Assembly: GCA_022845895.1 (NCBI GenBank)
Contig: AP025573.1
Location: 174,001 to 238,000, forward strand
DNA length: 64,000 nucleotides
DNA from: Lachnospiraceae bacterium
GTDB taxonomy: Bacteria > Bacillota > Clostridia > Lachnospirales > Lachnospiraceae
Direction: 5' to 3'
Shown: in pieces, positions 1-64,000 of the stretch
Numbering within the stretch: position 1 is the stretch's first letter
How the letters are laid out: each line of letters begins with the position of its first letter
Notes under the pieces: model-generated
The model's input: only the letters and a program-made list of their open reading frames with translations
The model's database searches: none
Told to the model about the DNA's origin: nothing
Program-made: the position numbers and the translations under genes

Positions 1-1652
<1,652 letters not shown>

Positions 1653-1724
1653 AGAATGATGGTGGACAGGTAATGGATGGAGAGATTTCTTGTATGCAGT
1701 TTTGAAGGTACATGTAAGGACCTC

Positions 1725-1755
1725 TTGCATAGGAAAAGGTGCAAGGGGATATAAT
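1725..1755 (+). promoter_or_regulatory. Possible promoter of tRNA-Asn
   Basis: TTGCAT (1725-1730) and TATAAT (1750-1755) stand 19 bp apart, about 10 bp before the mature tRNA 5' end. The spacing is longer than the ideal 17 bp, so read-through from the rRNA operon may be the main source of transcript. Confidence 0.4.
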
Positions 1756-1765
1756 AATATGGTGG

Positions 1766-1837
1766 TCCTCGATAGCTCAGCGGTAGAGCATTCGGCTGTT
1801 AACCGAAGGGTCGTTGGTTCAAACCCAACTCGGGGAG
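1766..1837 (+). tRNA. tRNA-Asn (GTT)
   Basis: A full cloverleaf can be folded: 7-bp acceptor stem TCCTCGA/TCGGGGA, D arm GCTC/GAGC, anticodon stem TTCGG/CCGAA around loop CTGTTAA with anticodon GTT, and T arm GTTGG/CCAAC. The discriminator base is G. CCA is not encoded. It follows the 23S gene by about 113 bp with no recognisable 5S rRNA between them. Confidence 0.97.
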
Positions 1838-1845
1838 TCTGGAGG

Positions 1846-1880
1846 AATCCTGTAAGCGTCATCGTTTGCAGGATTTTTTT
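1846..1880 (+). terminator. Rho-independent terminator of rRNA/tRNA-Asn unit
   Basis: The arms AATCCTGTAAGCG and CGTTTGCAGGATT pair with a few G-U pairs, and a run of seven T follows directly. Confidence 0.9.
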
Positions 1881-1996
1881 ATTGCATAGAAAAGCTGTTG
1901 CATAACGCTTATAATAACGGCTGTTCTAATGGCAGTATGTGTGGTATGGAGCCTTACGAGAAAAAATTAAATTAAAAATGGAAAGGGCAGATATAG

Positions 1997-2395
1997 ATGT
2001 ATTCGTTAACAGAAAAAGATTATGAACTGATAGCAGAAGCACAAAAAGCAATACATTTGAACTATGATGAAGAAAACTATAATCATACAGTAGGAGCGGC
2101 AATCCGATGTAATAGCGGAAGCATATACGTTGGCGTTAATGTTTACTCTTTACATGGGGCATGTGCTGAGCAAGTAGCAATAGGAACTGCAGTTACGCAT
2201 GGGGAGAGGGATTTTGAGTCAATAGTTGCGGTTCGTGGAAAAGATGGAGAAGAAATAATACCACCATGTGGAAACTGCCGACAGATATTACACGATTATA
2301 TGCCGCAATGTGATGTAATCCTATTAGCAAACAGAGAATATATGAAGATCAAGGCTAAGGAACTATTGCCTTTTTCCTATAAGGCAGAGAAATAG
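1997..2395 (+). CDS. Cytidine/blasticidin-S deaminase-like protein
   Basis: This 132-residue protein has the zinc-dependent cytidine deaminase fold signature: HTVGAA near residue 30, the CAEQ motif near residue 57 carrying the first zinc cysteine and catalytic glutamate, and PPCGNCRQ near residue 90 with the other two zinc cysteines. Family members deaminate cytidine or related nucleosides to the uridine form in the cytoplasm. The motif spacing and short C-terminus resemble the blasticidin-S-deaminase/cytidine-deaminase-like branch more than a typical housekeeping Cdd, so the exact substrate is open. It is the first gene of an AT-richer stretch and is followed 31 bp later by a DUF1905/C39-like gene in the same direction. 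Confidence 0.85.
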   Translation: MYSLTEKDYELIAEAQKAIHLNYDEENYNHTVGAAIRCNSGSIYVGVNVYSLHGACAEQVAIGTAVTHGERDFESIVAVRGKDGEEIIPPCGNCRQILHDYMPQCDVILLANREYMKIKAKELLPFSYKAEK

Positions 2396-2426
2396 GCATG
2401 ATAAAACACGAAGGAGGCTACATATA

Positions 2427-3083
2427 ATGACATATAAATTTCCAGAAAGAATATTTAAACAGGGGAATCGATATTTCATTAGAATTCCATTCAATGTATG
2501 GGAAGAGTGCGGTCAGAGGGGATCAGTGCCGGTTCGAGTTTCCATAAAAGATTGCATATTTGAGTGCAGGCTCGTTCCAAAAGGAGAAGGCATTTATTAC
2601 ATCCCCATTACAAAGAATATTGTAAATCAGATTCATTGTGATGATGAGATAAATATCTCCTTTGAAATCATTAACGGATTAACCAGAATCAATCATGATA
2701 GTCCTTATTCAAAAGAAAATCCGATACGAAAAATCCGTGATATCCAAAGTGTCACTTATCCGAAAGCTGGATACTGCGGCCAGACATGCATCGCTATGCT
2801 GACTGGGCTAAGTGTAGATGAAGTAATTGATATTATGCAGGCTAAAGCATGGCAGTGTTCGTTCTCTAAGCTATTAGAAACATTAGACTATTTTGGCATT
2901 TTACATGATGGAAAGATTACTTACACTAAAGGGAAAGAATTTATGCTGCCAGAGTGTTGTATCCTTAATGTCAAAGATGAGAAGATCAACCATCTTGCTT
3001 TATATTATAAAGGGAAGTATTATGATACGAAGGATATTCATTTTGACGATATCATAGGCTACTTAAAAATCATTGTAGAATAG
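2427..3083 (+). CDS. DUF1905-like / C39-like cysteine peptidase fold protein
   Basis: The first ~90 residues (FPERIFKQGNRYFIRIPFNVWEE) resemble the small beta-barrel DUF1905 family. From residue ~110 the protein looks like a peptidase C39-like domain: YCGQTCIAMLTG carries a candidate catalytic cysteine near residue 117, and NHLALYYKGKYYD near residue 190 carries a candidate histidine. No signal peptide or membrane segment is visible, so it should be cytoplasmic. The ribosome binding site GAAGGAGG precedes the ATG. The combination of a DUF1905-like head with a papain-like tail is not one I can link to a defined reaction. Domain names are from motif recognition only. Confidence 0.6.
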   Translation: MTYKFPERIFKQGNRYFIRIPFNVWEECGQRGSVPVRVSIKDCIFECRLVPKGEGIYYIPITKNIVNQIHCDDEINISFEIINGLTRINHDSPYSKENPIRKIRDIQSVTYPKAGYCGQTCIAMLTGLSVDEVIDIMQAKAWQCSFSKLLETLDYFGILHDGKITYTKGKEFMLPECCILNVKDEKINHLALYYKGKYYDTKDIHFDDIIGYLKIIVE

Positions 3084-3126
3084 AGTACTAAACTACAGCA
3101 ATAGGATGCTTGGGGAGGGATCTGAT

Positions 3127-3990
3127 ATGTGCTGCATTGAAAAGAGAGTACATGACCTTTATTGGAAAGAGGATATTAACTGTGCAAGGACAATGCTCCT
3201 GTGTTTAAGTGAGTTGTTCGATATATCACTGGAACAGCAGACTATTAATTCAGCAATAGGGATGCACGGGGCAGGTGGCTATAGAGCACAGTGCGGTTTA
3301 GTTGAAGGCGGACTGATGTTCATCGGAATATATGATAAACATCAAGGGAAACCAGAAGATGAGATCGTATCGGACTGCTTTAGATACGCACAGGAATTCA
3401 CTCAAAAGTTCGGCTCATTAAGATGCTATGATTTAAGGCCGACAGGATTTTCCCGGGATGACCAGACACATATGTGTGAAAAACTCACTTGTGATGCTGT
3501 AAGATTTGCGTTTAATTATATCAAGGCGATGCAAGAAGGGGGGAAAATGATGCATATAAAAAAAGTTATGGGTGCAAAGAAAGAATTCATTGACCTGCTG
3601 CTGCTGGCTGATGAACAGGAAGATATGATTGATAGATATCTTGAGAAAGGCGATATGTTTGTATTGGATGATCATGGTATCAAGGGGGAGTGTGTTGTCA
3701 CAAAAGAAGAAGAGGGCGTCTATGAGCTTAAAAATATTGCCGTGCTGCCGGAATCTCAACGGAAAGGTTATGGAAAGAGCTTGATAGAATTTGCAATCTC
3801 GTATTATACTGACTGTAAAGTCCTGCTTGTCGGAACAGGGGACTGTCCTTCCGCCCTTGCTTTCTATCATAGCTGCGGTTTTAAGGAATCCCACAGATTG
3901 AAGAACTTTTTTACAGATAATTATGACCACCCAATGTTTGAAGATGGGATACAACTTGTCGATATGGTCTATTTAAAGAGGGAACGATAA
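3127..3990 (+). CDS. C_GCAxxG_C_C redox domain fused to GNAT acetyltransferase
   Basis: Translation most likely starts at 3127, because GGGGAGGGA lies six bases ahead; an upstream in-frame ATG at 3106 has no such site. Residues 1-140 match the C_GCAxxG_C_C family (CARTML, GMHGAGGYRAQCGLVEGG, and later single cysteines), a small cysteine-rich redox-type domain of unknown chemistry. Residues ~145-287 are a GNAT N-acetyltransferase with the acetyl-CoA loop QRKGYGK near residue 218 and the C-terminal ALAFYHSCGF motif. Both domains appear intact, and no stop or frame change separates them, so this is a genuine fusion in this sequence. The substrate is unknown. A GNAT gene follows 30 bp downstream. 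Confidence 0.8.
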   Translation: MCCIEKRVHDLYWKEDINCARTMLLCLSELFDISLEQQTINSAIGMHGAGGYRAQCGLVEGGLMFIGIYDKHQGKPEDEIVSDCFRYAQEFTQKFGSLRCYDLRPTGFSRDDQTHMCEKLTCDAVRFAFNYIKAMQEGGKMMHIKKVMGAKKEFIDLLLLADEQEDMIDRYLEKGDMFVLDDHGIKGECVVTKEEEGVYELKNIAVLPESQRKGYGKSLIEFAISYYTDCKVLLVGTGDCPSALAFYHSCGFKESHRLKNFFTDNYDHPMFEDGIQLVDMVYLKRER

Positions 3991-4020
3991 TATTTAATAT
4001 ATCAGGGAGGTAGAGGAAAA

Positions 4021-4533
4021 GTGACATGTAGAATAAGAAAATGGGAGATGTCGGACGCCAGGGATTTAGCAGAGGCGTTATCCAATACAAAAGTACAGGA
4101 TAATCTCCGTGACGGATTGCCCTATCCTTACACGGAACAGGATGGAAAAGATTTCATTTCCGATATGCTTGCCGCGGATGAAAATGAAACGTTTGCCTTT
4201 GCCGTCACGGCAGACAGCAAAGTAATAGGCAGCATCGGCGTCTTCCGCCAGCAGAACATACACAGACAGACTGCCGAGCTGGGGTATTACATAGCAGAAG
4301 AATATTGGGGCAGAGGATTAATGACCGAAGCCGTAACACAAGTCTGCCGGCACGTCTTTGAAAATAGCGACATCATCCGTATCTATGCAGAGCCTTTTGC
4401 TTATAATGCCGCATCCTGCCGGGTACTTGAAAAAGCAGGTTTCAAATACGAGGGGACGTTGCGAGATAATGCTGTAAAAAACGGCAAGGTTATTGACATG
4501 AAGATGTACTCACTGCTGAAAGCAGAAAGATAA
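4021..4533 (+). CDS. GNAT family N-acetyltransferase (RimJ/RimL type)
   Basis: The 170-residue product follows the RimJ/RimL pattern: an N-terminal arginine-rich strand (TCRIRKWEMSDARDLAEAL), the ELGYYIAEEYWGRGLMTEAV acetyl-CoA segment near residues 85-105, and the terminal NAASCRVLEKAGFKYEGTLRDNA motif. It would transfer an acetyl group from acetyl-CoA to an amine on a protein or small molecule. The start is GTG, ten bases after GGGAGG. It lies 30 bp after the fused C_GCAxxG-GNAT gene and 21 bp before an ABM gene, so the three are probably co-transcribed. Confidence 0.88.
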   Translation: MTCRIRKWEMSDARDLAEALSNTKVQDNLRDGLPYPYTEQDGKDFISDMLAADENETFAFAVTADSKVIGSIGVFRQQNIHRQTAELGYYIAEEYWGRGLMTEAVTQVCRHVFENSDIIRIYAEPFAYNAASCRVLEKAGFKYEGTLRDNAVKNGKVIDMKMYSLLKAER

Positions 4534-4554
4534 AAACGAAAAGGAGAAACGTAT

Positions 4555-4854
4555 ATGGCAAAAACAGCATGGATATTTTCATACAAGCTTAAGAAAAATG
4601 TTGGCAAGGAGCAGTTTATGGAACAGACACAAAAGCTGCACGATGAAGTCATTTCTAAAGCAAAAGGCTTTATTTCCTGGGAACATTACTTACAAGGTAA
4701 TGTGTGGACGGACTTTGTTCTCTGGGAGACAGAAGAAGATGCAAATAATGCTACGACAGTTGGACAAGGAAAGAAAGTGACGGAAGATTTCTATGCATGT
4801 ATCCAAATGAATACTTGCAGGGCATTGATATCACAGCTTGTCAAAAAGTATTAG
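4555..4854 (+). CDS. ABM/EthD-like dimeric alpha-beta barrel protein
   Basis: This 99-residue protein (TAWIFSYKLKKN, GFISWEHYLQGNVWTDFVLWET, then a helix rich in alanine and threonine) has the size and pattern of single-domain ferredoxin-like alpha/beta barrel proteins of the antibiotic-biosynthesis-monooxygenase group. Many members have no known reaction, so no function is claimed. AAAAGGAGA precedes the ATG. The gene ends immediately before a degraded methyltransferase fragment. Confidence 0.65.
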   Translation: MAKTAWIFSYKLKKNVGKEQFMEQTQKLHDEVISKAKGFISWEHYLQGNVWTDFVLWETEEDANNATTVGQGKKVTEDFYACIQMNTCRALISQLVKKY

Positions 4855-5025
4855 CATGCATTTATAAAACGTATCCGGAACGAAGAAAATGTACTTGAAG
4901 AAGGCCCACCGGGATATAAAGATTATGAAGATAGAGTAAAGTGCAGGCTTATTCCATTTCTTCTGGTAAGAATGGATGACGCGTATAGATTTGAGGCGGA
5001 GGAGCAGGATGAAAGAAATTATTAA
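4855..5025 (+). pseudogene. Remnant of an isoprenylcysteine-methyltransferase-like gene (C-terminal part)
   Basis: Directly after the ABM stop codon, the frame starting at 4855 reads AFIKRIRNEENVLEE, then GPPGYKDYEDRVKCRLIPF. This matches the C-terminal signature of the ICMT/phospholipid-methyltransferase membrane family (R-x-x-NEE-x-x-L then GY-x-x-Y-x-x-x-V-x-x-RL-x-P). No start codon and none of the N-terminal membrane helices are present, and the frame runs on to a stop at 5023-5025 inside the next gene. I read it as the tail of a deleted gene. Confidence 0.65.
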
Positions 5026-5614
5026 CTTTATTGAGTCGAATGTAAATGGTAAGACACTGTTTACAAAGGAGTTAGACTACGAGCTGGAACATGGTGCGCT
5101 ACGAGGCGTATACTCTGATCAGATATCCTTTTCCAATCTGAAATATTCTCAGAGTGGATTTCAGTTAGATATGTTTATAGTTTCTAATGAGAAGATATGG
5201 CTCATGGGGGAGAATGGGCAACGAGAAAAATTACGAAAAGATTTCAGTGCCGTATCATTATTTCGCTTTGAATTGGCGGAACGAAAAAGTACGAATGATG
5301 TAACAGGCTGTTTCCGAATGATTTCAGCTTCAGGTACACATGTGGCAGCGGAGGCTGTCGTAAGCGGTATTTATGATATACGTCTTGATAAGGGTGTGCT
5401 GAAACTATCGGAAGATCAAGTATTGTATCGGGACCAGCCCATACAAGGAGGAGAATACAAACCTGTTGCATTTCAATCGGAACATCGTTTTTACAGTAAA
5501 GACGGTAAGCTGCACTATGAATACGATGGCAGGTGTTTTGACGTGGACACCGCGACGATGCGGCGTAAGGTTAGCTCCGATACCTTTCCTCCTTTCATTT
5601 CCATCGAAAGGTAA
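5009..5614 (+). CDS. Hypothetical protein, soluble
   Basis: I do not recognise this 201-residue protein. The start at 5009 is chosen because GGCGGAGGAGC precedes it; an earlier in-frame start at 4976 lacks a ribosome binding site. The sequence is rich in beta-prone stretches (FQLDMFIVSNEKIWLMG, GVLKLSEDQVLYRDQP, HRFYSKDGKLHYEYDGRCFDV) and has neither signal peptide nor membrane segment. The last half repeats a strand-turn-strand pattern. It overlaps the 3' end of the methyltransferase remnant by 17 bp and precedes the VOC gene by 58 bp. Confidence 0.6.
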   Translation: MKEIINFIESNVNGKTLFTKELDYELEHGALRGVYSDQISFSNLKYSQSGFQLDMFIVSNEKIWLMGENGQREKLRKDFSAVSLFRFELAERKSTNDVTGCFRMISASGTHVAAEAVVSGIYDIRLDKGVLKLSEDQVLYRDQPIQGGEYKPVAFQSEHRFYSKDGKLHYEYDGRCFDVDTATMRRKVSSDTFPPFISIER

Positions 5615-5672
5615 GCCTTGGGGGAAGTTAATTTCAAATAAAAGTAGTATTATTATTGTAGGAGGCAATTAG

Positions 5673-6137
5673 ATGAAATATGAAGGCGTATGTATAGCAG
5701 TGAAAGACGTAAATCTCTCTAAAAAATTCTATCAGGAGATATTCGGACTTGAGGTCGTACAAGATTATGGTATAAATATTTCTTTTGGCGCGCTGTCCCT
5801 GCAGCAAGATTTTGACTGGATGGCAGGAGTACCCAAGGATAGCATACTGAAAAGACCTCATAATATGGAACTGTATTTTGAGGAGGATGACTTTGACGGG
5901 TTTATTGCCAGATTAGAACAACGTAACGATATCCAATACTTAGGGGATGGCGTGAGGGAAGCTAGATGGGGACAACGCTCTGTACGATTCTATGATTTGG
6001 ACGGCCATATTATCGAAGTTGGTGAAAACCTGAAAATGGTTGTAAGGCGTTTCCTGGATTCCGGAATGTCGATGGAGGAGACTTCTAAACGGATGGATGT
6101 ATCTATGCCCGATCTGGAGTCGATTCTTCATAGTTAA
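5673..6137 (+). CDS. VOC (glyoxalase/bleomycin-resistance fold) protein with C-terminal helix-turn-helix-like tail
   Basis: Residues 1-115 form a vicinal-oxygen-chelate domain: VCIAVKDVNLSKKFYQEIFGLEVVQDYG at the start and RSVRFYDLDGHIIEVGENL at the end, which carries the usual terminal glutamate. The remaining ~40 residues (VVRRFLDSGMSMEETSKRMDVSMPDLESIL) look like a short helix-turn-helix tail that occurs on some clostridial VOC proteins. VOC proteins act as lyases, dioxygenases or drug-binding proteins, and nothing here decides among these. GTAGGAGGC precedes the ATG. It is the last gene before a strong hairpin at 6158-6200. Confidence 0.85.
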   Translation: MKYEGVCIAVKDVNLSKKFYQEIFGLEVVQDYGINISFGALSLQQDFDWMAGVPKDSILKRPHNMELYFEEDDFDGFIARLEQRNDIQYLGDGVREARWGQRSVRFYDLDGHIIEVGENLKMVVRRFLDSGMSMEETSKRMDVSMPDLESILHS

Positions 6138-6157
6138 TGATAGAAGGAGCTACCGCA

Positions 6158-6200
6158 CATGGCCGGGATATTTTCAGATATTGAAAATATCCCGGCCATG
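6158..6200 (+). repeat. Perfect 19-bp inverted repeat (hairpin) between VOC and RclA-like genes
   Basis: Arms CATGGCCGGGATATTTTCA and its exact complement are separated by GATAT. A U-run is absent on both sides, so it is not a classical terminator, although its place after a gene end suggests that it blocks transcription or protects a 3' end. Confidence 0.8.
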
Positions 6201-6239
6201 TACCTTGTCATACATATAAAATCCTCCGTAATCTTACGG

Positions 6240-6286
6240 TTGACAGGTCAAACTGTATGTGATAGAGTTACAGTATAAACTGTAAC
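6240..6286 (+). promoter_or_regulatory. Promoter and palindromic operator of the RclA-like gene
   Basis: TTGACA (6240-6245) is followed after 17 bp by a weak -10, TAGAGT (6263-6268). The palindrome GTTACAGTATAAACTGTAAC (6267-6286, 8-bp arms) overlaps the -10/start region, and a further half-site ACTGTA lies at 6252-6257 within the spacer. The half-site therefore appears three times (ACTGTA, TACAGT, ACTGTA) across the promoter, the arrangement expected for a dimeric repressor or MerR-like activator. No regulator gene sits beside it. Confidence 0.65.
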
Positions 6287-6318
6287 CAAATAATATACAT
6301 ATAAAGCGGAGGTATGCC

Positions 6319-7683
6319 ATGTCAGGTAATAATAATTATGACGCTGTTGTCATCGGTTTTGGTAAAGGAGGAAAGACGATAGCAAATGCACTCGGAAATG
6401 CGGGAAGGAAAGTTGCAATGATTGAACAATCGGAAAAGATGTATGGGGGCACTTGTATCAATGTCGGATGTATCCCCACGAAATCGCTTGTGCACAGTGC
6501 CATGGAAGCGTCAAGAGGATGTAAGACAGGAAGAGAGGCGTATGCGGAGGCTGTAAAGAAAAAGAGCCTGCTTGTCGAAAAACTGAGAAAAAAGAACTAC
6601 CAGAAGCTGAAAAGCAGTCCGAACGTGTCGGTCATCCGGGGCAAAGCAAGATTCATATCGCCACACGAAGCGGAGATTGACAGTTCGGGAGGGAAACAGA
6701 TTATCTATGGAGACCAGTTTTATATCAATACAGGTTCTTCACCATTCATCCCTCCTATCAAAGGGATTAAGGCGAACCCTTACGTATACCTCAGCGAGAC
6801 ATTGTTAGACTTAGAGGAGCTGCCGGAACGCCTCGTCATAATCGGAGGTGGCTATATCGGCGTTGAGTTTGCATCCATCTATGCGGATTTCGGGGCACAA
6901 GTATCCATCCTTCAGGATGGAAGCGTGTTTCTGCCAAGAGAGGACGAAGAGATTGCCGGAAAAGTCCGGGCTAATCTGGAACGGCGTGGTGTCAGGGTAC
7001 TTACAGAAGTACAGGTGGAAGAAGTCAGAGAAGCAGCCGGTCATGCGGACGTCATCATCAGTACTAAGGAAGGTCAGGATACCCTGGCTGCAGAGGCTGT
7101 GCTCGTAGCCACTGGAAGAAGGCCTAATACACAGGATCTTAATCTGGAGGCGGCCGGTGTTCAGACGAATGAGAGAGGCGGCATCATAACAGATGGTACA
7201 AGGACGACAACCGCTCCTCATATCTTTGCGATGGGTGATGTAGTGGGTGGGCTGCAGTTTACTTATATCTCCCTGGATGATTATAGAATGGTACGCTCTA
7301 AAGTATTAGGTGACGGGAGCTATACGTTAGAGAAACGGGGAGCAGTTCCGTATAGCGTGTTCTTGAATCCCCCATTTTCCAGGGTAGGAATGAGTGAAGA
7401 AGAGGCAGCCAAAGCAGGTTACAAAGTTATGACCGCGCGTCTTGAAGCCACAGCCATACCAAAAGCCCAGGTAGTTGGGCAGCCCGACGGTCTTCTGAAG
7501 GCGGTGGTTGATGCCGGCACCGGTAAGATACTCGGGGCCCATCTCTTCTGTGAGGAATCTCACGAGCTGATCAATCTCGTCAAACTGGCTATGGATGCGG
7601 GGCTCCACTATACCACATTAAGAGATATGATATTTACACATCCGACGATGGGAGAGGCGCTGAACGACCTTTTTAATATATAG
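6319..7683 (+). CDS. RclA-like pyridine nucleotide-disulfide oxidoreductase
   Basis: The 454-residue protein is a flavoprotein disulfide reductase. It has an N-terminal FAD motif (VIGFGKGGKTIANAL, a variant of GxGxxG), the redox-active GGTCINVGCIPTKSL near residues 44-58, a second NAD(P)H motif IIGGGYIGVEFAS near residue 180, the FAD-binding ATGRRPN...FAMGDV, and the C-terminal dimer interface ending FTHPTMGEALNDL. The head sequence is much closer to E. coli RclA (reactive chlorine species resistance) than to dihydrolipoamide dehydrogenase, and no 2-oxoacid dehydrogenase genes are near. It probably reduces a metal or oxidant stress product. It stands alone between a palindromic promoter and a strong terminator. 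Confidence 0.85.
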   Translation: MSGNNNYDAVVIGFGKGGKTIANALGNAGRKVAMIEQSEKMYGGTCINVGCIPTKSLVHSAMEASRGCKTGREAYAEAVKKKSLLVEKLRKKNYQKLKSSPNVSVIRGKARFISPHEAEIDSSGGKQIIYGDQFYINTGSSPFIPPIKGIKANPYVYLSETLLDLEELPERLVIIGGGYIGVEFASIYADFGAQVSILQDGSVFLPREDEEIAGKVRANLERRGVRVLTEVQVEEVREAAGHADVIISTKEGQDTLAAEAVLVATGRRPNTQDLNLEAAGVQTNERGGIITDGTRTTTAPHIFAMGDVVGGLQFTYISLDDYRMVRSKVLGDGSYTLEKRGAVPYSVFLNPPFSRVGMSEEEAAKAGYKVMTARLEATAIPKAQVVGQPDGLLKAVVDAGTGKILGAHLFCEESHELINLVKLAMDAGLHYTTLRDMIFTHPTMGEALNDLFNI

Positions 7684-7723
7684 CACATCTGCCTGGGATC
7701 AGGTTTTTCAGAATATAAGAGAT

Positions 7724-7780
7724 AATAGAATAGGTCTGCGGATTGGTCAGCCAATCCGCAGGCCTATTCTATTGTTTCTT
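7724..7780 (+). terminator. Strong terminator after the RclA-like gene
   Basis: A 23-bp stem (AATAGAATAGGTCTGCGGAT onward, with one G-T pair) closes on loop TCAG and is followed by TGTTTCTT. The A-rich left flank means it could also work in the opposite direction. Confidence 0.85.
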
Positions 7781-7843
7781 AATATTATATACGTACCTAT
7801 ATCGTGATATAATGATAAATAATAATCGGGAGGTGCTTAAAAA

Positions 7844-9238
7844 GTGAAGACAAGAAACCTAGATATGATGATTTATGGATACCTGCTGACCCGTATCCAC
7901 TATGGGTTTTATCGGGAAGGAGAACCGCTCCCTTCCGTCCAGAAGCTTGGCAAACTTTTTAACGTATCTGCCATGGCAGCGCGGGGAGCCTACAGGCTGC
8001 TTGAAAAGGATGGCTGTATATTGAATGTAAGAGGGAGAAGAACTGTTGCGGTTCATCATATTGCTGAACAGGAGAAGGCTAATCTTGATAAATTCGTAGT
8101 GAGCGAGGAACTCATGCAGGACATCCTACGCAGCTTTGACCTGTTCTTTCCCGAAGTCTTCTTCTACGGGCTTAATACCTGCAGCGAAAAGGAGATTCAT
8201 AAGCTTTATGGAATTCTGGACCGCCCTGCTCTCTCCTGGGACGAACCAACTCTGGATTTTTTGGCTCATGTAATCAAAGGGCTGAAGAATCCTCTTTTAA
8301 TTGACTTGTACTATGATGTGGCCTTATTGACATATCCGGCCTTTCTGGCGAGTCTCGGAAAATCAAAAAAAGGATGGGAGGAAGAGCATGAGAAACTGGC
8401 ACCGTTGCTATATGAACTGCTGCGTGTCAGAGAAGAGGGTGACAGAAGATCTTTATGGAGCCAGATTGCCCGGCAATGTCCGGCTTATAATACTGAAAAA
8501 GAAGCTGTTTCAGAGGATACGTACGAATGGGGCAGGCGAAGGACCTGCCTGGTGGCAGCCGGTAAGATTTTATTTCAGATCAACAGTGGCAAATATCCTG
8601 TTGATACCTTCCTTCCCTCTGCCAGGATCCTGGCAGAACAGACATCAACTCCTATCATTACGATGCGAAGGGCTATCGCGCTGCTGAATGACCTGGGAAT
8701 GGCCGAGTCCGTGAACGGTAAAGGAACCAGGGTGATATCACCGGAGAAGGGGCGCAGGAGAGTGAAGTGGCGTTCACCTGCTGTCAAGAAAAACGTCAGG
8801 ATGTACCTGTATTCTGTGCACATATTGGCAATTACGTCCCAATCACTGGCGGTCCGTGCATTTCCGCTTATGAACGTTGAGAAGAGGAGGAGAATAAAAA
8901 ACGATATCGAACGCCTGCTGGAGAGGGAGGAACATGCAGGTACGATAAGCTATATATGCATTAAGGCGTTGATGGACGCGATGGAGCTGCCTTCATTGCG
9001 GGAGATATATAATAAGCTTCTGCAATATCTTATATTAGGCCAGCCCCTCTCCTGTCTGCAGCCTTATCTCAACCTGGACGGACAGGCAAGAGAGCTGATG
9101 GCCGGACTGGAGAGCGGCGATGCCATGCTGTTTGGAGAGGCCCTGAAGAAGTCCTTTTCCGTAATGTTCAGCTCTTCCAAAGCAAAGGCAGCCTTTATGG
9201 GAATCGAGGGACTTGAAGAGCTGAGGCTTCCTTTTTAA
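7844..9238 (+). CDS. Transcriptional regulator with two GntR-type winged-helix domains
   Basis: The 464-residue protein starts at GTG 7844 behind GGGAGGTG. Residues ~5-70 are a GntR winged helix (REGEPLPSVQKLGKLFNVSAMAARGAYRLLEKDG). A second winged helix lies at ~235-305 (INSGKYPVDTFLPSARILAEQTSTPIITMRRAIALLNDLG, then VNGKGT). The parts between and after are helical and unlike any effector domain I can name; there is no aminotransferase or UTRA domain. A paralogue with the same layout lies at 48674-50143 (minus). The gene precedes the flavin oxidase-Rieske and tocopherol-cyclase-like genes by 71 bp and may control them. Confidence 0.8.
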   Translation: MKTRNLDMMIYGYLLTRIHYGFYREGEPLPSVQKLGKLFNVSAMAARGAYRLLEKDGCILNVRGRRTVAVHHIAEQEKANLDKFVVSEELMQDILRSFDLFFPEVFFYGLNTCSEKEIHKLYGILDRPALSWDEPTLDFLAHVIKGLKNPLLIDLYYDVALLTYPAFLASLGKSKKGWEEEHEKLAPLLYELLRVREEGDRRSLWSQIARQCPAYNTEKEAVSEDTYEWGRRRTCLVAAGKILFQINSGKYPVDTFLPSARILAEQTSTPIITMRRAIALLNDLGMAESVNGKGTRVISPEKGRRRVKWRSPAVKKNVRMYLYSVHILAITSQSLAVRAFPLMNVEKRRRIKNDIERLLEREEHAGTISYICIKALMDAMELPSLREIYNKLLQYLILGQPLSCLQPYLNLDGQARELMAGLESGDAMLFGEALKKSFSVMFSSSKAKAAFMGIEGLEELRLPF

Positions 9239-9309
9239 TATAGGGGAAGAGGGATGACAGTTGCATATATTTACCAGAAACGGAGCATGCTATACGGGAG
9301 GTGAATAAT

Positions 9310-10680
9310 ATGCAGAACAAATCCTACTGGAAAGAGTCCGTGTCGGTACCGGCACGCAATCCACTTGCCGGGGACATCAGTATAGATACCGTTATTATCG
9401 GGGGCGGGATGGCAGGGATACTGACCGCCTTTCTACTGCAGAAAAAGGGGCGGGAATGCATTGTGCTTGAGGCAGGACGCATCGGATGCGGACAGACAGG
9501 CTGCACGACTGCCAAGGTGACATCACAGCACAATCTGATATACGCGGGTCTCATAAAGACGAAGGGGGAGGCGCTGGCGAGGCAGTACGCGCAGGCCAAC
9601 CAGGCGGCTATCAGAGAATATGAGTCCGTGATACGCCGGCTGAAGATTGAATGTGACTGGAAGGAATGCCCGGCATATCTGTATGCGGACAGGAAAAAGA
9701 CTGAACTCCACAATGAATATATGGCGGCGCTGCGTCTCGGGATTCCGGCAAAATGGACGGAGGATACGGAACTACCGTTTCGGATCGAAGGGGCCCTTCG
9801 TTTTGATGCACAGGGACAGTTCCACCCGATGAAGTTTTTAAAAGCTCTGTCTGAGGAAATTACGGTATATGAGAATACGAAAGTATTAAAGGTGACAGAT
9901 AACGGCGTGGAAACAGATAACGGCAATGTACAGGCTGCAAATATCGTATTTGCCAGCCACTATCCGTTCGTAAACATGCCAGGCTACTATTTTATGAGAA
10001 TGCATCAGGAGAGAAGCTACGTGCTGGCAGTGAAAGGGGCGCCCCCGTTAAATGGAGTCTATCTGGGGGTTGATGAAGACAGCCTTTCCCTGCGGACAGC
10101 CGGAGATCTCCTCCTTATCGGAGGGGGAGGGCACCGGACAGGAGATAACGCGTACGGCGGCCAGTACAAGAAGCTGGAGGGAGCGGCCGCACGCTGGTGG
10201 CCGGGCAGCAAGGAGGCGTTCCGGTGGTCGGCGCAGGACTGCATGACGCTGGACGGGGTCCCCTATATCGGCCGGTTCAGCGCCAGGAAGCAGAACTGGT
10301 ATGTAGCAACGGGGTTTCAAAAATGGGGCATGACTTCTTCGATGGTGTCTGCCATGATACTATCTGACCAGATCTGCGGTGAGAAGAATCCTTATGAAGA
10401 AGTCTTTTCCCCACAGCGCCATATCGGGCGGAGCGCGGCCGGCAGCCTTATCAAGGAAAGCGGCCACACGGCGGCGACATTGGCAAAGCCGTCCAAGCTT
10501 CCTGAGGATAGGAAGGAGAACGTACGGACCAGCCGCTGTTCCCATCTCGGATGCCATCTGTCATGGAATCCCGATGAGAAGACGTATGAGTGTCCGTGCC
10601 ACGGCTCCCGGTTCGATTGTAAAGGAAGGGTGACGGACGGTCCGGCACAGAAAGACATAAGCGTGGGAGGTGAGAGCTGA
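9310..10680 (+). CDS. FAD-dependent oxidoreductase (DAO family) with C-terminal Rieske domain
   Basis: The start is placed at 9310, where GGGAGG lies seven bases upstream. Residues 1-370 are a DadA/GlpO-like FAD oxidoreductase with the dinucleotide motif VIIGGGMAGILTAFLLQKKG near residue 28 and TGFQKWGMTSS near the end of the domain. The last ~65 residues are a Rieske [2Fe-2S] module: CSHLGC and CPCHGSRF supply two cysteine and two histidine ligands. This fusion is known among Gram-positive bacteria, where electrons from an amine or hydroxy-acid oxidation can leave through the cluster; the substrate is unknown. The TGA stop overlaps the ATG of the next gene (TGATG), so the two are translationally coupled. 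Confidence 0.9.
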   Translation: MQNKSYWKESVSVPARNPLAGDISIDTVIIGGGMAGILTAFLLQKKGRECIVLEAGRIGCGQTGCTTAKVTSQHNLIYAGLIKTKGEALARQYAQANQAAIREYESVIRRLKIECDWKECPAYLYADRKKTELHNEYMAALRLGIPAKWTEDTELPFRIEGALRFDAQGQFHPMKFLKALSEEITVYENTKVLKVTDNGVETDNGNVQAANIVFASHYPFVNMPGYYFMRMHQERSYVLAVKGAPPLNGVYLGVDEDSLSLRTAGDLLLIGGGGHRTGDNAYGGQYKKLEGAAARWWPGSKEAFRWSAQDCMTLDGVPYIGRFSARKQNWYVATGFQKWGMTSSMVSAMILSDQICGEKNPYEEVFSPQRHIGRSAAGSLIKESGHTAATLAKPSKLPEDRKENVRTSRCSHLGCHLSWNPDEKTYECPCHGSRFDCKGRVTDGPAQKDISVGGES

Positions 10681-11555
10681 TGGAAAAGTTCCCTTATTTT
10701 GAAGGCTGGTATCTGAAGCATCAGGCTGACGGTAAAATGATCGCATTTATCCCCGCGGTCCATGCAGGAATAACAGGGGAGTGGGAAGCTTCTATACAGG
10801 TCATTACGGAGGAAGGCTCCTGGTGCGTCTCCTACCCGGTATCCGAGTGCAGGATTGATAAGAAGAACTTCAGAATCAAAATGGGCGATAACCTATTCTC
10901 AAAAAAGGGCATCCGGATTAATATAAAGAGTAAGGAACTGACAATTCAGGGCCATGTCAGCTACGGGCCGTTCACGAGACTGAAAAAGGATATCATGGGT
11001 CCGTTCCGGCTGCTTCCGTTTCTGGAGTGCAACCATGGCGTCGTGAGCATGAGGCACCGGGCAGAAGGGACGCTGACGATAAACGGAACTACGATAGAGA
11101 TGAAAAACGGCCTGGGGTATATCGAGACTGACTGGGGGCATTCCTTTCCGAAAGAATATGTGTGGACACAGTGTCTGCTTACCGGGCAGCAGGAAGGCAG
11201 CATCATGCTCTCAGCCGCTGATGTGCCCCTCTGGGGAAGGAGTTTTTTCGGCACGATCAGCGCGGCATATATCGGCGGGCATATGTACCGCATGGCTACG
11301 TATCTCGGGGCCAGAATCACACACTATAGTGAAAGTGAAGTGCTTGTGAGGCAAGGGAAGATGCACCTTAAAGTTACGAAGCTCGGGGAGAGATCTTTTG
11401 GACTGTATGCCCCCCAGAAAGGCAGCATGTGCAGGATAATACGGGAAAGTCCGGTATGCAGGGTACGTTACCAGATGTGGAACGGTCAAGAAAGCATATT
11501 GGATATTACAGATAACTGTGCATCCTTTGAATCTGTAAGAGCACAGCGGACATAA
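10680..11555 (+). CDS. Tocopherol-cyclase-like (lipocalin-type) protein
   Basis: This 291-residue protein opens with YFEGWYLK and contains GLGYIETDWGHSFPKEYVWTQ near residues 145-165, the two most typical stretches of the tocopherol-cyclase-like family, a beta-barrel fold related to lipocalins. No signal peptide or membrane helix is visible. Bacterial members outside phototrophs have no proven reaction; they are supposed to bind or cyclise a hydrophobic substrate. The ATG overlaps the stop of the flavin oxidase-Rieske gene, which argues for a joint function in oxidising or modifying a hydrophobic molecule (inference). Confidence 0.8.
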   Translation: MEKFPYFEGWYLKHQADGKMIAFIPAVHAGITGEWEASIQVITEEGSWCVSYPVSECRIDKKNFRIKMGDNLFSKKGIRINIKSKELTIQGHVSYGPFTRLKKDIMGPFRLLPFLECNHGVVSMRHRAEGTLTINGTTIEMKNGLGYIETDWGHSFPKEYVWTQCLLTGQQEGSIMLSAADVPLWGRSFFGTISAAYIGGHMYRMATYLGARITHYSESEVLVRQGKMHLKVTKLGERSFGLYAPQKGSMCRIIRESPVCRVRYQMWNGQESILDITDNCASFESVRAQRT

Positions 11556-11580
11556 TCTTTGCCGCTGTGCTTTTCTTCTT
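11540..11580 (+). terminator. Terminator overlapping the 3' end of the tocopherol-cyclase-like gene
   Basis: AGCACAGCGG (11540-11549) pairs with CCGCTGTGCT (11562-11571), and TTTCTTCTT follows. The TAA stop lies in the loop. Confidence 0.85.
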
Positions 11581-11655
11581 GTTAAATTTATGGCATAATA
11601 GAGGGGCAATATGTTTGATTATCAAAATATCAGAAAGAAAGATGGAGGAGAGGTT

Positions 11656-13038
11656 ATGAAGAAGAAACTGAAAAATGTCTGGCTCCTGGGACTTGTGCTG
11701 CTCACGGCCGCCCTGGTGGCCGGAGGGTGCGGCAAAAAGGCGACGCCGGAGAATCTGCTGGCAGATATGGACAAGAACAGCAAAGAAGTTAAATCAGTAT
11801 CAAGCAACATGAAGCTGGCTGCTGAGCTGGGAGATGATACAGATACTCTGGCATTGAATCTGGATGCAGACATCACTGCTACGAAAAAGCCGGAGGCAAG
11901 CCATATAAAAGGCAAGGTGGGAATCAAGTTCGGCTCCACCGATTTCGGAACGGACATGGAGGTCTACCAGGTAAAAGAAAAAGATGAAATCATATCTTAT
12001 ACATATATACAGGACCAATGGACAAAGCAGACTGTGGACTCCGAAGAAAATGTCCTGGATGAAGGGATGTATGAAGGCTTTAAAAAGGCTTATAAGTCGT
12101 TTGAGCTCAAGAAGGATCTGGTCAAAGTCAATGATAAAAAGTGCTACGAGCTCACTGGAAAGGTTGACGGCGGGCTTTTAAGCGGGATCATCGACCAGGA
12201 TATGCTTGATTCTGTTACATCTGGCATCGATCTCGACGCGGATGGAATGAAGGACGCTAAGATTCCGTGTGTCATCGACATCTACCAGGACAGTATCCTG
12301 CCGGCCAGGATCTATATAGATATGAAGGATGTCCTTGCCAAATTGATGGGGGATGAGTACGAAGGACTTGAAGTGGACGAATACTATGTGGAGCTCACTT
12401 ACAACGAATATGACAAAGCAGATGAAATCAAAGTACCGAAAAAAGCAAAAGAGGCTGCGGATGCCGGGGGCGGCCTTGACTGGGATTCCGGTGATGATGA
12501 TAATGGCAAGGCAAAGACGGCTCCGGCCAAGCAGAGCAAAGAATTAGGCGACAAATGGGACAGCTACACGGTCCAGATTGGAGAGAAGGTCGTAACGCTG
12601 CCCTGCAGCATATCTGATCTTGAGGCGGCGGGGCTGGCTCTTGATACAGAGGATACGCCGGGGGATACGGCCGTGGAGGCGGACGATTATGTGCTGGCGT
12701 ATTTTGTAGACAAGAACGGGAATGAAGTTATGGTAGACCTGATCAATACATCCGGCGAGGCAAAGAAGGCTGAGGAATGCCTCGTAGGCGGCATATCCGT
12801 AGATGAGTACGGGCTTTCAGAAGGAGGTCTGAGCATCCTGTTTCCAGGCGGAATAGCTGTCGGAACCGCTAAAGATGACGTGCTGGCGAAGTACGGGGAG
12901 ACCGAGGATACATATGAAGGTGATTCGCTGCATATGTTTACATGGTCAGACGAAAGCAGCTATTTCAGCCAGTGTGAGATTGACATAGACCCTGAGACGG
13001 ATAACGTGTGCCAGATGTCTATGACAAGATACGAATAG
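11656..13038 (+). CDS. Lipoprotein of unknown function
   Basis: The start at 11656 follows GGAGGAGAGG. Residues 1-24 are a lipoprotein signal (charged KKKLKNVW, hydrophobic core, then a lipobox-like VAGGC), so the mature protein is anchored at Cys25 on the outer face of the membrane. Residues ~30-245 (NSKEVKSVSSNMKLAAEL..., IYQDSILPARIYIDM) resemble the DUF6612/LppX-like fold found in many Lachnospiraceae lipoproteins. A Gly/Asp/Lys-rich linker (~270-300) leads to a second domain of ~160 residues with alternating strands. Flanked by terminators on both sides, it is a single-gene unit. I cannot assign a ligand. Confidence 0.75.
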   Translation: MKKKLKNVWLLGLVLLTAALVAGGCGKKATPENLLADMDKNSKEVKSVSSNMKLAAELGDDTDTLALNLDADITATKKPEASHIKGKVGIKFGSTDFGTDMEVYQVKEKDEIISYTYIQDQWTKQTVDSEENVLDEGMYEGFKKAYKSFELKKDLVKVNDKKCYELTGKVDGGLLSGIIDQDMLDSVTSGIDLDADGMKDAKIPCVIDIYQDSILPARIYIDMKDVLAKLMGDEYEGLEVDEYYVELTYNEYDKADEIKVPKKAKEAADAGGGLDWDSGDDDNGKAKTAPAKQSKELGDKWDSYTVQIGEKVVTLPCSISDLEAAGLALDTEDTPGDTAVEADDYVLAYFVDKNGNEVMVDLINTSGEAKKAEECLVGGISVDEYGLSEGGLSILFPGGIAVGTAKDDVLAKYGETEDTYEGDSLHMFTWSDESSYFSQCEIDIDPETDNVCQMSMTRYE

Positions 13039-13050
13039 GCATACAGTTCA

Positions 13051-13082
13051 AAGGCAGCCGGTACTGACTCCGGCTGCCTTCT
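13051..13082 (+). terminator. Hairpin after the lipoprotein gene
   Basis: AAGGCAGCCGG pairs with CCGGCTGCCTT around a short loop. Only a few T follow, so termination strength is uncertain. Confidence 0.65.
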
Positions 13083-13192
13083 GCACGTCAGCCCTCCTTG
13101 TTTTTACACATATCTTCCACTGGTAATCGTGCCGGAATATTGTTAGACTTAATAGCAGGAGCAGGAAAAGTGGACGGACATGAGAGGTACAT

Positions 13193-14308
13193 ATGGAACA
13201 TAACAGAAAAGACGGTATGAGACAGAAAGACGGGAATATGGGAAGGATGTCAGCCGGGTGCATATGCTTTGCAGCGGGTCTGCTTCTGCTATTTATGGCG
13301 AAAAAGGTTACTGGTATGGCGGACTGGTACTCCCGGCATATCTATAGCAGGCTGGAAGGGGTACTGGGACGGATATCCGGGCTGTTCCCTTTCTCACTCG
13401 CTGAAATCGGGCTGTATGTGCTGGCTTTGACACTGGCAGTATGGGCAGCGCGCACGGTGCTCAAGATTCTGAGGAGGCAGGAGGGCCGGGCAGCGGCGGC
13501 AAAGCTGCTGACGGGGACTTTTCTGGCGGCAGGCATACTGTTCCTGGTCTATGCATTGAACTGCGGGGTGAATTATGAGCGGACATCTTTTTCAGAAAGC
13601 GCAGGGCTGGAGACGAGAGAATATACGGTGGCAGAGCTGAAGGAAGTGTGTATCTGGCTCACGGACGAGGTAAACGCAGCCAGCGGCCTGGCCGGGCGCA
13701 ACGAAGATGGGGCCATGGCGCTTGACAAGGATGAAACGAAGGGAGCGGTTGAGGCAATGGGGACGCTTGGACAGACATACCCGGAATTGTCGGGATATTA
13801 TCCTGTTCCGAAAGGCCTCCTCAACTCGTGGATATTATCCGTACAGAACTTGACCGGCATCTATTCTCCGTTTACAATAGAGGCTAATTACAACAGTGCG
13901 ATGACAGATTATAATATACCGTTTACGGCCTGCCACGAGCTTTCTCATCTGAAAGGCTTCATGCAGGAGCAGGAGGCCAATTTTATCGCCTGGCTCGCCT
14001 GTATCGGCTCAGATAGAAGAGATTTCCAATACAGCGGCAAGCTCATGGGATGGATCTACTGCATGAATCTGCTGCACAAGGAAGATTACGAGGCTTATCA
14101 GGAAGTGCGCGCCAGGCTGTCTGCCGAGGTTGAACCTGATCTGCAGGCGAATCATGACTACTGGGAGAAGTACGACGGAAGGATCGCGGAGGTGGCTAAC
14201 CAGGTAAACGATACATACCTGAAGGCGAACGGACAGGAAGAAGGTGTGGAAAGCTACGACAGAATGGTAGATTTGATTGTTGCATATTATTTTGCTCGTA
14301 CAGATTGA
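13193..14308 (+). CDS. DUF3810 family membrane-anchored zincin-like protein
   Basis: The 371-residue protein has three hydrophobic segments in its first ~125 residues (about 20-40, 62-85 and 98-120) and then a large extracytoplasmic or cytoplasmic domain. Near residue 245, CHELSHLKGFMQEQEANF is a HExxH zinc-peptidase motif with a downstream glutamate, the hallmark of DUF3810. The family is presumed to be a metallopeptidase, but no substrate is known. GAGAGG precedes the ATG. The next gene (PrdD-like) starts 26 bp after the stop, so this gene may head the PrdD-PrdE-DUF1847 operon. Confidence 0.85.
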   Translation: MEHNRKDGMRQKDGNMGRMSAGCICFAAGLLLLFMAKKVTGMADWYSRHIYSRLEGVLGRISGLFPFSLAEIGLYVLALTLAVWAARTVLKILRRQEGRAAAAKLLTGTFLAAGILFLVYALNCGVNYERTSFSESAGLETREYTVAELKEVCIWLTDEVNAASGLAGRNEDGAMALDKDETKGAVEAMGTLGQTYPELSGYYPVPKGLLNSWILSVQNLTGIYSPFTIEANYNSAMTDYNIPFTACHELSHLKGFMQEQEANFIAWLACIGSDRRDFQYSGKLMGWIYCMNLLHKEDYEAYQEVRARLSAEVEPDLQANHDYWEKYDGRIAEVANQVNDTYLKANGQEEGVESYDRMVDLIVAYYFARTD

Positions 14309-14334
14309 GGGCAGCCATGGAGGTGGACAGGTAT

Positions 14335-15090
14335 ATGAGCACAGGATCAAGACTTACGGTCCGGGCGTACCACGTAAAGGAGGTCTCCTATGGTGGGGAG
14401 AATCAGATTACTGTGGACGGCAAGATGACTATATGCAGGGAGGCTGCGCAGGCGCTTAGTGATAAGGAGCCGTTGATCCGGGATATACAGATACGGATCA
14501 TACGGCCGGATGAGCACCGGCAGCATACGAATACGGTCATGGACGTTATTCCCCTCTCCACGAAAGTGCTCGGGAGAGTGGGGGAGGGTATCACACATAC
14601 CCTCACAGGCGTATATGTTATCCTTACGGGGGTAGATGAAAGCGGCAGGCAGGTGTGTAATTTCGGAGCCAGTGACGGGATACTGGAGGACAAGATATCC
14701 TGGGGGCAGGCCGGGACGCCGCTTAAGAGCGACATCCTGATCTCCTTTGATGTGGTGCTGAAGGAGAATACGTGGGCGGACCGATCAGGGCCGGAGGCGA
14801 TACACCGTGCCTGCGACAGATTCTGCCAGGTATTCCGGGAACAGATGAAAGGCTTTAACGGATACAAGTGTACCGAAAAGCACGTGTTTCAGGAGACGTA
14901 CGAACAGGGGCGCAAGGATGTCGTTATCGTTAAGGAAGTGTCGGGGCAGGGGGCCGTGTACGATACGAGGCTGTTTGGAACGGAACCGGGCGGCTTTGAA
15001 GGCGGGCATTCGGTTATCGATATGGGCTGCATGCCTGTGATCGTCACCCCGAATGAATTTCGCGACGGCATCATGCATGCCATGGACTGA
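14335..15090 (+). CDS. prdD: PrdD-like protein (D-proline/glycine reductase component family)
   Basis: The start at 14335 is preceded by GGAGGTGG at good spacing; an earlier in-frame ATG at 14317 lies in front of that site. The 251-residue product resembles PrdD, a protein encoded in D-proline reductase clusters and related to one part of the processed PrdA subunit. Recognisable parts are the ITVDGKMTICREAA start region, the HTNTVMDVIPLSTKVLG segment and the C-terminal GGHSVIDMGCMPVIVTPNEFRDGIMHAMD. D-proline reductase opens proline to 5-aminovalerate as a Stickland electron sink. The selenoprotein PrdB, the PrdA proprotein and the electron carrier PrdC are not in this window, so the role of this copy is unclear. 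Confidence 0.6.
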   Translation: MSTGSRLTVRAYHVKEVSYGGENQITVDGKMTICREAAQALSDKEPLIRDIQIRIIRPDEHRQHTNTVMDVIPLSTKVLGRVGEGITHTLTGVYVILTGVDESGRQVCNFGASDGILEDKISWGQAGTPLKSDILISFDVVLKENTWADRSGPEAIHRACDRFCQVFREQMKGFNGYKCTEKHVFQETYEQGRKDVVIVKEVSGQGAVYDTRLFGTEPGGFEGGHSVIDMGCMPVIVTPNEFRDGIMHAMD

Positions 15091-15122
15091 TGCCGTGCCG
15101 TAAAAGGAAGAGGAGGTGCATT

Positions 15123-15611
15123 ATGGGACTTGGAACAAGTATGAAGGAGACGACGCTGCACTATTACAGGGATCCTCTTGTAGAGATCTTGTCGGAAGAT
15201 CAGGATGTGAACCTGAGAGGGATAGTGATTGTCGGCTCCCCGGATAAGAATGAGGAGAAGTATCTATCCGCGGAGCGGGTGGGGGCATCCTTGGAATGCA
15301 TGCGCGTGGACGGAGCGGTATTCTCCTGCAACGGACTGGGGAACAACCATGTAGACTACGCACATTCTATTGAGGCGGCAGAAAAGAGAGGCATTCCTGT
15401 CGTGGCGTTAAGCCTCTGTCCGGCGGAGGACTTCGTCGTTCAGAACCAATACATGGACGGCGTCCTCTGCTATTACAAGACTTTGGGTGAAGGCCGGCAG
15501 GCCGGAGACGAGACGACCGTGCTGGCGCAGAATACGGTGACAGAGACGGACGCAAGGAAAGCGCTGGCAATGCTGAAGCTGAAAATGAGAAAAAAGGAGA
15601 AGGAAGGATAG
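15123..15611 (+). CDS. prdE: PrdE-like protein (reductase component B alpha/beta family)
   Basis: The ATG at 15123 follows AGGAGGTGC. The 162-residue protein has the size of PrdE and carries the family core DGAVFSCNGLGNNHVDYAHSIEAAEKRGIPVVALSLCP, which aligns with the glycine/sarcosine/betaine/proline reductase component-B fold. A lysine-rich tail ends the protein. It lies 32 bp after the PrdD-like gene and just ahead of a DUF1847 gene. Together with PrdD it forms half of a proline-reductase accessory set without the catalytic subunits nearby. Confidence 0.6.
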   Translation: MGLGTSMKETTLHYYRDPLVEILSEDQDVNLRGIVIVGSPDKNEEKYLSAERVGASLECMRVDGAVFSCNGLGNNHVDYAHSIEAAEKRGIPVVALSLCPAEDFVVQNQYMDGVLCYYKTLGEGRQAGDETTVLAQNTVTETDARKALAMLKLKMRKKEKEG

Positions 15612-15641
15612 GGCGGGACATGCCCTGTACAGGTGGCAATT

Positions 15642-16274
15642 ATGGAAGATTCAAAGAAGCTGTCCTGCATCGACTGTGCAGTGACAAATTGTAATGACGG
15701 TGATAAGGGATTCCCTTCTTTCTGCCTGACGACGCATATGGATGAGAAGGTGCTTGCACAAGCCCTTGGCTGCTATGAGGAAGAAGAGAACAAGAAAGCC
15801 ATGGTTGCGGCGGCAGAAGTAGAATATGAACATTACTGCCAGTATACCAGAGTGGAAGAGATTATGGACTTCGCCCGTAAGATAGGGGCACATAAGATAG
15901 GGATAGCTACTTGTGTCGGCCTGATCAGAGAGAGCAGGATGCTCGCTAAGATATTGCGGAAACATGGATTTGAAGTCTATGGCGTAGGCTGCAAGGTGGG
16001 AACGGTGCCTAAGGTGGATGTCGGCATCCCGAAGAAATGTGAAGGGGTGGGCAAGACGATGTGCAATCCGATACTGCAGGCAAAGCTGCTGAATGAGGAA
16101 CAGACAGATCTGAACGTAGTGGTAGGCCTCTGCGTCGGACATGACAGCCTGTTTTATAAATATTCCGATGCACTTGTCACTACCGTCGTGACAAAGGACA
16201 GGGTGCTCGGACATAATCCGGCGGCAGCGCTGTACAATGCAGAGAGCTATTATAAAGGGAAATTCGGGCTGTAG
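15642..16274 (+). CDS. DUF1847 domain protein (cysteine-rich, probable metal/redox protein)
   Basis: The 210-residue protein matches DUF1847: an N-terminal CIDCAVTNCNDGDKGFPSFCLTTH cluster of cysteines that could bind a metal or iron-sulfur centre, KIGIATCVGLIRES near the middle, and GLCVGHDSLFYKYSDALVTTVVTKDRVLGHNPAAALYN near the end. The start at ATG 15642 is preferred over GTG 15633 because AGGTGG precedes it. Family function is unknown. Its place behind PrdD/PrdE-like genes suggests electron delivery or maturation for that system (inference). Confidence 0.8.
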   Translation: MEDSKKLSCIDCAVTNCNDGDKGFPSFCLTTHMDEKVLAQALGCYEEEENKKAMVAAAEVEYEHYCQYTRVEEIMDFARKIGAHKIGIATCVGLIRESRMLAKILRKHGFEVYGVGCKVGTVPKVDVGIPKKCEGVGKTMCNPILQAKLLNEEQTDLNVVVGLCVGHDSLFYKYSDALVTTVVTKDRVLGHNPAAALYNAESYYKGKFGL

Positions 16275-16303
16275 AGACATGAGCCGGAACGTATCACGGC
16301 AGA

Positions 16304-16366
16304 GCAGCCGGAGAGGGGACAGGACGAAAACGCATAAGCGCGGTGTCCATACCCCTCCCGGCTGCC
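16304..16366. terminator. Hairpin between convergent DUF1847 gene and topB
   Basis: GCAGCCGGAGAGGGG and CCCCTCCCGGCTGC pair over a long loop of about 35 bases. Placed between convergent genes, it may stop transcripts from both sides, but it lacks clear T-runs. Confidence 0.5.
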
Positions 16367-16385
16367 TTCCTGACGGGATTCCTCT

Positions 16386-18581
16386 CTAATCCAGTTTTAT
16401 CTTGGCCAGTGCATCGGCGAACGGATTATTGAGGGGTTCATTTTTTTTGTTCTGTTCTTTCATATAGCGCTGGACGTCTTTTTTGGATACGCCGGCGCCT
16501 TCTTTTTCCCTTCGTTTTTTGAAAGCGGAGAGCTTTTCTTTATAGCCGCAGGAGCAGACGAAGGTTTCCTCGTCATTCCTTTTGACAAGCTCCATCTTTT
16601 TATGGCATACCGGACAGCGTGCATTGCTTGTGCGGGCTATCGTTTCGCGGTAGCCGCACTCTCGGTCCTGGCATACGAGCAGCCGGGAGTTCTTGCCGTT
16701 CACGGCAAGCATCCGTTTGCCGCAGCGGGGGCATTTGTTATTGGTCAAATTTTCGTGGCGGAAGGTGCCATCCCCGTGCCGGATCTCTTCGATGAGCGCC
16801 TTCGTGTAATCCTGGATTCCCTGGATGAATTCGGTGTGCTTATGGCCCCCCTTAGCGATGCCTGCCAGTTCCATCTCCCAGCTTGCGGTGAGCTCTGGCC
16901 TTTTTAAGTCTCCGGGGACTAGCTCCAGGAGCTGCCTGCCCTTGGAAGTGATGAGTATCTCCTTGCCTTTCTTCTCTATATAGAAAGAATGGAACAGCTT
17001 TTCTATGATATCCGCACGGGTGGCCACCGTACCAAGTCCGCCGGTCTCCCCGAGCGTCTTGCGTGCTTCCGCGTCTGTGGACTCCATGTATCGGGCGGGA
17101 TTCTCCATAGCAGAGAGGAGGGTGGCTTCGGTAAACCGGGCCGGCGGCTTTGTCTTGCCTGTGGTGGTGCGGATACCGGATACGGTGAGGGCCTCTCCCT
17201 CCGTGAGCTCCGGCAGGGACTGGTCCGCGGGTCCGGGCTCGGATGCGGTATCATCGGCTTCGTCGTCCCATCTGTCTTCGTAGACGGCTTTCCATCCCAC
17301 AGAGCGTACCATCTTGCCTTTTGCCAGAAATACCTGGCCTCCCGCAGCAGCCTTCATGGTCGTCTGCTCGTACTCAAAAGGCGGGTAGAGCACGCTCAGG
17401 AAACGGCGCACGACGAGATCGTATATCTTGCGTTCTTCATTGGACATATGGTCGAGCTGTACATATTCCTCTGTCGGAATGATCGCGTGGTGGTCGCTTA
17501 TCTTCTTATCGTCCACAAAAGACTTGTTAACCTGGAGCGGCCTGTTTATCAGACTCCCTGCGATGCTCTTATATGGTCCTGTGGAACACGCCTTGAGCCG
17601 CTCTTTGATCGTTGGGACGATATCGGTGCCGATATAGCGCGAATCCGTCCTTGGATACGTGAGCACCTTATGGTTCTCATACAGGCGCTGCATGATGTTC
17701 AGCGTCTCTTTGGCGGAATAGCCAAAGCGCCTGTTGGCGTCCCTCTGGAGTTCGGTCAGATCATACAGTCCGGGTGAAAGTGTTCTCTTGGATGCTTTTT
17801 TTATCTCTTCAATCTTCACGGAGGCGTCCTTCAGTCCGGTAGAGATGTCCTTAATATAACTTTCGTTAAAGCTGCGGCAGCTACCGCTTTTTTTATCCTG
17901 CCAGGTCCATCTCACTTTACCAGCCGTACATTCCAGTCCGTAGTAGTCCTTTGGCCGGAACTGCCGGATCTCCTCTTCACGCCGTGCGATGATGGCGAGG
18001 GTAGGGGTCTGGACACGTCCGCATGACAGCTGGGCGTTATATTTGCATGTCAGCGCCCGTGTCGCGTTGATGCCCACAAGCCAGTCAGCCTCCGCCCTGC
18101 TTTTAGCGGCGAGGTAAAGGGGCGTATAGTTCCTGCCGTCCTTCAGGTCTGCAAATCCCTCCCGGATCGCTTTGTCGGTGACAGAAGATATCCAGAGGCG
18201 CCGTATGGGCTTATGGCAGCCGGCCTTGTCGAGGATCCACCGGGCCACAAGCTCGCCTTCCCGTCCTGCGTCGGTGGCGATGATGATATCTGCGACATCC
18301 TTGCGGAAGAGCTGCGTTTTGACGGACTGATACTGCCTCGATGTCTGCTTGATAACGACGAGTTCCCACCTTCCCGGAATCATGGGGAGGTCCGACATGT
18401 TCCATTCTTTGTACTTCTTGTCATAGCCTTCCGGGTCAGCCAGGGTCACGAGATGTCCAAGCGCCCATGTCACGATATATCTATCACCTTCGATAGCGCC
18501 TGGGATCTGCTTCCGACAGTGGAGCACCCGGGCGATATCCCGCGCTACGGAAGGCTTTTCTGCTAATACTAAGGATTTCAT
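16386..18581 (-). CDS. topB: DNA topoisomerase III
   Basis: This type IA topoisomerase of 731 residues relaxes and decatenates DNA by single-strand passage. The start MKSLVLAEKPSVARDIA at 18581 follows AAAGGAGAC; a longer open frame upstream has no ribosome binding site. The Toprim domain (ATDAGREGELVARW, acidic triad), the cap domain and the active site LTYPRTDSRYIG with the catalytic tyrosine near residue 308 are present. The C-terminus carries two topoisomerase zinc ribbons (CPRCGKRM and CPVCHKKM, each with a second Cys pair) near residues 595-660. The length matches TopB/TraE-like enzymes of Firmicutes. No transfer genes are near, so it appears to be chromosomal. Confidence 0.95.
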   Translation of the reverse strand: MKSLVLAEKPSVARDIARVLHCRKQIPGAIEGDRYIVTWALGHLVTLADPEGYDKKYKEWNMSDLPMIPGRWELVVIKQTSRQYQSVKTQLFRKDVADIIIATDAGREGELVARWILDKAGCHKPIRRLWISSVTDKAIREGFADLKDGRNYTPLYLAAKSRAEADWLVGINATRALTCKYNAQLSCGRVQTPTLAIIARREEEIRQFRPKDYYGLECTAGKVRWTWQDKKSGSCRSFNESYIKDISTGLKDASVKIEEIKKASKRTLSPGLYDLTELQRDANRRFGYSAKETLNIMQRLYENHKVLTYPRTDSRYIGTDIVPTIKERLKACSTGPYKSIAGSLINRPLQVNKSFVDDKKISDHHAIIPTEEYVQLDHMSNEERKIYDLVVRRFLSVLYPPFEYEQTTMKAAAGGQVFLAKGKMVRSVGWKAVYEDRWDDEADDTASEPGPADQSLPELTEGEALTVSGIRTTTGKTKPPARFTEATLLSAMENPARYMESTDAEARKTLGETGGLGTVATRADIIEKLFHSFYIEKKGKEILITSKGRQLLELVPGDLKRPELTASWEMELAGIAKGGHKHTEFIQGIQDYTKALIEEIRHGDGTFRHENLTNNKCPRCGKRMLAVNGKNSRLLVCQDRECGYRETIARTSNARCPVCHKKMELVKRNDEETFVCSCGYKEKLSAFKKRREKEGAGVSKKDVQRYMKEQNKKNEPLNNPFADALAKIKLD

Positions 18582-18702
18582 AAGCAGTCTCCTTTCAAAA
18601 TATCTCTTACCAACATAACGAATCGAAGGACGTTTGTCAACCACGGCAGTTTTGGATATATGGGACATCGCAGAAGAAAAGAGCGGTTTTTGCAGAAAAC
18701 TG

Positions 18703-18731
18703 TTGCAAAACCTGATAATATATGGTAACAT
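18703..18731 (+). promoter_or_regulatory. Promoter of tRNA-Glu
   Basis: TTGCAA (18703-18708) and TAACAT (18726-18731) are 17 bp apart, 33 bp before the tRNA. A second overlapping pair, TTGCAG (18690) with TGATAA (18713), also has 17-bp spacing. Confidence 0.5.
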
Positions 18732-18764
18732 AAGTCTCGGTCACGCTTAAGGCAAGCGTGATAT

Positions 18765-18836
18765 GGCCCCGTGGTCAAGCGGTTAAGACATCGCCCTTTC
18801 ACGGCGGTAACACGGGTTCGATTCCCGTCGGGGTCA
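18765..18836 (+). tRNA. tRNA-Glu (TTC)
   Basis: The acceptor stem GGCCCCG/CGGGGTC, D arm, anticodon loop CTTTCAC with anticodon TTC, and T arm ACGGG/CCCGT form a complete cloverleaf. The discriminator is A and CCA is not encoded. Confidence 0.97.
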
Positions 18837-18846
18837 TCCATAAAGT

Positions 18847-18885
18847 CCGCTGGATTCTTTTCTAAAGGAATCCAGCGGTTTTTTT
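18847..18885 (+). terminator. Terminator of tRNA-Glu
   Basis: CCGCTGGATTC and GAATCCAGCGG form an 11-bp perfect stem followed by seven T. Confidence 0.93.
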
Positions 18886-18992
18886 GTTACGCGGAAAGCA
18901 TATTTAGCTGTTCAGGCCGTATGATGGATGATAGAATATAGTCAGATATATGGATATACACGAAAGATAACGACGTTGGGAAGGGGGAGCAT

Positions 18993-20693
18993 ATGGTTCT
19001 GGACATCTTTATGAATCTGATGCTGAATATCGGACTGTTGGCATTGATTGCCCAGGGGCTGACGAAATCTGACCGGATGAAGCGGATCTTTTTCCGGTAT
19101 GCGGGAAAGACCGGCAGATGGAAGGACAAGATATTGCTGTCGCTCCTGTTCGGTGGAATCAGCATACTTTCCACTTACACCGGGATCAGCGTGCAGGGAG
19201 CCATCGTAAATACCCGGGTAATCGGAGTGATGGCCGGGGGAATCCTGGGCGGTCCGGTGGTAGGCATAGGAGCGGCTCTCATCGCGGGGGCCCACAGATA
19301 TCTCTGTGATATCGGAGGATTGACCGCGGCGGCCTGCGCGGTGTCTACGATTGTAGAGGGGCTTCTCGGCGCGGCTTTTTCCGGCTATGTGAGGAAGCAC
19401 AAATGGCGGCACGGGGATCTGTTTATTATCACTACAGCGGCTGAAATCCTGCAGATGGTCCTGATCCTTCTGATTGCCAGGCCATATGAGGCTGCGTGGG
19501 CGCTCGTGAAGGTGATAGGGCTTCCTATGATTATATTCAATTCCTTTGGCCTTGTCATCTTCATCCACATCTTCAATTCTATCCTAATCCAGCAGGATAA
19601 GAAGTCTGCGGACAGCGTACGCAAGGTGCTCGGCATTACAGACCAGTGCCTGCCCTACCTTAGGAAAGGCTTGTATAATGTAGGCAGCCTGAACAAGGCT
19701 GCGGAGGTAATCGTGGATTATACCGGTGAAGACGGGGTGATATTTACCGACTGGAATGATATTCTGTGCACCCATGCGCTTCACCCTAACCTGGATTTGA
19801 AGAAGCTTGATAAGGTTCCCCGTATTATCATGGAGGCGATGGAGAACGATAAGGTATGCCTGTCGGAGCATGCAGGGGATGATCCGGCAACGCAGGGGAT
19901 ACTGGAGAACCATGCGATGCTGACGGCCCCGCTTAGAAGAGAGAAGGATGTGATCGGGAGCTTTTCCCTGCTCATTCACAAGTACAAGATATCTGTGGAT
20001 TCGGACCGGGATTTTGTGGCAGGGCTGGCGAATATCATATCGACCCAGCTGGAGCTGTCCGAATTGCAGAAGCAGAAAGAGCTGCGCCAGAAGGCAGAGT
20101 TTGAGGCTCTGCAGTCCCAGATAAATCCGCATTTTCTCTTTAATTCCCTCAGCATCATAACGGCGCTTTGCCGGGAACGGCCGGAGGATGCGCGGGAGCT
20201 GCTCGTAGTTCTGGGTGCTTACTTCCGCAATACGCTGCAGACGAAATCCTATATGATAGACATCCAGGAGGAGCTGAACCATGTCAGGGCATATCTGCGG
20301 CTTGAAAAGGCCCGTTTTGAAGAACGGCTTTCTGTTGAGATAGATGTCCCGGAGGAACTTCATATCGAAGTGCCTCAGTTTATCCTTCAGCCTCTTGTGG
20401 AAAATGCCGTGAAGCATGGAGCCATGAAGCGGGAGAGGGGAAGCGTGCATATCAGCGTGTCGGCTATCGAGCGGGGCGTGCGGATAGTTGTCGAGGATAA
20501 CGGGAAAGGGATGCCCGGTGAGGTCATGGGCGCACTTGCGGAAGACAAGATGCCCCATGAGAAGGTCGGATTAGCCAATGTACATAAAAGGCTGAAAAGC
20601 ATCTATGGGGCTGCAGGGGGACTGCACATACAAAGTTCCGTGGAAGGTACGGCAGTCAGTTTCCTTATACCAAAAGGAGGGAGACACGGATGA
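18993..20693 (+). CDS. LytS/BtsS-type sensor histidine kinase
   Basis: The 566-residue kinase has about six hydrophobic segments in residues 1-195 of the 5TM-LYT type (IAQGLTKSDRMKRIFF, then ILGGPVVGIGAALIAGAHRY), a GAF domain at ~215-340, the His_kinase domain with QSQINPHFLFNSLSI (phospho-histidine near residue 378) and an HATPase with LVENAVKHG near 468 and DNGKGM. This architecture matches E. coli BtsS, the pyruvate sensor, and LytS. ATG overlaps the next gene by four bases (ATGA). The adjacent CstA-type transporter makes a BtsS-like role in sensing extracellular pyruvate or a related metabolite likely (inference from context). Confidence 0.9.
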   Translation: MVLDIFMNLMLNIGLLALIAQGLTKSDRMKRIFFRYAGKTGRWKDKILLSLLFGGISILSTYTGISVQGAIVNTRVIGVMAGGILGGPVVGIGAALIAGAHRYLCDIGGLTAAACAVSTIVEGLLGAAFSGYVRKHKWRHGDLFIITTAAEILQMVLILLIARPYEAAWALVKVIGLPMIIFNSFGLVIFIHIFNSILIQQDKKSADSVRKVLGITDQCLPYLRKGLYNVGSLNKAAEVIVDYTGEDGVIFTDWNDILCTHALHPNLDLKKLDKVPRIIMEAMENDKVCLSEHAGDDPATQGILENHAMLTAPLRREKDVIGSFSLLIHKYKISVDSDRDFVAGLANIISTQLELSELQKQKELRQKAEFEALQSQINPHFLFNSLSIITALCRERPEDARELLVVLGAYFRNTLQTKSYMIDIQEELNHVRAYLRLEKARFEERLSVEIDVPEELHIEVPQFILQPLVENAVKHGAMKRERGSVHISVSAIERGVRIVVEDNGKGMPGEVMGALAEDKMPHEKVGLANVHKRLKSIYGAAGGLHIQSSVEGTAVSFLIPKGGRHG

Positions 20694-21418
20694 AGATAAT
20701 GATTATTGAAGATGAGAGGCTTACAAGAGGCGAGCTCATATACCTGATTCGCCAGAGCCTTGAGAAAAGGGGGATGGAGGCAGAGATTCTGGAGGCTGCA
20801 AGCGGTAAGGCGGCTGTCGAAGTCCTGGCGGAAGAGGAGCCGGATCTCATTTTTCTGGATATCCATCTCGGGGACATCGAGGGGACGGTGCTGGCATCCA
20901 TGATACGAAGAAGCCATCCTTGTGCACAGATTGTATTTGCCACTGCGTATAACGATTATGCGGAGAAGGCGTTCGATGTAGAGGCGCTCAACTACATATT
21001 GAAGCCATATGACAAGGCGAGGGTGGACCAGACGCTGGAGCGGTTCTTTGCGCTGGATGATAAGGCGACAGGGCAGGGACAGCGGCTTACGAGGATCTCT
21101 ATCCCTACAGAGAAGAAGCTTGTGGTCGTAAACGTGGAGGACATCGTATATCTGGAGACGGTAAAGAGAAAGTGCATCATCCATACGACGGGCGGGGAGA
21201 TTGCCAGTACAGGAACGATCAGCGCATATGAAGAGCGGCTGAAAGGTTCGGGTTTCTTCCGGATACAGAAGAGCTTTTTGATTAATCTGAAATACGTTGT
21301 GGAAGTCTATCCGTGGATCAATAACTGCAGCTGTGTCAAGCTTCTCGGCTATGAAAAGGAAGTGCTGACCGTGAGCCGGGGGCTGCTGAAGCAGCTCAAA
21401 GAACTGCTCGATGCGTGA
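20690..21418 (+). CDS. LytTR-family response regulator (BtsR/LytR type)
   Basis: Residues 1-125 form a receiver domain with the phospho-acceptor Asp near residue 57 (LIFLDIHLGD), the conserved ATAYNDYAEKAF and the LKPYD lysine. Residues ~135-240 are a LytTR DNA-binding domain (VNVEDIVYLETVKRKCIIHTTGGE, FFRIQKSFLINLKYV). It is the cognate regulator of the overlapping kinase gene and probably activates the cstA-type gene 158 bp downstream, as BtsR does for the pyruvate transporter gene in E. coli. Confidence 0.92.
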   Translation: MKIMIIEDERLTRGELIYLIRQSLEKRGMEAEILEAASGKAAVEVLAEEEPDLIFLDIHLGDIEGTVLASMIRRSHPCAQIVFATAYNDYAEKAFDVEALNYILKPYDKARVDQTLERFFALDDKATGQGQRLTRISIPTEKKLVVVNVEDIVYLETVKRKCIIHTTGGEIASTGTISAYEERLKGSGFFRIQKSFLINLKYVVEVYPWINNCSCVKLLGYEKEVLTVSRGLLKQLKELLDA

Positions 21419-21575
21419 ATGGCGGAGGAAATGATGGCATCATGCACATGAAAAACAACATTTTACACAGATATATATACATGATAGACAAAAAAGCACC
21501 AATCCTGAATCTGTATATGTTAGAATCCTTTCAAATAAAGGAGGGACTCAAAACAGAGGAAGGAGAGGTGTTTTT

Positions 21576-23009
21576 ATGATTACTTTTTTAGTATGCCTGA
21601 TAATACTTGTGGGCGGATATTTGATTTATGGAAAGTTTGTCGAGCGGACGTTCCAACCGGATAACAGGCCTACCCCTGCAACTACGATGGCAGACGGGTC
21701 GGACTATGTAAAGATGCATCCGGCAAAAATCTTTTTGATTCAGCTCCTCAATATCGCGGGGCTTGGCCCTATCTTCGGCGCGATACTGGGGGCTTACTGG
21801 GGGCCGGTCGTGTTCTTGTGGATAACATTCGGAACTATCTTTGCAGGAGCGGTTCATGACTATCTGTCCGGGATGATATCGATCCGGCACAAAGGCAGCA
21901 GCATTTCCGAGATTGTCGGCCTGTATCTTGGACCGGTCATGAAGAACATCATGCGGGTGTTTTCCGTGGTTCTGCTCGTCCTGGTAGGTGTCGTATTTGC
22001 GACAGGACCTGCGAACCTTCTTGCAATGCTGACTCCAAATTCACTGAATGCGGCATTCTGGCTTACAGTGATAATCGGATATTATTTTCTCGCGACGCTT
22101 GTCCCAATCGATAAGATCATCGGCAGGGTATACCCGATATTCGGTATCTGCCTTGTAATCATGTGCATAGGCGTGGCAGGCGGAATAATCGTAAAAGGAT
22201 ATCATATACCGGAACTTACGCTGAGCAACCTGCATCCGGACGGACAGAGCATCTGGCCCTTCATGTTCATAACAGTGGCGTGTGGTGCCATCTCCGGATT
22301 CCATGCGACACAGTCCCCGCTTATGGCGAGATGTATGGAAAAAGAGACGGACGGCAGGAAAATCTTCTATGGCGCGATGGTGGCGGAAGGCGTCATCGCT
22401 CTTGTGTGGGCGGCAGCCGGGGTTGCTTTTTATGAGACTACAGGCGGACTTCAGGAAGCGGTCGTTCGCCTGGGCGGCCAGGGCGGCGTCGTGTATGAAA
22501 TCTGCAATACTTTGCTTGGACCAGTCGGCGCCGTAATAGCGATGGTTGGCGTCATTGCCTGTCCGATATCTTCAGGGGATACTGCATTTAGAAGCGCCAG
22601 ACTGACGATAGCAGACTGGTTCAAGATAGGACAGAAGCCTATTAAGAAACGTCTTGCACTTACGATACCTCTGTTAGCAGTGGGCGCACTGCTGACACAG
22701 GTGGATGTCACGATAGTATGGAGATATTTTTCCTGGAGCAACCAGACGCTGGCGATGATAGCACTCTGGGCGGCAGGCGCGTATCTGGTGAAGAACAAGA
22801 CTGCCCCATGGATAGCCGTGGTTCCGGCGACGTTCATGTCAGCAGTCAGCCTTACATATATCCTGATGGCGCCGGAAGGATTCAAGCTTGGCGCATCGGT
22901 TGCCTATCCGGCGGGAATTATATTTGCGATCGGATGTCTAGCGGCGTTCCTGCTGCTGATATATAAGAAGACGGAAAAAGCAGATGGTAAAGAATTAGCT
23001 GCTGAATAA
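21576..23009 (+). CDS. cstA: CstA family transporter (carbon starvation / pyruvate type)
   Basis: This polytopic membrane protein of 477 residues has the CstA core: GLGPIFGAILGAYWGPVVFLWITFGTIFAGAVHDY near residues 60-100, ISGFHATQSPLMARCM near 235 and CPISSGDTAFRSARL near 325. About 13 hydrophobic helices are visible. It is the short clostridial form, without the ~200-residue extension of E. coli CstA. Relatives import pyruvate or peptides. Its position behind a BtsS/BtsR-like pair points to pyruvate uptake under control of that system. AGGAAGGAGAGG precedes the ATG, and TTAGAAT at about 21519-21525 may be a -10 element. Confidence 0.9.
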   Translation: MITFLVCLIILVGGYLIYGKFVERTFQPDNRPTPATTMADGSDYVKMHPAKIFLIQLLNIAGLGPIFGAILGAYWGPVVFLWITFGTIFAGAVHDYLSGMISIRHKGSSISEIVGLYLGPVMKNIMRVFSVVLLVLVGVVFATGPANLLAMLTPNSLNAAFWLTVIIGYYFLATLVPIDKIIGRVYPIFGICLVIMCIGVAGGIIVKGYHIPELTLSNLHPDGQSIWPFMFITVACGAISGFHATQSPLMARCMEKETDGRKIFYGAMVAEGVIALVWAAAGVAFYETTGGLQEAVVRLGGQGGVVYEICNTLLGPVGAVIAMVGVIACPISSGDTAFRSARLTIADWFKIGQKPIKKRLALTIPLLAVGALLTQVDVTIVWRYFSWSNQTLAMIALWAAGAYLVKNKTAPWIAVVPATFMSAVSLTYILMAPEGFKLGASVAYPAGIIFAIGCLAAFLLLIYKKTEKADGKELAAE

Positions 23010-23025
23010 TAACAGTCCCTCCCAG

Positions 23026-23060
23026 ATTCCCCGCCAGGAGAAAATCCTCTGGCGGGGAAT
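23026..23060 (+). terminator. Terminator after the CstA-type gene
   Basis: ATTCCCCGCCAG and CTGGCGGGGAAT form a strong stem around a short loop, followed by TTTGGGTCTT, a weak U-tract. Confidence 0.75.
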
Positions 23061-23086
23061 TTGGGTCTTAATTATGAATATTCTTA

Positions 23087-23115
23087 TTGACGAAACGGCA
23101 AAGCTTTGATATAAT
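23087..23115 (+). promoter_or_regulatory. Promoter of tRNA-Cys copy 1
   Basis: TTGACG (23087-23092) and TATAAT (23110-23115) with 17-bp spacing form a near-consensus promoter, 47 bp before the tRNA. Confidence 0.8.
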
Positions 23116-23162
23116 AACAACTGGTCACTTCCAAAAGATATGATGTGGCCTCAATAGCATAT

Positions 23163-23233
23163 GGCGCCATAGCCAAGCGGTAAGGCAAAGGTCTGCAACA
23201 CCTCTATCACCAGTTCGATTCTGGTTGGCGCCT
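23163..23233 (+). tRNA. tRNA-Cys (GCA), copy 1
   Basis: The acceptor stem GGCGCCA/TGGCGCC, anticodon loop CTGCAAC with anticodon GCA, and T arm CCAGT/TCTGG-type pairing define a 71-nt tRNA-Cys with discriminator T. An identical copy lies at 61407-61477. Confidence 0.97.
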
Positions 23234-23238
23234 TCTGA

Positions 23239-23275
23239 AAAGCCCGGAAATTCAGGTTTCCGAGGCTTTTTTGTT
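23239..23275 (+). terminator. Terminator of tRNA-Cys copy 1
   Basis: AAAGCCCGGAAA and TTTCCGAGGCTTT pair with one mismatch, followed by a T-run. The terminator of copy 2 is a diverged homologue. Confidence 0.88.
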
Positions 23276-23371
23276 TTATTAAAAATAAGAACGGCTGACG
23301 ACAAAAAAGGGAATACTGAAAATATGCCTATCGGGCAAGAGGATAGGATGGTCAATGGAAAGGAGAAAGAT

Positions 23372-23482
23372 ATGACAGCAAAACAGGAAAGTAGAAAGGC
23401 AAGTGAAAAGGGGATTTATGTTGACATTGTGACCGGTGAGCCGCTTTTCAGTTCTGCTGATAAATTTGAATTACTAGCATAA
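23372..23482 (+). pseudogene. Truncated msrB-like fragment
   Basis: A 36-codon frame with its own AAGGAGA site encodes KGIYVDIVTGEPLFSSADKF near its end. This is the first conserved motif of peptide-methionine (R)-S-oxide reductase MsrB, which normally continues with DSGCGWPSF and two zinc CxxC pairs. Here the frame leaves the family after ADKF and stops four codons later. None of the catalytic or zinc residues is present. It is best read as the 5' remnant of a deleted msrB. Confidence 0.75.
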
Positions 23483-23608
23483 AGGCCTGACAGAGTTTGG
23501 ACGATTCCACAAATCAAATAGATAATATGACAATCCTTTTTCTGCCCCCGTCCGATATAATGGATGACAGCACAAGAGCTGTAAAGAGACGAAAGGGGAA
23601 TGACGTAC

Positions 23609-24991
23609 ATGGACAGAAAGAATTTGTGGAACACATATGATGAAGCGCACCTGCAGGAACTGGAGGGTGTGACCGGCCGGTATCTGACATGCCTTGACCT
23701 GGGAAAGACGGAGCGGGAATGTGTACGCATCACGAAGGAGCTGGCGCAAAAAGCGGGCTATCGTGATATGAAGGACCTGATTGAGAGAAGGGAACCGGTA
23801 AAGGCAGGCGACAAGGTATATATGGACTATGCGGAAAAAGCCGTTGTACTTTTCCAGGCAGGCTCTGAGCCACTTGTAAACGGAATGAATATTCTCGGCG
23901 CGCATATCGACTCGCCGAGAATCGACATCAAACAGAACCCTCTGTATGAGGATGCTCAGATGGCATATCTCGATACCCATTATTACGGTGGAATCAAGAA
24001 ATACCAGTGGGTTGCAATGCCGCTTGCACTACATGGGGTTGTCATAAAGAAGGACGGGACAAAGGTTGATATCGTCATCGGTGAACGGGAAGACGAACCG
24101 GCACTTGCCATAACAGACCTGCTGCCCCATCTTGCCTACGAGCAGATGGAGAAGAAGGCAGACAAGTTCCTGGATGCGGAGAAAATGGACCTTCTGATAG
24201 GAAACCGTCCGGTCAAGGGAGAAGAAAAAGAAGCGGTAAAAGCGCAGATTCTTCAGATATTAGATGAAACCTATGGGATAGAGGAAGGCGACTTCCTATC
24301 GGCAGAGCTTGAGGTTGTCCCGGCGGGCAGAGCAAGGGTGTGCGGACTTGACCGCAGCATGGTGATGGCATACGGCCAGGACGACAGGGTGTGTGCATTC
24401 ACCTCTCTGCTCGCCATGCTATCAGAGAAAGAGGTCAAAAGAACCTCCTGCTGCATTCTGATTGACAAGGAGGAGATCGGCAGCGTCGGCGCAAGCGGCA
24501 TGACTTCTAAATTTTTTGAAAATACAGTGGCAGAATACCTGTCTTTATGCGGACAGTATGATGAACTGACACTTCGCAGGACACTTTCTAAGTCTAAAAT
24601 GCTATCCTCTGACGTGAGCGCCGCATTTGACCCTATGTTCGAGGAGGCCTTTGAAAAGAAAAATGCAGCGTATCTTGCACACGGGCCGGTATTCAACAAG
24701 TATACAGGAAAAGGAGGCAAGGGCGGCTCCAATGACGCCAATGCCGAATATATGGCAGAGCTTCGTGCTGTCATGGAGAGGAACAATGTACAGTTCCAGA
24801 CAGCAGAGCTTGGCAGGGTAGACCTTGGCGGCGGCGGTACGATAGCCTATATCATGGCAGCGTACGGCATGGAAGTGATTGACAGCGGCGTGGCGGTACT
24901 CTCCATGCATGCCCCGTGGGAGATCGCAAGCAAAGCCGACATCTACGAAGCGGTGAGAGCATACGAAGCATTTTTAAAGGCAGAGTTTTAA
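23609..24991 (+). CDS. M18 family aminopeptidase
   Basis: A zinc aminopeptidase of the aspartyl-aminopeptidase type (~460 residues), which removes N-terminal residues from peptides in the cytoplasm. The metal and catalytic residues are visible in order: GAHIDSPR (His near residue 95), GQDDR, DKEEIGSVGASG (two Glu), SSDVSAAFDP and the terminal SMHAPWE. AAGGGG at 23592-23598 is only one base from the ATG at 23600 but ten from the ATG at 23609, so 23609 is preferred; the choice changes the protein by three residues. Single-gene unit with its own terminator. Confidence 0.93.
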   Translation: MDRKNLWNTYDEAHLQELEGVTGRYLTCLDLGKTERECVRITKELAQKAGYRDMKDLIERREPVKAGDKVYMDYAEKAVVLFQAGSEPLVNGMNILGAHIDSPRIDIKQNPLYEDAQMAYLDTHYYGGIKKYQWVAMPLALHGVVIKKDGTKVDIVIGEREDEPALAITDLLPHLAYEQMEKKADKFLDAEKMDLLIGNRPVKGEEKEAVKAQILQILDETYGIEEGDFLSAELEVVPAGRARVCGLDRSMVMAYGQDDRVCAFTSLLAMLSEKEVKRTSCCILIDKEEIGSVGASGMTSKFFENTVAEYLSLCGQYDELTLRRTLSKSKMLSSDVSAAFDPMFEEAFEKKNAAYLAHGPVFNKYTGKGGKGGSNDANAEYMAELRAVMERNNVQFQTAELGRVDLGGGGTIAYIMAAYGMEVIDSGVAVLSMHAPWEIASKADIYEAVRAYEAFLKAEF

Positions 24992-25024
24992 AAACGGGCA
25001 ATTGGTTAATCGTGATAAGAACGC

Positions 25025-25070
25025 AAGGCGTACAACCCCAGGCCATGGGTGCTGTACGCCTTTATTTATT
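25025..25070 (+). terminator. Terminator after the M18 aminopeptidase
   Basis: AAGGCGTACA and TGTACGCCTT form a 10-bp perfect stem followed by TATTTATT. Confidence 0.85.
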
Positions 25071-25200
25071 CCCGCGAGCAACGAGCCAAAGTCAAGCCCG
25101 CTAGACCTTGGCGACTGCCGCGAGGGTCAAATACCCCGCGGCTCACAGCGCTGCAAATTTCATGCCCCGTTCTTTGCGGCGGGATATTTGACTTCCCGCT
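25071..25200. repeat. GC-rich intergenic repeat-like element reaching into the AraC gene
   Basis: The stretch holds nested inverted repeats: GCCAAAGTC/GACCTTGGC near 25085-25114, and GGTCAAATACCCCGCGGC near 25125-25145 against GCGGCGGGATATTTGACTTC near 25177-25196. I recognise this style of sequence (ACGAGCCAAAGTCAAGCCCG) as an intergenic repeat common in Lachnospiraceae, but copy number cannot be tested here. The second arm encodes the last residues (VKYPAAKNGA) of the minus-strand AraC protein. Confidence 0.6.
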
Positions 25201-26128
25201 TACGGTTCTTCGTACTGGGTTTCTTCAGCGCTTCGGTCATCCCCTTGATGGAGGAAGAATACTTGAGGGGCGACATTCCGGTTGCCTTCTTAAACTGCTT
25301 GGAGAAGTAGGGGAGTGAGCTGTAGGACAGAAAATATGCAATCTCCGTATAATTCATGCTGCCCTCGCGGATGATTTCCTTGGCCCGCTCTATCTTCATC
25401 GTATTGAAATAATCGATGGCTCCGCATCCTTCCTTATCATGAAACAGAGTCTGAAGGGCAGAGCGGCTGATAGAGAAGTCTTCACAGATGGCGGAGACCG
25501 TGAGCCGTTCGCAGATATGGTATCCCATGTACTGGATAATCTGATCAAGGAGTGTTTCATTCGCCATCTCCTTTTCCGGTGAAGACCTTCTTACCAGGGT
25601 CTGGGCGTGTCCTGCGCTTTCCTGATGGTTCCGGCAGACAGTAATTAGGAATAGTTCTAAGTATTGCAGAATCATCTGCTCTGAAGCAAAAGGTGTCTCA
25701 CTCTTAATCTGGACCTGCTCTATGGAAGGAATGTGTATCGGTGTGGAAAATGTATCCCTTGCCTCTCTGATAATGAGTGATATGAGGGAGCGCTCCTGCA
25801 TGTCCAGGGTAAAGCTTTTATTGCAGAAGAAGGATATGGCCGGAGACTCTGTCGTGAAGGATACCGCGACAAGGTTCGGCGAATTCTTCCCGATGGACCG
25901 TATGGCATGGAATTCATTCGGCTTATGAAAAATGATGTCTCCTGTGTTGAGCGTCAGCCAGTCGTCGTCGGAGCGGACGGAGACTGTTCCTTTATCTACA
26001 TACAGAAATTCCCAGAAATCATGGGATTCCCCCTGAAAAATAAAATCCTTCATGTATTCAAAATAGTGAAGGGTGATAACGGAGTCTATTACAATATCGC
26101 GTTTGAGACGTGTCTTAATATAAGTCAT
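25160..26128 (-). CDS. AraC family transcriptional regulator with cupin domain
   Basis: The 322-residue regulator starts at 26128 behind AAGGAGGA. Residues ~25-110 are a cupin sugar-sensing domain (HDFWEFLYVDKGTVSVRSDDDWLTLNTGDIIFHKPNEFHAI). The last ~100 residues hold two AraC helix-turn-helix units (FSISRSALQTLFHDKEG, then YTEIAYFLSYSSLPYFSKQFKKATGMSPLKY). It is divergent from the glycosidase-oxidoreductase-ABC transporter operon, which it most likely activates in response to the imported sugar. Its C-terminal tail is encoded by a repeat-like element. Confidence 0.92.
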   Translation of the reverse strand: MTYIKTRLKRDIVIDSVITLHYFEYMKDFIFQGESHDFWEFLYVDKGTVSVRSDDDWLTLNTGDIIFHKPNEFHAIRSIGKNSPNLVAVSFTTESPAISFFCNKSFTLDMQERSLISLIIREARDTFSTPIHIPSIEQVQIKSETPFASEQMILQYLELFLITVCRNHQESAGHAQTLVRRSSPEKEMANETLLDQIIQYMGYHICERLTVSAICEDFSISRSALQTLFHDKEGCGAIDYFNTMKIERAKEIIREGSMNYTEIAYFLSYSSLPYFSKQFKKATGMSPLKYSSSIKGMTEALKKPSTKNRKREVKYPAAKNGA

Positions 26129-26279
26129 GATACATTCCTCCTTAAAAGTCATTCTAGCAGAATCAGGATAATATGACAATAATAGCAGACAATCCTGTAA
26201 GTAAAATTGTGCAGAAGCCAATATAATGGTAGAAAATGGTAAATATATATAGGCACTATTGCCAAAAGAGAGGGACGAT

Positions 26280-28169
26280 ATGACAAGTGTAAAAGCAAAT
26301 GATATGGAAATAAGCCTGGATGAGAAAAGTCTTTGCTGCACATTCAGAAAAGGAAAAGAGAGCTGGAGCTGGAGAGAGGAGGCAAAGGCAAGGCTGGAAT
26401 GCAAGGAGGGCACATTCTGCTTTCAAGATGCAGTCATGGTGACACATAAAGTGATGGAAACCGGTCTGGGGAATGGAATCCAGAGCCACTTTGAAGGATT
26501 TGAGGTGGATGGCAATAAAGTACCTTATGCTTTTGACACGATTGTCTGGATAGAAGCAGCTACCGGGGACGTGTTCTGCGAGTGGATACCGCTGTGTGAA
26601 GAGGGGCTTCACGTAAAAGCTGTATACTGGCCGGGAGAGATGGCATTTGAGGAGAAGAAGGAGAGCTGGTACACGCTTTTAAACCACCAGCAGGGGCTGA
26701 TGATTCCGAACAACTGGGAGACAGAGCTTACGTCCGTAGTGTTTGACGGATTCTTCGGTACCGCCGGCGGTTATATGCCGTGGATAGCCCAGGTCAGGGA
26801 CCGGGCAGGGTATATCGCAATCTGCACCACGCCGTGGAATGCAGGCTACAATGCAGAACACCCGGCGGGGGGGCCGTACACCCACACGGGGATCCGGTTT
26901 GAGCCAAGCCTTGGTAAGATGGAATACCGCAGAGTTGTGAGATACACCTTTTTGAATGACTGTGATTATAATGATATCTGCAAGGTATACCGAATCTACG
27001 TAAAAGAACAGGGAAGGCTGCGGACTCTTACAGAAAAAGCGGCAAGAAATCCTTCAGTGGACAGGCTCATAGGGTGTGCCTTTGTACATAAGGGGATTAA
27101 GAATGCTGTACAGGAGGATTCCGATTTTTATGACCCGGAAGCACCGGATAAAAACAACAGCCTGACAACCTTTGCGGACAGGGAGAAGGAGATGCGCCGC
27201 CTGAAAGAGCTTGGGGTAGAGAAGCTATATCTTCATCTGGACGGATGGGCGGAGCCGGGATATGACAACCAGCACCCGGACTACTACCCGGCATGTGAAG
27301 CGGCAGGCGGATGGAAAGGTATGAAATCCCTTGCGGATACGATGCATGAGCTTGGCTATCTGTTCGGTGTCCATGACCAGTACCGCGATTACTACCTGGC
27401 ATCCCCAAGCTACGACGAGCACTATGCATGCAGGCTTGCGGACGGTACGGTTCCGACCCACCAGAGATGGGCGGGAGGCCCGCAGGCATTCCTGTGCGGT
27501 TCACAGGCCCCCTTTTATGTAAAGCGTAATTTTTCAAGGATCAGGCGCCATGATATTCGATTAGACTGTGCCTATCTTGATGTGTTCACCTGCAATGAGG
27601 GGGATGAATGTGCGAACCCGTTCCACAGGATGACAAGGCGTGACTGCTGCGATTACCGGAACCAGTGCTTTGAATACCTTATGTCAGTGGGGCTGCTCCC
27701 AAGTTCGGAAGAGGTGAGCGACTGGTGCATCCCAAGCCTGGTATTCTGCCACTACGCGCCGTATGACTTTATGATGAGGGAGCCGGGCGCACCTAAGGAG
27801 GGGATTCCGGTACCGCTTTATAACCTTGTATACCACGACTGCATCATTGAGCCGTGGATGATGGAAAAGGTGAGTGAAAAAGAAGATTATATGCTATATG
27901 CGCTTTTAAACGGAGGAGCACCATATTTAATCAGGGAGGGAGCGTACCCGAACACGGACGGCTCCTTTGAAGTCGGGGCAGAGGTGGCGATAGAAGATAA
28001 CATCAGGAGAAGCCGGATTGTCTCTGATTTGCATAAAAAGGTTGCAAAATGCGAGATGATACGGCATGAGATGGTCGATGGCGACTGCCAGGTACAAAGG
28101 ACGTATTTTGCAGATGGGACGACAGTGACTGTCGATTTCAATAAGCAAGAGTATGTGATAGCCGGATAA
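26280..28169 (+). CDS. Putative glycoside hydrolase, DUF5696-like
   Basis: The start is at 26280 behind AGAGGGACG; a TTG 21 bp upstream is not needed. The 629-residue protein has an N-terminal beta-rich part (1-230) and a TIM-barrel-like part from ~250. RYTFLNDCDYNDICKVYRIYVKEQG and PSVDRLIGCAF match the DUF5696 family, related in layout to GH101-type endoglycosidases. IRLDCAYLDVF near residue 425 ends in a likely catalytic Asp, with PSSEEVSDW downstream as a second acid. No signal peptide is present, so it acts on imported oligosaccharides. It heads an operon with a Gfo/Idh/MocA oxidoreductase and a sugar ABC transporter. Confidence 0.7.
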   Translation: MTSVKANDMEISLDEKSLCCTFRKGKESWSWREEAKARLECKEGTFCFQDAVMVTHKVMETGLGNGIQSHFEGFEVDGNKVPYAFDTIVWIEAATGDVFCEWIPLCEEGLHVKAVYWPGEMAFEEKKESWYTLLNHQQGLMIPNNWETELTSVVFDGFFGTAGGYMPWIAQVRDRAGYIAICTTPWNAGYNAEHPAGGPYTHTGIRFEPSLGKMEYRRVVRYTFLNDCDYNDICKVYRIYVKEQGRLRTLTEKAARNPSVDRLIGCAFVHKGIKNAVQEDSDFYDPEAPDKNNSLTTFADREKEMRRLKELGVEKLYLHLDGWAEPGYDNQHPDYYPACEAAGGWKGMKSLADTMHELGYLFGVHDQYRDYYLASPSYDEHYACRLADGTVPTHQRWAGGPQAFLCGSQAPFYVKRNFSRIRRHDIRLDCAYLDVFTCNEGDECANPFHRMTRRDCCDYRNQCFEYLMSVGLLPSSEEVSDWCIPSLVFCHYAPYDFMMREPGAPKEGIPVPLYNLVYHDCIIEPWMMEKVSEKEDYMLYALLNGGAPYLIREGAYPNTDGSFEVGAEVAIEDNIRRSRIVSDLHKKVAKCEMIRHEMVDGDCQVQRTYFADGTTVTVDFNKQEYVIAG

Positions 28170-28184
28170 AAAGGAGAGGATATT

Positions 28185-29507
28185 ATGGGAACATGTGTGA
28201 CTGTCGCGATTGCGGGGCTTGGCAGCAGAGGGCATGACGTATATGCCCAGGCGGCAAAAGTATACCCGGACAAAATGAAAATAGCTGCTGTGGCTGACAC
28301 GGATCCGGCCAGGGTGGAATATGCGGCCAGGGAATTTGGCATTCCAAAGGAGTCCTGCTTTGCAAGTGCAGAGGACATGCTTCAGGCAGACCGTCTGGCG
28401 GATGTGATGTTTATTGCCACACAGGACAGGCAGCATGTGGGGCACGCGATTCCTGCACTGGAAAAGGGGTATCATCTTCTGCTGGAGAAGCCTGTTTCAC
28501 CTGATCCGGAGGAGTTTGAAATACTTTCCAGAACAGCAAAGGAGTGTAAGCGCAATGTAATCGTCTGCCATGTACTCCGCTATACGCCGATATACAGAAA
28601 GGTGAAAGAATTGATAGAGGCAGGGGAAATCGGTGACGTCGTCTCCATTGCGGCAATAGAGAATGTAGGATGGTTCCATCAGGCCCACAGTTTCGTGCGG
28701 GGGAACTGGGCGGATGCAGACAAGACAAGCCCTATGATACTGCAGAAAAGCTGCCACGATATGGATCTGTATCTGTGGCTGGCGGGAAAGACGTGCAAGT
28801 CACTGTCCTCCTATGGGAATACGTACCTGTTTAAAGAGGAGCAGGCCCCGAGGGGCAGCACAAAGCGCTGCCTGGACGGCTGTGCGGCCAAGGAGGGCTG
28901 TCCCTTTGATGCGGAAGCGATTTACATGGACAATAAGCTGATTGGATACAACAGCGGCAACAGAATCTGGCCGCTTAATGTACTGGCACCTGGAGAACCG
29001 ACCGAAGAAAAGATAAAGGAGGCTATCGAGACAGGACCCTACGGCAGATGCGTGTATCACTGTGACAACAATGTGGTGGACCACCAGGTGGTAAATCTGA
29101 ACATGACAGACAATACGACCATGAGCTTTACCATGTGTGCATTTTCGGCGGATACTTCCAGGTACGCAAGGTTTATGGGTACGAAGGGTGAGCTGATTGT
29201 CAATATGGATGTCAATACATTTGACAGAAATGAAATAGTTATACGAAAATTCAATCCGCACATCACAGAGACACATGTGGATATCGCCTCTCTGTCTGAT
29301 GATTTTTCAGGCCATGGGGGCGGTGATATGAAGATGGTAGAGGAATTTGTTGATATTGTAAGCGGACGGATACAAGAGAGTCCCAATGTAACCTCCCTGG
29401 ATAGATCTCTGGAGAGCCATTACTGCGCTCTTGCAGCGGAAGAATCAAGAATCCGCGGCGGGGCAGTGATAGAGCTGGATACATTCTGCAGTCAATTCAG
29501 TATGTAG
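28185..29507 (+). CDS. Gfo/Idh/MocA family oxidoreductase
   Basis: The 440-residue protein has an N-terminal NAD(P)-binding fold (IAGLGSRGHDVY, AVADTDPARVEYAAREFGI) and the family motif LLLEKPVSP near residue 100, with the catalytic lysine. A central insertion (RCLDGCAAKEGCPFDAEAIY) is rich in cysteine and is typical of one bacterial sugar-oxidoreductase branch. It would oxidise or epimerise a sugar or cyclitol, possibly the glycone released by the preceding glycosidase. AAAAGGAGAGG precedes the ATG, 15 bp after the glycosidase stop. Confidence 0.88.
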   Translation: MGTCVTVAIAGLGSRGHDVYAQAAKVYPDKMKIAAVADTDPARVEYAAREFGIPKESCFASAEDMLQADRLADVMFIATQDRQHVGHAIPALEKGYHLLLEKPVSPDPEEFEILSRTAKECKRNVIVCHVLRYTPIYRKVKELIEAGEIGDVVSIAAIENVGWFHQAHSFVRGNWADADKTSPMILQKSCHDMDLYLWLAGKTCKSLSSYGNTYLFKEEQAPRGSTKRCLDGCAAKEGCPFDAEAIYMDNKLIGYNSGNRIWPLNVLAPGEPTEEKIKEAIETGPYGRCVYHCDNNVVDHQVVNLNMTDNTTMSFTMCAFSADTSRYARFMGTKGELIVNMDVNTFDRNEIVIRKFNPHITETHVDIASLSDDFSGHGGGDMKMVEEFVDIVSGRIQESPNVTSLDRSLESHYCALAAEESRIRGGAVIELDTFCSQFSM

Positions 29508-29597
29508 CTTCTTAGCCAAAGAAGCATCATATAAACCGGCCGGTTCCGGAATCGGTCGGAGAAACAAGAAAACCTACTAGAAAGAAGGAGGAAAGTT

Positions 29598-30881
29598 ATG
29601 AGAAAGAACTTAAAAAAACTGGCAGCTCTTGGACTTGCATTTGTAATGGGGGCAGCTCTGCTGGCAGGCTGTGGAAACGGCAAAGGAGAGAGTTCAGGCA
29701 GTGGTGGCAAGACAAAATTAACATTTGGAATCTGGGACGAGAACCAGAGGCCCGCGATGGAGGCGCTCGTTGATGCATATGAAGCAGAGCATAAAGACGT
29801 GACCGTCGAAATACAGCTCACCCCATATAAGGGAAGTGAATACTGGACGAAGTTAGAGGCTTCAGCGACAGGCGGAAAGGCTCCGGATGTATTCTGGCTG
29901 AATGTGCTACATGTGGACTCTTATGTAGACGGCGGCATTCTGGCAGATCTGACAGATGCAATTGCCGATTCAGACATTCCGGACAATTATTCAGAGACGC
30001 TGATTGATAACTATGTGCGGGATGGCGCTAACTATGCAGTTCCAAAAGACTTTGATACCAATGCGCTCTGGTACAACAAAGAGATCTTTGACGCGGCAGG
30101 GGTGGCTTATCCGACGGATGATATGGACTATGAAGATCTAAAGGCGCTGGCCTTGGAATTACAGGCAGCAGGTCTTGAGGATGGGGTATATCCGTTTGCC
30201 TGCCCGGTCGATTTCCAGACATGGTATTACCAGACCATATATGCGAATGGCGGCTGGATATTGAATGACGATGCAACCGAGACAGGATACGCAGATGCTA
30301 AGACCCAGGAAGGCATCCAGTGCTGGATTGACTTTATCGAGGCAGGGCTTTCACCAAAGGCTTCAGCGCTGGCTGAGACTACGCCAGATGCTATGTTCTC
30401 GGGCGGCCAGCTTGCCATGAACTTCGCAGGCTCCTACATGGTACCGGAATATGCGGGTAACGATGCAATAGCAGATAAGGTTGACTGTGTAGAGATTCCT
30501 ACCTTTAACGGGGTGGAAGACAACTGCATCAACGGACTTGGATACGCCGTATACGAAGGAAGCAAGAATAAGGATGCCGCTACAGAATTTGCAATCTGGC
30601 TTGGAAGCGAAGAGGCGATGAAGATCCAGGGCGAGACCGGCGTTGTCATCTCTGCAAGGACGGACGCACAGAAATATTTTGCAGAAGCAAACCCGGATTA
30701 CAACCTTGCGGCATACACGAATCATGCAGACGAGGCATATCCGCTGCCTGTGTGCCTGAAGGCGGCAGAGCTGTATGATCTGGAATCCACATGGCTGACA
30801 AAAGCATATACAGGCGAAATGACGCTGGAAGATGCTTGTAAAGAACTGAAAACAGAAGCAGACGCACTGCTGGCAAAATAG
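29598..30881 (+). CDS. Sugar ABC transporter substrate-binding lipoprotein (family 1)
   Basis: A lipoprotein signal (KNLKKLAALGLAFVMGAALLAGC) places the mature 400-residue protein on the outer membrane face at Cys24. The rest is a family-1 extracellular solute-binding protein (KLTFGIWDENQRPAMEALVDAYEAEHKDVTVEIQ..., GKAPDVFWLN, NFAGSYMVPEY, GLGYAVYEGSKNKDAATEFAIWLGSEEAM). It captures the sugar for the two permeases directly downstream. The ATP-hydrolysing subunit is not in this operon and is presumably a shared MsmK-type ATPase elsewhere. Confidence 0.95.
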   Translation: MRKNLKKLAALGLAFVMGAALLAGCGNGKGESSGSGGKTKLTFGIWDENQRPAMEALVDAYEAEHKDVTVEIQLTPYKGSEYWTKLEASATGGKAPDVFWLNVLHVDSYVDGGILADLTDAIADSDIPDNYSETLIDNYVRDGANYAVPKDFDTNALWYNKEIFDAAGVAYPTDDMDYEDLKALALELQAAGLEDGVYPFACPVDFQTWYYQTIYANGGWILNDDATETGYADAKTQEGIQCWIDFIEAGLSPKASALAETTPDAMFSGGQLAMNFAGSYMVPEYAGNDAIADKVDCVEIPTFNGVEDNCINGLGYAVYEGSKNKDAATEFAIWLGSEEAMKIQGETGVVISARTDAQKYFAEANPDYNLAAYTNHADEAYPLPVCLKAAELYDLESTWLTKAYTGEMTLEDACKELKTEADALLAK

Positions 30882-30900
30882 AAAGTAGACAGGTGAGAGT

Positions 30901-31827
30901 ATGGCTGGTGAAAAAGTAAAAGCAGGCATACCGAAGAGACGGGCAGGCAGCAGAGAGAAAAAAGACTGGGTAGCTGCGTATATATTTATCGCACCGGTCA
31001 CTTTAGGGCTTCTCGTATTTTATATCTGGCCGTTTATTCAGAACGTCTGGTTTAGTTTTAATGAGGTCAGCAAATTTAATGTAGCTACTTTTGTCGGGCT
31101 GCAGAACTACATAGACATATTTAAGGATTCGGAAGTGTGGAGAACCTTTGGCAATACGCTCAAGTATGTTATCTTCACGGTGCCGATTGGAATCTTCCTA
31201 TCCATCTTTCTGGCCGCGCTTTTGAATTCCAAGATAAGAGGAACCTCTATATACAGGACACTGTATTTTCTTCCGTCTGTAACGATGGCGGCAGCAGTAT
31301 CTATGGTATGGAAGTGGATTTATAACGAGAAGATGGGTATCCTGAACAGCGTGATTGAGGGGCTTGGAGGAGAGGGCCATGGATGGCTTACGAATGGATC
31401 TACTGCGCTCTTTATGATAATGCTGGTAGGTATCTGGATGACAGTGGGATACAATATGATTATTCTGCTTGCCGGCATGCAGGGGATATCCCGGTCTTAC
31501 TATGAAGCAGCATCCATTGATGGGGCCGGTACCTTTGCACAGTTTTTCAAGATTACCATACCAATGCTGACCCCGACAATATTTTTCGTCTTAATAACGT
31601 CCATTATCAGCGGATTCCAAGTGTTTGATGTCATCTACATGATGATAGGCAAGACGAATCCGGCATATGAAAATACGCAGACGGTTGTTATGCTGTTCTA
31701 CCGTCAGGCATTCGATTATGGGCATAAAGGGTATGCTGCGGCGATATCGATTCTTATATTTGCCGTTATCATGATTGTGACAGTAATCCAGTTGATTGGC
31801 CAGAAAAAATGGGTCAACTACGAATAG
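30901..31827 (+). CDS. Sugar ABC transporter permease (MalF type)
   Basis: The 308-residue membrane protein has six hydrophobic helices and the EAA loop YYEAASIDGAGTFAQFFKITIPMLTP near residue 200, which docks the ATPase. It starts 19 bp after the binding-protein gene. It pairs with the MalG-type permease that follows to form the channel. Confidence 0.95.
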   Translation: MAGEKVKAGIPKRRAGSREKKDWVAAYIFIAPVTLGLLVFYIWPFIQNVWFSFNEVSKFNVATFVGLQNYIDIFKDSEVWRTFGNTLKYVIFTVPIGIFLSIFLAALLNSKIRGTSIYRTLYFLPSVTMAAAVSMVWKWIYNEKMGILNSVIEGLGGEGHGWLTNGSTALFMIMLVGIWMTVGYNMIILLAGMQGISRSYYEAASIDGAGTFAQFFKITIPMLTPTIFFVLITSIISGFQVFDVIYMMIGKTNPAYENTQTVVMLFYRQAFDYGHKGYAAAISILIFAVIMIVTVIQLIGQKKWVNYE

Positions 31828-31840
31828 GAAGGAGAAGTGC

Positions 31841-32668
31841 ATGAAAAATAAAGCGAGTACCAAAAAAATCATTGTGCATGTGATTCTTCTTGCAGGTGTT
31901 GCAATCGTGGTATTTCCATTTATATGGATGGTACTTACATCCTTTAAGACGGCAGGTGAAGCAATGCAGATTCCGCCCACCTTCTTTCCAAAACAGTTCT
32001 TACTGGATGCGTACACACAGATAGTCACAGCACTGCCGTTTGCAAGAGTGTACCTGAACACAATCATATCTACGCTTGTTACGACAGCGGTACAGGTAAC
32101 ATTCTGCTCTATGGCTGCTTATGCATTTGCGCGGATTGAATTTCCGTTCAAAAATGCAATATTTATCCTGATTTTATCCGTACTTATGGTTCCGGGACAG
32201 ATCTTCCTGATTCCACAGTACCTGATTATTCAGAAAGTCGGTCTTCTTGACACGATACCTGCGCTTTTTCTGCCGAACCTCTTCAGTGCATTTGGTACGT
32301 TCCTTCTGAGACAGTTCTTTATGTCTCTTCCAAAGGAACTTGAGGAGGCTGCGATACTGGACGGCTGCAACCGATTCCAGATATTTGGAAAGATTATGCT
32401 GCCGCTGGTGAAGCCGGGCATCGTGTCGCTGGTAATCTTTACGGCAAAATTTGCCTGGAATGACTTTATGTGGCCGCTGATCGTCAACACATCCCCGAAG
32501 ATGATGACACTTGGTCCGGCGCTTGCCACCTTACAGGGGCAGTACACGACAAAGTATCCGATGCAGATGGCCGGTGCGGTCATGGCGGTCATTCCCATCA
32601 TCGTATTGTTTTTCATCTTCCAGAGACAGTTTATCGAAGGTGTGGCACAGTCCGGTATCAAAGGCTAA
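31841..32668 (+). CDS. Sugar ABC transporter permease (MalG type)
   Basis: The 275-residue membrane protein starts at 31841 behind GGAAGGAGAAG; an upstream in-frame ATG overlaps the previous gene and is not used. It shows the MalG features: FPFIWMVLTSFKTAGEAM near the N-terminus, six helices, and the EAA loop ELEEAAILDGCNRFQIFGKIMLPLVKPG near residue 170, ending with FIEGVAQSGIKG. It is the last transporter gene before a hairpin terminator. Confidence 0.95.
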   Translation: MKNKASTKKIIVHVILLAGVAIVVFPFIWMVLTSFKTAGEAMQIPPTFFPKQFLLDAYTQIVTALPFARVYLNTIISTLVTTAVQVTFCSMAAYAFARIEFPFKNAIFILILSVLMVPGQIFLIPQYLIIQKVGLLDTIPALFLPNLFSAFGTFLLRQFFMSLPKELEEAAILDGCNRFQIFGKIMLPLVKPGIVSLVIFTAKFAWNDFMWPLIVNTSPKMMTLGPALATLQGQYTTKYPMQMAGAVMAVIPIIVLFFIFQRQFIEGVAQSGIKG

Positions 32669-32684
32669 AGAGTCGTTTATTTAC

Positions 32685-32720
32685 ATGGGAGTGGAGGGTA
32701 GAACCTTCTCTCCCATTTTC
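32685..32720 (+). terminator. Hairpin terminator after the sugar ABC operon
   Basis: ATGGGAG pairs with CTCCCAT, with further pairing inside the loop (AGGGT/ACCTT), followed by TTTTC. The U-tract is short. Confidence 0.65.
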
Positions 32721-32781
32721 ATAATACAGGAACCTTCTTTGTGAGATGACGGGTAATAGGGAGTATGAAGGGAGAAGCAGT

Positions 32782-33348
32782 ATGGAGATGAGGAAAAAGA
32801 CAATTGAGGAAATGATGAAAAGCGGTGAGATGTACAATTCATCAGACGATGCTCTGTATGAGGAACAATGGCGCCTCAATGATATCGTCTATGACTATAA
32901 CCAGACCAGACCTTCCGACAGAGAGCGGCAGCAGAGGCTTCTTCATAATCTTCTGGGCGGCATTGGTGAGCACTGTGTGATAGAACCACCTCTGCGGGCA
33001 AGCTGGGGTAAGAATACCTACCTTGGAGATGACGTCTATGTCAACTTCAATCTGACGCTGGTCGATGATACGGATATCTGTATCGGTGACGGGGTCATGA
33101 TTGGGCCAAACGTAACGATTGCCACAGCGGCGCATCCTCTCGACGCGGGCTTGAGAAGACAGGGGATGCAGATGAATCGCCCGGTTACGATAGGCAGCGG
33201 GGCATGGATCGGCGCAGGAGTAATAATCCTTCCGGGCGTGACGATTGGAGAGAATACCACAATCGGGGCCGGGAGCATAGTGACGAACGATATTCCCGCT
33301 GATGTGGTGGCATACGGAAATCCCTGCAGGGTGAGAAAAGAACTGTAA
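32782..33348 (+). CDS. Maltose/galactoside O-acetyltransferase-like protein (LacA/Maa type)
   Basis: The 188-residue protein begins KKTIEEMMKSGEMYNSSDDALYEEQWR, the Maa/LacA N-terminal helical domain, and continues as a left-handed beta-helix built from hexapeptide repeats (VTIATAAHPLDAGLRRQGMQMNRPVTIGSGAWIGAGVIILPGVTIGE). The active-site His lies in AAHPLD near residue 115. It moves an acetyl group from acetyl-CoA to a sugar hydroxyl. The start at 32782 follows AAGGGAGA; an ATG 36 bp upstream has no such site. It probably belongs functionally to the sugar locus upstream. Confidence 0.92.
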   Translation: MEMRKKTIEEMMKSGEMYNSSDDALYEEQWRLNDIVYDYNQTRPSDRERQQRLLHNLLGGIGEHCVIEPPLRASWGKNTYLGDDVYVNFNLTLVDDTDICIGDGVMIGPNVTIATAAHPLDAGLRRQGMQMNRPVTIGSGAWIGAGVIILPGVTIGENTTIGAGSIVTNDIPADVVAYGNPCRVRKEL

Positions 33349-33410
33349 TGACAGATAAGATGCCTTCATCTGGATCATATAGGAAACACTGTTGCGGAGT
33401 GCAGGTCTCT

Positions 33411-34043
33411 TTAGACCTCCTCCGTTTCATATTTTTTGAATATGCTGCTGAATAAAATGCAGGCCGTAAAAGAGAATACGGAGAAGCCGCAGATGCCGCT
33501 GAGCACGACGACAAGGGCAAAGGTCTTAGTGGAAAAGGTGCAGAGAAACACGATAAGCGCATGGCCTGCCAGCAGAAGAAACGTGTAAGGCAGGTGGGCA
33601 ATAGCCATGAGCGCGGCATTTTTCAATGCCTGTCTGGTGGTGCAGACAAAGTGGGATATTACCGGGAAGATATAAACGAACATGGAGAATAATATACCGC
33701 ATATGACCCAGAGCCCGGTACGGACAACTGCAAATAACACCGTGTCCTGAAAATTGATAATGTAAAAGTCCATGCCAAGGAATAGAGATACGGCAATTAG
33801 GAGCAGCCAGACAATGGTACTCTGCTTAAAGTTCTGCCGGAAGGATTTCCAGAAGTTCTGCCAGATATACGGGTCTTCCCCCCGCACCATCTTAAGGCTG
33901 ACGTAATAAAGGGCACTGATGGACGCACCTATCGTAATGACAGGCACACAGCTCAGGATAAAGATCAAATTCAGAACGACTAAATCAAATATTTTGGCAA
34001 TAAACTGCATAACCGCATTATCAGGGCTAAATAAACTTCTCAT
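33411..34043 (-). CDS. DUF624 (YesL-like) membrane protein
   Basis: The 210-residue protein has five to six hydrophobic segments and the DUF624 head FSPDNAVMQFIAKIFDLVVLNLIFILSCVPVITIGAS followed by YYVSLKMVRGEDPYIWQNFWKSFRQNFKQ. Family members such as B. subtilis YesL usually lie with carbohydrate ABC transporters and have no proven function. It is convergent with the acetyltransferase gene and divergent from the one-TM protein gene. Confidence 0.88.
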   Translation of the reverse strand: MRSLFSPDNAVMQFIAKIFDLVVLNLIFILSCVPVITIGASISALYYVSLKMVRGEDPYIWQNFWKSFRQNFKQSTIVWLLLIAVSLFLGMDFYIINFQDTVLFAVVRTGLWVICGILFSMFVYIFPVISHFVCTTRQALKNAALMAIAHLPYTFLLLAGHALIVFLCTFSTKTFALVVVLSGICGFSVFSFTACILFSSIFKKYETEEV

Positions 34044-34177
34044 AGGTTCCCCTTCTTATCTTTGGATTTTATAACGCCCTAAACGGGCTGCATATAGATA
34101 GTATACCGAAAACGGCTGTTAAAAGCAACGTGACACTGATGAATATAGCAGGAATTTACTAAGGAAGGAATACGGGT

Positions 34178-34780
34178 ATGGAACAGAAGCGCGAATCCGA
34201 TATGACCAAAAAAGAAAAGAGACAGTTAGAAATCAGGAAGCTTAAGGCAATGAGTACCGGCGGTAAGATAGAATACATCTGGATGTACTACAAAGTATGG
34301 TTCGCGGCTGCACTGCTGGCTGCAGCGGCAGTCTATCTTGGGGTAGCTATATATCAGGGCAGCAAGACTAACGTAGTAGTAAGCGTGGTAATCGTCGGCG
34401 GCAATGCACAGGATACGGATAAGCTGGAACGGGAGATAAAAGAGTATCTTCATGCCGATGAAAAGCATGATATAGTGCGGATCCAGGCGAACATATCCGG
34501 GGAGGATGATACTTCCGCATCCGAGACGGCGCTCACGACTTTGATTGGTGCCAATTCCGTCGATGTGCTCATCTGCCCCGAGGAGGTATATGTTAAATAT
34601 AAGGAGCAGGGCGGATTTGACGGTGATGCGCTTGTGCTTGCCAATAAAGGGGCAATAAAGGAACTGGTGGACGTACAGTACGATGAGATCTATGCGGGCA
34701 TACCCGTCAATGCGCAGCATAAGCAGGCGGCGCGGAAGGTATTAGAATTATTAAATGACATTGACAATATGTGGAAATAG
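34178..34780 (+). CDS. Hypothetical single-TM protein
   Basis: This 200-residue protein has a charged cytoplasmic start ([26 protein letters not shown]), one membrane helix near residues 40-60 and an outside domain ([26 protein letters not shown]..., [23 protein letters not shown]). Similar proteins stand next to YesL-type genes in Lachnospiraceae, as here, where the two genes are divergent with 134 bp between them. No function is known to me. Confidence 0.7.
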
Positions 34781-34835
34781 GTTTACACTAATAATAGTAA
34801 CAATTATCGATATTGCATCGGAAAGGAGTACTATT

Positions 34836-36344
34836 ATGGAGGAAAGTAAAAAATTGACGAATGAAGCAGGAGCACCGGTTGCAGAGAATGAACATTCGCT
34901 GACCGCGGGAGCGCGTGGGCCCGTGGCGCTGCAGGACGTCTGGCTGCTGGAGAAGCTGGCACATTTTGACAGGGAAGTGATACCGGAACGCCGGATGCAT
35001 GCCAAAGGCTGGGGAGCTTATGGAAAACTGACCGTCACACACGACATCTCCCGGTGGACGAAAGCAAAAGTATTGCAGCCAGGTGCAATGACAGAACTTT
35101 TTGTTCGGTTTTCCACGGTGGCGGGTGAACGGGGGGCCGCGGATGCAGAACGTGATATTCGGGGAGTTGCGGTGAAATTCTATACCGAGGAGGGGAATTG
35201 GGACCTGGTGGGTAATAATACGCCGACCTTTTTCCTGCGGGATGTACATAACTTCCCGGATCTAAATCGCGCGGTTAAGAGAGATCCGAGAACCGGTATG
35301 CGCTCCGCACAAAATAACTGGGACTTCTGGACATTGCTGCCGGAGACGTTCCATCAGACGACAATCGTCATGTCGGACAGAGGCATACCCGCTACATTCC
35401 GGCATATGCATTTCTTTGGCGAACATACCTTTTCATTCTACAATGAAAAGAACGAGCGGGTGTGGTGCAAATTCCATTTCAAGACCCAGCAGGGCATTAA
35501 GAATCTGACAGACGAGGAAGCAGAAAAGATAGTGGCCAAGGACCGTGAGAGCCATGGACGTGACTTGTTTGAAGCGATTGAGAAAGGCGACTATCCGCGC
35601 TGGACCATGTATGTCCAGATTATGACAGAAGAACAGGCAAAGAACCACTACGAAAATCCTTTTGATATTACAAAAATATGGCGTCATGCGGAATACCCGC
35701 TGCATGAAGTAGGGGTGCTGGAACTTAACCGTAACCCGGAAAATTATTTTGCAGAGGTTGAACAGGCCGCATTTACTCCGGCCCATGTGGTGCCAGGCAT
35801 CGGGTTTTCGCCGGATAAGTTCCTTCAGGGGCGCCTGTTTGTCTATGGGGACGCCCAGCGCTACCGCCTTGGCGTGAACTATAATCAGATACCGGTCAAT
35901 AAGGCAAAGTGTGAAGTGCATGATTACCACCGGGACGGCTTCATGAGGACAGACGGCAACTACGGAGGGGCGCCGGCCTACAGTCCAAACAGCCTGGGTG
36001 AATGGGCGGCACAGCCTGAAGTGATGGAACCGCCGCTGGACCTTTCCGGGGCACTCTATGCGTATGACCCCCAGGATGATCCTACGGATAACTGCTTCAG
36101 AGCGGGCGGTGATTTGTGGCGTGTGATGACAGAAGATAAGCGGGCGCTGCTCATTGAAAATACGGCACGTAATATAGAACCGGTAAGCGATAATATCAAG
36201 TACCGCCATGCGGTCCACTGCTATTGGGCAGATGAAGCGTATGGCCGCAGGATTACAGAAGCCATGGGGCTGGATATGGAGAAGGTAGAAGAATTGTCCA
36301 AAGGAGACCATAAAGCTTTGGTGAAGGCGACAGTGCCGGCATAA
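34836..36344 (+). CDS. katA: Heme catalase (small-subunit, clade 3 type)
   Basis: The 502-residue enzyme breaks hydrogen peroxide into water and oxygen in the cytoplasm. Visible landmarks are the distal histidine in [12 protein letters not shown] near residue 55, [43 protein letters not shown] with the distal Asn, and [17 protein letters not shown] near 340 with the proximal heme tyrosine. The start at 34836 follows GAAAGGAG; the frame upstream to 34755 is not coding. A heme catalase is unusual in a strict anaerobe and implies exposure to oxygen and access to heme. TTGACA at 34761 with TACACT 17 bp later is a possible promoter inside the end of the preceding gene. Confidence 0.96.
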
Positions 36345-36371
36345 CTAATGCAATGTTTGGATGTAGTATTG

Positions 36372-36400
36372 TTGCATAATATGCAAAAAAATGGTAAACT
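36372..36400 (+). promoter_or_regulatory. Promoter and palindromic operator of the IclR gene
   Basis: The perfect palindrome TTGCATAATATGCAA lies at 36372-36386. Its first six bases also serve as a -35 (TTGCAT), with TAAACT 17 bp downstream (36395-36400) as -10. A copy differing only at one central base stands at 37320-37334 before the DASS carrier gene. This suggests autoregulation by the IclR protein. Confidence 0.7.
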
Positions 36401-36450
36401 TATCATGAAAAATATACAAAAAAGACTTTACAGAAAGGTTTACCATTAAT

Positions 36451-37245
36451 ATGACGCAGCCAGAAGAAAACCGGCACAAAGTCTCTAATACGAAAAGTGT
36501 CAGCAAGACACTTGCCATACTTTCCACATTTGATGAAACAGCACCCATGCAGCGGACATCTGATATAGCAATGAAGCTGGACATGAATATCAGCACGGTG
36601 TCCAGGCACCTTAACACAATGCTGGACTGGGGATTTTTAGAACGGGACGACTCCACGGGTTTCTATTATCCTGGGCTCGAAATCGTCGCTCTTGCGGGAG
36701 CGGCCTTACAGAATAATGATGTGTTCCGCCATGCCTTCCCAGAGCTTCAGAGACTCTCGTATAAATACGATGTACACGGTCATATGGGGATTCCACGTAA
36801 GACAGAGGTTGCCCATCTGATCAGCAGCTCTTCTGAGAGGACGATGGAGCTTTTCATACCGATGGGGCATCGCCAGCCGATGTATTGCTCGGCCATGGGC
36901 CGCGCTTTGCTGGCTTATATGGCACCTGCCAAGGCGGAGGATATACTGAAGAACAGTAATCTGCAGAAGCGGACTCCGGATACATTGACAGACCATTGGG
37001 AAATCAGACAAGAATTGATCCGCACGAAACAGAGAGGGTACTGCCTTCTTCTGAATGAACTCACGGAAGGCAAAGGTTCCATAGCCGCGCCGGTATTTGA
37101 CAGGCACCGTAATGTGATAGCCGCTGTCAGCGTTTCGGCAGGCGTCCACAGCATCAGCCAGCCGCAGCGGGAGAGGGAACTTGCGAAAGCGGTGATGCAC
37201 GTAGCAAGCAAGATATCAGGGAAACTGGGGTATTACCCAAAATAG
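36451..37245 (+). CDS. IclR family transcriptional regulator
   Basis: The 264-residue protein has an N-terminal winged helix (SKTLAILSTFDETAPMQRTSDIAMKLDMNISTVSRHLNTMLDWGFLERDD, residues ~18-70) and an IclR effector domain (VHGHMGIPRKTEVAHLI, GHRQPMYCSAMGRALLAYM, TKQRGYCLLLNELTEGKGSIAAPVFDRHRNVIAAVSVSAG). It probably binds a small organic acid. It precedes the carrier-dehydrogenase-ligase operon, and matching 15-bp palindromes before both units make it the likely regulator of both. AGAAAGG precedes the ATG. Confidence 0.93.
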   Translation: MTQPEENRHKVSNTKSVSKTLAILSTFDETAPMQRTSDIAMKLDMNISTVSRHLNTMLDWGFLERDDSTGFYYPGLEIVALAGAALQNNDVFRHAFPELQRLSYKYDVHGHMGIPRKTEVAHLISSSSERTMELFIPMGHRQPMYCSAMGRALLAYMAPAKAEDILKNSNLQKRTPDTLTDHWEIRQELIRTKQRGYCLLLNELTEGKGSIAAPVFDRHRNVIAAVSVSAGVHSISQPQRERELAKAVMHVASKISGKLGYYPK

Positions 37246-37260
37246 CCATACCAGCAATAG

Positions 37261-37318
37261 AAAGCAAGAGGCAGGCAGACGACAATCGTCTGCCTGCCTC
37301 TTGCTTTCTGTTTTTTTT
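37261..37318 (+). terminator. Strong terminator after the IclR gene
   Basis: AGCAAGAGGCAGGCAGACGA pairs perfectly over 20 bp with its complement around loop CAA, followed by TTCTG and eight T. It separates the regulator transcript from the operon downstream. Confidence 0.95.
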
Positions 37319-37319
37319 G

Positions 37320-37334
37320 TTGCATGATATGCAA
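37320..37334 (+). promoter_or_regulatory. Palindromic operator before the DASS carrier operon
   Basis: TTGCATGATATGCAA matches the palindrome at 36372-36386 except for one central base. It lies about 90 bp upstream of the probable operon promoter, directly behind the terminator hairpin. Confidence 0.65.
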
Positions 37335-37411
37335 TTCTATTTGCAGTATATAAAACATCAATTCACACTTTAAAATCATATTTCGCCGGCGGGAAAAGAA
37401 AGCGCCGTCTA

Positions 37412-37441
37412 TTGCTATTTTGCGCCGTGCATCTGTATAAT
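37412..37441 (+). promoter_or_regulatory. Promoter of the DASS carrier operon
   Basis: TTGCTA (37412-37417) and TATAAT (37436-37441) are 18 bp apart, 35 bp before the ATG of the carrier gene. Confidence 0.55.
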
Positions 37442-37476
37442 ACAGGCAAGTTAAAGCATGGAGGAGGAGAAGGACC

Positions 37477-38907
37477 ATGAATACAAAAAAACGCTTCATC
37501 TACATTCTGCTAGGGCCCATTATATTTGCCCTGTCAGCCCTGCTGCTTAAAGATGCCCTCACGCTTCGGGGTGCACAGGCAGTAGGTACTGCGTTTTGGC
37601 TAATCTTCTGGTGGATAACACGTCCCGTACATATTACGGTTACTGGTATCATGCCGGTTGTCGTCAACGCATTATTTAATATCGTCCCCATGGCATCGGT
37701 CACTGCACAATACGCATCTGACAGTATCATCCTGATCTTCGGCTCGACACTGATATGCCTGCCCTGGGCGGCATGCGGGCTGGACCGGAGAGTTGCGCTT
37801 AAGGCGCTGTCCCTGATCGGACCATCCATGAAGTCGCAGATTACGGTCTGGCTCCTTGCAAGCATTGTGCTTTCCATGGCGCTTCCAAACGTAATGGTCT
37901 GTGCTTTATTCACACCGATTGCAGTGGCGATGCTCTCAGCAGCCGGTTATGAAGATATTCCAAATTGTGCCCCTGCCGTACCTATCTTACTTGCCATTGG
38001 ATGGGGAGTCAGCCTGGGTGGGTCCGGCACACCGCTTGGGGGAGCGATGAACCTTGTCGCAATCTCCTATCTGGAGGAATTTACCGGACATGAGTTCATG
38101 TACATAGACTGGGTGGTACGAGTATTGCCTTATCTTGTCATCGCTGCGATTGTCCTGCTGATTAGTATGCTGCTGATGCCGATGAAAGTCAAAAGATTAG
38201 ATGGCACGAAGGAATACTTTGTAGAGAGCTACCGGGAACTTGGACCTATGAAGAGAGATGAAAAGATCTGTTCTGTACTTTTCATAACTGCCATGTTAGC
38301 CGCCTTTACACGCCCTTTGTATGCGGACATCTTACCTGGCCTTGCGCCGGCCTATGTATATCTTACGCTTGGCTGCCTCTGCTTCTTTATCACGGCAGCG
38401 GACAAAGGATTCCTGCTGAAATGGGAGACGGCCCAGAAAGGGATGATGTGGGGGATGATGATTCTCTTCGCAGGCGGTATGGCGCTCGGAAAGCTGATCA
38501 ACGACTCTGGTGCAACGGCCCGGATTGCGGATATCGTGTCCAACCTGGCTCTGGATGGGGGACTGCTGACGGTCGTAGTCTTAGTCTTCTTTACACGTAT
38601 GATATCCGAGGTGACTAACGGTACGACGGCCGCTGCCGTGTCTGTTCCGATTGTATTCGGCTTTACAAGCGAGCTCGGACTGAATCCGATACCTTACTGG
38701 TTCATTACCACACTTGCTTATAACGCGGAATTCCTGCTGCCGTTAAGTGTTCGTGCAATTCCAGTCGCTTACGGGCTGGATGCAAATAAGATGCTGAAAT
38801 ACGGTACCCCTATGACCATCATAAGCATGGTCGTCGTAGTTATCTTCGGCTATGCAGCCCTTAAGCTGTGGCCGATGTTCGGTGAACTGCCGTATCTAAT
38901 TAATTAG
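37477..38907 (+). CDS. DASS (SLC13) family anion:sodium symporter
   Basis: The 476-residue polytopic membrane protein belongs to the divalent anion:Na+ symporter family: about eleven helices, GWGVSLGGSGTPLGGAMN near residue 170 and EVTNGTTAAAVSVPIVF near 375, the two substrate/sodium-binding hairpin regions. Relatives import succinate, malate, sulfate or sulfonates such as sulfoacetate. GGAGGAGAAGG precedes the ATG. It opens an operon for CoA activation and stepwise reduction of an acid, so it most likely brings in that acid. Confidence 0.9.
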   Translation: MNTKKRFIYILLGPIIFALSALLLKDALTLRGAQAVGTAFWLIFWWITRPVHITVTGIMPVVVNALFNIVPMASVTAQYASDSIILIFGSTLICLPWAACGLDRRVALKALSLIGPSMKSQITVWLLASIVLSMALPNVMVCALFTPIAVAMLSAAGYEDIPNCAPAVPILLAIGWGVSLGGSGTPLGGAMNLVAISYLEEFTGHEFMYIDWVVRVLPYLVIAAIVLLISMLLMPMKVKRLDGTKEYFVESYRELGPMKRDEKICSVLFITAMLAAFTRPLYADILPGLAPAYVYLTLGCLCFFITAADKGFLLKWETAQKGMMWGMMILFAGGMALGKLINDSGATARIADIVSNLALDGGLLTVVVLVFFTRMISEVTNGTTAAAVSVPIVFGFTSELGLNPIPYWFITTLAYNAEFLLPLSVRAIPVAYGLDANKMLKYGTPMTIISMVVVVIFGYAALKLWPMFGELPYLIN

Positions 38908-38945
38908 TAAGTTATAAAAAAATAAAAGGATAGGAGTGGTCTGAC

Positions 38946-40328
38946 ATGAATGAGACAAAACAAAATGAAACAAAGACAGTAGAGGAATTGGTTTTACGTT
39001 CAAGAGCAGCACAAGAGCAGTTTGCTTTTGCGACACAGGAGGAGGCAGATGCCGCAGCCCGTGCAATCTGTAAAGTAATCTATGACAATGCAGAGATGCT
39101 TGGCCCTATGGCGGCAGAAGAGACACGACTGGGCAGCGTGGCAGATAAGATTACCAAGTGTCGTATGAAGTCCGCACTCATCTGGAACAGTCTGAAAGGG
39201 AAGAAATCCGTAGGTATCATCAACAGGATAGAAGACCGGCGCATGATTGAGATTGCCAAGCCTATGGGTGTCGTTGCAAGTATCGTACCTTCCACGAATC
39301 CGGTCGTTACGCCGATGAGCAACGCGGCATTTGCGCTTAAGACCCGCAACTCCGTTATCTTTGCCCCGCATCCACGTGCGGTAAAGTGCACAAAGCTTCT
39401 CGTGGATATGTTCCGTACGGAACTTGCGAAGCTTGGCTTTCCTGAAGATCTTGTCCTTGGGCTTGAGCAGGTATCCATTGAAGACAGTGGAAAGCTCATG
39501 AGTTCTGCAGATGTTATCGTTGCCACCGGCGGCATGGGCATGGTAAAAGCGGCGTATTCAAGCGGGAAGCCGGCGTTTGGCGTAGGGGCCGGCAATGTCC
39601 AGTGCATCGTGGATCGTGACGTGAATCTGGCGGATGCCGTATCAAAAATAATCATCGGGCGCAGTTTTGACAACGGCCTTATCTGTCTGGGAGAGCAGAC
39701 AGCCTTTATCCCGGAAGAAATATTTGATGCATTTATAGAAGAAATGGAGAAGCAGGGAGGCTGTTACGTTGCAGAGCCTGCGCTCGTTAATAAACTGCGT
39801 GAAGGCATATTCCCCGGTGGCGGCACTATCAGCCGGGACGTGGTCGGCCTCACAGCAGAACAGGTGGCGGCGAACATCGGCCTTGACGTGCCCGAGGGCA
39901 CACGGGTCATCGTTGCGAAGGCAAGCGCCCTTGGACATGGAGATGTCCTCTGCCGTGAAAAGATGTGTCCGGTCCTCACCGTGTATCCTTACGGCACATT
40001 TGAGGAAGGGGTCGCCATGATGGTGGAGAACCTCAACTGCGAAGGCAAAGGGCACAGCATCGGCATCCATTCCAACACGCCGGAACATGTGGAGTATGCC
40101 GCCATACAGTGCTCGGTATCCCGCGTAATCGTAAACCAGCCGGCTGGTACGACCGGAGGCGGCAGCCCGACAAATGGATTCACTGCAACGACTACGCTGG
40201 GCTGCGGCTCCTGGGGCAACAACAGCTTCAGCGGTAACCTTGATTATGTCCATCTTATGAATATCACACGTGTCGGCTACCCTTACGAGGAGTCTTACCT
40301 TCCAGATCCGGAACTGGCCTGGCAGTAA
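38946..40328 (+). CDS. CoA-acylating aldehyde dehydrogenase (EutE/PduP/SauS/SucD type)
   Basis: The 460-residue protein is an acylating aldehyde dehydrogenase, reducing an acyl-CoA with NAD(P)H to the free aldehyde. GVVASIVPSTNPVVTPMSNAAFALKTRNSVIFAPHPRA near residues 105-145 and RSFDNGLICLGEQTAF near 240, with the catalytic Cys, fit the EutE-like branch; the full C-terminal GTTGGGSPTNGF...GSWGNNSFSGNLDYVHLMNITRVGYP is present. In this operon the acyl-CoA should come from the ligase downstream and the aldehyde should pass to the iron alcohol dehydrogenase. Succinyl-CoA, malonyl-CoA and sulfoacetyl-CoA are the leading substrate candidates. Confidence 0.9.
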   Translation: MNETKQNETKTVEELVLRSRAAQEQFAFATQEEADAAARAICKVIYDNAEMLGPMAAEETRLGSVADKITKCRMKSALIWNSLKGKKSVGIINRIEDRRMIEIAKPMGVVASIVPSTNPVVTPMSNAAFALKTRNSVIFAPHPRAVKCTKLLVDMFRTELAKLGFPEDLVLGLEQVSIEDSGKLMSSADVIVATGGMGMVKAAYSSGKPAFGVGAGNVQCIVDRDVNLADAVSKIIIGRSFDNGLICLGEQTAFIPEEIFDAFIEEMEKQGGCYVAEPALVNKLREGIFPGGGTISRDVVGLTAEQVAANIGLDVPEGTRVIVAKASALGHGDVLCREKMCPVLTVYPYGTFEEGVAMMVENLNCEGKGHSIGIHSNTPEHVEYAAIQCSVSRVIVNQPAGTTGGGSPTNGFTATTTLGCGSWGNNSFSGNLDYVHLMNITRVGYPYEESYLPDPELAWQ

Positions 40329-40370
40329 TGGCCGGTACGTGTTACCAGAATGAATCAATATAGTATCAGC

Positions 40371-40403
40371 GCCACGGTGCCGTATGACTTGCGGTACTGT
40401 GGC
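40371..40403 (+). promoter_or_regulatory. Intra-operon stem-loop between dehydrogenase and ligase genes
   Basis: GCCACGGTGCC and GGTACTGTGGC pair over 11 bp (two G-U pairs) around an 11-nt loop. No U-run follows, so it is more likely an mRNA processing or stability element than a terminator. The next gene starts 20 bp later. Confidence 0.5.
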
Positions 40404-40423
40404 ATATAGAAAGGAAGCAGCCT

Positions 40424-41575
40424 ATGGATTACTTAGAAATAGAAGGAAAAGCCCAGTTAGAACGCTTTGGCATTCCCATCAACGAAAGCATACTGTTGAG
40501 CGGTGATGAAGTGCCGGACCGAGTTACCTATCCGTGCGTGCTGAAAGGCCAGATTCTCTCCGGCAAGCGTGGCAAAGCAGGTGCCGTACGCGCTGTAAAG
40601 ACAGAGGAAGAACTGCTGGAAGTCAAGAAGATTATTGAAGGAATCCGTATAAACGAACGTACGATGGAAGGTATCATCGCCTGCAGCTTCCTGCCTATCG
40701 CGCAGGAGTATTATCTGGGCATGACACTGGATGTAAAGAACCGTGCCATGATAATGCTGTTTACTCCATATGGAGGAATGGACATTGAAGAACTTGCGGC
40801 ATCTGCACCGGAGAAACTGCTTCGTTTTGACTGTACCGCAGGTTTTGATGCCGGGGCATTCGTGGAGGCGGCATCGGTCTTTGAACTTCCGGATACCCAT
40901 ATGGAACAGGTTGCGGATATTGCAGAGAAGCTTTGTAATGCCTGTTTTGCACTGGATGCAACAACATTTGAAATCAATCCTCTTGCAGTCCTTAAGGATA
41001 ACAGCCTGCTGGCGATTGATGCGAAGATGGTTATCGATGACAACAGCCTTTACCGCCAGGACGATTATACGATACTACCACGCACCGCACAGAGCAGATC
41101 CCGTCAGGAAGCGGAGGCCCAGGCCCATGACCTCACCTATGTCGAACTGGACGCAGAAGGGGATATCGGCACGATGGCAGGCGGCGCCGGTATCGGCATG
41201 GCGACGATGGACACCATCCGCCATTACGGCGGCCGTGTGAACAACTTCCTTGATCTCGGGGGCGGTGTGACGGCAGAGAAAACGTACCAGGCTATGCGTA
41301 TTCTGCTTCAGAATGAAAGCACAGACTATATTCTGGTGAATGTCTTTGGCGGCATCAACAACTGCGCGGATATGGCAGAAGGAATCTCCCGGGCATGCAC
41401 CGAATTAGACATACAGAAGCCGGTTGTCGTTAAAAGCCGCGGCTTCAATCAGGAACAGGGTTGGAATATATATGAAAAGCTCGGCTTTGCACAGACAAAG
41501 TATGGTACGACGGACGAGGCGGTGCAGACATTACTCAGATTGAAGGAGGGAAAGGAACATGAGCATATTAATTGA
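40424..41575 (+). CDS. Acyl-CoA ligase (ADP-forming), beta subunit, SucC-like
   Basis: The 383-residue protein is built like succinyl-CoA synthetase beta: an ATP-grasp domain (residues 1-235; YPCVLKGQILSGKRGKAGAVR, FEINPLAVLKDNSLLAIDAKMVIDDN) and a CoA-ligase domain (DLTYVELDAEGDIGTMAGGAGIGMATMDTIRHYGG...NFLDLGGG, ILVNVFGGINNC). It overlaps the alpha-subunit gene by 17 bp. It resembles SauC of sulfoacetate-degrading bacteria in context. AAAGGAAGC precedes the ATG. Confidence 0.9.
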   Translation: MDYLEIEGKAQLERFGIPINESILLSGDEVPDRVTYPCVLKGQILSGKRGKAGAVRAVKTEEELLEVKKIIEGIRINERTMEGIIACSFLPIAQEYYLGMTLDVKNRAMIMLFTPYGGMDIEELAASAPEKLLRFDCTAGFDAGAFVEAASVFELPDTHMEQVADIAEKLCNACFALDATTFEINPLAVLKDNSLLAIDAKMVIDDNSLYRQDDYTILPRTAQSRSRQEAEAQAHDLTYVELDAEGDIGTMAGGAGIGMATMDTIRHYGGRVNNFLDLGGGVTAEKTYQAMRILLQNESTDYILVNVFGGINNCADMAEGISRACTELDIQKPVVVKSRGFNQEQGWNIYEKLGFAQTKYGTTDEAVQTLLRLKEGKEHEHIN

Positions 41576-42479
41576 TCAGGATACCTCCATGTTGATTATC
41601 GGCATTACGGGAAAACAGGGCAGGATTCACTGTAAGCATACATTGGAGAGCGGTGCTAAACTCCTTGCAGGTGTTGCGCCGGGAAGGGGCGGTCAGACGG
41701 TAGAGGGCGTCCCGGTATTTGAGACTGTTGCCGAAGCCCGCGCCACATTCCCGGAGATCCGCGCTGCCATGCTTCTCGTCCCAAAGCAGTTCGTGCTGGA
41801 GGCAGCGCTTAAGGCGCTGCGGGAAGGGATTGAGCTGCTGGTCATCATTACAGAATTTGTTCCTGTCATGGACGCGCTGAAGATTGTTCATGAGGCGAAG
41901 CAGCTGGGGGCGAAAGTCGTGGGGCCCAACACGATCGGAGTGATATCCCCAGGCAAGTCGAAGCTCGGAATCATGCCGGATTACATATACGGCAAAGGGC
42001 ATATCGGCATCATTTCCCGCAGCGGCACGCTCACCCATGAGACAGCCTCCAACCTTACATTCAAAGGGTTTGGACTCTCCACTTGCGTAGGAATCGGCGG
42101 TGATGCTATCATCGGTATGGACCATGCGGACGTGATGGAACTCTTCGCGCAGGATGACGAGACAGATGCCATAGTCATCATCGGGGAGATCGGCGGCACG
42201 AGTGAGGAGATGGCGGCAGCCAAGATAAAGGAGATAGGCCTTAAAAAGCCGGTCTGTGCCTATATTGCCGGCATGTATGCACCGGAGAATAAACGCATGG
42301 GTCATGCAGGCGCCATCGTGAGCGGTGGTATGGGTACTGTGAAGTCCAAGATTGCGGCACTTGAGGACGCAGGTGTAGTTATCTGTCCGACGCTTGGCAA
42401 GATCGTGGATTTTATAAGTGAATATAATGCCCGCACAGGCGGAAGGATGCAGTCGCTTAAGCCCCAGATTGATTCGTAA
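41559..42479 (+). CDS. Acyl-CoA ligase (ADP-forming), alpha subunit, SucD-like
   Basis: The 306-residue protein has a CoA-binding Rossmann domain (ITGKQGRIHCKHTLESGAKLLAGVAPGRGGQTVEGVPVF) and the ligase domain with SRSGTLTHETASNL, GEIGGTSEEMAAAKI and MGHAGAIVSGGMGTVKSKIAALEDAG, where the phospho-histidine lies near residue 248. With the beta subunit it forms a heteromer making acyl-CoA from acid, ATP and CoA. No other TCA-cycle gene is near, so this is a dedicated catabolic copy and not the housekeeping succinyl-CoA synthetase (inference). AAAGGAAC precedes the ATG. Confidence 0.92.
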   Translation: MSILIDQDTSMLIIGITGKQGRIHCKHTLESGAKLLAGVAPGRGGQTVEGVPVFETVAEARATFPEIRAAMLLVPKQFVLEAALKALREGIELLVIITEFVPVMDALKIVHEAKQLGAKVVGPNTIGVISPGKSKLGIMPDYIYGKGHIGIISRSGTLTHETASNLTFKGFGLSTCVGIGGDAIIGMDHADVMELFAQDDETDAIVIIGEIGGTSEEMAAAKIKEIGLKKPVCAYIAGMYAPENKRMGHAGAIVSGGMGTVKSKIAALEDAGVVICPTLGKIVDFISEYNARTGGRMQSLKPQIDS

Positions 42480-42530
42480 CCGAATGCTGTGCCTTTTGGC
42501 AGAGGCTGTCCATTATGAAGGAGGATAAGA

Positions 42531-43679
42531 ATGAAAGATTATAGTTTTAAGATACCACAGAACATAGAATTTGGAATGGGAAGTCTGAAGAAACTCCCGG
42601 TTATATTGGAAAAGAGCCGGTCAGATAATGTTCTGCTCGTCTCGGACCGTGGCCTTGAAAAACTGGGCGTTGTCAAGAAGGTCCGGGATATCATTGAGGA
42701 CGGTGGCATCAAATGTACCGCATACCTGGATGTCATTCCGAATCCGACGGTAGATGTTGTAAACGCTGCCGCGGCGCTTTATAAGGAATGCAAGGCGACA
42801 AGCATCGTTGCACTTGGCGGCGGCAGTTCCATGGATGTGGCCAAGGCCGTAGGGGTGCTCGTCAACTATGGTGGAAATATTACGGAATACGAAGGGTTTG
42901 ACACTGTTCCGGGCCCGATTGTTCCGATGATCGCGATTCCGACTACGGCAGGGACGGGAAGCGAAGTGACGGCTTCCTCTGTCATCACAGATGAATCCAG
43001 GAATTATAAGCTGTCCGTAATCAGCTATGAGCTGCTGCCAAAATATGCAGTGCTCGATCCGGAGCTTATCATGACGGCGCCCGCATCAATTGCTGCCTCC
43101 TGCGGTGTGGACGCACTGATTCATGCCATGGAGGCATATATCTCCACGAAAGCCTCGCCATTTTCAGATGCAATGGCGGAAAAAGCGATGGAGCTGATTG
43201 GACGCAATATCCGAAAGTTTGTGGCAAACAGGCAGGATGAAGACGCCGCATGTGCGATGATGGCAGGCTGCAACTTTGCCGGAATCGCCTTTGCATGGGC
43301 AAAGCTGGGTAACGTGCATGCCATGAGCCATCCGGTAAGCGCATATTTCCACGTAGCACACGGTGTTGCCAATTCCATCCTCCTTCCGACAGTCCTTGAG
43401 TACAATGCACTTGCAGATGACGGCCGTTATGAAGTGATGTATGACTACATCAGTGAAGGCGGCGGTGCTGCAGATGGCTTTAAGCCGGAGATGCTTGTGG
43501 AAGAGATTAGAAAGCTGAATGCTGACCTTGGGATCCCGAAAACGCTGTCAGAAGTGGGGGTAAAAGAAGAGCTGATTCCGGCCATGGCAGAAGATGCCAT
43601 GAAGAGTGGAAATATCCTGGCTAATCCGAGGCAGTCGAACGTGAAGGATATTATTGAATTGTATAAGAAAGCGCTATAG
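42531..43679 (+). CDS. Iron-containing alcohol dehydrogenase
   Basis: The 382-residue enzyme is a group III metal-dependent alcohol dehydrogenase: NAD motif ALGGGSSMDVAKAVG near residue 95, PTTAGTGSEVTASSVIT near 140, and the iron ligands in SCGVDALIHAMEAYIS and NVHAMSHPVSAYFHVAHGVANS. It should reduce the aldehyde made by the operon's acylating dehydrogenase to an alcohol, for example 4-hydroxybutyrate, 3-hydroxypropionate or isethionate. GAAGGAGGAT precedes the ATG. A strong terminator closes the operon behind it. Confidence 0.92.
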   Translation: MKDYSFKIPQNIEFGMGSLKKLPVILEKSRSDNVLLVSDRGLEKLGVVKKVRDIIEDGGIKCTAYLDVIPNPTVDVVNAAAALYKECKATSIVALGGGSSMDVAKAVGVLVNYGGNITEYEGFDTVPGPIVPMIAIPTTAGTGSEVTASSVITDESRNYKLSVISYELLPKYAVLDPELIMTAPASIAASCGVDALIHAMEAYISTKASPFSDAMAEKAMELIGRNIRKFVANRQDEDAACAMMAGCNFAGIAFAWAKLGNVHAMSHPVSAYFHVAHGVANSILLPTVLEYNALADDGRYEVMYDYISEGGGAADGFKPEMLVEEIRKLNADLGIPKTLSEVGVKEELIPAMAEDAMKSGNILANPRQSNVKDIIELYKKAL

Positions 43680-43696
43680 GGCAAACTGTAATTGCC

Positions 43697-43745
43697 GGCA
43701 CGCTGTGTGTTTGGAGAAAATTCCAGACACCCGGCGTGCCTTTTT
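43697..43745 (+). terminator. Terminator of the carrier-ligase-dehydrogenase operon
   Basis: GGCACGC and GCGTGCC form the base of a hairpin whose upper part pairs GTGT-TGGA with TCCA-ACAC, followed by five T. Confidence 0.88.
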
Positions 43746-43795
43746 GGGTTATAATGAAGCTGCAGGCTCCTGCCTGCTCAGACGGAGGTGTTAGA

Positions 43796-44761
43796 ATGAA
43801 GCAAGATGTGAAGATAGCGGTGATAGGACTTGGCGGTGTGGGGGGATATATCGGGGCCGCCCTGGCAGATACGTATGAGAATGTAACGTTTGCCGCAAGG
43901 GGCGGTCGGAAAGCATCCCTGGAAGAGAAAGGGCTTATCCTTCACAGCGATTGCCTGGGGGAACGGACCGTACACCCGAAGCAGGTAGTCGAAAGCGTGA
44001 GGGAGCTGCCGGCACAGGACTATATATTCGTATGTGTGAAGAATTATTCTCTGGAAGAAGTGTGCGAAGATATCTGTGAAGCAGCCGGTGAGGGCACGGT
44101 AATCATTCCGGTCATGAACGGTGCAGATCCGGGGGCAAAGGCCCGCCGGCATATCGGAAGGGGAACGGTATTGGATTCCCTGATTTATATCGTCTCATAT
44201 ATAGATGAGGCTTATGAGGTTATCCAGAAAGGTGATTATGCGCATATCCATATCGGTCTGGAGAATCCGGACAGACAGGAGCAGGATATGATGAATGAGG
44301 CAGCGGAGCTGATGCGCAAGGCAGGCCTCGACTGCCGGATAGATGAAGACATACAGAAGGCAATCTGGAAAAAGTATAGCCTTAACTGTGCGTTTAACGT
44401 CATGACAGCCTATTATTCTACAGATACGGAAGGAATCCGAGGCATCCCAGAACGGCTTGCAGATTTTAAAGCTATCCTGTATGAAGCACGTGAGGTGGCA
44501 AGGGCAAAGGGGATTGACCTGTCGGATGCGTTTTTGAACCGTCAGTTGGAGCATTTTATGAATGTACAGGAGCCGGACGCTTCGAGCTCTCTTTGCCGGG
44601 ATATGGATGCCGGCAGAAGATGCGAACTTGAGACATTCAGCGGATACCTGGTCAGCGAGGCGGAGCGTCTTAACATAGCGGTTCCGGTATCAAAACGATA
44701 TTATGAAGGGTTAAAGAAGAAGCAGATACAACCTGAAGACAGATGGCTTTCGTCAAAGTGA
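43796..44761 (+). CDS. Ketopantoate reductase-like (ApbA/PanE family) protein
   Basis: The 321-residue protein starts at 43796 behind GGAGGTG. It has the N-terminal NAD(P) motif VIGLGGVGGYIGAALAD, DYIFVCVKNYSLEEV, PVMNGADP and the C-terminal KAIWKKYSLNCAFNVMTAYY, which carries the lysine and asparagine of the ketopantoate reductase active site. Family members reduce 2-ketopantoate or other 2-keto acids. No pantothenate gene is near, so a different 2-keto acid is possible. TATAAT at 43750-43755 lies just downstream of the preceding terminator and may start its transcript. Confidence 0.85.
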   Translation: MKQDVKIAVIGLGGVGGYIGAALADTYENVTFAARGGRKASLEEKGLILHSDCLGERTVHPKQVVESVRELPAQDYIFVCVKNYSLEEVCEDICEAAGEGTVIIPVMNGADPGAKARRHIGRGTVLDSLIYIVSYIDEAYEVIQKGDYAHIHIGLENPDRQEQDMMNEAAELMRKAGLDCRIDEDIQKAIWKKYSLNCAFNVMTAYYSTDTEGIRGIPERLADFKAILYEAREVARAKGIDLSDAFLNRQLEHFMNVQEPDASSSLCRDMDAGRRCELETFSGYLVSEAERLNIAVPVSKRYYEGLKKKQIQPEDRWLSSK

Positions 44762-44869
44762 GCGGTATCATTTGGGCTTCTTGTGGCTTCGGGTGGATTT
44801 TCCCCCCGCCGCATGCTATAATTTTTAACAAACGCAGAGACGTATGAGGGGAAAAGGAGGTGCGGCGGG

Positions 44870-46063
44870 ATGAATCTGGTATTCTATTGGTATTACTGCC
44901 TTCCGGTCGTTCTGGTCGTGCTGTACGGCGGTATACTTTACTATGTCGTGCCTCCGCGGAGCCTGCCGGCGTGGAAGCTGCGCCTGGATCTGTCTTTCAT
45001 CCTTCTGGCAGAGGGAGTGCTCGTGGCGGCGTGGCTCTCCAAGGGCTTTCCGCTGCCTGTCTTCTATGCCCTGACATATCTGATACAGGCTGCGGCTATA
45101 TGTATCAGAAGGAATGTACAGATAAGGTACTGGTTTTTTATAAATCTGAATTTTGTTAATATGATGGTGCTTCATATGACATTTACCGGCGTTGCCTCCC
45201 TTATCCGGAAAGCAGCCATGCATACGCTGCTGGCAGATGCCGTCTGGCGCACTGCCAGCGTCGCGTTTGTTCTGACAGCCTGTATAATAGAAAATGTAAT
45301 ACTTCTGTACAAGAGGAACATTCTCTTTCTGCTTGTCATCGAAGCGAAGAGCGATGAGGCCCGACCTTTTATGGCTTTCCTCTCTTTTTGCACCGGCTAT
45401 CTGCTGCTGGACAGCCTGCTCTGCGAAGCAGAGCTTATGTCAGTATATCCGGCGCTTTTCCTACTCGGCAGCAGCACGGTGCTTGCATTCTGCATTATCC
45501 GCTTCTTAATTCGTATCCGTACGATTATGCATGAGGAATATCTCAGGAAGGAGCATGATGAGCTTTCGGCAAGGCTTGAATCTGCGAGGGAAAGTACGGG
45601 CAGCCTGAAGCGCATGACAGAACGGGATGCTTTGACGGGGACTTTCTCACGGAGATATCTGATAGACTATATTGACAAGCTGATAGAGGAAGACCAGTTA
45701 TTTTCCCTTGCTTTTCTGGATCTGGACGGGCTTAAGCTGCTCAACGACAGGGAAGGCCACGACGCCGGAGACCGTTATCTGATTATGTTTTCCAGAGAGA
45801 TAGAAACAAGGCTCGGTTCCGGCGGCCTGCTTGCGCGTGTAGGGGGAGATGAGTTCATTGTACTTATGCCGGATACTGAGGCAGAGGCAGCAGAAAGCCG
45901 GATGGAGTCAATCCGGGAGACGCTGGAGTCAGGATATTGGGAGAGGCCGATGCGCTTTTCTTATGGCGTTACGGCATATCTGCCGGGAGGATCCAAAAAA
46001 GCGGACGCCTTATTAAGAGAAGCGGATCGGGCGATGTACCGGGATAAGATTTACCGGCGATAG
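44870..46063 (+). CDS. Membrane diguanylate cyclase (GGDEF), first of a tandem pair
   Basis: The 397-residue protein has six to seven hydrophobic helices in residues 1-215 and a GGDEF domain from ~245: RDALTGTFSRRYL, LAFLDLDGLKLLNDREGHDAGDRYL and the intact ARVGGDEFIVLM. It should make cyclic di-GMP from GTP at the inner membrane face. The RxxD inhibitory I-site upstream of GGDEF is absent (glycine at the expected Arg and Asp positions), so product feedback is not expected. AAAGGAGGTG precedes the ATG. The next gene encodes a similarly built cyclase 20 bp downstream. Confidence 0.9.
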   Translation: MNLVFYWYYCLPVVLVVLYGGILYYVVPPRSLPAWKLRLDLSFILLAEGVLVAAWLSKGFPLPVFYALTYLIQAAAICIRRNVQIRYWFFINLNFVNMMVLHMTFTGVASLIRKAAMHTLLADAVWRTASVAFVLTACIIENVILLYKRNILFLLVIEAKSDEARPFMAFLSFCTGYLLLDSLLCEAELMSVYPALFLLGSSTVLAFCIIRFLIRIRTIMHEEYLRKEHDELSARLESARESTGSLKRMTERDALTGTFSRRYLIDYIDKLIEEDQLFSLAFLDLDGLKLLNDREGHDAGDRYLIMFSREIETRLGSGGLLARVGGDEFIVLMPDTEAEAAESRMESIRETLESGYWERPMRFSYGVTAYLPGGSKKADALLREADRAMYRDKIYRR

Positions 46064-46083
46064 AGAGAAGGGAGGTCTAAGAC

Positions 46084-47283
46084 ATGTATATCAATATGAT
46101 TGTGGCGGCTTCTTATTACTACTTCAACTGGAGCTATTTTATGCTGGTTTCGAAGGTCCTCGGGTATCCTCCTCTGCCGAAGAAGTTCGCGGTCGGGACA
46201 TTTCTTGTGAACTATGCCATGTTTTTCATATGCAGTATGCTGCAATTCAATCTGCTTGTAAACTGGGGATTGTTTTTCCTGCTTCTGTTCGGAGAGTCTT
46301 TCTATTATTGCAGGAGAGAGTTCCGGCCAGCGCTTTTCTTTTCGATGAATGGTATCTTGTATGGACTTACCATTAATATCTTCTGCCGCTGTGCAGTCTC
46401 GATATACAGTTCTCAGCCGCTCATGTCATTTGACAACAGTGTTACCAGCCTGAAAGCGGTTCCTGTTTTTCTTGGCTTTCTGCTCGGTGGTATCGTCCTT
46501 CATCTGATGACGATACGGAAAACACAACAGTCGTTCCGGATCGTGCTGGACCACCCGGGCCATTTGACGTTCCAGCTGGAAGTCATGGCGGGCATGTTCC
46601 TCTATCTGTATCTGAATCTGCTGCTTTACCAGACGCCGGGCAACTCGGTTCTGCTGAAGCTGTGGGGCGTCAAATCGTGTATTTTCTCTCTGACGGGTGC
46701 GGGGCTTGGAATGCGTTACTCCCTCAAGATGTGCCAGCTGGCTGATTATCGTGAGCAGAACCGGGAAATCCGGCGTAAGATTGTACAAAAAGAGCAAGAA
46801 GAGCGGGAGCTTCGCTCCACTGCCTATTATGATACGTTGACTGGTACGTATAACCGTCAGTATATACTGGAGCAGCTAAGGAACCTGCTTCAGAAAAAGA
46901 TACCATTTGCACTCTGCTTTCTGGATCTGGACAATCTCAAGGGTGTCAATGACTCTTATGGCCACGGGGAAGGAGACCGCTATCTGGTAATTGCAGCCAG
47001 GGAGCTGAGGCTGTCCTGCAGGCAGGACTGTGATCTGCTTGCCAGGTACGCCGGAGACGAGTTTCTGATATTGTTCACGGAAATGGAGGCGTCCGATGCA
47101 GACGAGCGTGTCCGTGATGCAGACGAGAGGATCCAGGCCATAAGCAGGAGCGGGGCCGTTCCTTTTGGAATGTCAATCAGTTATGGAACTGTAGACAGCA
47201 GCATGGAAGCGGACGCGGACAGCCTGATAGCGGCAGCCGATGAAGCTATGTACCGCAGAAAGCAGGAGAGAAGTTCCGGCTGA
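46084..47283 (+). CDS. Membrane diguanylate cyclase (AGDEF variant), second of a tandem pair
   Basis: The 399-residue protein has about six hydrophobic helices (1-220), a charged coiled-coil linker (REQNREIRRKIVQKEQEERELRS) and a GGDEF domain with YDTLTGTYNRQYI, FLDLDNLKGVNDSYGHGEGDRYL and ARYAGDEFLILF. AGDEF is a functional variant of the signature in many enzymes. The I-site Arg is replaced (Q-x-x-D). It lies 20 bp after the first cyclase behind GGGAGG and is likely co-transcribed with it. Confidence 0.88.
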   Translation: MYINMIVAASYYYFNWSYFMLVSKVLGYPPLPKKFAVGTFLVNYAMFFICSMLQFNLLVNWGLFFLLLFGESFYYCRREFRPALFFSMNGILYGLTINIFCRCAVSIYSSQPLMSFDNSVTSLKAVPVFLGFLLGGIVLHLMTIRKTQQSFRIVLDHPGHLTFQLEVMAGMFLYLYLNLLLYQTPGNSVLLKLWGVKSCIFSLTGAGLGMRYSLKMCQLADYREQNREIRRKIVQKEQEERELRSTAYYDTLTGTYNRQYILEQLRNLLQKKIPFALCFLDLDNLKGVNDSYGHGEGDRYLVIAARELRLSCRQDCDLLARYAGDEFLILFTEMEASDADERVRDADERIQAISRSGAVPFGMSISYGTVDSSMEADADSLIAAADEAMYRRKQERSSG

Positions 47284-47372
47284 CAAGAAACCGTCATGAC
47301 GATTTTGGTTGACACATCCGAAAACAATGCTATCATTACATCATGCGATATTATATACCAGGGGGGAAAGCG

Positions 47373-48608
47373 ATGGATTACAATAAGATAGTGCAGGGGA
47401 TTCTCGACATCGGAGAAGCGATGCTGATCTGCGGGGCAGAAAATTTCAGGCTGGATGACAGCCTTTACAGAATGTGCAGAAGTTATGGATTCAAACGGTA
47501 TGATGTATTCGCCATACCGAGCAACATCCAGATAACGGTAGAGACTCCGGAGGGGGAGATAATTACCCAGGTCCGTCACATCGAATCGACGGATATTGAT
47601 TTTGACAGGCTCGATTACCTGAACAACCTGTCCCGATATGTCTGCCGGCATACGCCTGATGAGATATTACTTCAGGAAAAGTACGAGGAAGTCATGAACA
47701 GGCCGCCGCAGAAACCGTACACGAAATACTTTGCGGCTGTGATGGGGGGAACCGGCTTTGCGGTCTTTTTTGGGTGCAATTTTGCCGATGCGGTCGTGGC
47801 GGCAATCGTATCGCTTATGATTGCCCTTGTCGGAGGATGGCTCAGCAAGAGGGAAGAGAACCTGATGGCATATAACCTGATTCTGTCCTTTTTCTCCGAG
47901 GTTATCATTATACTTGCAGTCCGTCTCGGACTTGGAAGCCATCCGGAGCGGATCATGATAGGTATCGTCATGCTCCTGATCAGCGGGCTCAGTACCACGA
48001 ATGGGATCCGGGAGGTGCTGCAGAGAGACTTTATATCTGGTTCGTTGAATATCATGAACTCTATGCTCGGGGCAGCTGGTATCGCCTTTGGAACTGCGCT
48101 TGCCATGCTGCTGCTGGACGGAGTATCTGCGGAAGGCTACATATTGAACCATAATATCCCGATTCAGCTCATCTCGTGTACGGTTGCCTGTATCGGATTT
48201 GCCTTCTGGTTTAAGATACGCGGACGCCAGGTCGCGTATTCCGGCGTGGGTGCCTTTTTTACATGGGGAATCTATGTGGTGGCCTATCATTTCTGGCCGA
48301 GCAACTTTCTGGCGACGCTGCTTGCCTCTATCTTTGTTGCGTTTTATGCATTCATCATGTCCAGAATCAACAAGGCGCCGTCCACCATATTTCTGACGGC
48401 TTCCGTGTTCCCGCTCATTCCGGGGCCTAACTTATATTATATGATGTATGGCTGCGTGAGCGGCGATTATGGAATGGTGCTTGGCGAGACAATCGTACTG
48501 CTGGCAACGTGCCTTGCGATTGCCTTTGGCTTCAATATTGTGGACATATTGTCGAGGACAGGCATGCGGATGCTGAAAAGAGAATATCACATTGGGAAGA
48601 ACTCGTAG
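47373..48608 (+). CDS. ThrE-type threonine/serine exporter family protein (fused two-domain form)
   Basis: The 411-residue membrane protein combines both halves of the ThrE/YjjP-YjjB family. Residues 1-255 hold the ThrE domain (IGEAMLICGAENFRLDDSLYRMCRSYGF, GLSTTNGIREVLQRDFISGSL), and the C-terminal ~150 residues hold the ThrE_2 helices (KAPSTIFLTASVFPLIPGPNLYYMMYG). Corynebacterial ThrE exports threonine and serine, and E. coli YjjPB exports succinate, so the substrate is uncertain. The start at 47373 follows AGGGGGGAAAG. About ten helices are visible. Confidence 0.88.
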   Translation: MDYNKIVQGILDIGEAMLICGAENFRLDDSLYRMCRSYGFKRYDVFAIPSNIQITVETPEGEIITQVRHIESTDIDFDRLDYLNNLSRYVCRHTPDEILLQEKYEEVMNRPPQKPYTKYFAAVMGGTGFAVFFGCNFADAVVAAIVSLMIALVGGWLSKREENLMAYNLILSFFSEVIIILAVRLGLGSHPERIMIGIVMLLISGLSTTNGIREVLQRDFISGSLNIMNSMLGAAGIAFGTALAMLLLDGVSAEGYILNHNIPIQLISCTVACIGFAFWFKIRGRQVAYSGVGAFFTWGIYVVAYHFWPSNFLATLLASIFVAFYAFIMSRINKAPSTIFLTASVFPLIPGPNLYYMMYGCVSGDYGMVLGETIVLLATCLAIAFGFNIVDILSRTGMRMLKREYHIGKNS

Positions 48609-48673
48609 CGGCTTAATCGCCGAATGACTTCATGCTCCCTATGTCGATAGATATATCGTGCGGCAATCAAACC

Positions 48674-50143
48674 TCAATTGTCTGACGTGACAAGAAGCCG
48701 TATTGCAGGAGTCAGACGCAGCTCATCCAGGCCGATCCCCTGGCGGAGCAGATACTGTTCTGCTGCAGGGAACTGCCATCCGATGAGCTCTTTTATGGCG
48801 CTTCCACAACGGGCGGTGTCATTTTCTCTCAGGCTTTGAATCATGACGTTCGTAAAGTGAAGCATGGTCTCCTCTAACTTTGGTGAGCCGTTTGAAGATG
48901 CTTTCAAAGGATATCCCCATTGAAACAGACTGTATATGCGCCCGTAAATCGCCCGTATCCCTTTCAGACGATTATGCCTGTGAACGAACAGGATGCAGGA
49001 CCACAAGGCAAGCTCTTGCCGTCCTGTCTGGAGCTGCGTCTCCAGTTCGTGGATGAGGGAATCTCTCTCTTCGATGGTAATCTCTTCCAGGATGTCCTGG
49101 ATTACATGCTGGAAGGAGTAGGCGAGCAGTTCAAAAGACTGTACGAAAAAAGCAAGGCTGCGGCGGACGACAGGACTGCCGAAGTCAGGCTTGTCACAGG
49201 CATCCCCTATTCCAAAGATTTGAGTTCCCTTTCCATTGACTGGCCGGACAACTCCAAGCTGCCGAAGTATGTTGACTGTGCGCCGGATGGTGCTGACTGA
49301 GACACGGTATTGTTCTGCCATCTTCTTATAGGAGGGAAGAAATTCTGTATTTCGGTAGCTACCCATATAAATCTCATGTAAGAGCCGGGAGCCAAGGCTA
49401 TAACATACCTGGGGGCGTCCGTGGTATATGCGCCAGTCAAATCCGACCTGCTCTTCCTCTTTGGCCGGCGTAACAGCCTGTCCCAAGAGCCTGATTGCAT
49501 TTCCGACGGAATCCTGACGGAAAATCAGAAGCTCTTCCTGTAGCAGGGTCCACTCTTTTTTTTCTGCAAAAGAGACGCAACGTCTCATCTCTTCGTGCAT
49601 CCGTTCCCCATTGCTGAAATCTTCCTCTTTATTCTGCTTTAAAAATAGCAGTCCCCAGAACAGGGACGTCTCCCAGTAGAGATTCATCGCAAGCGGATTA
49701 TCCAGCTTCTGAAGGATAAAACAGAAGAAATGAAGCACGTCATCTGCGCTTGTTCCGTCCGCAAGACGGGCAAGATATGTAAGGTCCTCTTTGCTGCACC
49801 GGCGAAACCCTTCCATCAGCAATGGCTGGATAATCATTTCGGTTGAGTCATATAGATCACAGAAGCTGTTCGTTCTTTTGGAAAAATATTGGAGCAGGCA
49901 TTGCCGGGCATCTTCTTCTGTCTGCTGGAATATGACTCTCGTAGGACGGCCGTTATGCATATCGATATAGCCCTCCGTACGCAGACGCCGCAGAGCCATT
50001 TTCACTGTTTGTGATGAAACGCTGAATTCCTGGCAGAGCCTGTCGATGGACGGAAGGCAATCGCCACATTTATAATAACGAAATTGTATCCGCATGTAAA
50101 AATATTCATAGACTAGATTTGAAAACTGGTGTTCACTTTGCAA
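48674..50143 (-). CDS. Transcriptional regulator with two GntR-type winged-helix domains (paralogue)
   Basis: The 489-residue protein shows the same layout as the product of 7844-9238: an N-terminal GntR winged helix (KCGDCLPSIDRLCQEFSVSSQTVKMALRRLRTEGYI), a helical middle, and a second winged helix (GSYRNTEFLPSYKKMAEQYRVSVSTIRRTVNILRQLG followed by VNGKGTQI). The VNGKGT turn is shared by both paralogues. No effector domain is recognised. It is divergent from the hybrid histidine kinase gene with ~205 bp between them, and convergent with the ThrE-type gene. Confidence 0.8.
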   Translation of the reverse strand: MQSEHQFSNLVYEYFYMRIQFRYYKCGDCLPSIDRLCQEFSVSSQTVKMALRRLRTEGYIDMHNGRPTRVIFQQTEEDARQCLLQYFSKRTNSFCDLYDSTEMIIQPLLMEGFRRCSKEDLTYLARLADGTSADDVLHFFCFILQKLDNPLAMNLYWETSLFWGLLFLKQNKEEDFSNGERMHEEMRRCVSFAEKKEWTLLQEELLIFRQDSVGNAIRLLGQAVTPAKEEEQVGFDWRIYHGRPQVCYSLGSRLLHEIYMGSYRNTEFLPSYKKMAEQYRVSVSTIRRTVNILRQLGVVRPVNGKGTQIFGIGDACDKPDFGSPVVRRSLAFFVQSFELLAYSFQHVIQDILEEITIEERDSLIHELETQLQTGRQELALWSCILFVHRHNRLKGIRAIYGRIYSLFQWGYPLKASSNGSPKLEETMLHFTNVMIQSLRENDTARCGSAIKELIGWQFPAAEQYLLRQGIGLDELRLTPAIRLLVTSDN

Positions 50144-50347
50144 CTGCCTGCTGCCTCCATTCCATTATATTTATTTAAATATTTTACCATTTTGCCGTAT
50201 GATTTTCCAGAAGCGATTGAGTTTTCGTGCGGAATACATTATACTTGTAACAAACAGACTAATATGAACAAGGTAGTAGAAACGACGATAGCAAGCCAGT
50301 TATGCGACATCAGATAATTGCATCTACTATTAGGAGGAAGTTAATTT

Positions 50348-52795
50348 ATGGCTGGACAGAACCATTATCACGAGCCCCTGCCGGGCGATGCCGGTATCAC
50401 GCATGCAGAATATGAGTACAACACGTTGATGCGCCTGCTGGGTGTCAGTGTGAGCAAGCATCTGCTGGATGAACATTTTACGCTAATCTGGGCGAATGAA
50501 TTCTATTATGAGCTGATTGGCTGGCCCAAGGATGAATATGTGGCAGCGTTCAACAACCGGCCGGACTTGTATTATAAAGAGGATCCAGACGAGTGGAAAA
50601 AGCTTTCGGAAACTGTGTTGAATGCGCTCGGCGCGGGAGAGGATGGGTACAGGATGCTGTCCCGGATCCGGCGCAGGAACGGAGATTATGTCTGGGTACA
50701 ATTTTCCACTCAGTTTGCGGAAGAGTATATCGATGGTTATCAGGTGGCCTACTCGGTCCTTACGAACGTGGATGATGTCATTAAGATGCAGAAGGAGCAG
50801 TCTGTCACCTATGAGAGCCTGCCAGGCTTTGTCGCAAAATATAGGATTGACGGCGCAGGAGACCAGTTAGAGCTGGAACTTTTGTCTGCCAATGGCCGTT
50901 TTATGGATTACTTCGGGGAGAGTGGCAACCGCGGCGGCAGTCCGCTGTACCGGAAGAACATACAGGACAATATAGAGATTATCAACGAGAATAGACAGAA
51001 GATGCTTGCGGGGGAGCCGCTTCACTTTACGATGAATGTCTTAAGCCGGGATAACCAGTCGCTGTGGCTGCAGGTCAATGCTACCTGTGTCGACTGGCAG
51101 GAGGGCAAGCCGATATACCTGGTTATATTTATCGATATCACGGATGTGACGGAACTGCGGGAGATGCAGCGGAAGCTGACCGCCCAGGCGGAGGCGCTGA
51201 AAGATGCTCTGGCCGTGGCGGAGCATGCCAACCGTGCGAAGTCTGACTTCCTCTCCCGGATGTCCCATGAGATACGTACGCCGATGAATGCTATCATAGG
51301 CATGACTACGATAGCGGCCGCATATATAGAAGACCGTAAGAGGGTGGAGGATTGCCTGGAGAAGATCGGCTACTCGTCCAAGCATCTGATGACGCTGATC
51401 AATGACGTGCTGGATATGTCTAAAATAGACGAAGGGAAGCTTCAGATTGTCCGGGAAGCCTTTAATCTGGAGACCGTCGTGGAGTCGATCACTTCCATCG
51501 TCTATCCCCAGGCAGTGGACAAAGGGCTGATCTTCACGGTGCCGCTGGTTAACATTACGGATACGGTCCTGATTGGTGACGAACTGCGGCTGAACCAGGT
51601 GCTGCTCAACCTGCTGTCCAATTCCCTTAAATTTACCCCGGAGGGCGGCACGATCCGGCTGGAAATCCGTCAGCTGCGGCGTACCGAGGGGCGTGTGCGC
51701 CTGCGCTTCACAGTCAGTGACACCGGAATCGGCATGAGTGAGGCCTTCTTGAACAGTATCTTTGATCCTTTTGAGCAGGAGAGTGCTGTCATCGGTCAGA
51801 AATACGGGGGTACCGGACTTGGCATGCCGATAACGAAGAATCTGGTGACTCTGATGGGCGGAACCATCTCTGTCAAGAGCAGGCCGGAGCATGGTACGAC
51901 ATTTTTGATTGAGCTGGATTTTGACCTGAAGGAATGTGATGCTGACAAGCGCGAACAGAAGCCGCATGCATTGCAGGTACTAAAGGCTCTGATTGCGGAT
52001 GACGACCGTGACAGCTGTGTCCATACTTCTCTTCTGCTGCAGAATCTCGGCATCGAATCTGAGTGGGTGCAGACGGGCCGGGAATGTGTCGAAAAGGTGT
52101 GTACGGCCCACCATTCCGGGGAAGGCTATGATGTCTGCCTGGTGGACTGGAGCATGCCGGATATCGACGGTGTAGAGGTGACACGGCGTATGAGGGATAT
52201 TGTGGGCAGCGATAGGCTTATCATTATCATCACTGCCTATGACTGGGGAGCGATAGAGAAGCGTGCACGCGCCGCAGGAGCCAATGCTTTTCTTGCCAAA
52301 CCGATATTTGCGTCTACGCTTTATGATGCGCTGCTGTCGGTGACAGGTATTGAGAAGGCGGTTATGCTGCCAAATCGTGCCAGCAGCCTTTTGCGGCCGG
52401 ATCTGGCGGGGCATCATGTGCTGCTTGTGGAGGATAATGATATTAACAGGGAAATCGCGGTTGAACTGCTGAAGATGACAGATATCAGTGCGGATTGCGC
52501 GATAGATGGCAGGGAGGCAGTAGATAAGTTTCTGGCAGGCGGTGACCGCTATGACCTGATCTTAATGGATGTGCAGATGCCTGTGATGGACGGTTATCTG
52601 GCTACGGAGACGATTCGGCAGTCTGATCATCCGTTAGCAGCAACGATACCGATTATCGCAATGACCGCGGATGCCTTCCACGAAGATGTAGTGAAGGCGA
52701 CAGAGTCGGGCATGAACGGACATCTGGCGAAGCCGATAGATCCGGAACTGCTCTATCAGACATTGGCAGATTATCTGACACATTCAGTAAGCTGA
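50348..52795 (+). CDS. Hybrid sensor histidine kinase (PAS-HisKA-HATPase-REC-REC)
   Basis: The 815-residue protein has no membrane helix and is therefore cytoplasmic. A PAS domain (~35-150; LLDEHFTLIWANEFYYELIGWPKDEY) and a second sensor-like part (~165-275) lead to HisKA with MSHEIRTPMNAIIGM (phospho-His near residue 307) and an HATPase (NQVLLNLLSNSLKFTPEGG, SDTGIGM, GGTGLGM). Two receiver domains follow: the first near 545-660 with VCLVDWSMPDIDG, the second near 690-810 with LILMDVQMPVMDG. Both phospho-Asp are present. There is no DNA-binding output, so phosphate must pass on or the protein signals by contact. GGAGGAAG precedes the ATG. Confidence 0.93.
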   Translation: MAGQNHYHEPLPGDAGITHAEYEYNTLMRLLGVSVSKHLLDEHFTLIWANEFYYELIGWPKDEYVAAFNNRPDLYYKEDPDEWKKLSETVLNALGAGEDGYRMLSRIRRRNGDYVWVQFSTQFAEEYIDGYQVAYSVLTNVDDVIKMQKEQSVTYESLPGFVAKYRIDGAGDQLELELLSANGRFMDYFGESGNRGGSPLYRKNIQDNIEIINENRQKMLAGEPLHFTMNVLSRDNQSLWLQVNATCVDWQEGKPIYLVIFIDITDVTELREMQRKLTAQAEALKDALAVAEHANRAKSDFLSRMSHEIRTPMNAIIGMTTIAAAYIEDRKRVEDCLEKIGYSSKHLMTLINDVLDMSKIDEGKLQIVREAFNLETVVESITSIVYPQAVDKGLIFTVPLVNITDTVLIGDELRLNQVLLNLLSNSLKFTPEGGTIRLEIRQLRRTEGRVRLRFTVSDTGIGMSEAFLNSIFDPFEQESAVIGQKYGGTGLGMPITKNLVTLMGGTISVKSRPEHGTTFLIELDFDLKECDADKREQKPHALQVLKALIADDDRDSCVHTSLLLQNLGIESEWVQTGRECVEKVCTAHHSGEGYDVCLVDWSMPDIDGVEVTRRMRDIVGSDRLIIIITAYDWGAIEKRARAAGANAFLAKPIFASTLYDALLSVTGIEKAVMLPNRASSLLRPDLAGHHVLLVEDNDINREIAVELLKMTDISADCAIDGREAVDKFLAGGDRYDLILMDVQMPVMDGYLATETIRQSDHPLAATIPIIAMTADAFHEDVVKATESGMNGHLAKPIDPELLYQTLADYLTHSVS

Positions 52796-52824
52796 CCATC
52801 TGACAGTCATAAAGTATATGGAGA

Positions 52825-52862
52825 GGACCGGCTGACGAAGGGGGGTGTCAGCCGGTCCTTAT
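52825..52862. terminator. Hairpin between convergent hybrid kinase and ortB genes
   Basis: GGACCGGCTGAC and GTCAGCCGGTCC form a 12-bp stem, followed by TTATCTAT. It sits between two convergent genes and may serve both. Confidence 0.75.
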
Positions 52863-52879
52863 CTATCACATATATGGCA

Positions 52880-54301
52880 TTAGGAAGCCACAGTGATACC
52901 TGCGTTATCGAGCATGGACCTTACGGCAGCAGCATCGATGTTCATCTCTTCAGACAGGTACTTAATCTCCTCAGCGGTAAGGTGGTCATATCCTTTCTCC
53001 TTTACATTGAGCTCCACATATCTGCGCCTCATCTTATCCAGATCTACTGGTACGGTCTTGATGTCGGCTGGAGAGGCGGGGATAATGATATTTGTGCCCG
53101 GAATCTCTTCTTCATGTGCTCCGATTCTTACCTCTACACCATGGTCTTCGGCAAATGTAAGCTGTGCCGTATGTGCTTTACCGGCACCTGTATATTCGGA
53201 TTCTTCGACGACGATAATCTGGTCTGCGTCCATCTCCCGGGCGAGGCTGATTGCGGCCGCAAGGCCGGTATTTCCCGCAGGTCCTCTCTGGAGTCCTTCC
53301 AGCTGGTTGAGAAGCTCGGTGGCGTAGTACACTTCTCCCTGGGTGACGGTGTAGAATTCGTCCATATATCTGAGCGGCCTTGCGGCGTTCAGTGGAACAT
53401 CTACGCTTTCCGGATTATAAAGAGACGGAAAGCCGTAGCCGGTATGTCCGGTAGAAAATGACTTCCGTGCAAAGACGGCGTCGTCATGAGAATCAAGGTC
53501 CGCCAGATTGACAGATACCCCTACGGTCTTGCCGGTATATCCCGCCTTACGCAGACCTCTTGCAGCACCGGTAAAGTTGCCGCCGCCAGCGTGGGTGACA
53601 AGCACCACATCGGGCTGGCGCCCCGCCATTGCTTCAGCCTGCTCCATTATCTCCACACCAATCGTCTCGATTCCCGCGATGCTGAATGGAAGATAAAGCG
53701 ACGCGCTGAAGTATCCGAGGTCATCGAGCAGCTTGAGAATGACGTATGTAAATACTTCCGGCCCGACGGTATATTGCTGGACTTCGGCTCCATACGCCTC
53801 GCACGCCCGTCCCTTTTCGAGGGATTCCGGCTGTCCGTTTCCGGCATCGTCATAGACTTCCTGGCAGATGATGGCCTTCAGGCCTCTGCGGGCGGCCTGG
53901 GAAGCGACGGCCGCTCCGTAGTTGCCGCTTGTGGATGCAATCACTCCCGGATATCCTGCTCTTTTTGCCTCATAGACGGGCAGCAGGGCTCTCCGGTCTT
54001 TGAAGCTGCCGGTCGGATTATTGGCTTCGTCTTTTAAGAATATCCTGGCGCCTTTTCCCGGTTCCGAGATGGAACGTACGAGCCGGTTGATATTATGAAG
54101 CTCTACAAGCGGCGTGTTACCGACATAGACGTCAGCCGCGATGCTTCGGATTTCGTCCATGGAAAGCCCTACAATATTCATGAACGCTTCGTAATCCCAT
54201 GCCAGACGCCCGGTCTTAAACTCGTCGTAATTGATGTTGACAGAATGGAACAGAATATCTTTGTTTTTACCTGTAATTTCAGAAACTGCCTGGTTACTCA
54301 T
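52880..54301 (-). CDS. ortB: 2-amino-4-ketopentanoate thiolase, beta subunit
   Basis: The 473-residue PLP enzyme of the threonine-synthase/tryptophan-synthase-beta fold binds the cofactor through the lysine in NPTGSFKDRRALLP near residue 97. ASTSGNYGAAVASQAARRG and THAGGGNFTGAARGLRKAG are further fold motifs. With OrtA it cleaves 2-amino-4-oxopentanoate with CoA to acetyl-CoA and alanine, the last step of clostridial ornithine degradation. Identification as OrtB rests on the sequence and on the adjacent ortA, whose stop overlaps this start by eight bases. The other ornithine-pathway genes (racemase, aminomutase oraSE, diaminopentanoate dehydrogenase) are not in the window. Confidence 0.88.
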   Translation of the reverse strand: MSNQAVSEITGKNKDILFHSVNINYDEFKTGRLAWDYEAFMNIVGLSMDEIRSIAADVYVGNTPLVELHNINRLVRSISEPGKGARIFLKDEANNPTGSFKDRRALLPVYEAKRAGYPGVIASTSGNYGAAVASQAARRGLKAIICQEVYDDAGNGQPESLEKGRACEAYGAEVQQYTVGPEVFTYVILKLLDDLGYFSASLYLPFSIAGIETIGVEIMEQAEAMAGRQPDVVLVTHAGGGNFTGAARGLRKAGYTGKTVGVSVNLADLDSHDDAVFARKSFSTGHTGYGFPSLYNPESVDVPLNAARPLRYMDEFYTVTQGEVYYATELLNQLEGLQRGPAGNTGLAAAISLAREMDADQIIVVEESEYTGAGKAHTAQLTFAEDHGVEVRIGAHEEEIPGTNIIIPASPADIKTVPVDLDKMRRRYVELNVKEKGYDHLTAEEIKYLSEEMNIDAAAVRSMLDNAGITVAS

Positions 54302-54611
54302 CCTTACCCGCCTCCTTCATTATCCTTCGCACTTCATTTCCGGCATGTATCAGGGCCGGCTGCTGCCGCCCGAAGCCATGGTTATACTGCGGCCATGCCT
54401 CATACAGTGTGCCGGTGACTTTTCTTCCAATCAGTGTCTCGATGGACACCGTGTCTCCTGGTTCTGCCGTATCATCCAGAAGAAAGCCGTTCATCCAGCA
54501 TTTTAATGCGACTTTCCTTGTACTATCAGGCAGTGACTCCAGCCTCTCCTCAGGGGTCAGTATGATCTGCATGATTCTGACCCAGTCATTTTTTTTCGCT
54601 GTTTGTTTCAT
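54294..54611 (-). CDS. ortA: 2-amino-4-ketopentanoate thiolase, alpha subunit
   Basis: This 105-residue protein matches OrtA: NDWVRIMQIILTPEERLESLPDSTRKVALKCWMNGFL, GDTVSIETLIGRKVTGTL, then YNHGFGRQQPALIHAGNEVRRI. OrtA is the small partner of OrtB and is needed for the thiolase reaction. AAGGAGA precedes the ATG. It lies four bases after the stop of the carrier gene and overlaps ortB, so the three form one operon. Confidence 0.88.
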   Translation of the reverse strand: MKQTAKKNDWVRIMQIILTPEERLESLPDSTRKVALKCWMNGFLLDDTAEPGDTVSIETLIGRKVTGTLYEAWPQYNHGFGRQQPALIHAGNEVRRIMKEAGKDE

Positions 54612-54615
54612 GGGG

Positions 54616-55737
54616 TTAATCTCCTTTCTTTCCGGGTTCCGATAGATCTGCTATATCTTTGCGTTTTACGACTGTCTTATAAAAGCCTACCGCCATGATG
54701 ACAAGCCCGAGATAGCCGAGCAGCGGATAGACAGTGCCGACCAGCTTGCTGAAAGGTACGAGGCCTGCAGCAAAGGCGATACATCCGGCCGCGAGGGTCA
54801 GTATCTTGAACTTGGCAGTGCCGTCTTCTGCAAAACGGACAGAGAAGCCATACAAGATAGGCACGGAAGTCGTATAGACGGCAAACAGGAGGATGAAAGC
54901 AAAGATGCCTCCGATGACCGGGCTCATCTGGCGCGCCACCTCCAGGAAGGGAACTTCCATGGCGGATACATCCACAATACGGGACAGTGTCGCAAGGACC
55001 ATGAACAGGATTGCGATGCCGAGCAGCGATCCGCCGAGTATGCCGGATCTGCGTATCACTTTTGCGTCTTTCTCGCTGTTGCCGATGGATGCAAGGGCAG
55101 GTACGGCGGGCAGTACGCAGTAGGAGATGTAGATAAATACAGATGACCACCAGAACGGTGTTGCTTTGGCAATCTCCAGATTACGAATCTGTGCGCCGGC
55201 GTCTGCGATTCCTCCAAAGTTGGCGCCGATGGTGCCGATAGATATGGCAAGCGTGGCGATGACGATGACCGGGGACAGAAAGCCAAGTGCGTTGAGTGAT
55301 GAATTGAAGCCGAGTATAACGGTTCCTACTGTCAGTACGGCGATGATTACCCGCCCGACCATCAGGTTGACTCCAAAATACTGGTTCAGCGATGCCCCGC
55401 CTCCGGCTATCATAATGGACAGTACGCCAAACAGGAAGAATACGAGTATCCAGTCAAAGACGGCTCCTATTTTAGGGCCGCACAGGTAAGTAAATACTTC
55501 TTTGTGCGAATTCGTGTGCAGCTTATGGCCAAGCTCCATAAACATGGTCCCATACCAGGCAAATAAGACGATAGCGATCAGTGTGCCGATAATTCCTGCA
55601 TATCCGTAGCTTACGAAGAACTGCAGCGTCTCCTGGCCGCTGGCGTAGCCCGCGCCGATGATGGCACCCACATACATGCCGGCATAGCGGATGCAGTTAA
55701 TTATCCATTTGTTTGAATTGTGCTGATTGTTTCCCAT
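54616..55737 (-). CDS. YkvI/NSS-like amino-acid-type membrane transporter
   Basis: The 373-residue protein has about eleven hydrophobic helices and begins RYAGMYVGAIIGAGYASGQETLQFFVSYGYAGIIGTL, the unwound first helix with its GAGYASGQE motif typical of the YkvI branch of the APC/LeuT-fold superfamily. It most likely carries an amino acid with sodium or protons. As first gene of the carrier-ortA-ortB operon it may import the thiolase substrate or a precursor, or export alanine (inference). GGAGGGA precedes the ATG. Confidence 0.82.
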   Translation of the reverse strand: MGNNQHNSNKWIINCIRYAGMYVGAIIGAGYASGQETLQFFVSYGYAGIIGTLIAIVLFAWYGTMFMELGHKLHTNSHKEVFTYLCGPKIGAVFDWILVFFLFGVLSIMIAGGGASLNQYFGVNLMVGRVIIAVLTVGTVILGFNSSLNALGFLSPVIVIATLAISIGTIGANFGGIADAGAQIRNLEIAKATPFWWSSVFIYISYCVLPAVPALASIGNSEKDAKVIRRSGILGGSLLGIAILFMVLATLSRIVDVSAMEVPFLEVARQMSPVIGGIFAFILLFAVYTTSVPILYGFSVRFAEDGTAKFKILTLAAGCIAFAAGLVPFSKLVGTVYPLLGYLGLVIMAVGFYKTVVKRKDIADLSEPGKKGD

Positions 55738-55774
55738 AGCTTCCCTCCTCTGTAAGACATTTGCATAGTCGCGG

Positions 55775-55788
55775 TCAAAACGTTTTGA
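55775..55788 (-). promoter_or_regulatory. Perfect 14-bp palindrome before the carrier-ortAB operon
   Basis: TCAAAACGTTTTGA is its own complement and lies 38-51 bp upstream of the carrier ATG, where the operon's promoter should be. It is a likely operator for the divergent GntR regulator or another dimeric repressor. Confidence 0.6.
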
Positions 55789-56060
55789 ATGATATAAGCG
55801 TATATGATGTAGAGGGAAGGTGTCAAAATTTAGCCTGGATTTGGCCGGATACCAGATTTTTGCACAGCGGCAGACGCTGAAATGTCTTTCCTGTGATTCA
55901 TTTGGACTTATAAAAAAGCGATTTTGCCAGATAACTCGTCGGAAAAAGGCGCAGAATAATGTTAATTTATTAATTAATGAAGAATATTGTGACTGAATGC
56001 CCGCAATGTGGTACTATTATGACATTATAAGACAATCCAGGAAGGGAGGAAGCAAGTCCA
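55789..56060 (+). promoter_or_regulatory. Intergenic region before the FCD-GntR gene
   Basis: About 270 bases without a gene. It turns very AT-rich at 55950-55990 (TTAATTTATTAATTAATGAA). TTGTGA (55987-55992) with TACTAT (56012-56017) is a possible promoter at 19-bp spacing, 44 bp before the ATG. I see no tRNA, riboswitch or terminator in it. Confidence 0.4.
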
Positions 56061-56762
56061 ATGAATAAGAGCGAACTAGATAAAATGATGGCTGAAAATC
56101 CATTTCTAGTATTAAGTGATGTGATATACCAGTCGCTGTATAACGATATAATTCAGCTAAGGATGTCCCCGGATTCCCGATTGAACGAGAGCAAGATAGC
56201 GGAAGAGCTTGGAATCAGCCGGAGCCCTGTTAAGAGTGCGCTGTCAAGGCTGGAAAAAGACGGCCTCGTATATAAGAAGAGCGGCAAGATGCTGGCAGTG
56301 TCATGGATGACCAAGGAGGATGGCTATAATCTATACGAGGCCCGAAGCGCGCTGGAAGGATTCGCCGCCTCGCTCGCCGTTATCAGGATTACCTCAAAGC
56401 AGATGGAAGAGCTGGAGTGCCTGACAAAGCAGTACATAGCGGTATGCAATGGCAATACAAAGGACCTGAACGCGAACGATTATGCGGAGATTGACCACAA
56501 GTTCCACTCACTTATCGTCACAGCATCCTGCAACCCATATATCCTGCGTATGTATAAGAGCCTGGAAGGGTATCTTCTGCACTACAGGTACTGCCTGTAT
56601 TATTCGCTCGGCCCGGAGAAGCTCCAGCGGATCTTGTACCATGCAGGCAAGCGGCATCAGGCTATCTTCAATGCATTTAAAATGGGGTTTACCGATATCG
56701 TCAGACATGAAGTAGAAGAAGATGTCCACAGCATGCTCAATGCCTTCAACCAGTGGGAATGA
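56061..56762 (+). CDS. GntR family regulator, FCD (FadR) subfamily
   Basis: The 233-residue protein has a GntR winged helix (YQSLYNDIIQLRMSPDSRLNESKIAEELGISRSPVKSALSRLEKDGLV, residues ~20-70) and an FCD effector domain: YEARSALEGFAASLA, DHKFHSLIVTASCNPYI and HQAIFNAFKMGFTDIVRHEVEEDVHSM, with the His/Asp pattern used for metal or organic-acid binding. It is divergent from the carrier-ortAB operon and is its probable regulator. AAGGGAGGAAGC precedes the ATG. Confidence 0.92.
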   Translation: MNKSELDKMMAENPFLVLSDVIYQSLYNDIIQLRMSPDSRLNESKIAEELGISRSPVKSALSRLEKDGLVYKKSGKMLAVSWMTKEDGYNLYEARSALEGFAASLAVIRITSKQMEELECLTKQYIAVCNGNTKDLNANDYAEIDHKFHSLIVTASCNPYILRMYKSLEGYLLHYRYCLYYSLGPEKLQRILYHAGKRHQAIFNAFKMGFTDIVRHEVEEDVHSMLNAFNQWE

Positions 56763-56824
56763 AAGACGGTGCGTTTGTTGACAGGAAGTTGTGCGTGAAA
56801 TATAATAAATATGAAAGAATTTTG

Positions 56825-56867
56825 AAAGGGGTCAGACCCCTATATGCGGGAGGGGTCTGACCCCTTT
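56825..56867. repeat. 17-bp perfect inverted repeat with nested GGGGTC/GACCCC palindromes
   Basis: Each arm (AAAGGGGTCAGACCCCT at 56825-56841 and its complement at 56851-56867) is itself an interrupted palindrome GGGGTC-N-GACCCC. The loop is nine bases. This resembles REP/BIME-like units found in many bacterial genomes. It sits between the FCD-GntR gene and a broken MATE gene and provides the first codons of the broken frame. Confidence 0.85.
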
Positions 56868-57122
56868 GCAAATTTCTTGAATTATCTGACAAAAGACAGA
56901 GTATTTTACGGAAATTTCTTCTCCATTTTTATAGCACTTGTATTACAGAATATTATTACCTTAAGCGTGAACCTGGCGGACAATATCGTGCTGGGGGCCT
57001 ACTTCCCCCGCGGTGGTCATGTGCTGCCTCAATGCGGATCGGATATTCAAATGTGTTCCTGCCTGCCTGAAGTCTCATTACGGGAACTGGGTGAAGAAGC
57101 TGACAAGAGACTGACGAGGTGA
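56868..57122 (+). pseudogene. Remnant of a MATE efflux transporter joined to an unidentified 3' fragment
   Basis: From about 56880 the frame reads LTKDRVFYGNFFSIFIALVLQNIITLSVNLADNIVLGAY, the first helix of a MATE-family drug/sodium antiporter. After Y at about 57003 the similarity ends and ~40 residues follow (PRGGHVLPQCGSDI..., LPEVSLRELGEEADKRLTR) that I do not recognise. A complete MATE protein has ~450 residues. The start region has been replaced by the hairpin repeat at 56825-56867, so both ends of the gene are lost. The terminal fragment may be the tail of another gene once upstream of the metallopeptidase. Confidence 0.75.
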
Positions 57123-57126
57123 GAAG

Positions 57127-57672
57127 ATGAACTATCGGATAAATGATATTCCTGTGGCAATAGAATACCGCAATGTGAAAAACATCAACCTCTATATAAA
57201 GCCGCCTGACGGCCGGATTCTTGTCACGGCTCCAAGACGGGTGCCGAAGAAAAGGATTATGGAATTTGTCGAATCAAAAGCCGGGTGGATAGAGCAGACA
57301 CGCCGCCGGATGTTGAATGCACGGGAAAGGCAGATGGGCGATAGGCTGACCGTGGTGACGAAGGGGCAGCTTGAGGCGATGCGAAGCAATGTGGAAAAAT
57401 ATGTGGATAGATGGGAACCGGTGATGGGCGTACATGCGTCTGCCTGGACGCTGAGAGATATGAAGACAAGATGGGGAAGCTGCAGCGTGGACAGTGGACG
57501 TATCCGCCTGAACAAGCGCCTTGCGCTCTATCCCGAAGACTGCCTGGAATACGTGATAGTACATGAACTGTGCCATCTGCTCGAGCCAAGCCATAACCAA
57601 CGGTTCAAAATGCTTATGGGCCGTTTCATGCCAGATTGGAAAGAACGGAAAAAACGTCTGGGGACAGGTTAA
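57127..57672 (+). CDS. YgjP-like (M48/DUF45) metallopeptidase family protein
   Basis: The 181-residue protein belongs to the YgjP/DUF45 zincin family: NINLYIKPPDGRILVTAPRRVPKKRIMEFVESKAGWIEQ at the start, TRWGSCSVDSGRIRLNKRLALYPEDCLEYVIVHELCHLLEPSHNQRFKMLMGRFMPDWKERKKRL at the end. HELCH with the downstream Glu-Pro-Ser-His gives a zinc site near residue 144. The final residues GTG and the TAA stop lie inside the long palindrome at 57660-57737, so the insertion has supplied the C-terminus. Family function is unproven. The start is four bases after the preceding fragment's stop. Confidence 0.88.
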   Translation: MNYRINDIPVAIEYRNVKNINLYIKPPDGRILVTAPRRVPKKRIMEFVESKAGWIEQTRRRMLNARERQMGDRLTVVTKGQLEAMRSNVEKYVDRWEPVMGVHASAWTLRDMKTRWGSCSVDSGRIRLNKRLALYPEDCLEYVIVHELCHLLEPSHNQRFKMLMGRFMPDWKERKKRLGTG

Positions 57673-57737
57673 AACGCGGATGGGGACGGGGGAAATCTAG
57701 ATTTCCCCCGTCCCCATCCGCGTTTTAACCTGTCCCC
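57660..57737. repeat. 78-bp perfect palindrome (copy 1) between two convergent genes
   Basis: The sequence is its own reverse complement from 57660 to 57737, with centre AAATCTAGATTT (57693-57704) and arms of 39 bases beginning GGGGACAGGTTAAAACGCGG. It contains the stop codon of the metallopeptidase gene and abuts the stop of the MFS gene at 57738. A related copy lies at 60564-60639. A transcript from either strand would fold into one long hairpin and could act as a bidirectional terminator, although no U-run follows. Confidence 0.95.
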
Positions 57738-58910
57738 CTAGATTTTGCGCTTCAGGATGAATATTCCGGTAAGAACCAGAAGCAGTCCGCTTCCAATCAT
57801 TATCCAACGGATATCCACCCAGTCTGCCATCGGGCCGAATATCAGCATACCTACCGGCATTACCGCGGCAGAAATGATCTGGAAGACAGAGAAGACTCTG
57901 CCGAGCCTCTGCTCTTCGACCTGCTCCTGCAGCATGACGGTGGAGGCGGTAGCAAGTGGCGGCATGAACGTCCCGGATAGGAATATGACGGCCAGATACA
58001 TCCAGAAATACGGGCTGACGCCCAGCAGGGCGAAGGTAATTCCGAAACCGATATAGGATACGGCGATTACGAGCCATTTGTTTTTGAAGCTGCCTTTCCA
58101 TGATACATAGACGCCTCCGGCGAGGGAACCCGCTGTCCATATAATTTCGTTGGCGGAAAGCCGCCATACTTCGCTGCCGAAGATTCGTTCAACCATCAGC
58201 GGCGACAAGAAAGCCGCAGGCGTGATAAGAAAGAAGGCAATTCCGTAATATACGAGTATGCGGGAGACGACAGGATGGCCTGTCGTGTAGGCAATGCCTT
58301 CTCTCAAGTCGTGCCACATGGACAGGACACCTTCTGCCTGGGGCTTTTGGACTTTTAGAAATGCCATGACGCAGATGGCCATGGCGGCGGTAATAACATC
58401 CGCCATCATTGCCCACACGATTCCGGCAGCCCCGAGCAGCGCGCCGCCTACAGCGGGTGAGACCATCAGGAGCAGGGAGCTGCACGTCTGATTTATCCCA
58501 TTGATTCTTGTCAGCTTCTCCGTTGGTACTATCTGGGGCAGAAGAGCACCCACGGCAGGCGTCTGGACACCGGCACCGACAGAGCGGATGGCAGAGACGA
58601 CCATCAGCATGGAGAGAGAATCATTTCCCTTAAAGAACATGATGACAAGTCCGAGGGTAGCTAAGGCGATAAAGCCGTCTGCACACATAATGAGATATTT
58701 ACGGTTATAGCGGTCCGCCCAGACACCGGCGAACAGTGAAATTAGCAGCTGCGGCAGCAGGCTGCACAGGATAGACGCTGTCATCCAGGCACCAGAGGAG
58801 GTCTCCAGCGTAATATACCAGGTTATTGCATAGCTGACGATAGAGGAGCCGAATAAACTGATATTCTGGCTCACAAGAAACAGTGTACTTTTTTTCTTCC
58901 AGTCTTTCAT
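57738..58910 (-). CDS. MFS drug exporter (Mef-like)
   Basis: The 390-residue protein has twelve hydrophobic helices and the pattern of macrolide-type MFS exporters: WKKKSTLFLVSQNISLFGSSIVSYAITWYI, LFAGVWADRYNRKYLIMCAD, RSVGAGVQTPAVGALLPQIVPTEKLTRINGINQTCSSLLLMVSPAVGGALL. The start at 58910 follows TGAGG; an upstream in-frame ATG at 58943 lies in the terminator T-run. It should export a drug or toxic metabolite with protons. A leader peptide and two or three hairpins upstream suggest antibiotic-induced attenuation. Confidence 0.88.
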   Translation of the reverse strand: MKDWKKKSTLFLVSQNISLFGSSIVSYAITWYITLETSSGAWMTASILCSLLPQLLISLFAGVWADRYNRKYLIMCADGFIALATLGLVIMFFKGNDSLSMLMVVSAIRSVGAGVQTPAVGALLPQIVPTEKLTRINGINQTCSSLLLMVSPAVGGALLGAAGIVWAMMADVITAAMAICVMAFLKVQKPQAEGVLSMWHDLREGIAYTTGHPVVSRILVYYGIAFFLITPAAFLSPLMVERIFGSEVWRLSANEIIWTAGSLAGGVYVSWKGSFKNKWLVIAVSYIGFGITFALLGVSPYFWMYLAVIFLSGTFMPPLATASTVMLQEQVEEQRLGRVFSVFQIISAAVMPVGMLIFGPMADWVDIRWIMIGSGLLLVLTGIFILKRKI

Positions 58911-58926
58911 AGTAACCTCATTTCCT

Positions 58927-58968
58927 AAAATAAAAACAGACAAATGCCCTGGAAAGGACTTTTGTCTG
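58927..58968 (-). terminator. Attenuator terminator directly before the MFS gene
   Basis: On the minus strand CAGACAAAAGTCC and GGGCATTTGTCTG form a stem around a short loop, followed by TTTTTATTTT. It ends about 17 bp before the MFS start codon, so transcription would stop here unless the hairpin is prevented. Confidence 0.75.
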
Positions 58969-58995
58969 CTGCCTGTTCAATATAAATGGGTACGT

Positions 58996-59032
58996 AAAAA
59001 CAGACTTCCCGTAACATCGTCGGGGACTCTGT
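58996..59032 (-). terminator. Second attenuator hairpin in the MFS leader
   Basis: On the minus strand ACAGAGTCCCCG (59032-59021) pairs with CGGGAAGTCTGT (59011-59000) apart from two mismatches, followed by TTTT. Its GTCTG end could instead pair with CAGAC of the next hairpin, giving an antiterminator alternative. Confidence 0.6.
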
Positions 59033-59061
59033 TCCATCTCCATTCATACAAAATAAGCATC

Positions 59062-59096
59062 AGAAAAAATCCCTTCCGGGAGCAGTATTTTTTCAA
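59062..59096 (-). promoter_or_regulatory. First leader hairpin behind the leader peptide
   Basis: On the minus strand GAAAAAAT and ATTTTTTC close a stem with an inner TCCC/GGGA pairing. It starts within about ten bases of the leader peptide stop, so a ribosome stalled on the leader would cover its left side. Confidence 0.55.
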
Positions 59097-59100
59097 TAGC

Positions 59101-59124
59101 TTATCTCAACTGAATGGAAAACAT
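59101..59124 (-). CDS. Seven-residue leader peptide (MFSIQLR) of the MFS exporter
   Basis: AGGAGGT (59137-59131) lies six bases ahead of an ATG that opens MFSIQLR followed by TAA. The ending S-I-Q-L-R recalls the S-M-R-L-R ending of macrolide-stalled leader peptides of the ermD and mef/msr leaders. A strong ribosome binding site on a seven-codon frame, followed by terminator-like hairpins and a drug exporter, fits ribosome-stalling attenuation. It is too short to be proven by sequence alone. Confidence 0.65.
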   Translation of the reverse strand: MFSIQLR

Positions 59125-59157
59125 GAACGTACCTCCTAGTATTATGAATTGTATATA

Positions 59158-59187
59158 AAAATAGCACAAAAGCAAGTGGTTTGTCAA
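59158..59187 (-). promoter_or_regulatory. Promoter of the MFS leader transcript
   Basis: On the minus strand TTGACA (59187-59182) and TATTTT (59163-59158) are 18 bp apart, about 21 bp before the leader ribosome binding site. Confidence 0.6.
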
Positions 59188-59203
59188 TACAATATTAAAG
59201 ATT

Positions 59204-59235
59204 AAAAGGACCATGAAATGATTCAAGGTCCTTTT
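59204..59235. repeat. Hairpin in the divergent MFS/PucR intergenic region
   Basis: AAAAGGACC and GGTCCTTTT pair over nine bases around a 14-base loop. It lies upstream of both promoters, so it is not a terminator of either gene; it may be a remnant or a regulator-binding site. Confidence 0.5.
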
Positions 59236-59367
59236 GCTTATATAATCTAGAGATTGGATTAGGAATTACAAAATCGGGGTCATTTAAATATTTTGTATCC
59301 TAAGTACAATATATCATGGAATATATACTTTGAATATAGTTTTGACATACATAAAAACTACAAATGA

Positions 59368-59396
59368 TTGTGCTTGAAGCACAAAAGAAGTATAAT
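59368..59396 (+). promoter_or_regulatory. Promoter and palindromic operator of the PucR-type gene
   Basis: The palindrome TTGTGCTTGAAGCACAA (59368-59384, 8-bp arms) contains a -35-like TTGTGC, and TATAAT stands 17 bp downstream (59391-59396). A regulator bound here would cover the -35, so self-control by the PucR-type protein is plausible. Confidence 0.65.
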
Positions 59397-59426
59397 TGTA
59401 TCAGCATAAGAAAAGAGGGGTCAGAT

Positions 59427-60560
59427 ATGGCAGTAGAATTGGAGGACTTGTATGCGCAAATCAAGCCGCAGTATGATATAAAGCTTCATACGAATGGATG
59501 TTTCCGGAGGATGATAGACTGGATACATATGGTAGAAGAGGTCAGCTTCGTATCCCTGCTTCACGGAGATGAGCTTGTGTTTAACTCGGGACTTCACTAT
59601 ACATCTGAAGAATGGCTCGTACAATTTATAAAAGAACTGGATAACGTGCATGCTGGCGGTCTGATTATCGCGCTGGAAGAAGGGCACATGTTTGCAAGTG
59701 AGACGGTAGATTACTGCAACAGTATACGGTTTCCGTTATTTTCCGCAACCATGACGTCACCATTTATTGATATCATGCGCATGTTTTCGGCCATCTTGCT
59801 GCGGAATGAGCAGAGAGACACCAATCTGATCGCAGCGCTTAAAAATGCAGTTTTTTACCCGGAGAATACAGAATTATACGCAAGCCATCTGGAGCGGAAC
59901 GGGTTTTTCAGAAATATGAGCTACCTCGTTGTGATGCTCAGCTGCCACGCCTACGATACAGAGAATGGAAACGAGAAGCTAGAAGAACTTCACAAGTCAT
60001 TAAACCATGAGATAAAAAGCGGAATTGTCTACGAAGAAAAAGGGCTGCTGGTAATATTGCTGGCCGGATATGAGCAGAAACGGGTTAAGGAAAAGATGCA
60101 GGCGCTCAGCCGGAAAGATCATCATATTTACATTGGAATCGGTTCCCAGGAAGAGGATATGCAGCATATATATAAATCTTACCAGAATGCATATACGGCA
60201 TATCAGCTGACAAAGACGGCAATCAACAAAAACTTCTTGGTATATGAGGAACTGGGCGTATACAAGTTACTGGCAGATGTAAAGGAAAAAGAAATATATC
60301 CGGCGTTCGTACAAGAGACGCTCGGGGCTTTGATTTCATATGACCGGGATAACAAGACAGAGTACACGGAGGTATTGAGGGCATTTTTCGAAAATGAATG
60401 CAGCATCCTGAATACTTCCAGAGCATTATACTGCCATAAGAATACACTGGCTTATAAGATAAATAAAGTAAAAAATCTGCTTGGCTATGATATACTCAGC
60501 AATGAAAACAGAACGAGGATAATGCTGGCATTCTACATTATGAAAATGCAGGAAAACTGA
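59427..60560 (+). CDS. PucR family transcriptional regulator
   Basis: The 377-residue protein starts at 59427 behind AAGAGGGG. Residues 1-120 match the PucR sensor domain (VEEVSFVSLLHGDELVFNSG, SEEWLVQFIKELDNVHAGGLIIAL). The middle (~150-290) is a degenerate cyclase-like region, and the end is a PucR-type helix-turn-helix: FFENECSILNTSRALYCHKNTLAYKINKVKNLLGYD, residues ~325-360. PucR proteins control purine or amino-acid catabolism. No purine genes are near, so the target is unknown. It is divergent from the MFS gene and followed directly by palindrome copy 2. Confidence 0.88.
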   Translation: MAVELEDLYAQIKPQYDIKLHTNGCFRRMIDWIHMVEEVSFVSLLHGDELVFNSGLHYTSEEWLVQFIKELDNVHAGGLIIALEEGHMFASETVDYCNSIRFPLFSATMTSPFIDIMRMFSAILLRNEQRDTNLIAALKNAVFYPENTELYASHLERNGFFRNMSYLVVMLSCHAYDTENGNEKLEELHKSLNHEIKSGIVYEEKGLLVILLAGYEQKRVKEKMQALSRKDHHIYIGIGSQEEDMQHIYKSYQNAYTAYQLTKTAINKNFLVYEELGVYKLLADVKEKEIYPAFVQETLGALISYDRDNKTEYTEVLRAFFENECSILNTSRALYCHKNTLAYKINKVKNLLGYDILSNENRTRIMLAFYIMKMQEN

Positions 60561-60563
60561 GGG

Positions 60564-60639
60564 GGGACAGGGGAAAGCGCGGATGGGGACGGGGGAAATC
60601 TAGATTTCCCCCGTCCCCATCCGCGCTTTCCCCTGTCCC
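60564..60639. repeat. 76-bp perfect palindrome (copy 2)
   Basis: The sequence is its own reverse complement from 60564 to 60639, with the same centre AAATCTAGATTT and the same GCGGATGGGGACGGGGG core as copy 1. Only the outer part differs (GGGGAAAGCGCGG against GGTTAAAACGCGG), and the difference is mirrored in both arms. A further direct copy of the end CCCTGTCCC stands at 60652-60660. It begins four bases after the PucR stop codon. Confidence 0.95.
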
Positions 60640-60717
60640 TTTTAGAAAATTCCCTGTCCCCAAAAAATGTGTTATAATATAGCAAGAATCGAATATAATA
60701 AAAGGGAGGGAACAAAT

Positions 60718-61356
60718 ATGGATATGAATCGTGTAAAAAGAAATAAGCTGCTGGGGGCGAGAATCATCAAGGGATTAGAATCCCGCAGCATGGAAGGCTA
60801 TTATGCACAGACGAAGGAAGAAGCCCTCGAAAAAGCGCTGGAGCTGATACCGGAAGGGAGCTCTGTCGGATGGGGCGGCTCCATGTCTATCAAGGAGATT
60901 GGGCTGAAGGATGCAGTCTGTACAGGTGATTATAAGGTGTTCAACCGTGACGTCTGTAAGACTCCCGAGGAAAAACGCCAGGTTGAGCTTGCTACATACG
61001 ATTGTGATTACTTCATCACAAGTGCCAACGCCATTACAGAAGACGGTGTGATGGTAAACATAGACGGTAATGCCAACAGAGTATCCGCTATTGCATACGG
61101 ACCAAAGAACGTAGTAATGATTGTCGGTATGAATAAGGCGGTAAAGAGCGTGGACGATGCAATGTCACGTGCCAGAAATGAGGCGGCCCCAATCAATGCA
61201 GAGAGGTTTAACCTCGATACGCCATGCTGCAAGAACGGTATGTGCTTTGACTGCAAGTCGCCGGATACGATTTGCTGCCAGATTTTGATTACCAGATTTT
61301 CAAAGACACCAAATCGGATTAAGGTCATACTTGTAAATGAAGAATTAGGGTTTTAA
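60718..61356 (+). CDS. LUD domain protein (LutC/YkgG-like)
   Basis: The 212-residue protein has the LUD pattern: YYAQTKEEALEKALELIPEGSSVGWGGSMSIKEIGL near residues 28-65, DYFITSANAITEDGVMVNIDGNANRVSAIAYGPKNVVMIVGMNKAV near 100-145, and a cysteine-rich end (CCKNGMCFDCKSPDTICC). LutC-type proteins take part in lactate oxidation, but single LUD proteins of this type are common in clostridia without a known reaction. The cysteines may hold a metal or an Fe-S cluster. AAAGGGAGGG precedes the ATG; TATAAT at 60673-60678 lies upstream, with a poor -35 in the repeat flank. Confidence 0.88.
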   Translation: MDMNRVKRNKLLGARIIKGLESRSMEGYYAQTKEEALEKALELIPEGSSVGWGGSMSIKEIGLKDAVCTGDYKVFNRDVCKTPEEKRQVELATYDCDYFITSANAITEDGVMVNIDGNANRVSAIAYGPKNVVMIVGMNKAVKSVDDAMSRARNEAAPINAERFNLDTPCCKNGMCFDCKSPDTICCQILITRFSKTPNRIKVILVNEELGF

Positions 61357-61360
61357 ATTA

Positions 61361-61389
61361 TTGACTATAAAAGGAGCATTTGTTATAAT
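61361..61389 (+). promoter_or_regulatory. Promoter of tRNA-Cys copy 2
   Basis: TTGACT (61361-61366) and TATAAT (61384-61389) are 17 bp apart, 17 bp before the tRNA. Confidence 0.8.
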
Positions 61390-61406
61390 ATACAAGTGCT
61401 CAATAT

Positions 61407-61477
61407 GGCGCCATAGCCAAGCGGTAAGGCAAAGGTCTGCAACACCTCTATCACCAGTTCGATTCTGGTTGGCGCCT
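61407..61477 (+). tRNA. tRNA-Cys (GCA), copy 2
   Basis: The 71-nt gene is identical to the copy at 23163-23233, including anticodon GCA and discriminator T. The terminator behind it is a diverged version of that behind copy 1, so the whole unit was duplicated. Confidence 0.97.
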
Positions 61478-61483
61478 TTTAGA

Positions 61484-61521
61484 AAAAGTCTGGAAACTTA
61501 AGGTTTCTGAGGCTTTTTTTT
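61484..61521 (+). terminator. Terminator of tRNA-Cys copy 2
   Basis: AAGTCTGGAAAC and GTTTCTGAGGCTT pair with one mismatch and G-U pairs, followed by eight T. Confidence 0.88.
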
Positions 61522-61694
61522 GTTTTCCATTTTTAATAATAAGACTATCGTTCAAGACATTAAAAATCACACAAATGTACAGAAAATAAAAGTTTGTGTG
61601 ATAAAGCTTTATGTTGTTATTCTTTAAAATAAAAGATAAAAAATGTAAATAAAAATAAGATGACAGATAATTAATTGTTAAATAATTATTTATA
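61522..61694. other. AT-rich intergenic region with a 10-bp inverted repeat
   Basis: This stretch is far richer in A and T than its neighbours. ATCACACAAA (61566-61575) and TTTGTGTGAT (61593-61602) form a perfect inverted repeat with a 17-base gap, a possible regulator site for the sugar locus downstream. Otherwise I see no gene in it. Confidence 0.55.
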
Positions 61695-61759
61695 TTGACA
61701 ATAAAAATAAACGATGATATTATTCGAATAAGAACAAATGTGTAATAAATGAACAAATG
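61695..61759 (+). promoter_or_regulatory. Promoter of the 2-hydroxyacid dehydrogenase / sugar ABC operon
   Basis: TTGACA (61695-61700) and TATTAT (61718-61723) are 17 bp apart. Downstream, GAACAAATG occurs twice (61732-61740 and 61751-61759), 19 bp apart start to start, and so lies on one face of the helix (about two turns). These repeats follow the transcription start and may bind a repressor. Confidence 0.65.
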
Positions 61760-61786
61760 ACAAATAATGAATGAAGGAGGGAAGGT

Positions 61787-62782
61787 ATGAAAATTTTAGT
61801 CACCGCGACAATGGCACAGAAATGTCTGCAGCAGTTAGAGGAAGCGTTTGGAAGTGTCGCTTACAAACCGTGGACAGACAATGTAGGAGGAGGTGGGTTT
61901 TCCGAGAAAGAGATTTTAGAGCTGCTTAAGAAGTATCAGCCGGATATTTTAATTACGGAACTTGATAATGTTACGGAACACGTAATTCGCACCTATGGGA
62001 ACTTAAAGGTGATAGGAGACTGCAGAGCTAATCCAGTCAATATTGATATTGAAGCCTGTAATGCAATGAAGATTCCGGTATTCTGCACACCGGCGAGAAA
62101 TGCACAGGCAGTGGCTGAATTACTGGTTGGGATGCTGATCAACTTTCACAGGAATATTCAGTCTTCCATTCAGTGGGTGGAGGATGGCAACTGGAAACCG
62201 GGCGGAGATGAGCCCTATGGTAAGTTCATGGGGAATGAGTTGTATGGCAGAAAAGTTGGTTTTGTCGGGTTTGGCGCAGTGGGGCAGAAAACAGCCGGTA
62301 TTCTGGAGGCCTTTGGCTGCCAGATATTCTTTTACGATCCATTTGTAGAATCAGTAAAAGAAAGTTACAGGAAAACAGATATGGAATACATATTCAGTCA
62401 TAGCGACATTATTACGGTACACCTTCCTGTTTTGAAAAGCACAATACATATGATTGGCGAGGATTTGCTGGAACGTATGAAACCAACGGCCGTATTTGTC
62501 AATACTGCAAGAGCGGCAGTCGTAGATACGAAAGCTTTGGAGTCAATATTGAGAAGTGGGAAGATTAGAGGAGCAATCCTGGACGTGCTAGATCATGAGC
62601 CGCCCACCGAGGAAGATTTGAAAATCGCAGAATTACCAAATGTACTGCTGACACCGCATATCTGTGGGGCTACATATGAGGTGATTGACCATCACTCCAT
62701 AATTATGCTGGAGCGGCTGATGAAGTGGAAAGAAGGTACGGATTGGGAAGGTGTAGTTTTCAATAAGCAGATGTTAAGTTAA
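61787..62782 (+). CDS. D-isomer-specific 2-hydroxyacid dehydrogenase
   Basis: The 331-residue protein reduces a 2-keto acid or oxidises a D-2-hydroxy acid with NAD(H). It has TPARNAQAVAELLVGM near residue 104, the NAD motif VGFVGFGAVGQKTAGIL near 160, the catalytic Arg in VNTARAAVVDT near 240, the Glu in LDHEPP and the His in LTPHICGAT near 290. It resembles phosphoglycerate-dehydrogenase-like enzymes found in sugar and sugar-acid loci. GAAGGAGGGAAGG precedes the ATG. A sugar-binding protein gene follows 45 bp later. Confidence 0.9.
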   Translation: MKILVTATMAQKCLQQLEEAFGSVAYKPWTDNVGGGGFSEKEILELLKKYQPDILITELDNVTEHVIRTYGNLKVIGDCRANPVNIDIEACNAMKIPVFCTPARNAQAVAELLVGMLINFHRNIQSSIQWVEDGNWKPGGDEPYGKFMGNELYGRKVGFVGFGAVGQKTAGILEAFGCQIFFYDPFVESVKESYRKTDMEYIFSHSDIITVHLPVLKSTIHMIGEDLLERMKPTAVFVNTARAAVVDTKALESILRSGKIRGAILDVLDHEPPTEEDLKIAELPNVLLTPHICGATYEVIDHHSIIMLERLMKWKEGTDWEGVVFNKQMLS

Positions 62783-62827
62783 AGGGTTGGATGTTGCTTT
62801 GACAATTGAAAATAAGGAGGAAAAGAA

Positions 62828-63910
62828 ATGAAGAGACGGATGAAGAAGATAGCAGTGTTGTTCATGAGTGTTGTGATGGTTCTTGTAATGATTGGATGTA
62901 GCTCTACATCCGAAGAGACACCGAAGTCGGGCGCTGAGGATAACAAAGAATCAGATAATACAGAGACGAAAGGAAAAAAGGATGCATCCGGCGTGAAGGG
63001 GGTTCTGGATGGTATGGACGTGCCTTCACTGGAGGGTTATACGATAGGCGTTGCAGTTCTGGGAACAGACCATGAATTTGACTTACATGCATATCAGGGA
63101 CAGATTGACCGAATCAAGGAATTAGGTGGTGAAGCAGTAGCGGTGGACGGGGAGAGAAACGATCAGAAACACATTGCCGACATTGAGAATATGATTACAC
63201 AGAAACCAGATGCAATTATTAAACAGTTGGGAGACGCAGATGTGTACGAGCCGGTTATGAAAAAGGTCAGCGATGCCGGCATCCCGTTATTTACGGTAGA
63301 TTTGGTAAGTCAATATTCGATTTGCAACAGCACATCCGATAACTATCTGATTGGAGAAGAACTGGCGCGCAATATGTTTGAAGATTTAGGCGGTGAAGGA
63401 AAGATCGCAGTATTCAATGGATTCTATGGAGTCCGGGTATGCGGCATTAGATATGACATGATGAAATATGTGGCGAAGGATTATCCGGGAATCGAATTTA
63501 TAGAGCCAGAGCTTCAGGACGTCATTACCGGGGCAGCGGAAGATGCCAGAAAGAAGACACTTGATCTGCTGACAAAGGAGCCGGATGTGGATGCAATTTG
63601 GCTGGCATGGGATACGCCGTGTATCGGAGTTGCACAGGCATGTGCAGAGGCAGGAAGAGAGGAAGTGAAGATCTATGCGGTAGATGGCTCTTCAACTGTG
63701 CTGGAACTGGTGGCAGACCAGAATTCTACAATGTACGGTGACATGGCTCAGAATCCATACCAGATAGGACAGGCAGCAGTGGATCAATGCGCCAGATATC
63801 TTGCAGGGGAGCAGGTGCCAAGTACGGTTTATTCTGCGCCGGTATATGTGAACAAGCTGAATTGGGAGACTGCGATCAAAGAATTGGGAATTGAATTGAA
63901 CGTCAAATAA
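62828..63910 (+). CDS. Sugar ABC transporter substrate-binding lipoprotein (RbsB-like)
   Basis: A lipoprotein signal (KKIAVLFMSVVMVLVMIGC, Cys24) and an acidic, Ser/Thr-rich linker precede a periplasmic-binding-protein type I fold (YTIGVAVLGTDHEFDLHAYQGQIDRIKELGGEAVAVDGERNDQKHIADIENMITQKPDAI, DVDAIWLAWDTPCIGVAQACAEAG, MAQNPYQIGQAAVDQC). It captures a pentose, hexose or derivative for the ABC system whose ATPase begins at 63939. AAGGAGGAAAAG precedes the ATG. Confidence 0.93.
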   Translation: MKRRMKKIAVLFMSVVMVLVMIGCSSTSEETPKSGAEDNKESDNTETKGKKDASGVKGVLDGMDVPSLEGYTIGVAVLGTDHEFDLHAYQGQIDRIKELGGEAVAVDGERNDQKHIADIENMITQKPDAIIKQLGDADVYEPVMKKVSDAGIPLFTVDLVSQYSICNSTSDNYLIGEELARNMFEDLGGEGKIAVFNGFYGVRVCGIRYDMMKYVAKDYPGIEFIEPELQDVITGAAEDARKKTLDLLTKEPDVDAIWLAWDTPCIGVAQACAEAGREEVKIYAVDGSSTVLELVADQNSTMYGDMAQNPYQIGQAAVDQCARYLAGEQVPSTVYSAPVYVNKLNWETAIKELGIELNVK

Positions 63911-63938
63911 GCAGAGGCAACTGTAGGAAGGTGAAGAT

Positions 63939-64000
63939 ATGGCTGGAGCAGAATATATACTGGAAATGCTAGATGTTACAAAGGAATTTCCGGGAGTAAA
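63939..64000 (+). CDS. Sugar ABC transporter ATP-binding protein (RbsA/MglA type), cut by window end
   Basis: Only the first ~20 codons are present (AGAEYILEMLDVTKEFPGVK), the characteristic start of double-domain sugar ABC ATPases before the Walker A motif. TAGGAAGGTG precedes the ATG, 28 bp after the binding-protein stop. The rest, and probably a permease, lie beyond the window. Confidence 0.85.
   Translation, partial: MAGAEYILEMLDVTKEFPGV

Follow-up and report, generated by a model that had tools for sequence, protein, structure and literature searches.

Two long perfect palindromes in a Lachnospiraceae genome: probable members of a GGGGAC-box repeat family whose arms may be kept symmetric by copying

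The DNA analysed here, which we call the window, is a stretch of 64,000 nucleotides from a Lachnospiraceae bacterium (contig AP025573.1, positions 174,001 to 238,000), and its range 57660-60639 holds two long palindromes and the genes that intervene. Palindrome 1 (57660..57737, assigned to neither strand) is a perfect palindrome of 78 bp, with an arm of 39, in which an outer box GGGGACAGG and a 13-nt site-specific spacer lead to an inner box GGGGACGG and a centre AAATCTAGATTT, after which the order is mirrored. Palindrome 2 (60564..60639, likewise without strand) follows the same plan over 76 bp, with an arm of 38, and is extended on its right side only by an unpaired third rung (60640..60661, minus strand), an extra 22-nt unit that starts with GGGGACAGGG and has its box at 60654-60661. 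A YgjP-like metallopeptidase gene (57127..57672, plus strand) places its final codons and its TAA (57670-57672) inside the left arm of palindrome 1, and the stop codon (57738-57740) of an MFS transporter gene (57738..58943, minus strand) abuts the other side; a PucR-type regulator gene (59364..60560, plus strand) ends with TGA at 60558-60560, 3 nt before palindrome 2.

The two palindromes have AAATCTAGATTT and GCGGATGGGGACGGGGG in common and differ as GGTTAAAAC versus GGGGAAAGC, a change that is mirrored in each arm pair. The 78 bp of palindrome 1 are the window maximum for perfect even palindromes, whereas 20 first-order Markov sequences of 64 kb each reached 12-18 bp, and as single-stranded DNA the two fold with -50.9 and -51.7 kcal/mol, respectively (z about -16; palindrome 1 folded with two additional bases). 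A first-pass annotation of this DNA had described both lengths, the shared core and centre with mirrored differences, and the contacts with gene ends, and in each of these it was right. Position after stop codons and between convergent genes is also what one would expect of ordinary bidirectional terminators that are similar by chance, a reading that we find very improbable: a scan for intrinsic terminators (a G+C-rich stem and then a T run), with loops of 3-8 bases and a maximum of 20 pairs, made no call at the two palindromes, there is no Rfam match in 56500-61000, and the box-built sequence recurs in 56-69 copies per genome, with transposase linkage and co-occurrence.

The genome-wide search for the core that the first-pass annotation had proposed returned not just two copies but a multi-copy family, with 69 inner-core copies in this genome (G000) and 65, 63 and 56 in three congeners, against 2-3 in reversed-pattern controls. 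Across the family, second boxes stand at 21/22 nt in 272 arms and third boxes at 42/43 nt in 65 arms, and the longest palindromes reach 90 bp (arm 45). We judge it probable, jointly with the rest of the explanation developed below, that the window palindromes belong to a non-autonomous repeat family of the TIR/REP type whose building unit is the GGGGAC box; the boxes recur every two helical turns or so (21-22 nt), and two arrays of them set head to head would give a long hairpin from either strand. The catalogue on which the comparisons below rest is incomplete, holding 216 copies at up to 2 mismatches out of 253 counted. Five of its 221 entries, at 3 mismatches, were left out of the placement, centre-inversion, shuffle, persistent-mismatch and GTAG counts; four of them resemble chance matches, and the fifth is a true copy, the window site 1 of G003 (L085), which has a 1-nt indel in one arm and was retained in the spacer-identity, gap-aware and empty-site counts.

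A REP-like HUH/Y1 transposase gene (G000:C1:135253-136017) is flanked by imperfect copies of the family, with CTGTCCCC upstream and boxes downstream, where the copy reads TGGGACAG in this genome and GGGGACAG in locus L034. Inverted repeats with GGGGWSAS, which in the available passages of Di Nocera et al. 2013 (PMC3733652) is the motif of TIRYT transposases (TIRYT/TIRtron being also subclass 2.1 of Quentin et al. 2018, PMC6006769), stand on both sides of this gene, and GGGGACAG matches that published motif. A Y1 transposase gene had been suggested as something to look for, and this one has palindrome-type elements on both flanks; in the Extibacter muris and Dorea sp. D27 records, its orthologues likewise have boxes upstream and a palindrome downstream. 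The protein matches Pfam Y1_Tnp at 48.4 bits (cut-off 23) and scores 68.6 bits (E 5.2e-19) on NCBIfam REP_Tyr_transpos (NF047646), below the cut-off of 80. Its predicted structure has TnpA-REP 4er8 as best match (Z 16.2, rmsd 2.7 over 155 residues; Foldseek E 1.1e-6), and a profile of the transposase run against the PDB also gives 4er8 (E 8e-4), the next entries being ferritins and others from E 0.016 upwards, while phmmer with the single protein against PDB sequences gave no match. The model has a helical C-terminal part, with helices between 187 and 252, which the 4er8 comparison barely covers, and a search for the C-terminal helix-turn-helix domain of subclass 2.1 gave no Pfam HTH match.

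A homologue of this transposase is present in all 8 genomes with at least 2 copies of the repeat compared with 31 of the 150 genomes surveyed from the taxonomic family (P=1.5e-6), and in 6/6 when the own genus is left out (P=3.6e-5), where the homologue threshold of E<=1e-20 admits paralogue-level relatives (the genome's own paralogues, at 38-39 percent, are included), the two-copy threshold was chosen after the counts were seen and the surveyed genomes are related. For TIRYT relatives outside the genus, boxes were searched at 14 of 40 loci (L033, L034 and 12 others) in the stretch running from 500 bases ahead of the match to 1000 past it, and of those 12 others 10 had no searched box, L037 and L038 having one each. 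Three other Y1 genes were considered as the linked transposase. The gene at 1961737 was set aside with flanks that are family B, a family that also has a copy in the window (56818..56874, no strand; GGGGTCAGACCCCT ... AGGGGTCTGACCCC) and that flanks this other RAYT gene (G000:C1:1961737-1962324); the 3.3-kb locus of the gene at 725630 was free of the searched boxes; and the gene at 664444, with the highest Y1_Tnp score, has a short frame and was read as IS200-like. Neither linkage nor co-occurrence is proof that this enzyme works on the repeats. The family most likely arose through the linked TIRYT-type HUH/Y1 transposase, which, by analogy with TnpA-REP and REPs, would be expected to recognise single-stranded hairpins of the GGGGAC type.

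The window insertions themselves are old and common to the genus. All four species carry an element at both sites, and the outer arms of both palindromes are site-specific, so that the comparison with genomes lacking the insertions, as the first-pass annotation had envisaged it, found both sites filled throughout; its picture of a mobile or amplified element stands for the multi-copy family and the Y1 gene flanked by the same type of element, but not for the window pair as recent insertions, and occupancy in 4/4 species rules out a recent duplication of one window copy into the other site. Mobility of the family is shown only indirectly, through transposase linkage, co-occurrence and the copies listed for one further genome (G106), many of whose cores are identical. 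Among the 18 rows flagged absent in the empty-site search of four genomes we saw no clean transposition event: 4 trace to chance matches; 9 go back to a single degenerate hairpin, which all four genomes have but the search expression missed; 3 concern a single site, L106 of G000, which G002 and G003 also have and which appears empty in G001, where this may reflect a deletion; 1 is a G002 site (L160 11842) where a longer stretch is missing in G000; and 1 is L200 3706 in G002.

The first-pass annotation also held that the palindromes target gene ends. Family copies do lie mostly downstream of genes (median distance from core to stop 26 bp, by simple ORF calls), but survival of harmless insertions could also explain this placement. 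The same bias, together with the very stable fold, is what one would expect if hairpin pairing were under selection, as a stabiliser of mRNA 3' ends or as a DNA structure that the host requires, with one-arm mutations purged or compensated. Spacers are identical between arms in 55 of the 80 copies with an outer box in both arms and asymmetric in the remaining 25, an asymmetry that had been named in advance as evidence against the first-pass reading and that, affecting part of the copies, we take as informative rather than fatal. When the left arm of one copy was compared with the right arm of another in the same genome, zero pairs had 0 mismatches.

At orthologous sites (both flanks match in 77 of 79 ortholog pairs), changes tend to be mirrored. 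Between G000 and G001, 38 of 422 stem positions are altered in both arms, 36 of them mirrored, and 9 in one arm. Mirrored counts of 36, 35, 14, 13, 12 and 8 for the six pairs of genomes exceed every one of 2000 position-matched shuffles (maxima 15, 13, 9, 6, 7 and 7), a test that dropped pairs of unequal arms (2/15 for G000-G001, 3/20 for G000-G002, 1/12 for G000-G003, 0/13 for G001-G002, 1/8 for G001-G003 and 2/11 for G002-G003). Gap-aware counts give mirrored to one-arm ratios of 39:14, 35:8 and 19:13 in the three distant pairs and 13:17, 15:20 and 12:14 in the three closer ones, where one-arm changes are in the majority, the six comparisons sharing branches and so counting some events more than once. 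Summed over the six comparisons, the ratio is 28:54 in the outer arm positions (0-12), 81:17 at 13-22 and 24:15 next to the centre. These counts come from the core-pattern catalogue, in which spacer symmetry is not required, and replace those of an earlier caller that required symmetry and whose outcome depended on its mode: with short arms, mirrored changes exceeded one-arm changes in 6/6 pairs (62:9 for G000-G001, 12:4 for G000-G002), whereas with long arms, a mode that is unaware of gaps and extends beyond the shorter arm, the one-arm kind was the commoner in 6/6 (93:65 and 43:13, one-arm to mirrored).

Of the two causes that the first-pass annotation had offered for the mirrored differences, arm-templated correction fits better and selection for the hairpin less well. 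In G000-G001 spacers, mirrored change (0.148) is close to the divergence of the flanks (0.167, itself a mixture of coding and non-coding DNA), whereas two-step compensation should go slower. Counting against arm copying, the mirrored rate in G001-G003 is lower than the flank divergence (0.082 against 0.162), and so it is in the closer pairs (0.040-0.045 against 0.062-0.090). A single G-U step allows transitions only, and yet transversions make up a third to three fifths of the mirrored stem changes (19/39, 15/35, 6/19, 5/13, 9/15 and 6/12 in the six pairs). Mismatched arms are kept across species, both members being mismatched in 15 of 79 ortholog pairs and one site in all four genomes, and a single mismatch in a 39-bp stem would be expected to matter little. 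Because mirrored spacer change runs near flank divergence, transversions are common and mismatched arms persist, we favour correction templated by the opposite arm, although the excess of one-arm changes in the closer pairs is what two-step compensation would produce and selection keeps a small share of our credence as an unlikely cause. The palindrome would fold during replication and one arm would be copied from the other, by template switching or hairpin-primed repair, so that a mutation in one arm would be either erased or written into the opposite arm. Centres that are exact inversions of each other occur in 9 of 158 ortholog pairs, at 5 sites, which is only a modest excess over the 102 of 5782 in an imperfectly matched control.

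Both arms could also change with no arm-to-arm copying, if gene conversion or re-insertion swapped whole palindromes or their inner part between dispersed copies. At three columns the inner part of palindrome 2 of G000 has the mirrored states of palindrome 1 rather than those found at site 2 in the other three genomes, and the centre blocks AAATTT, AAATCT and TTTTTT recur across many copies; replacement by another copy would also yield mirrored changes, and the catalogue covers 216 of the 253 copies. As a general account of the symmetry we nevertheless regard such exchange as rather unlikely: catalogued spacers are private, different copies of the same genome share no identical arms, and several mirrored changes are isolated bases in an otherwise unaltered private spacer. 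Exchange would instead add shared blocks to arms kept alike by copying, and the core common to both window palindromes is probably one such case, in which the inner part would have been exchanged later, within this lineage. A TIRYT-derived family, old insertions, copying from arm to arm and later exchange of the core together form an explanation that we hold to be probable as a whole. We think it quite doubtful that the element's own HUH nuclease enforces the symmetry, nicking folded copies at GGGGAC rungs so that the 3' end copies the opposite arm; if it did, the transposase would be a palindrome-maintenance enzyme long after most insertions had ceased to move, and the 21-22 nt ladder would be a row of nuclease landing sites along one helix face.

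A paper by Higgins from 1988, judging by its title, reportedly already asked about gene conversion for REP-type repeats. Dozens of orthologous copies in four species, with mostly private arms, make it possible to weigh selection against arm copying, and the counts tend towards copying; if that is right, paired stem changes alone, the usual covariation reading, are no proof of a selected RNA structure. Among the matches listed, no literature joined REP/REPIN repeats with template-switch homogenisation, and the terms GGGGAC and Extibacter were absent; TIRYT goes unmentioned in the available passages of PMC3686654. As those of PMC3733652 and PMC6006769 describe TIRYT/TIRtron, a Y1 HUH transposase gene lies between inverted repeats with GGGGACAG, and the repeats can be a dispersed family with many dimers or clusters, some self-complementary, as here; unlike those descriptions, the present family belongs to a Lachnospiraceae genus, forms GGGGAC box ladders at 21-22 nt with palindromes of up to 90 bp, and has site-private spacers mirrored in both arms. 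REPIN/RAYT systems, in the passages available from Bertels and Rainey 2011 (PMC3116915), resemble it in the paired inverted units that give one hairpin, the linkage to a RAYT-like gene and the compensatory changes, which are called common there and read as compensation under selection. They differ in that the present repeats have no GTAG foot (neither window palindrome has GTAG/CTAC in the roughly 10 nt next to it, and the motif adjoins 7 of 158 feet among copies with outer boxes in both arms) and that the inner box does not form a small hairpin of its own; the transposase, which falls under the NCBIfam REP_Tyr_transpos cut-off, may be a further difference. Quasipalindrome template switching, as the available passages of PMC7202029, PMC8604942 and PMC8794818 present it for E. 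coli assays, yeast genes and RNA gene stems, homogenises the arms of inverted repeats and can invert the centre; unlike those cases, we propose it for a repeat family, read from orthologous sites between species.

The two perfect palindromes reported by the first-pass annotation are borne out at 57660-57737 (site 1, 78 bp) and 60564-60639 (site 2, 76 bp), the maximum palindrome among 20 simulations of the window being 18 bp. They adjoin genes for a YgjP-like metallopeptidase, an MFS transporter, a PucR-type regulator and a LUD-domain protein. The genome-wide core search that the annotation had proposed returned a multi-copy family rather than two copies only: at two mismatches or fewer, the 32-nt core occurs 69 times in the source genome (G000; 4,158,096 bases, one contig) and 65, 63 and 56 times in three congeners (G001, G002 and G003, respectively), with 2-3 matches for a reversed-pattern control.

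From 122 stretches fetched around listed copies, we catalogued 221 cores, 216 of them at two mismatches or fewer. A second GGGAC box lies 21 or 22 nt outward of the inner GGGGACGG box in 272 arms and a third lies 42 or 43 nt outward in 65, so that boxes recur about every two helical turns. The second box is present in both arms of 80 catalogued copies, in one arm of 112 and in neither arm of 29. Among the 80 copies boxed on both sides, 55 have identical spacers on either side, 16 have spacers differing by 1-8 bases and 9 are unequally spaced; a control pairing left arms with right arms of other copies in the same genome gave 0 identical pairs. Most copies boxed on both sides therefore bear a private sequence that appears in each of their two arms.

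Core variants GGGGACGTGTTC and GGGGACGTGTAC occur in G135, G147 and G001 (C1:187894-187927, 207514-207547) and are combined in G147 and G001 with GGGGACGGAG or GGGGACGGGG arms; it looks as though half cores are swapped as modules. In another member of the taxonomic family, G106, many of the cores listed are one sequence, GGGGACAGTCCCTTTTGCAAAAGGGACTGTCCCC (e.g. C1:183298-183331), which looks like recent amplification and makes this genome a better place for seeking mobility.

The search for a Y1 transposase, also proposed earlier, found four Y1_Tnp genes in G000. One, at 135253-136017, has imperfect palindromes of the window-palindrome family on both sides, and at the two other loci with its orthologues (L033, L034) the gene is preceded by boxes and followed by a palindrome. 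The protein is 96 and 95 percent identical in Extibacter muris and Dorea sp. D27 records, on which basis we assign the four genomes to their genus; its model (mean pLDDT 86.6) has as top structural match E. coli TnpA-REP (4er8; Z 16.2, rmsd 2.7, 155 aligned; Foldseek E 1.1e-6). Among 150 genomes of the taxonomic family, sampled evenly from a larger group, a homologue is present in 31 at E<=1e-20, a cut-off that paralogue-level relatives also pass, and two or more GGGGAC(N22)GTCCCC sites are present in 8. All eight carry a homologue (P=1.5e-6), as do 6/6 with the genus itself excluded (P=3.6e-5). Five further genomes have a single site, two of them with a homologue (G039, G041), and 23 have a homologue yet at most one site; the G135 homologue is interrupted by an internal stop. 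The gene at G000 1961737 is flanked by repeats of another family, GGGGTCAGACCCC. This family B palindrome, GGGGTCAGACCCCT-N8-AGGGGTCTGACCCC, lies at 56818-56874 in the window and at 1088-1124, 1958-1995 and 2942-2978 of the locus containing that RAYT gene (L030), with 32, 27, 15 and 28 dimers in G000 to G003, respectively. Two RAYT-type genes in G000 each have their own motif; within the 3.3-kb locus of a third RAYT-like gene (L032, C1:725630-726361), none of the searched boxes was found. An inverted repeat at window 37256-37312 (27-nt arms, 96 percent complementarity, 3 nt between) belongs by sequence to neither family.

By simple ORF calls of at least 90 codons, 56 copies in G000 fall in convergent gaps (14), tandem gaps (34), divergent gaps (2) and within ORFs (6); the gaps of at least 40 bp available in the same stretches number 25, 103 and 21, respectively. 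Across the four genomes, 28/216 copies lie within an ORF call, and a stop is the closest gene end for 134 of the 188 outside. The median distance is 26 bp from core to stop and 73 bp from core to start.

The 59 full-catalogue entries of G000 are present, absent or without synteny in fetched DNA in 39, 2 and 18 cases in G001, 41, 2 and 16 in G002, and 43, 2 and 14 in G003, counts biased to presence by stretches picked around copies and by a loose presence test; one absence only, the L106 site in G001, was upheld on checking. A degenerate hairpin with drifted boxes, AGGACGGTG...CACCGTCCT, occupies an orthologous site common to the four genomes (L124 about 789-820 in G000, L155 1053-1084 in G001, L160 13216-13247 in G002, L195 12820-12851 in G003); G001 reads GGGACGG...CCGTCCC, and the GGGAC/AGGAC difference is likewise mirrored.

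At orthologous sites boxed in both arms, the arms change in concert. With the four arms aligned column by column, allowing for gaps, mirrored to one-arm stem changes number 39:14 (G000-G001), 35:8 (G001-G002) and 19:13 (G001-G003) in the distant pairs, and 13:17 (G000-G002), 15:20 (G000-G003) and 12:14 (G002-G003) in the closer ones. Among equal-length arms, we also shuffled right-arm partners between sites, position by position (2000 shuffles per pair). Mirrored changes numbered 36 (shuffle mean 7.2, maximum 15), 35 (6.2, 13) and 14 (3.4, 9) in the distant pairs and 13 (1.1, 6), 12 (2.0, 7) and 8 (1.5, 7) in the closer pairs, in the same order; with branches in common, the six comparisons are not independent.

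The first-pass annotation had offered two causes, selection for the hairpin and arm-templated correction, and the second is the better supported. The mirrored rate in spacers is close to flank divergence in G000-G001 (0.148 vs 0.167) and G001-G002 (0.143 vs 0.163), which favours copying; rates under flank divergence in G001-G003 (0.082 vs 0.162) and the closer pairs (0.040-0.045 vs 0.062-0.090) count against it. Copying is also favoured by the many transversions among mirrored stem changes: 19/39, 15/35 and 6/19 in the distant pairs and 5/13, 9/15 and 6/12 in the closer pairs (flanks of G000-G001, 1312/3367). A third point for copying is that unlike arms have persisted in both species in 15/79 ortholog pairs, one such site being mismatched throughout the four genomes; pairing in itself is therefore no strict requirement. 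A fourth is the changing balance along the arm, where mirrored to one-arm changes, summed over six pairs, run 28:54 at outer positions 0-12, 81:17 at 13-22 and 24:15 beside the centre. Copying that begins at the folded inner part, with a loop that cannot be templated, would give such a balance, and an outer end under weaker selection would look similar. Exact centre inversions, in 9/158 informative pairs at 5 sites (102/5782 in a control not exactly matched), lend copying modest support. The relative one-arm excess in closer pairs is compatible with delayed correction and with compensation in two steps alike.

The window copies are not a recent pair, because both sites are filled at the equivalent position in G001, G002 and G003; the proposed comparison with genomes lacking the insertions found none among these three. 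G000 and G002 have the same sequence at site 1. Three mirrored columns of site 2 set G000 apart from the congeners, and all three match the site 1 state. The simplest reading is that site 2 received its inner part from site 1, at a distance of 2.9 kb, in the G000 lineage, with outer, older differences kept; such an exchange would explain the "one core and mirrored differences" of the first-pass annotation.

We are fairly confident of the combined reading, a TIR/REP-type family with a probable linked transposase whose arms are kept alike by arm-templated copying, and stop short of more because the one-arm excess in closer pairs weighs against it. The repeats are of a known kind, a TIR/REP-type family with a probable transposase; within that kind, the box-ladder build sets the window-palindrome family apart.
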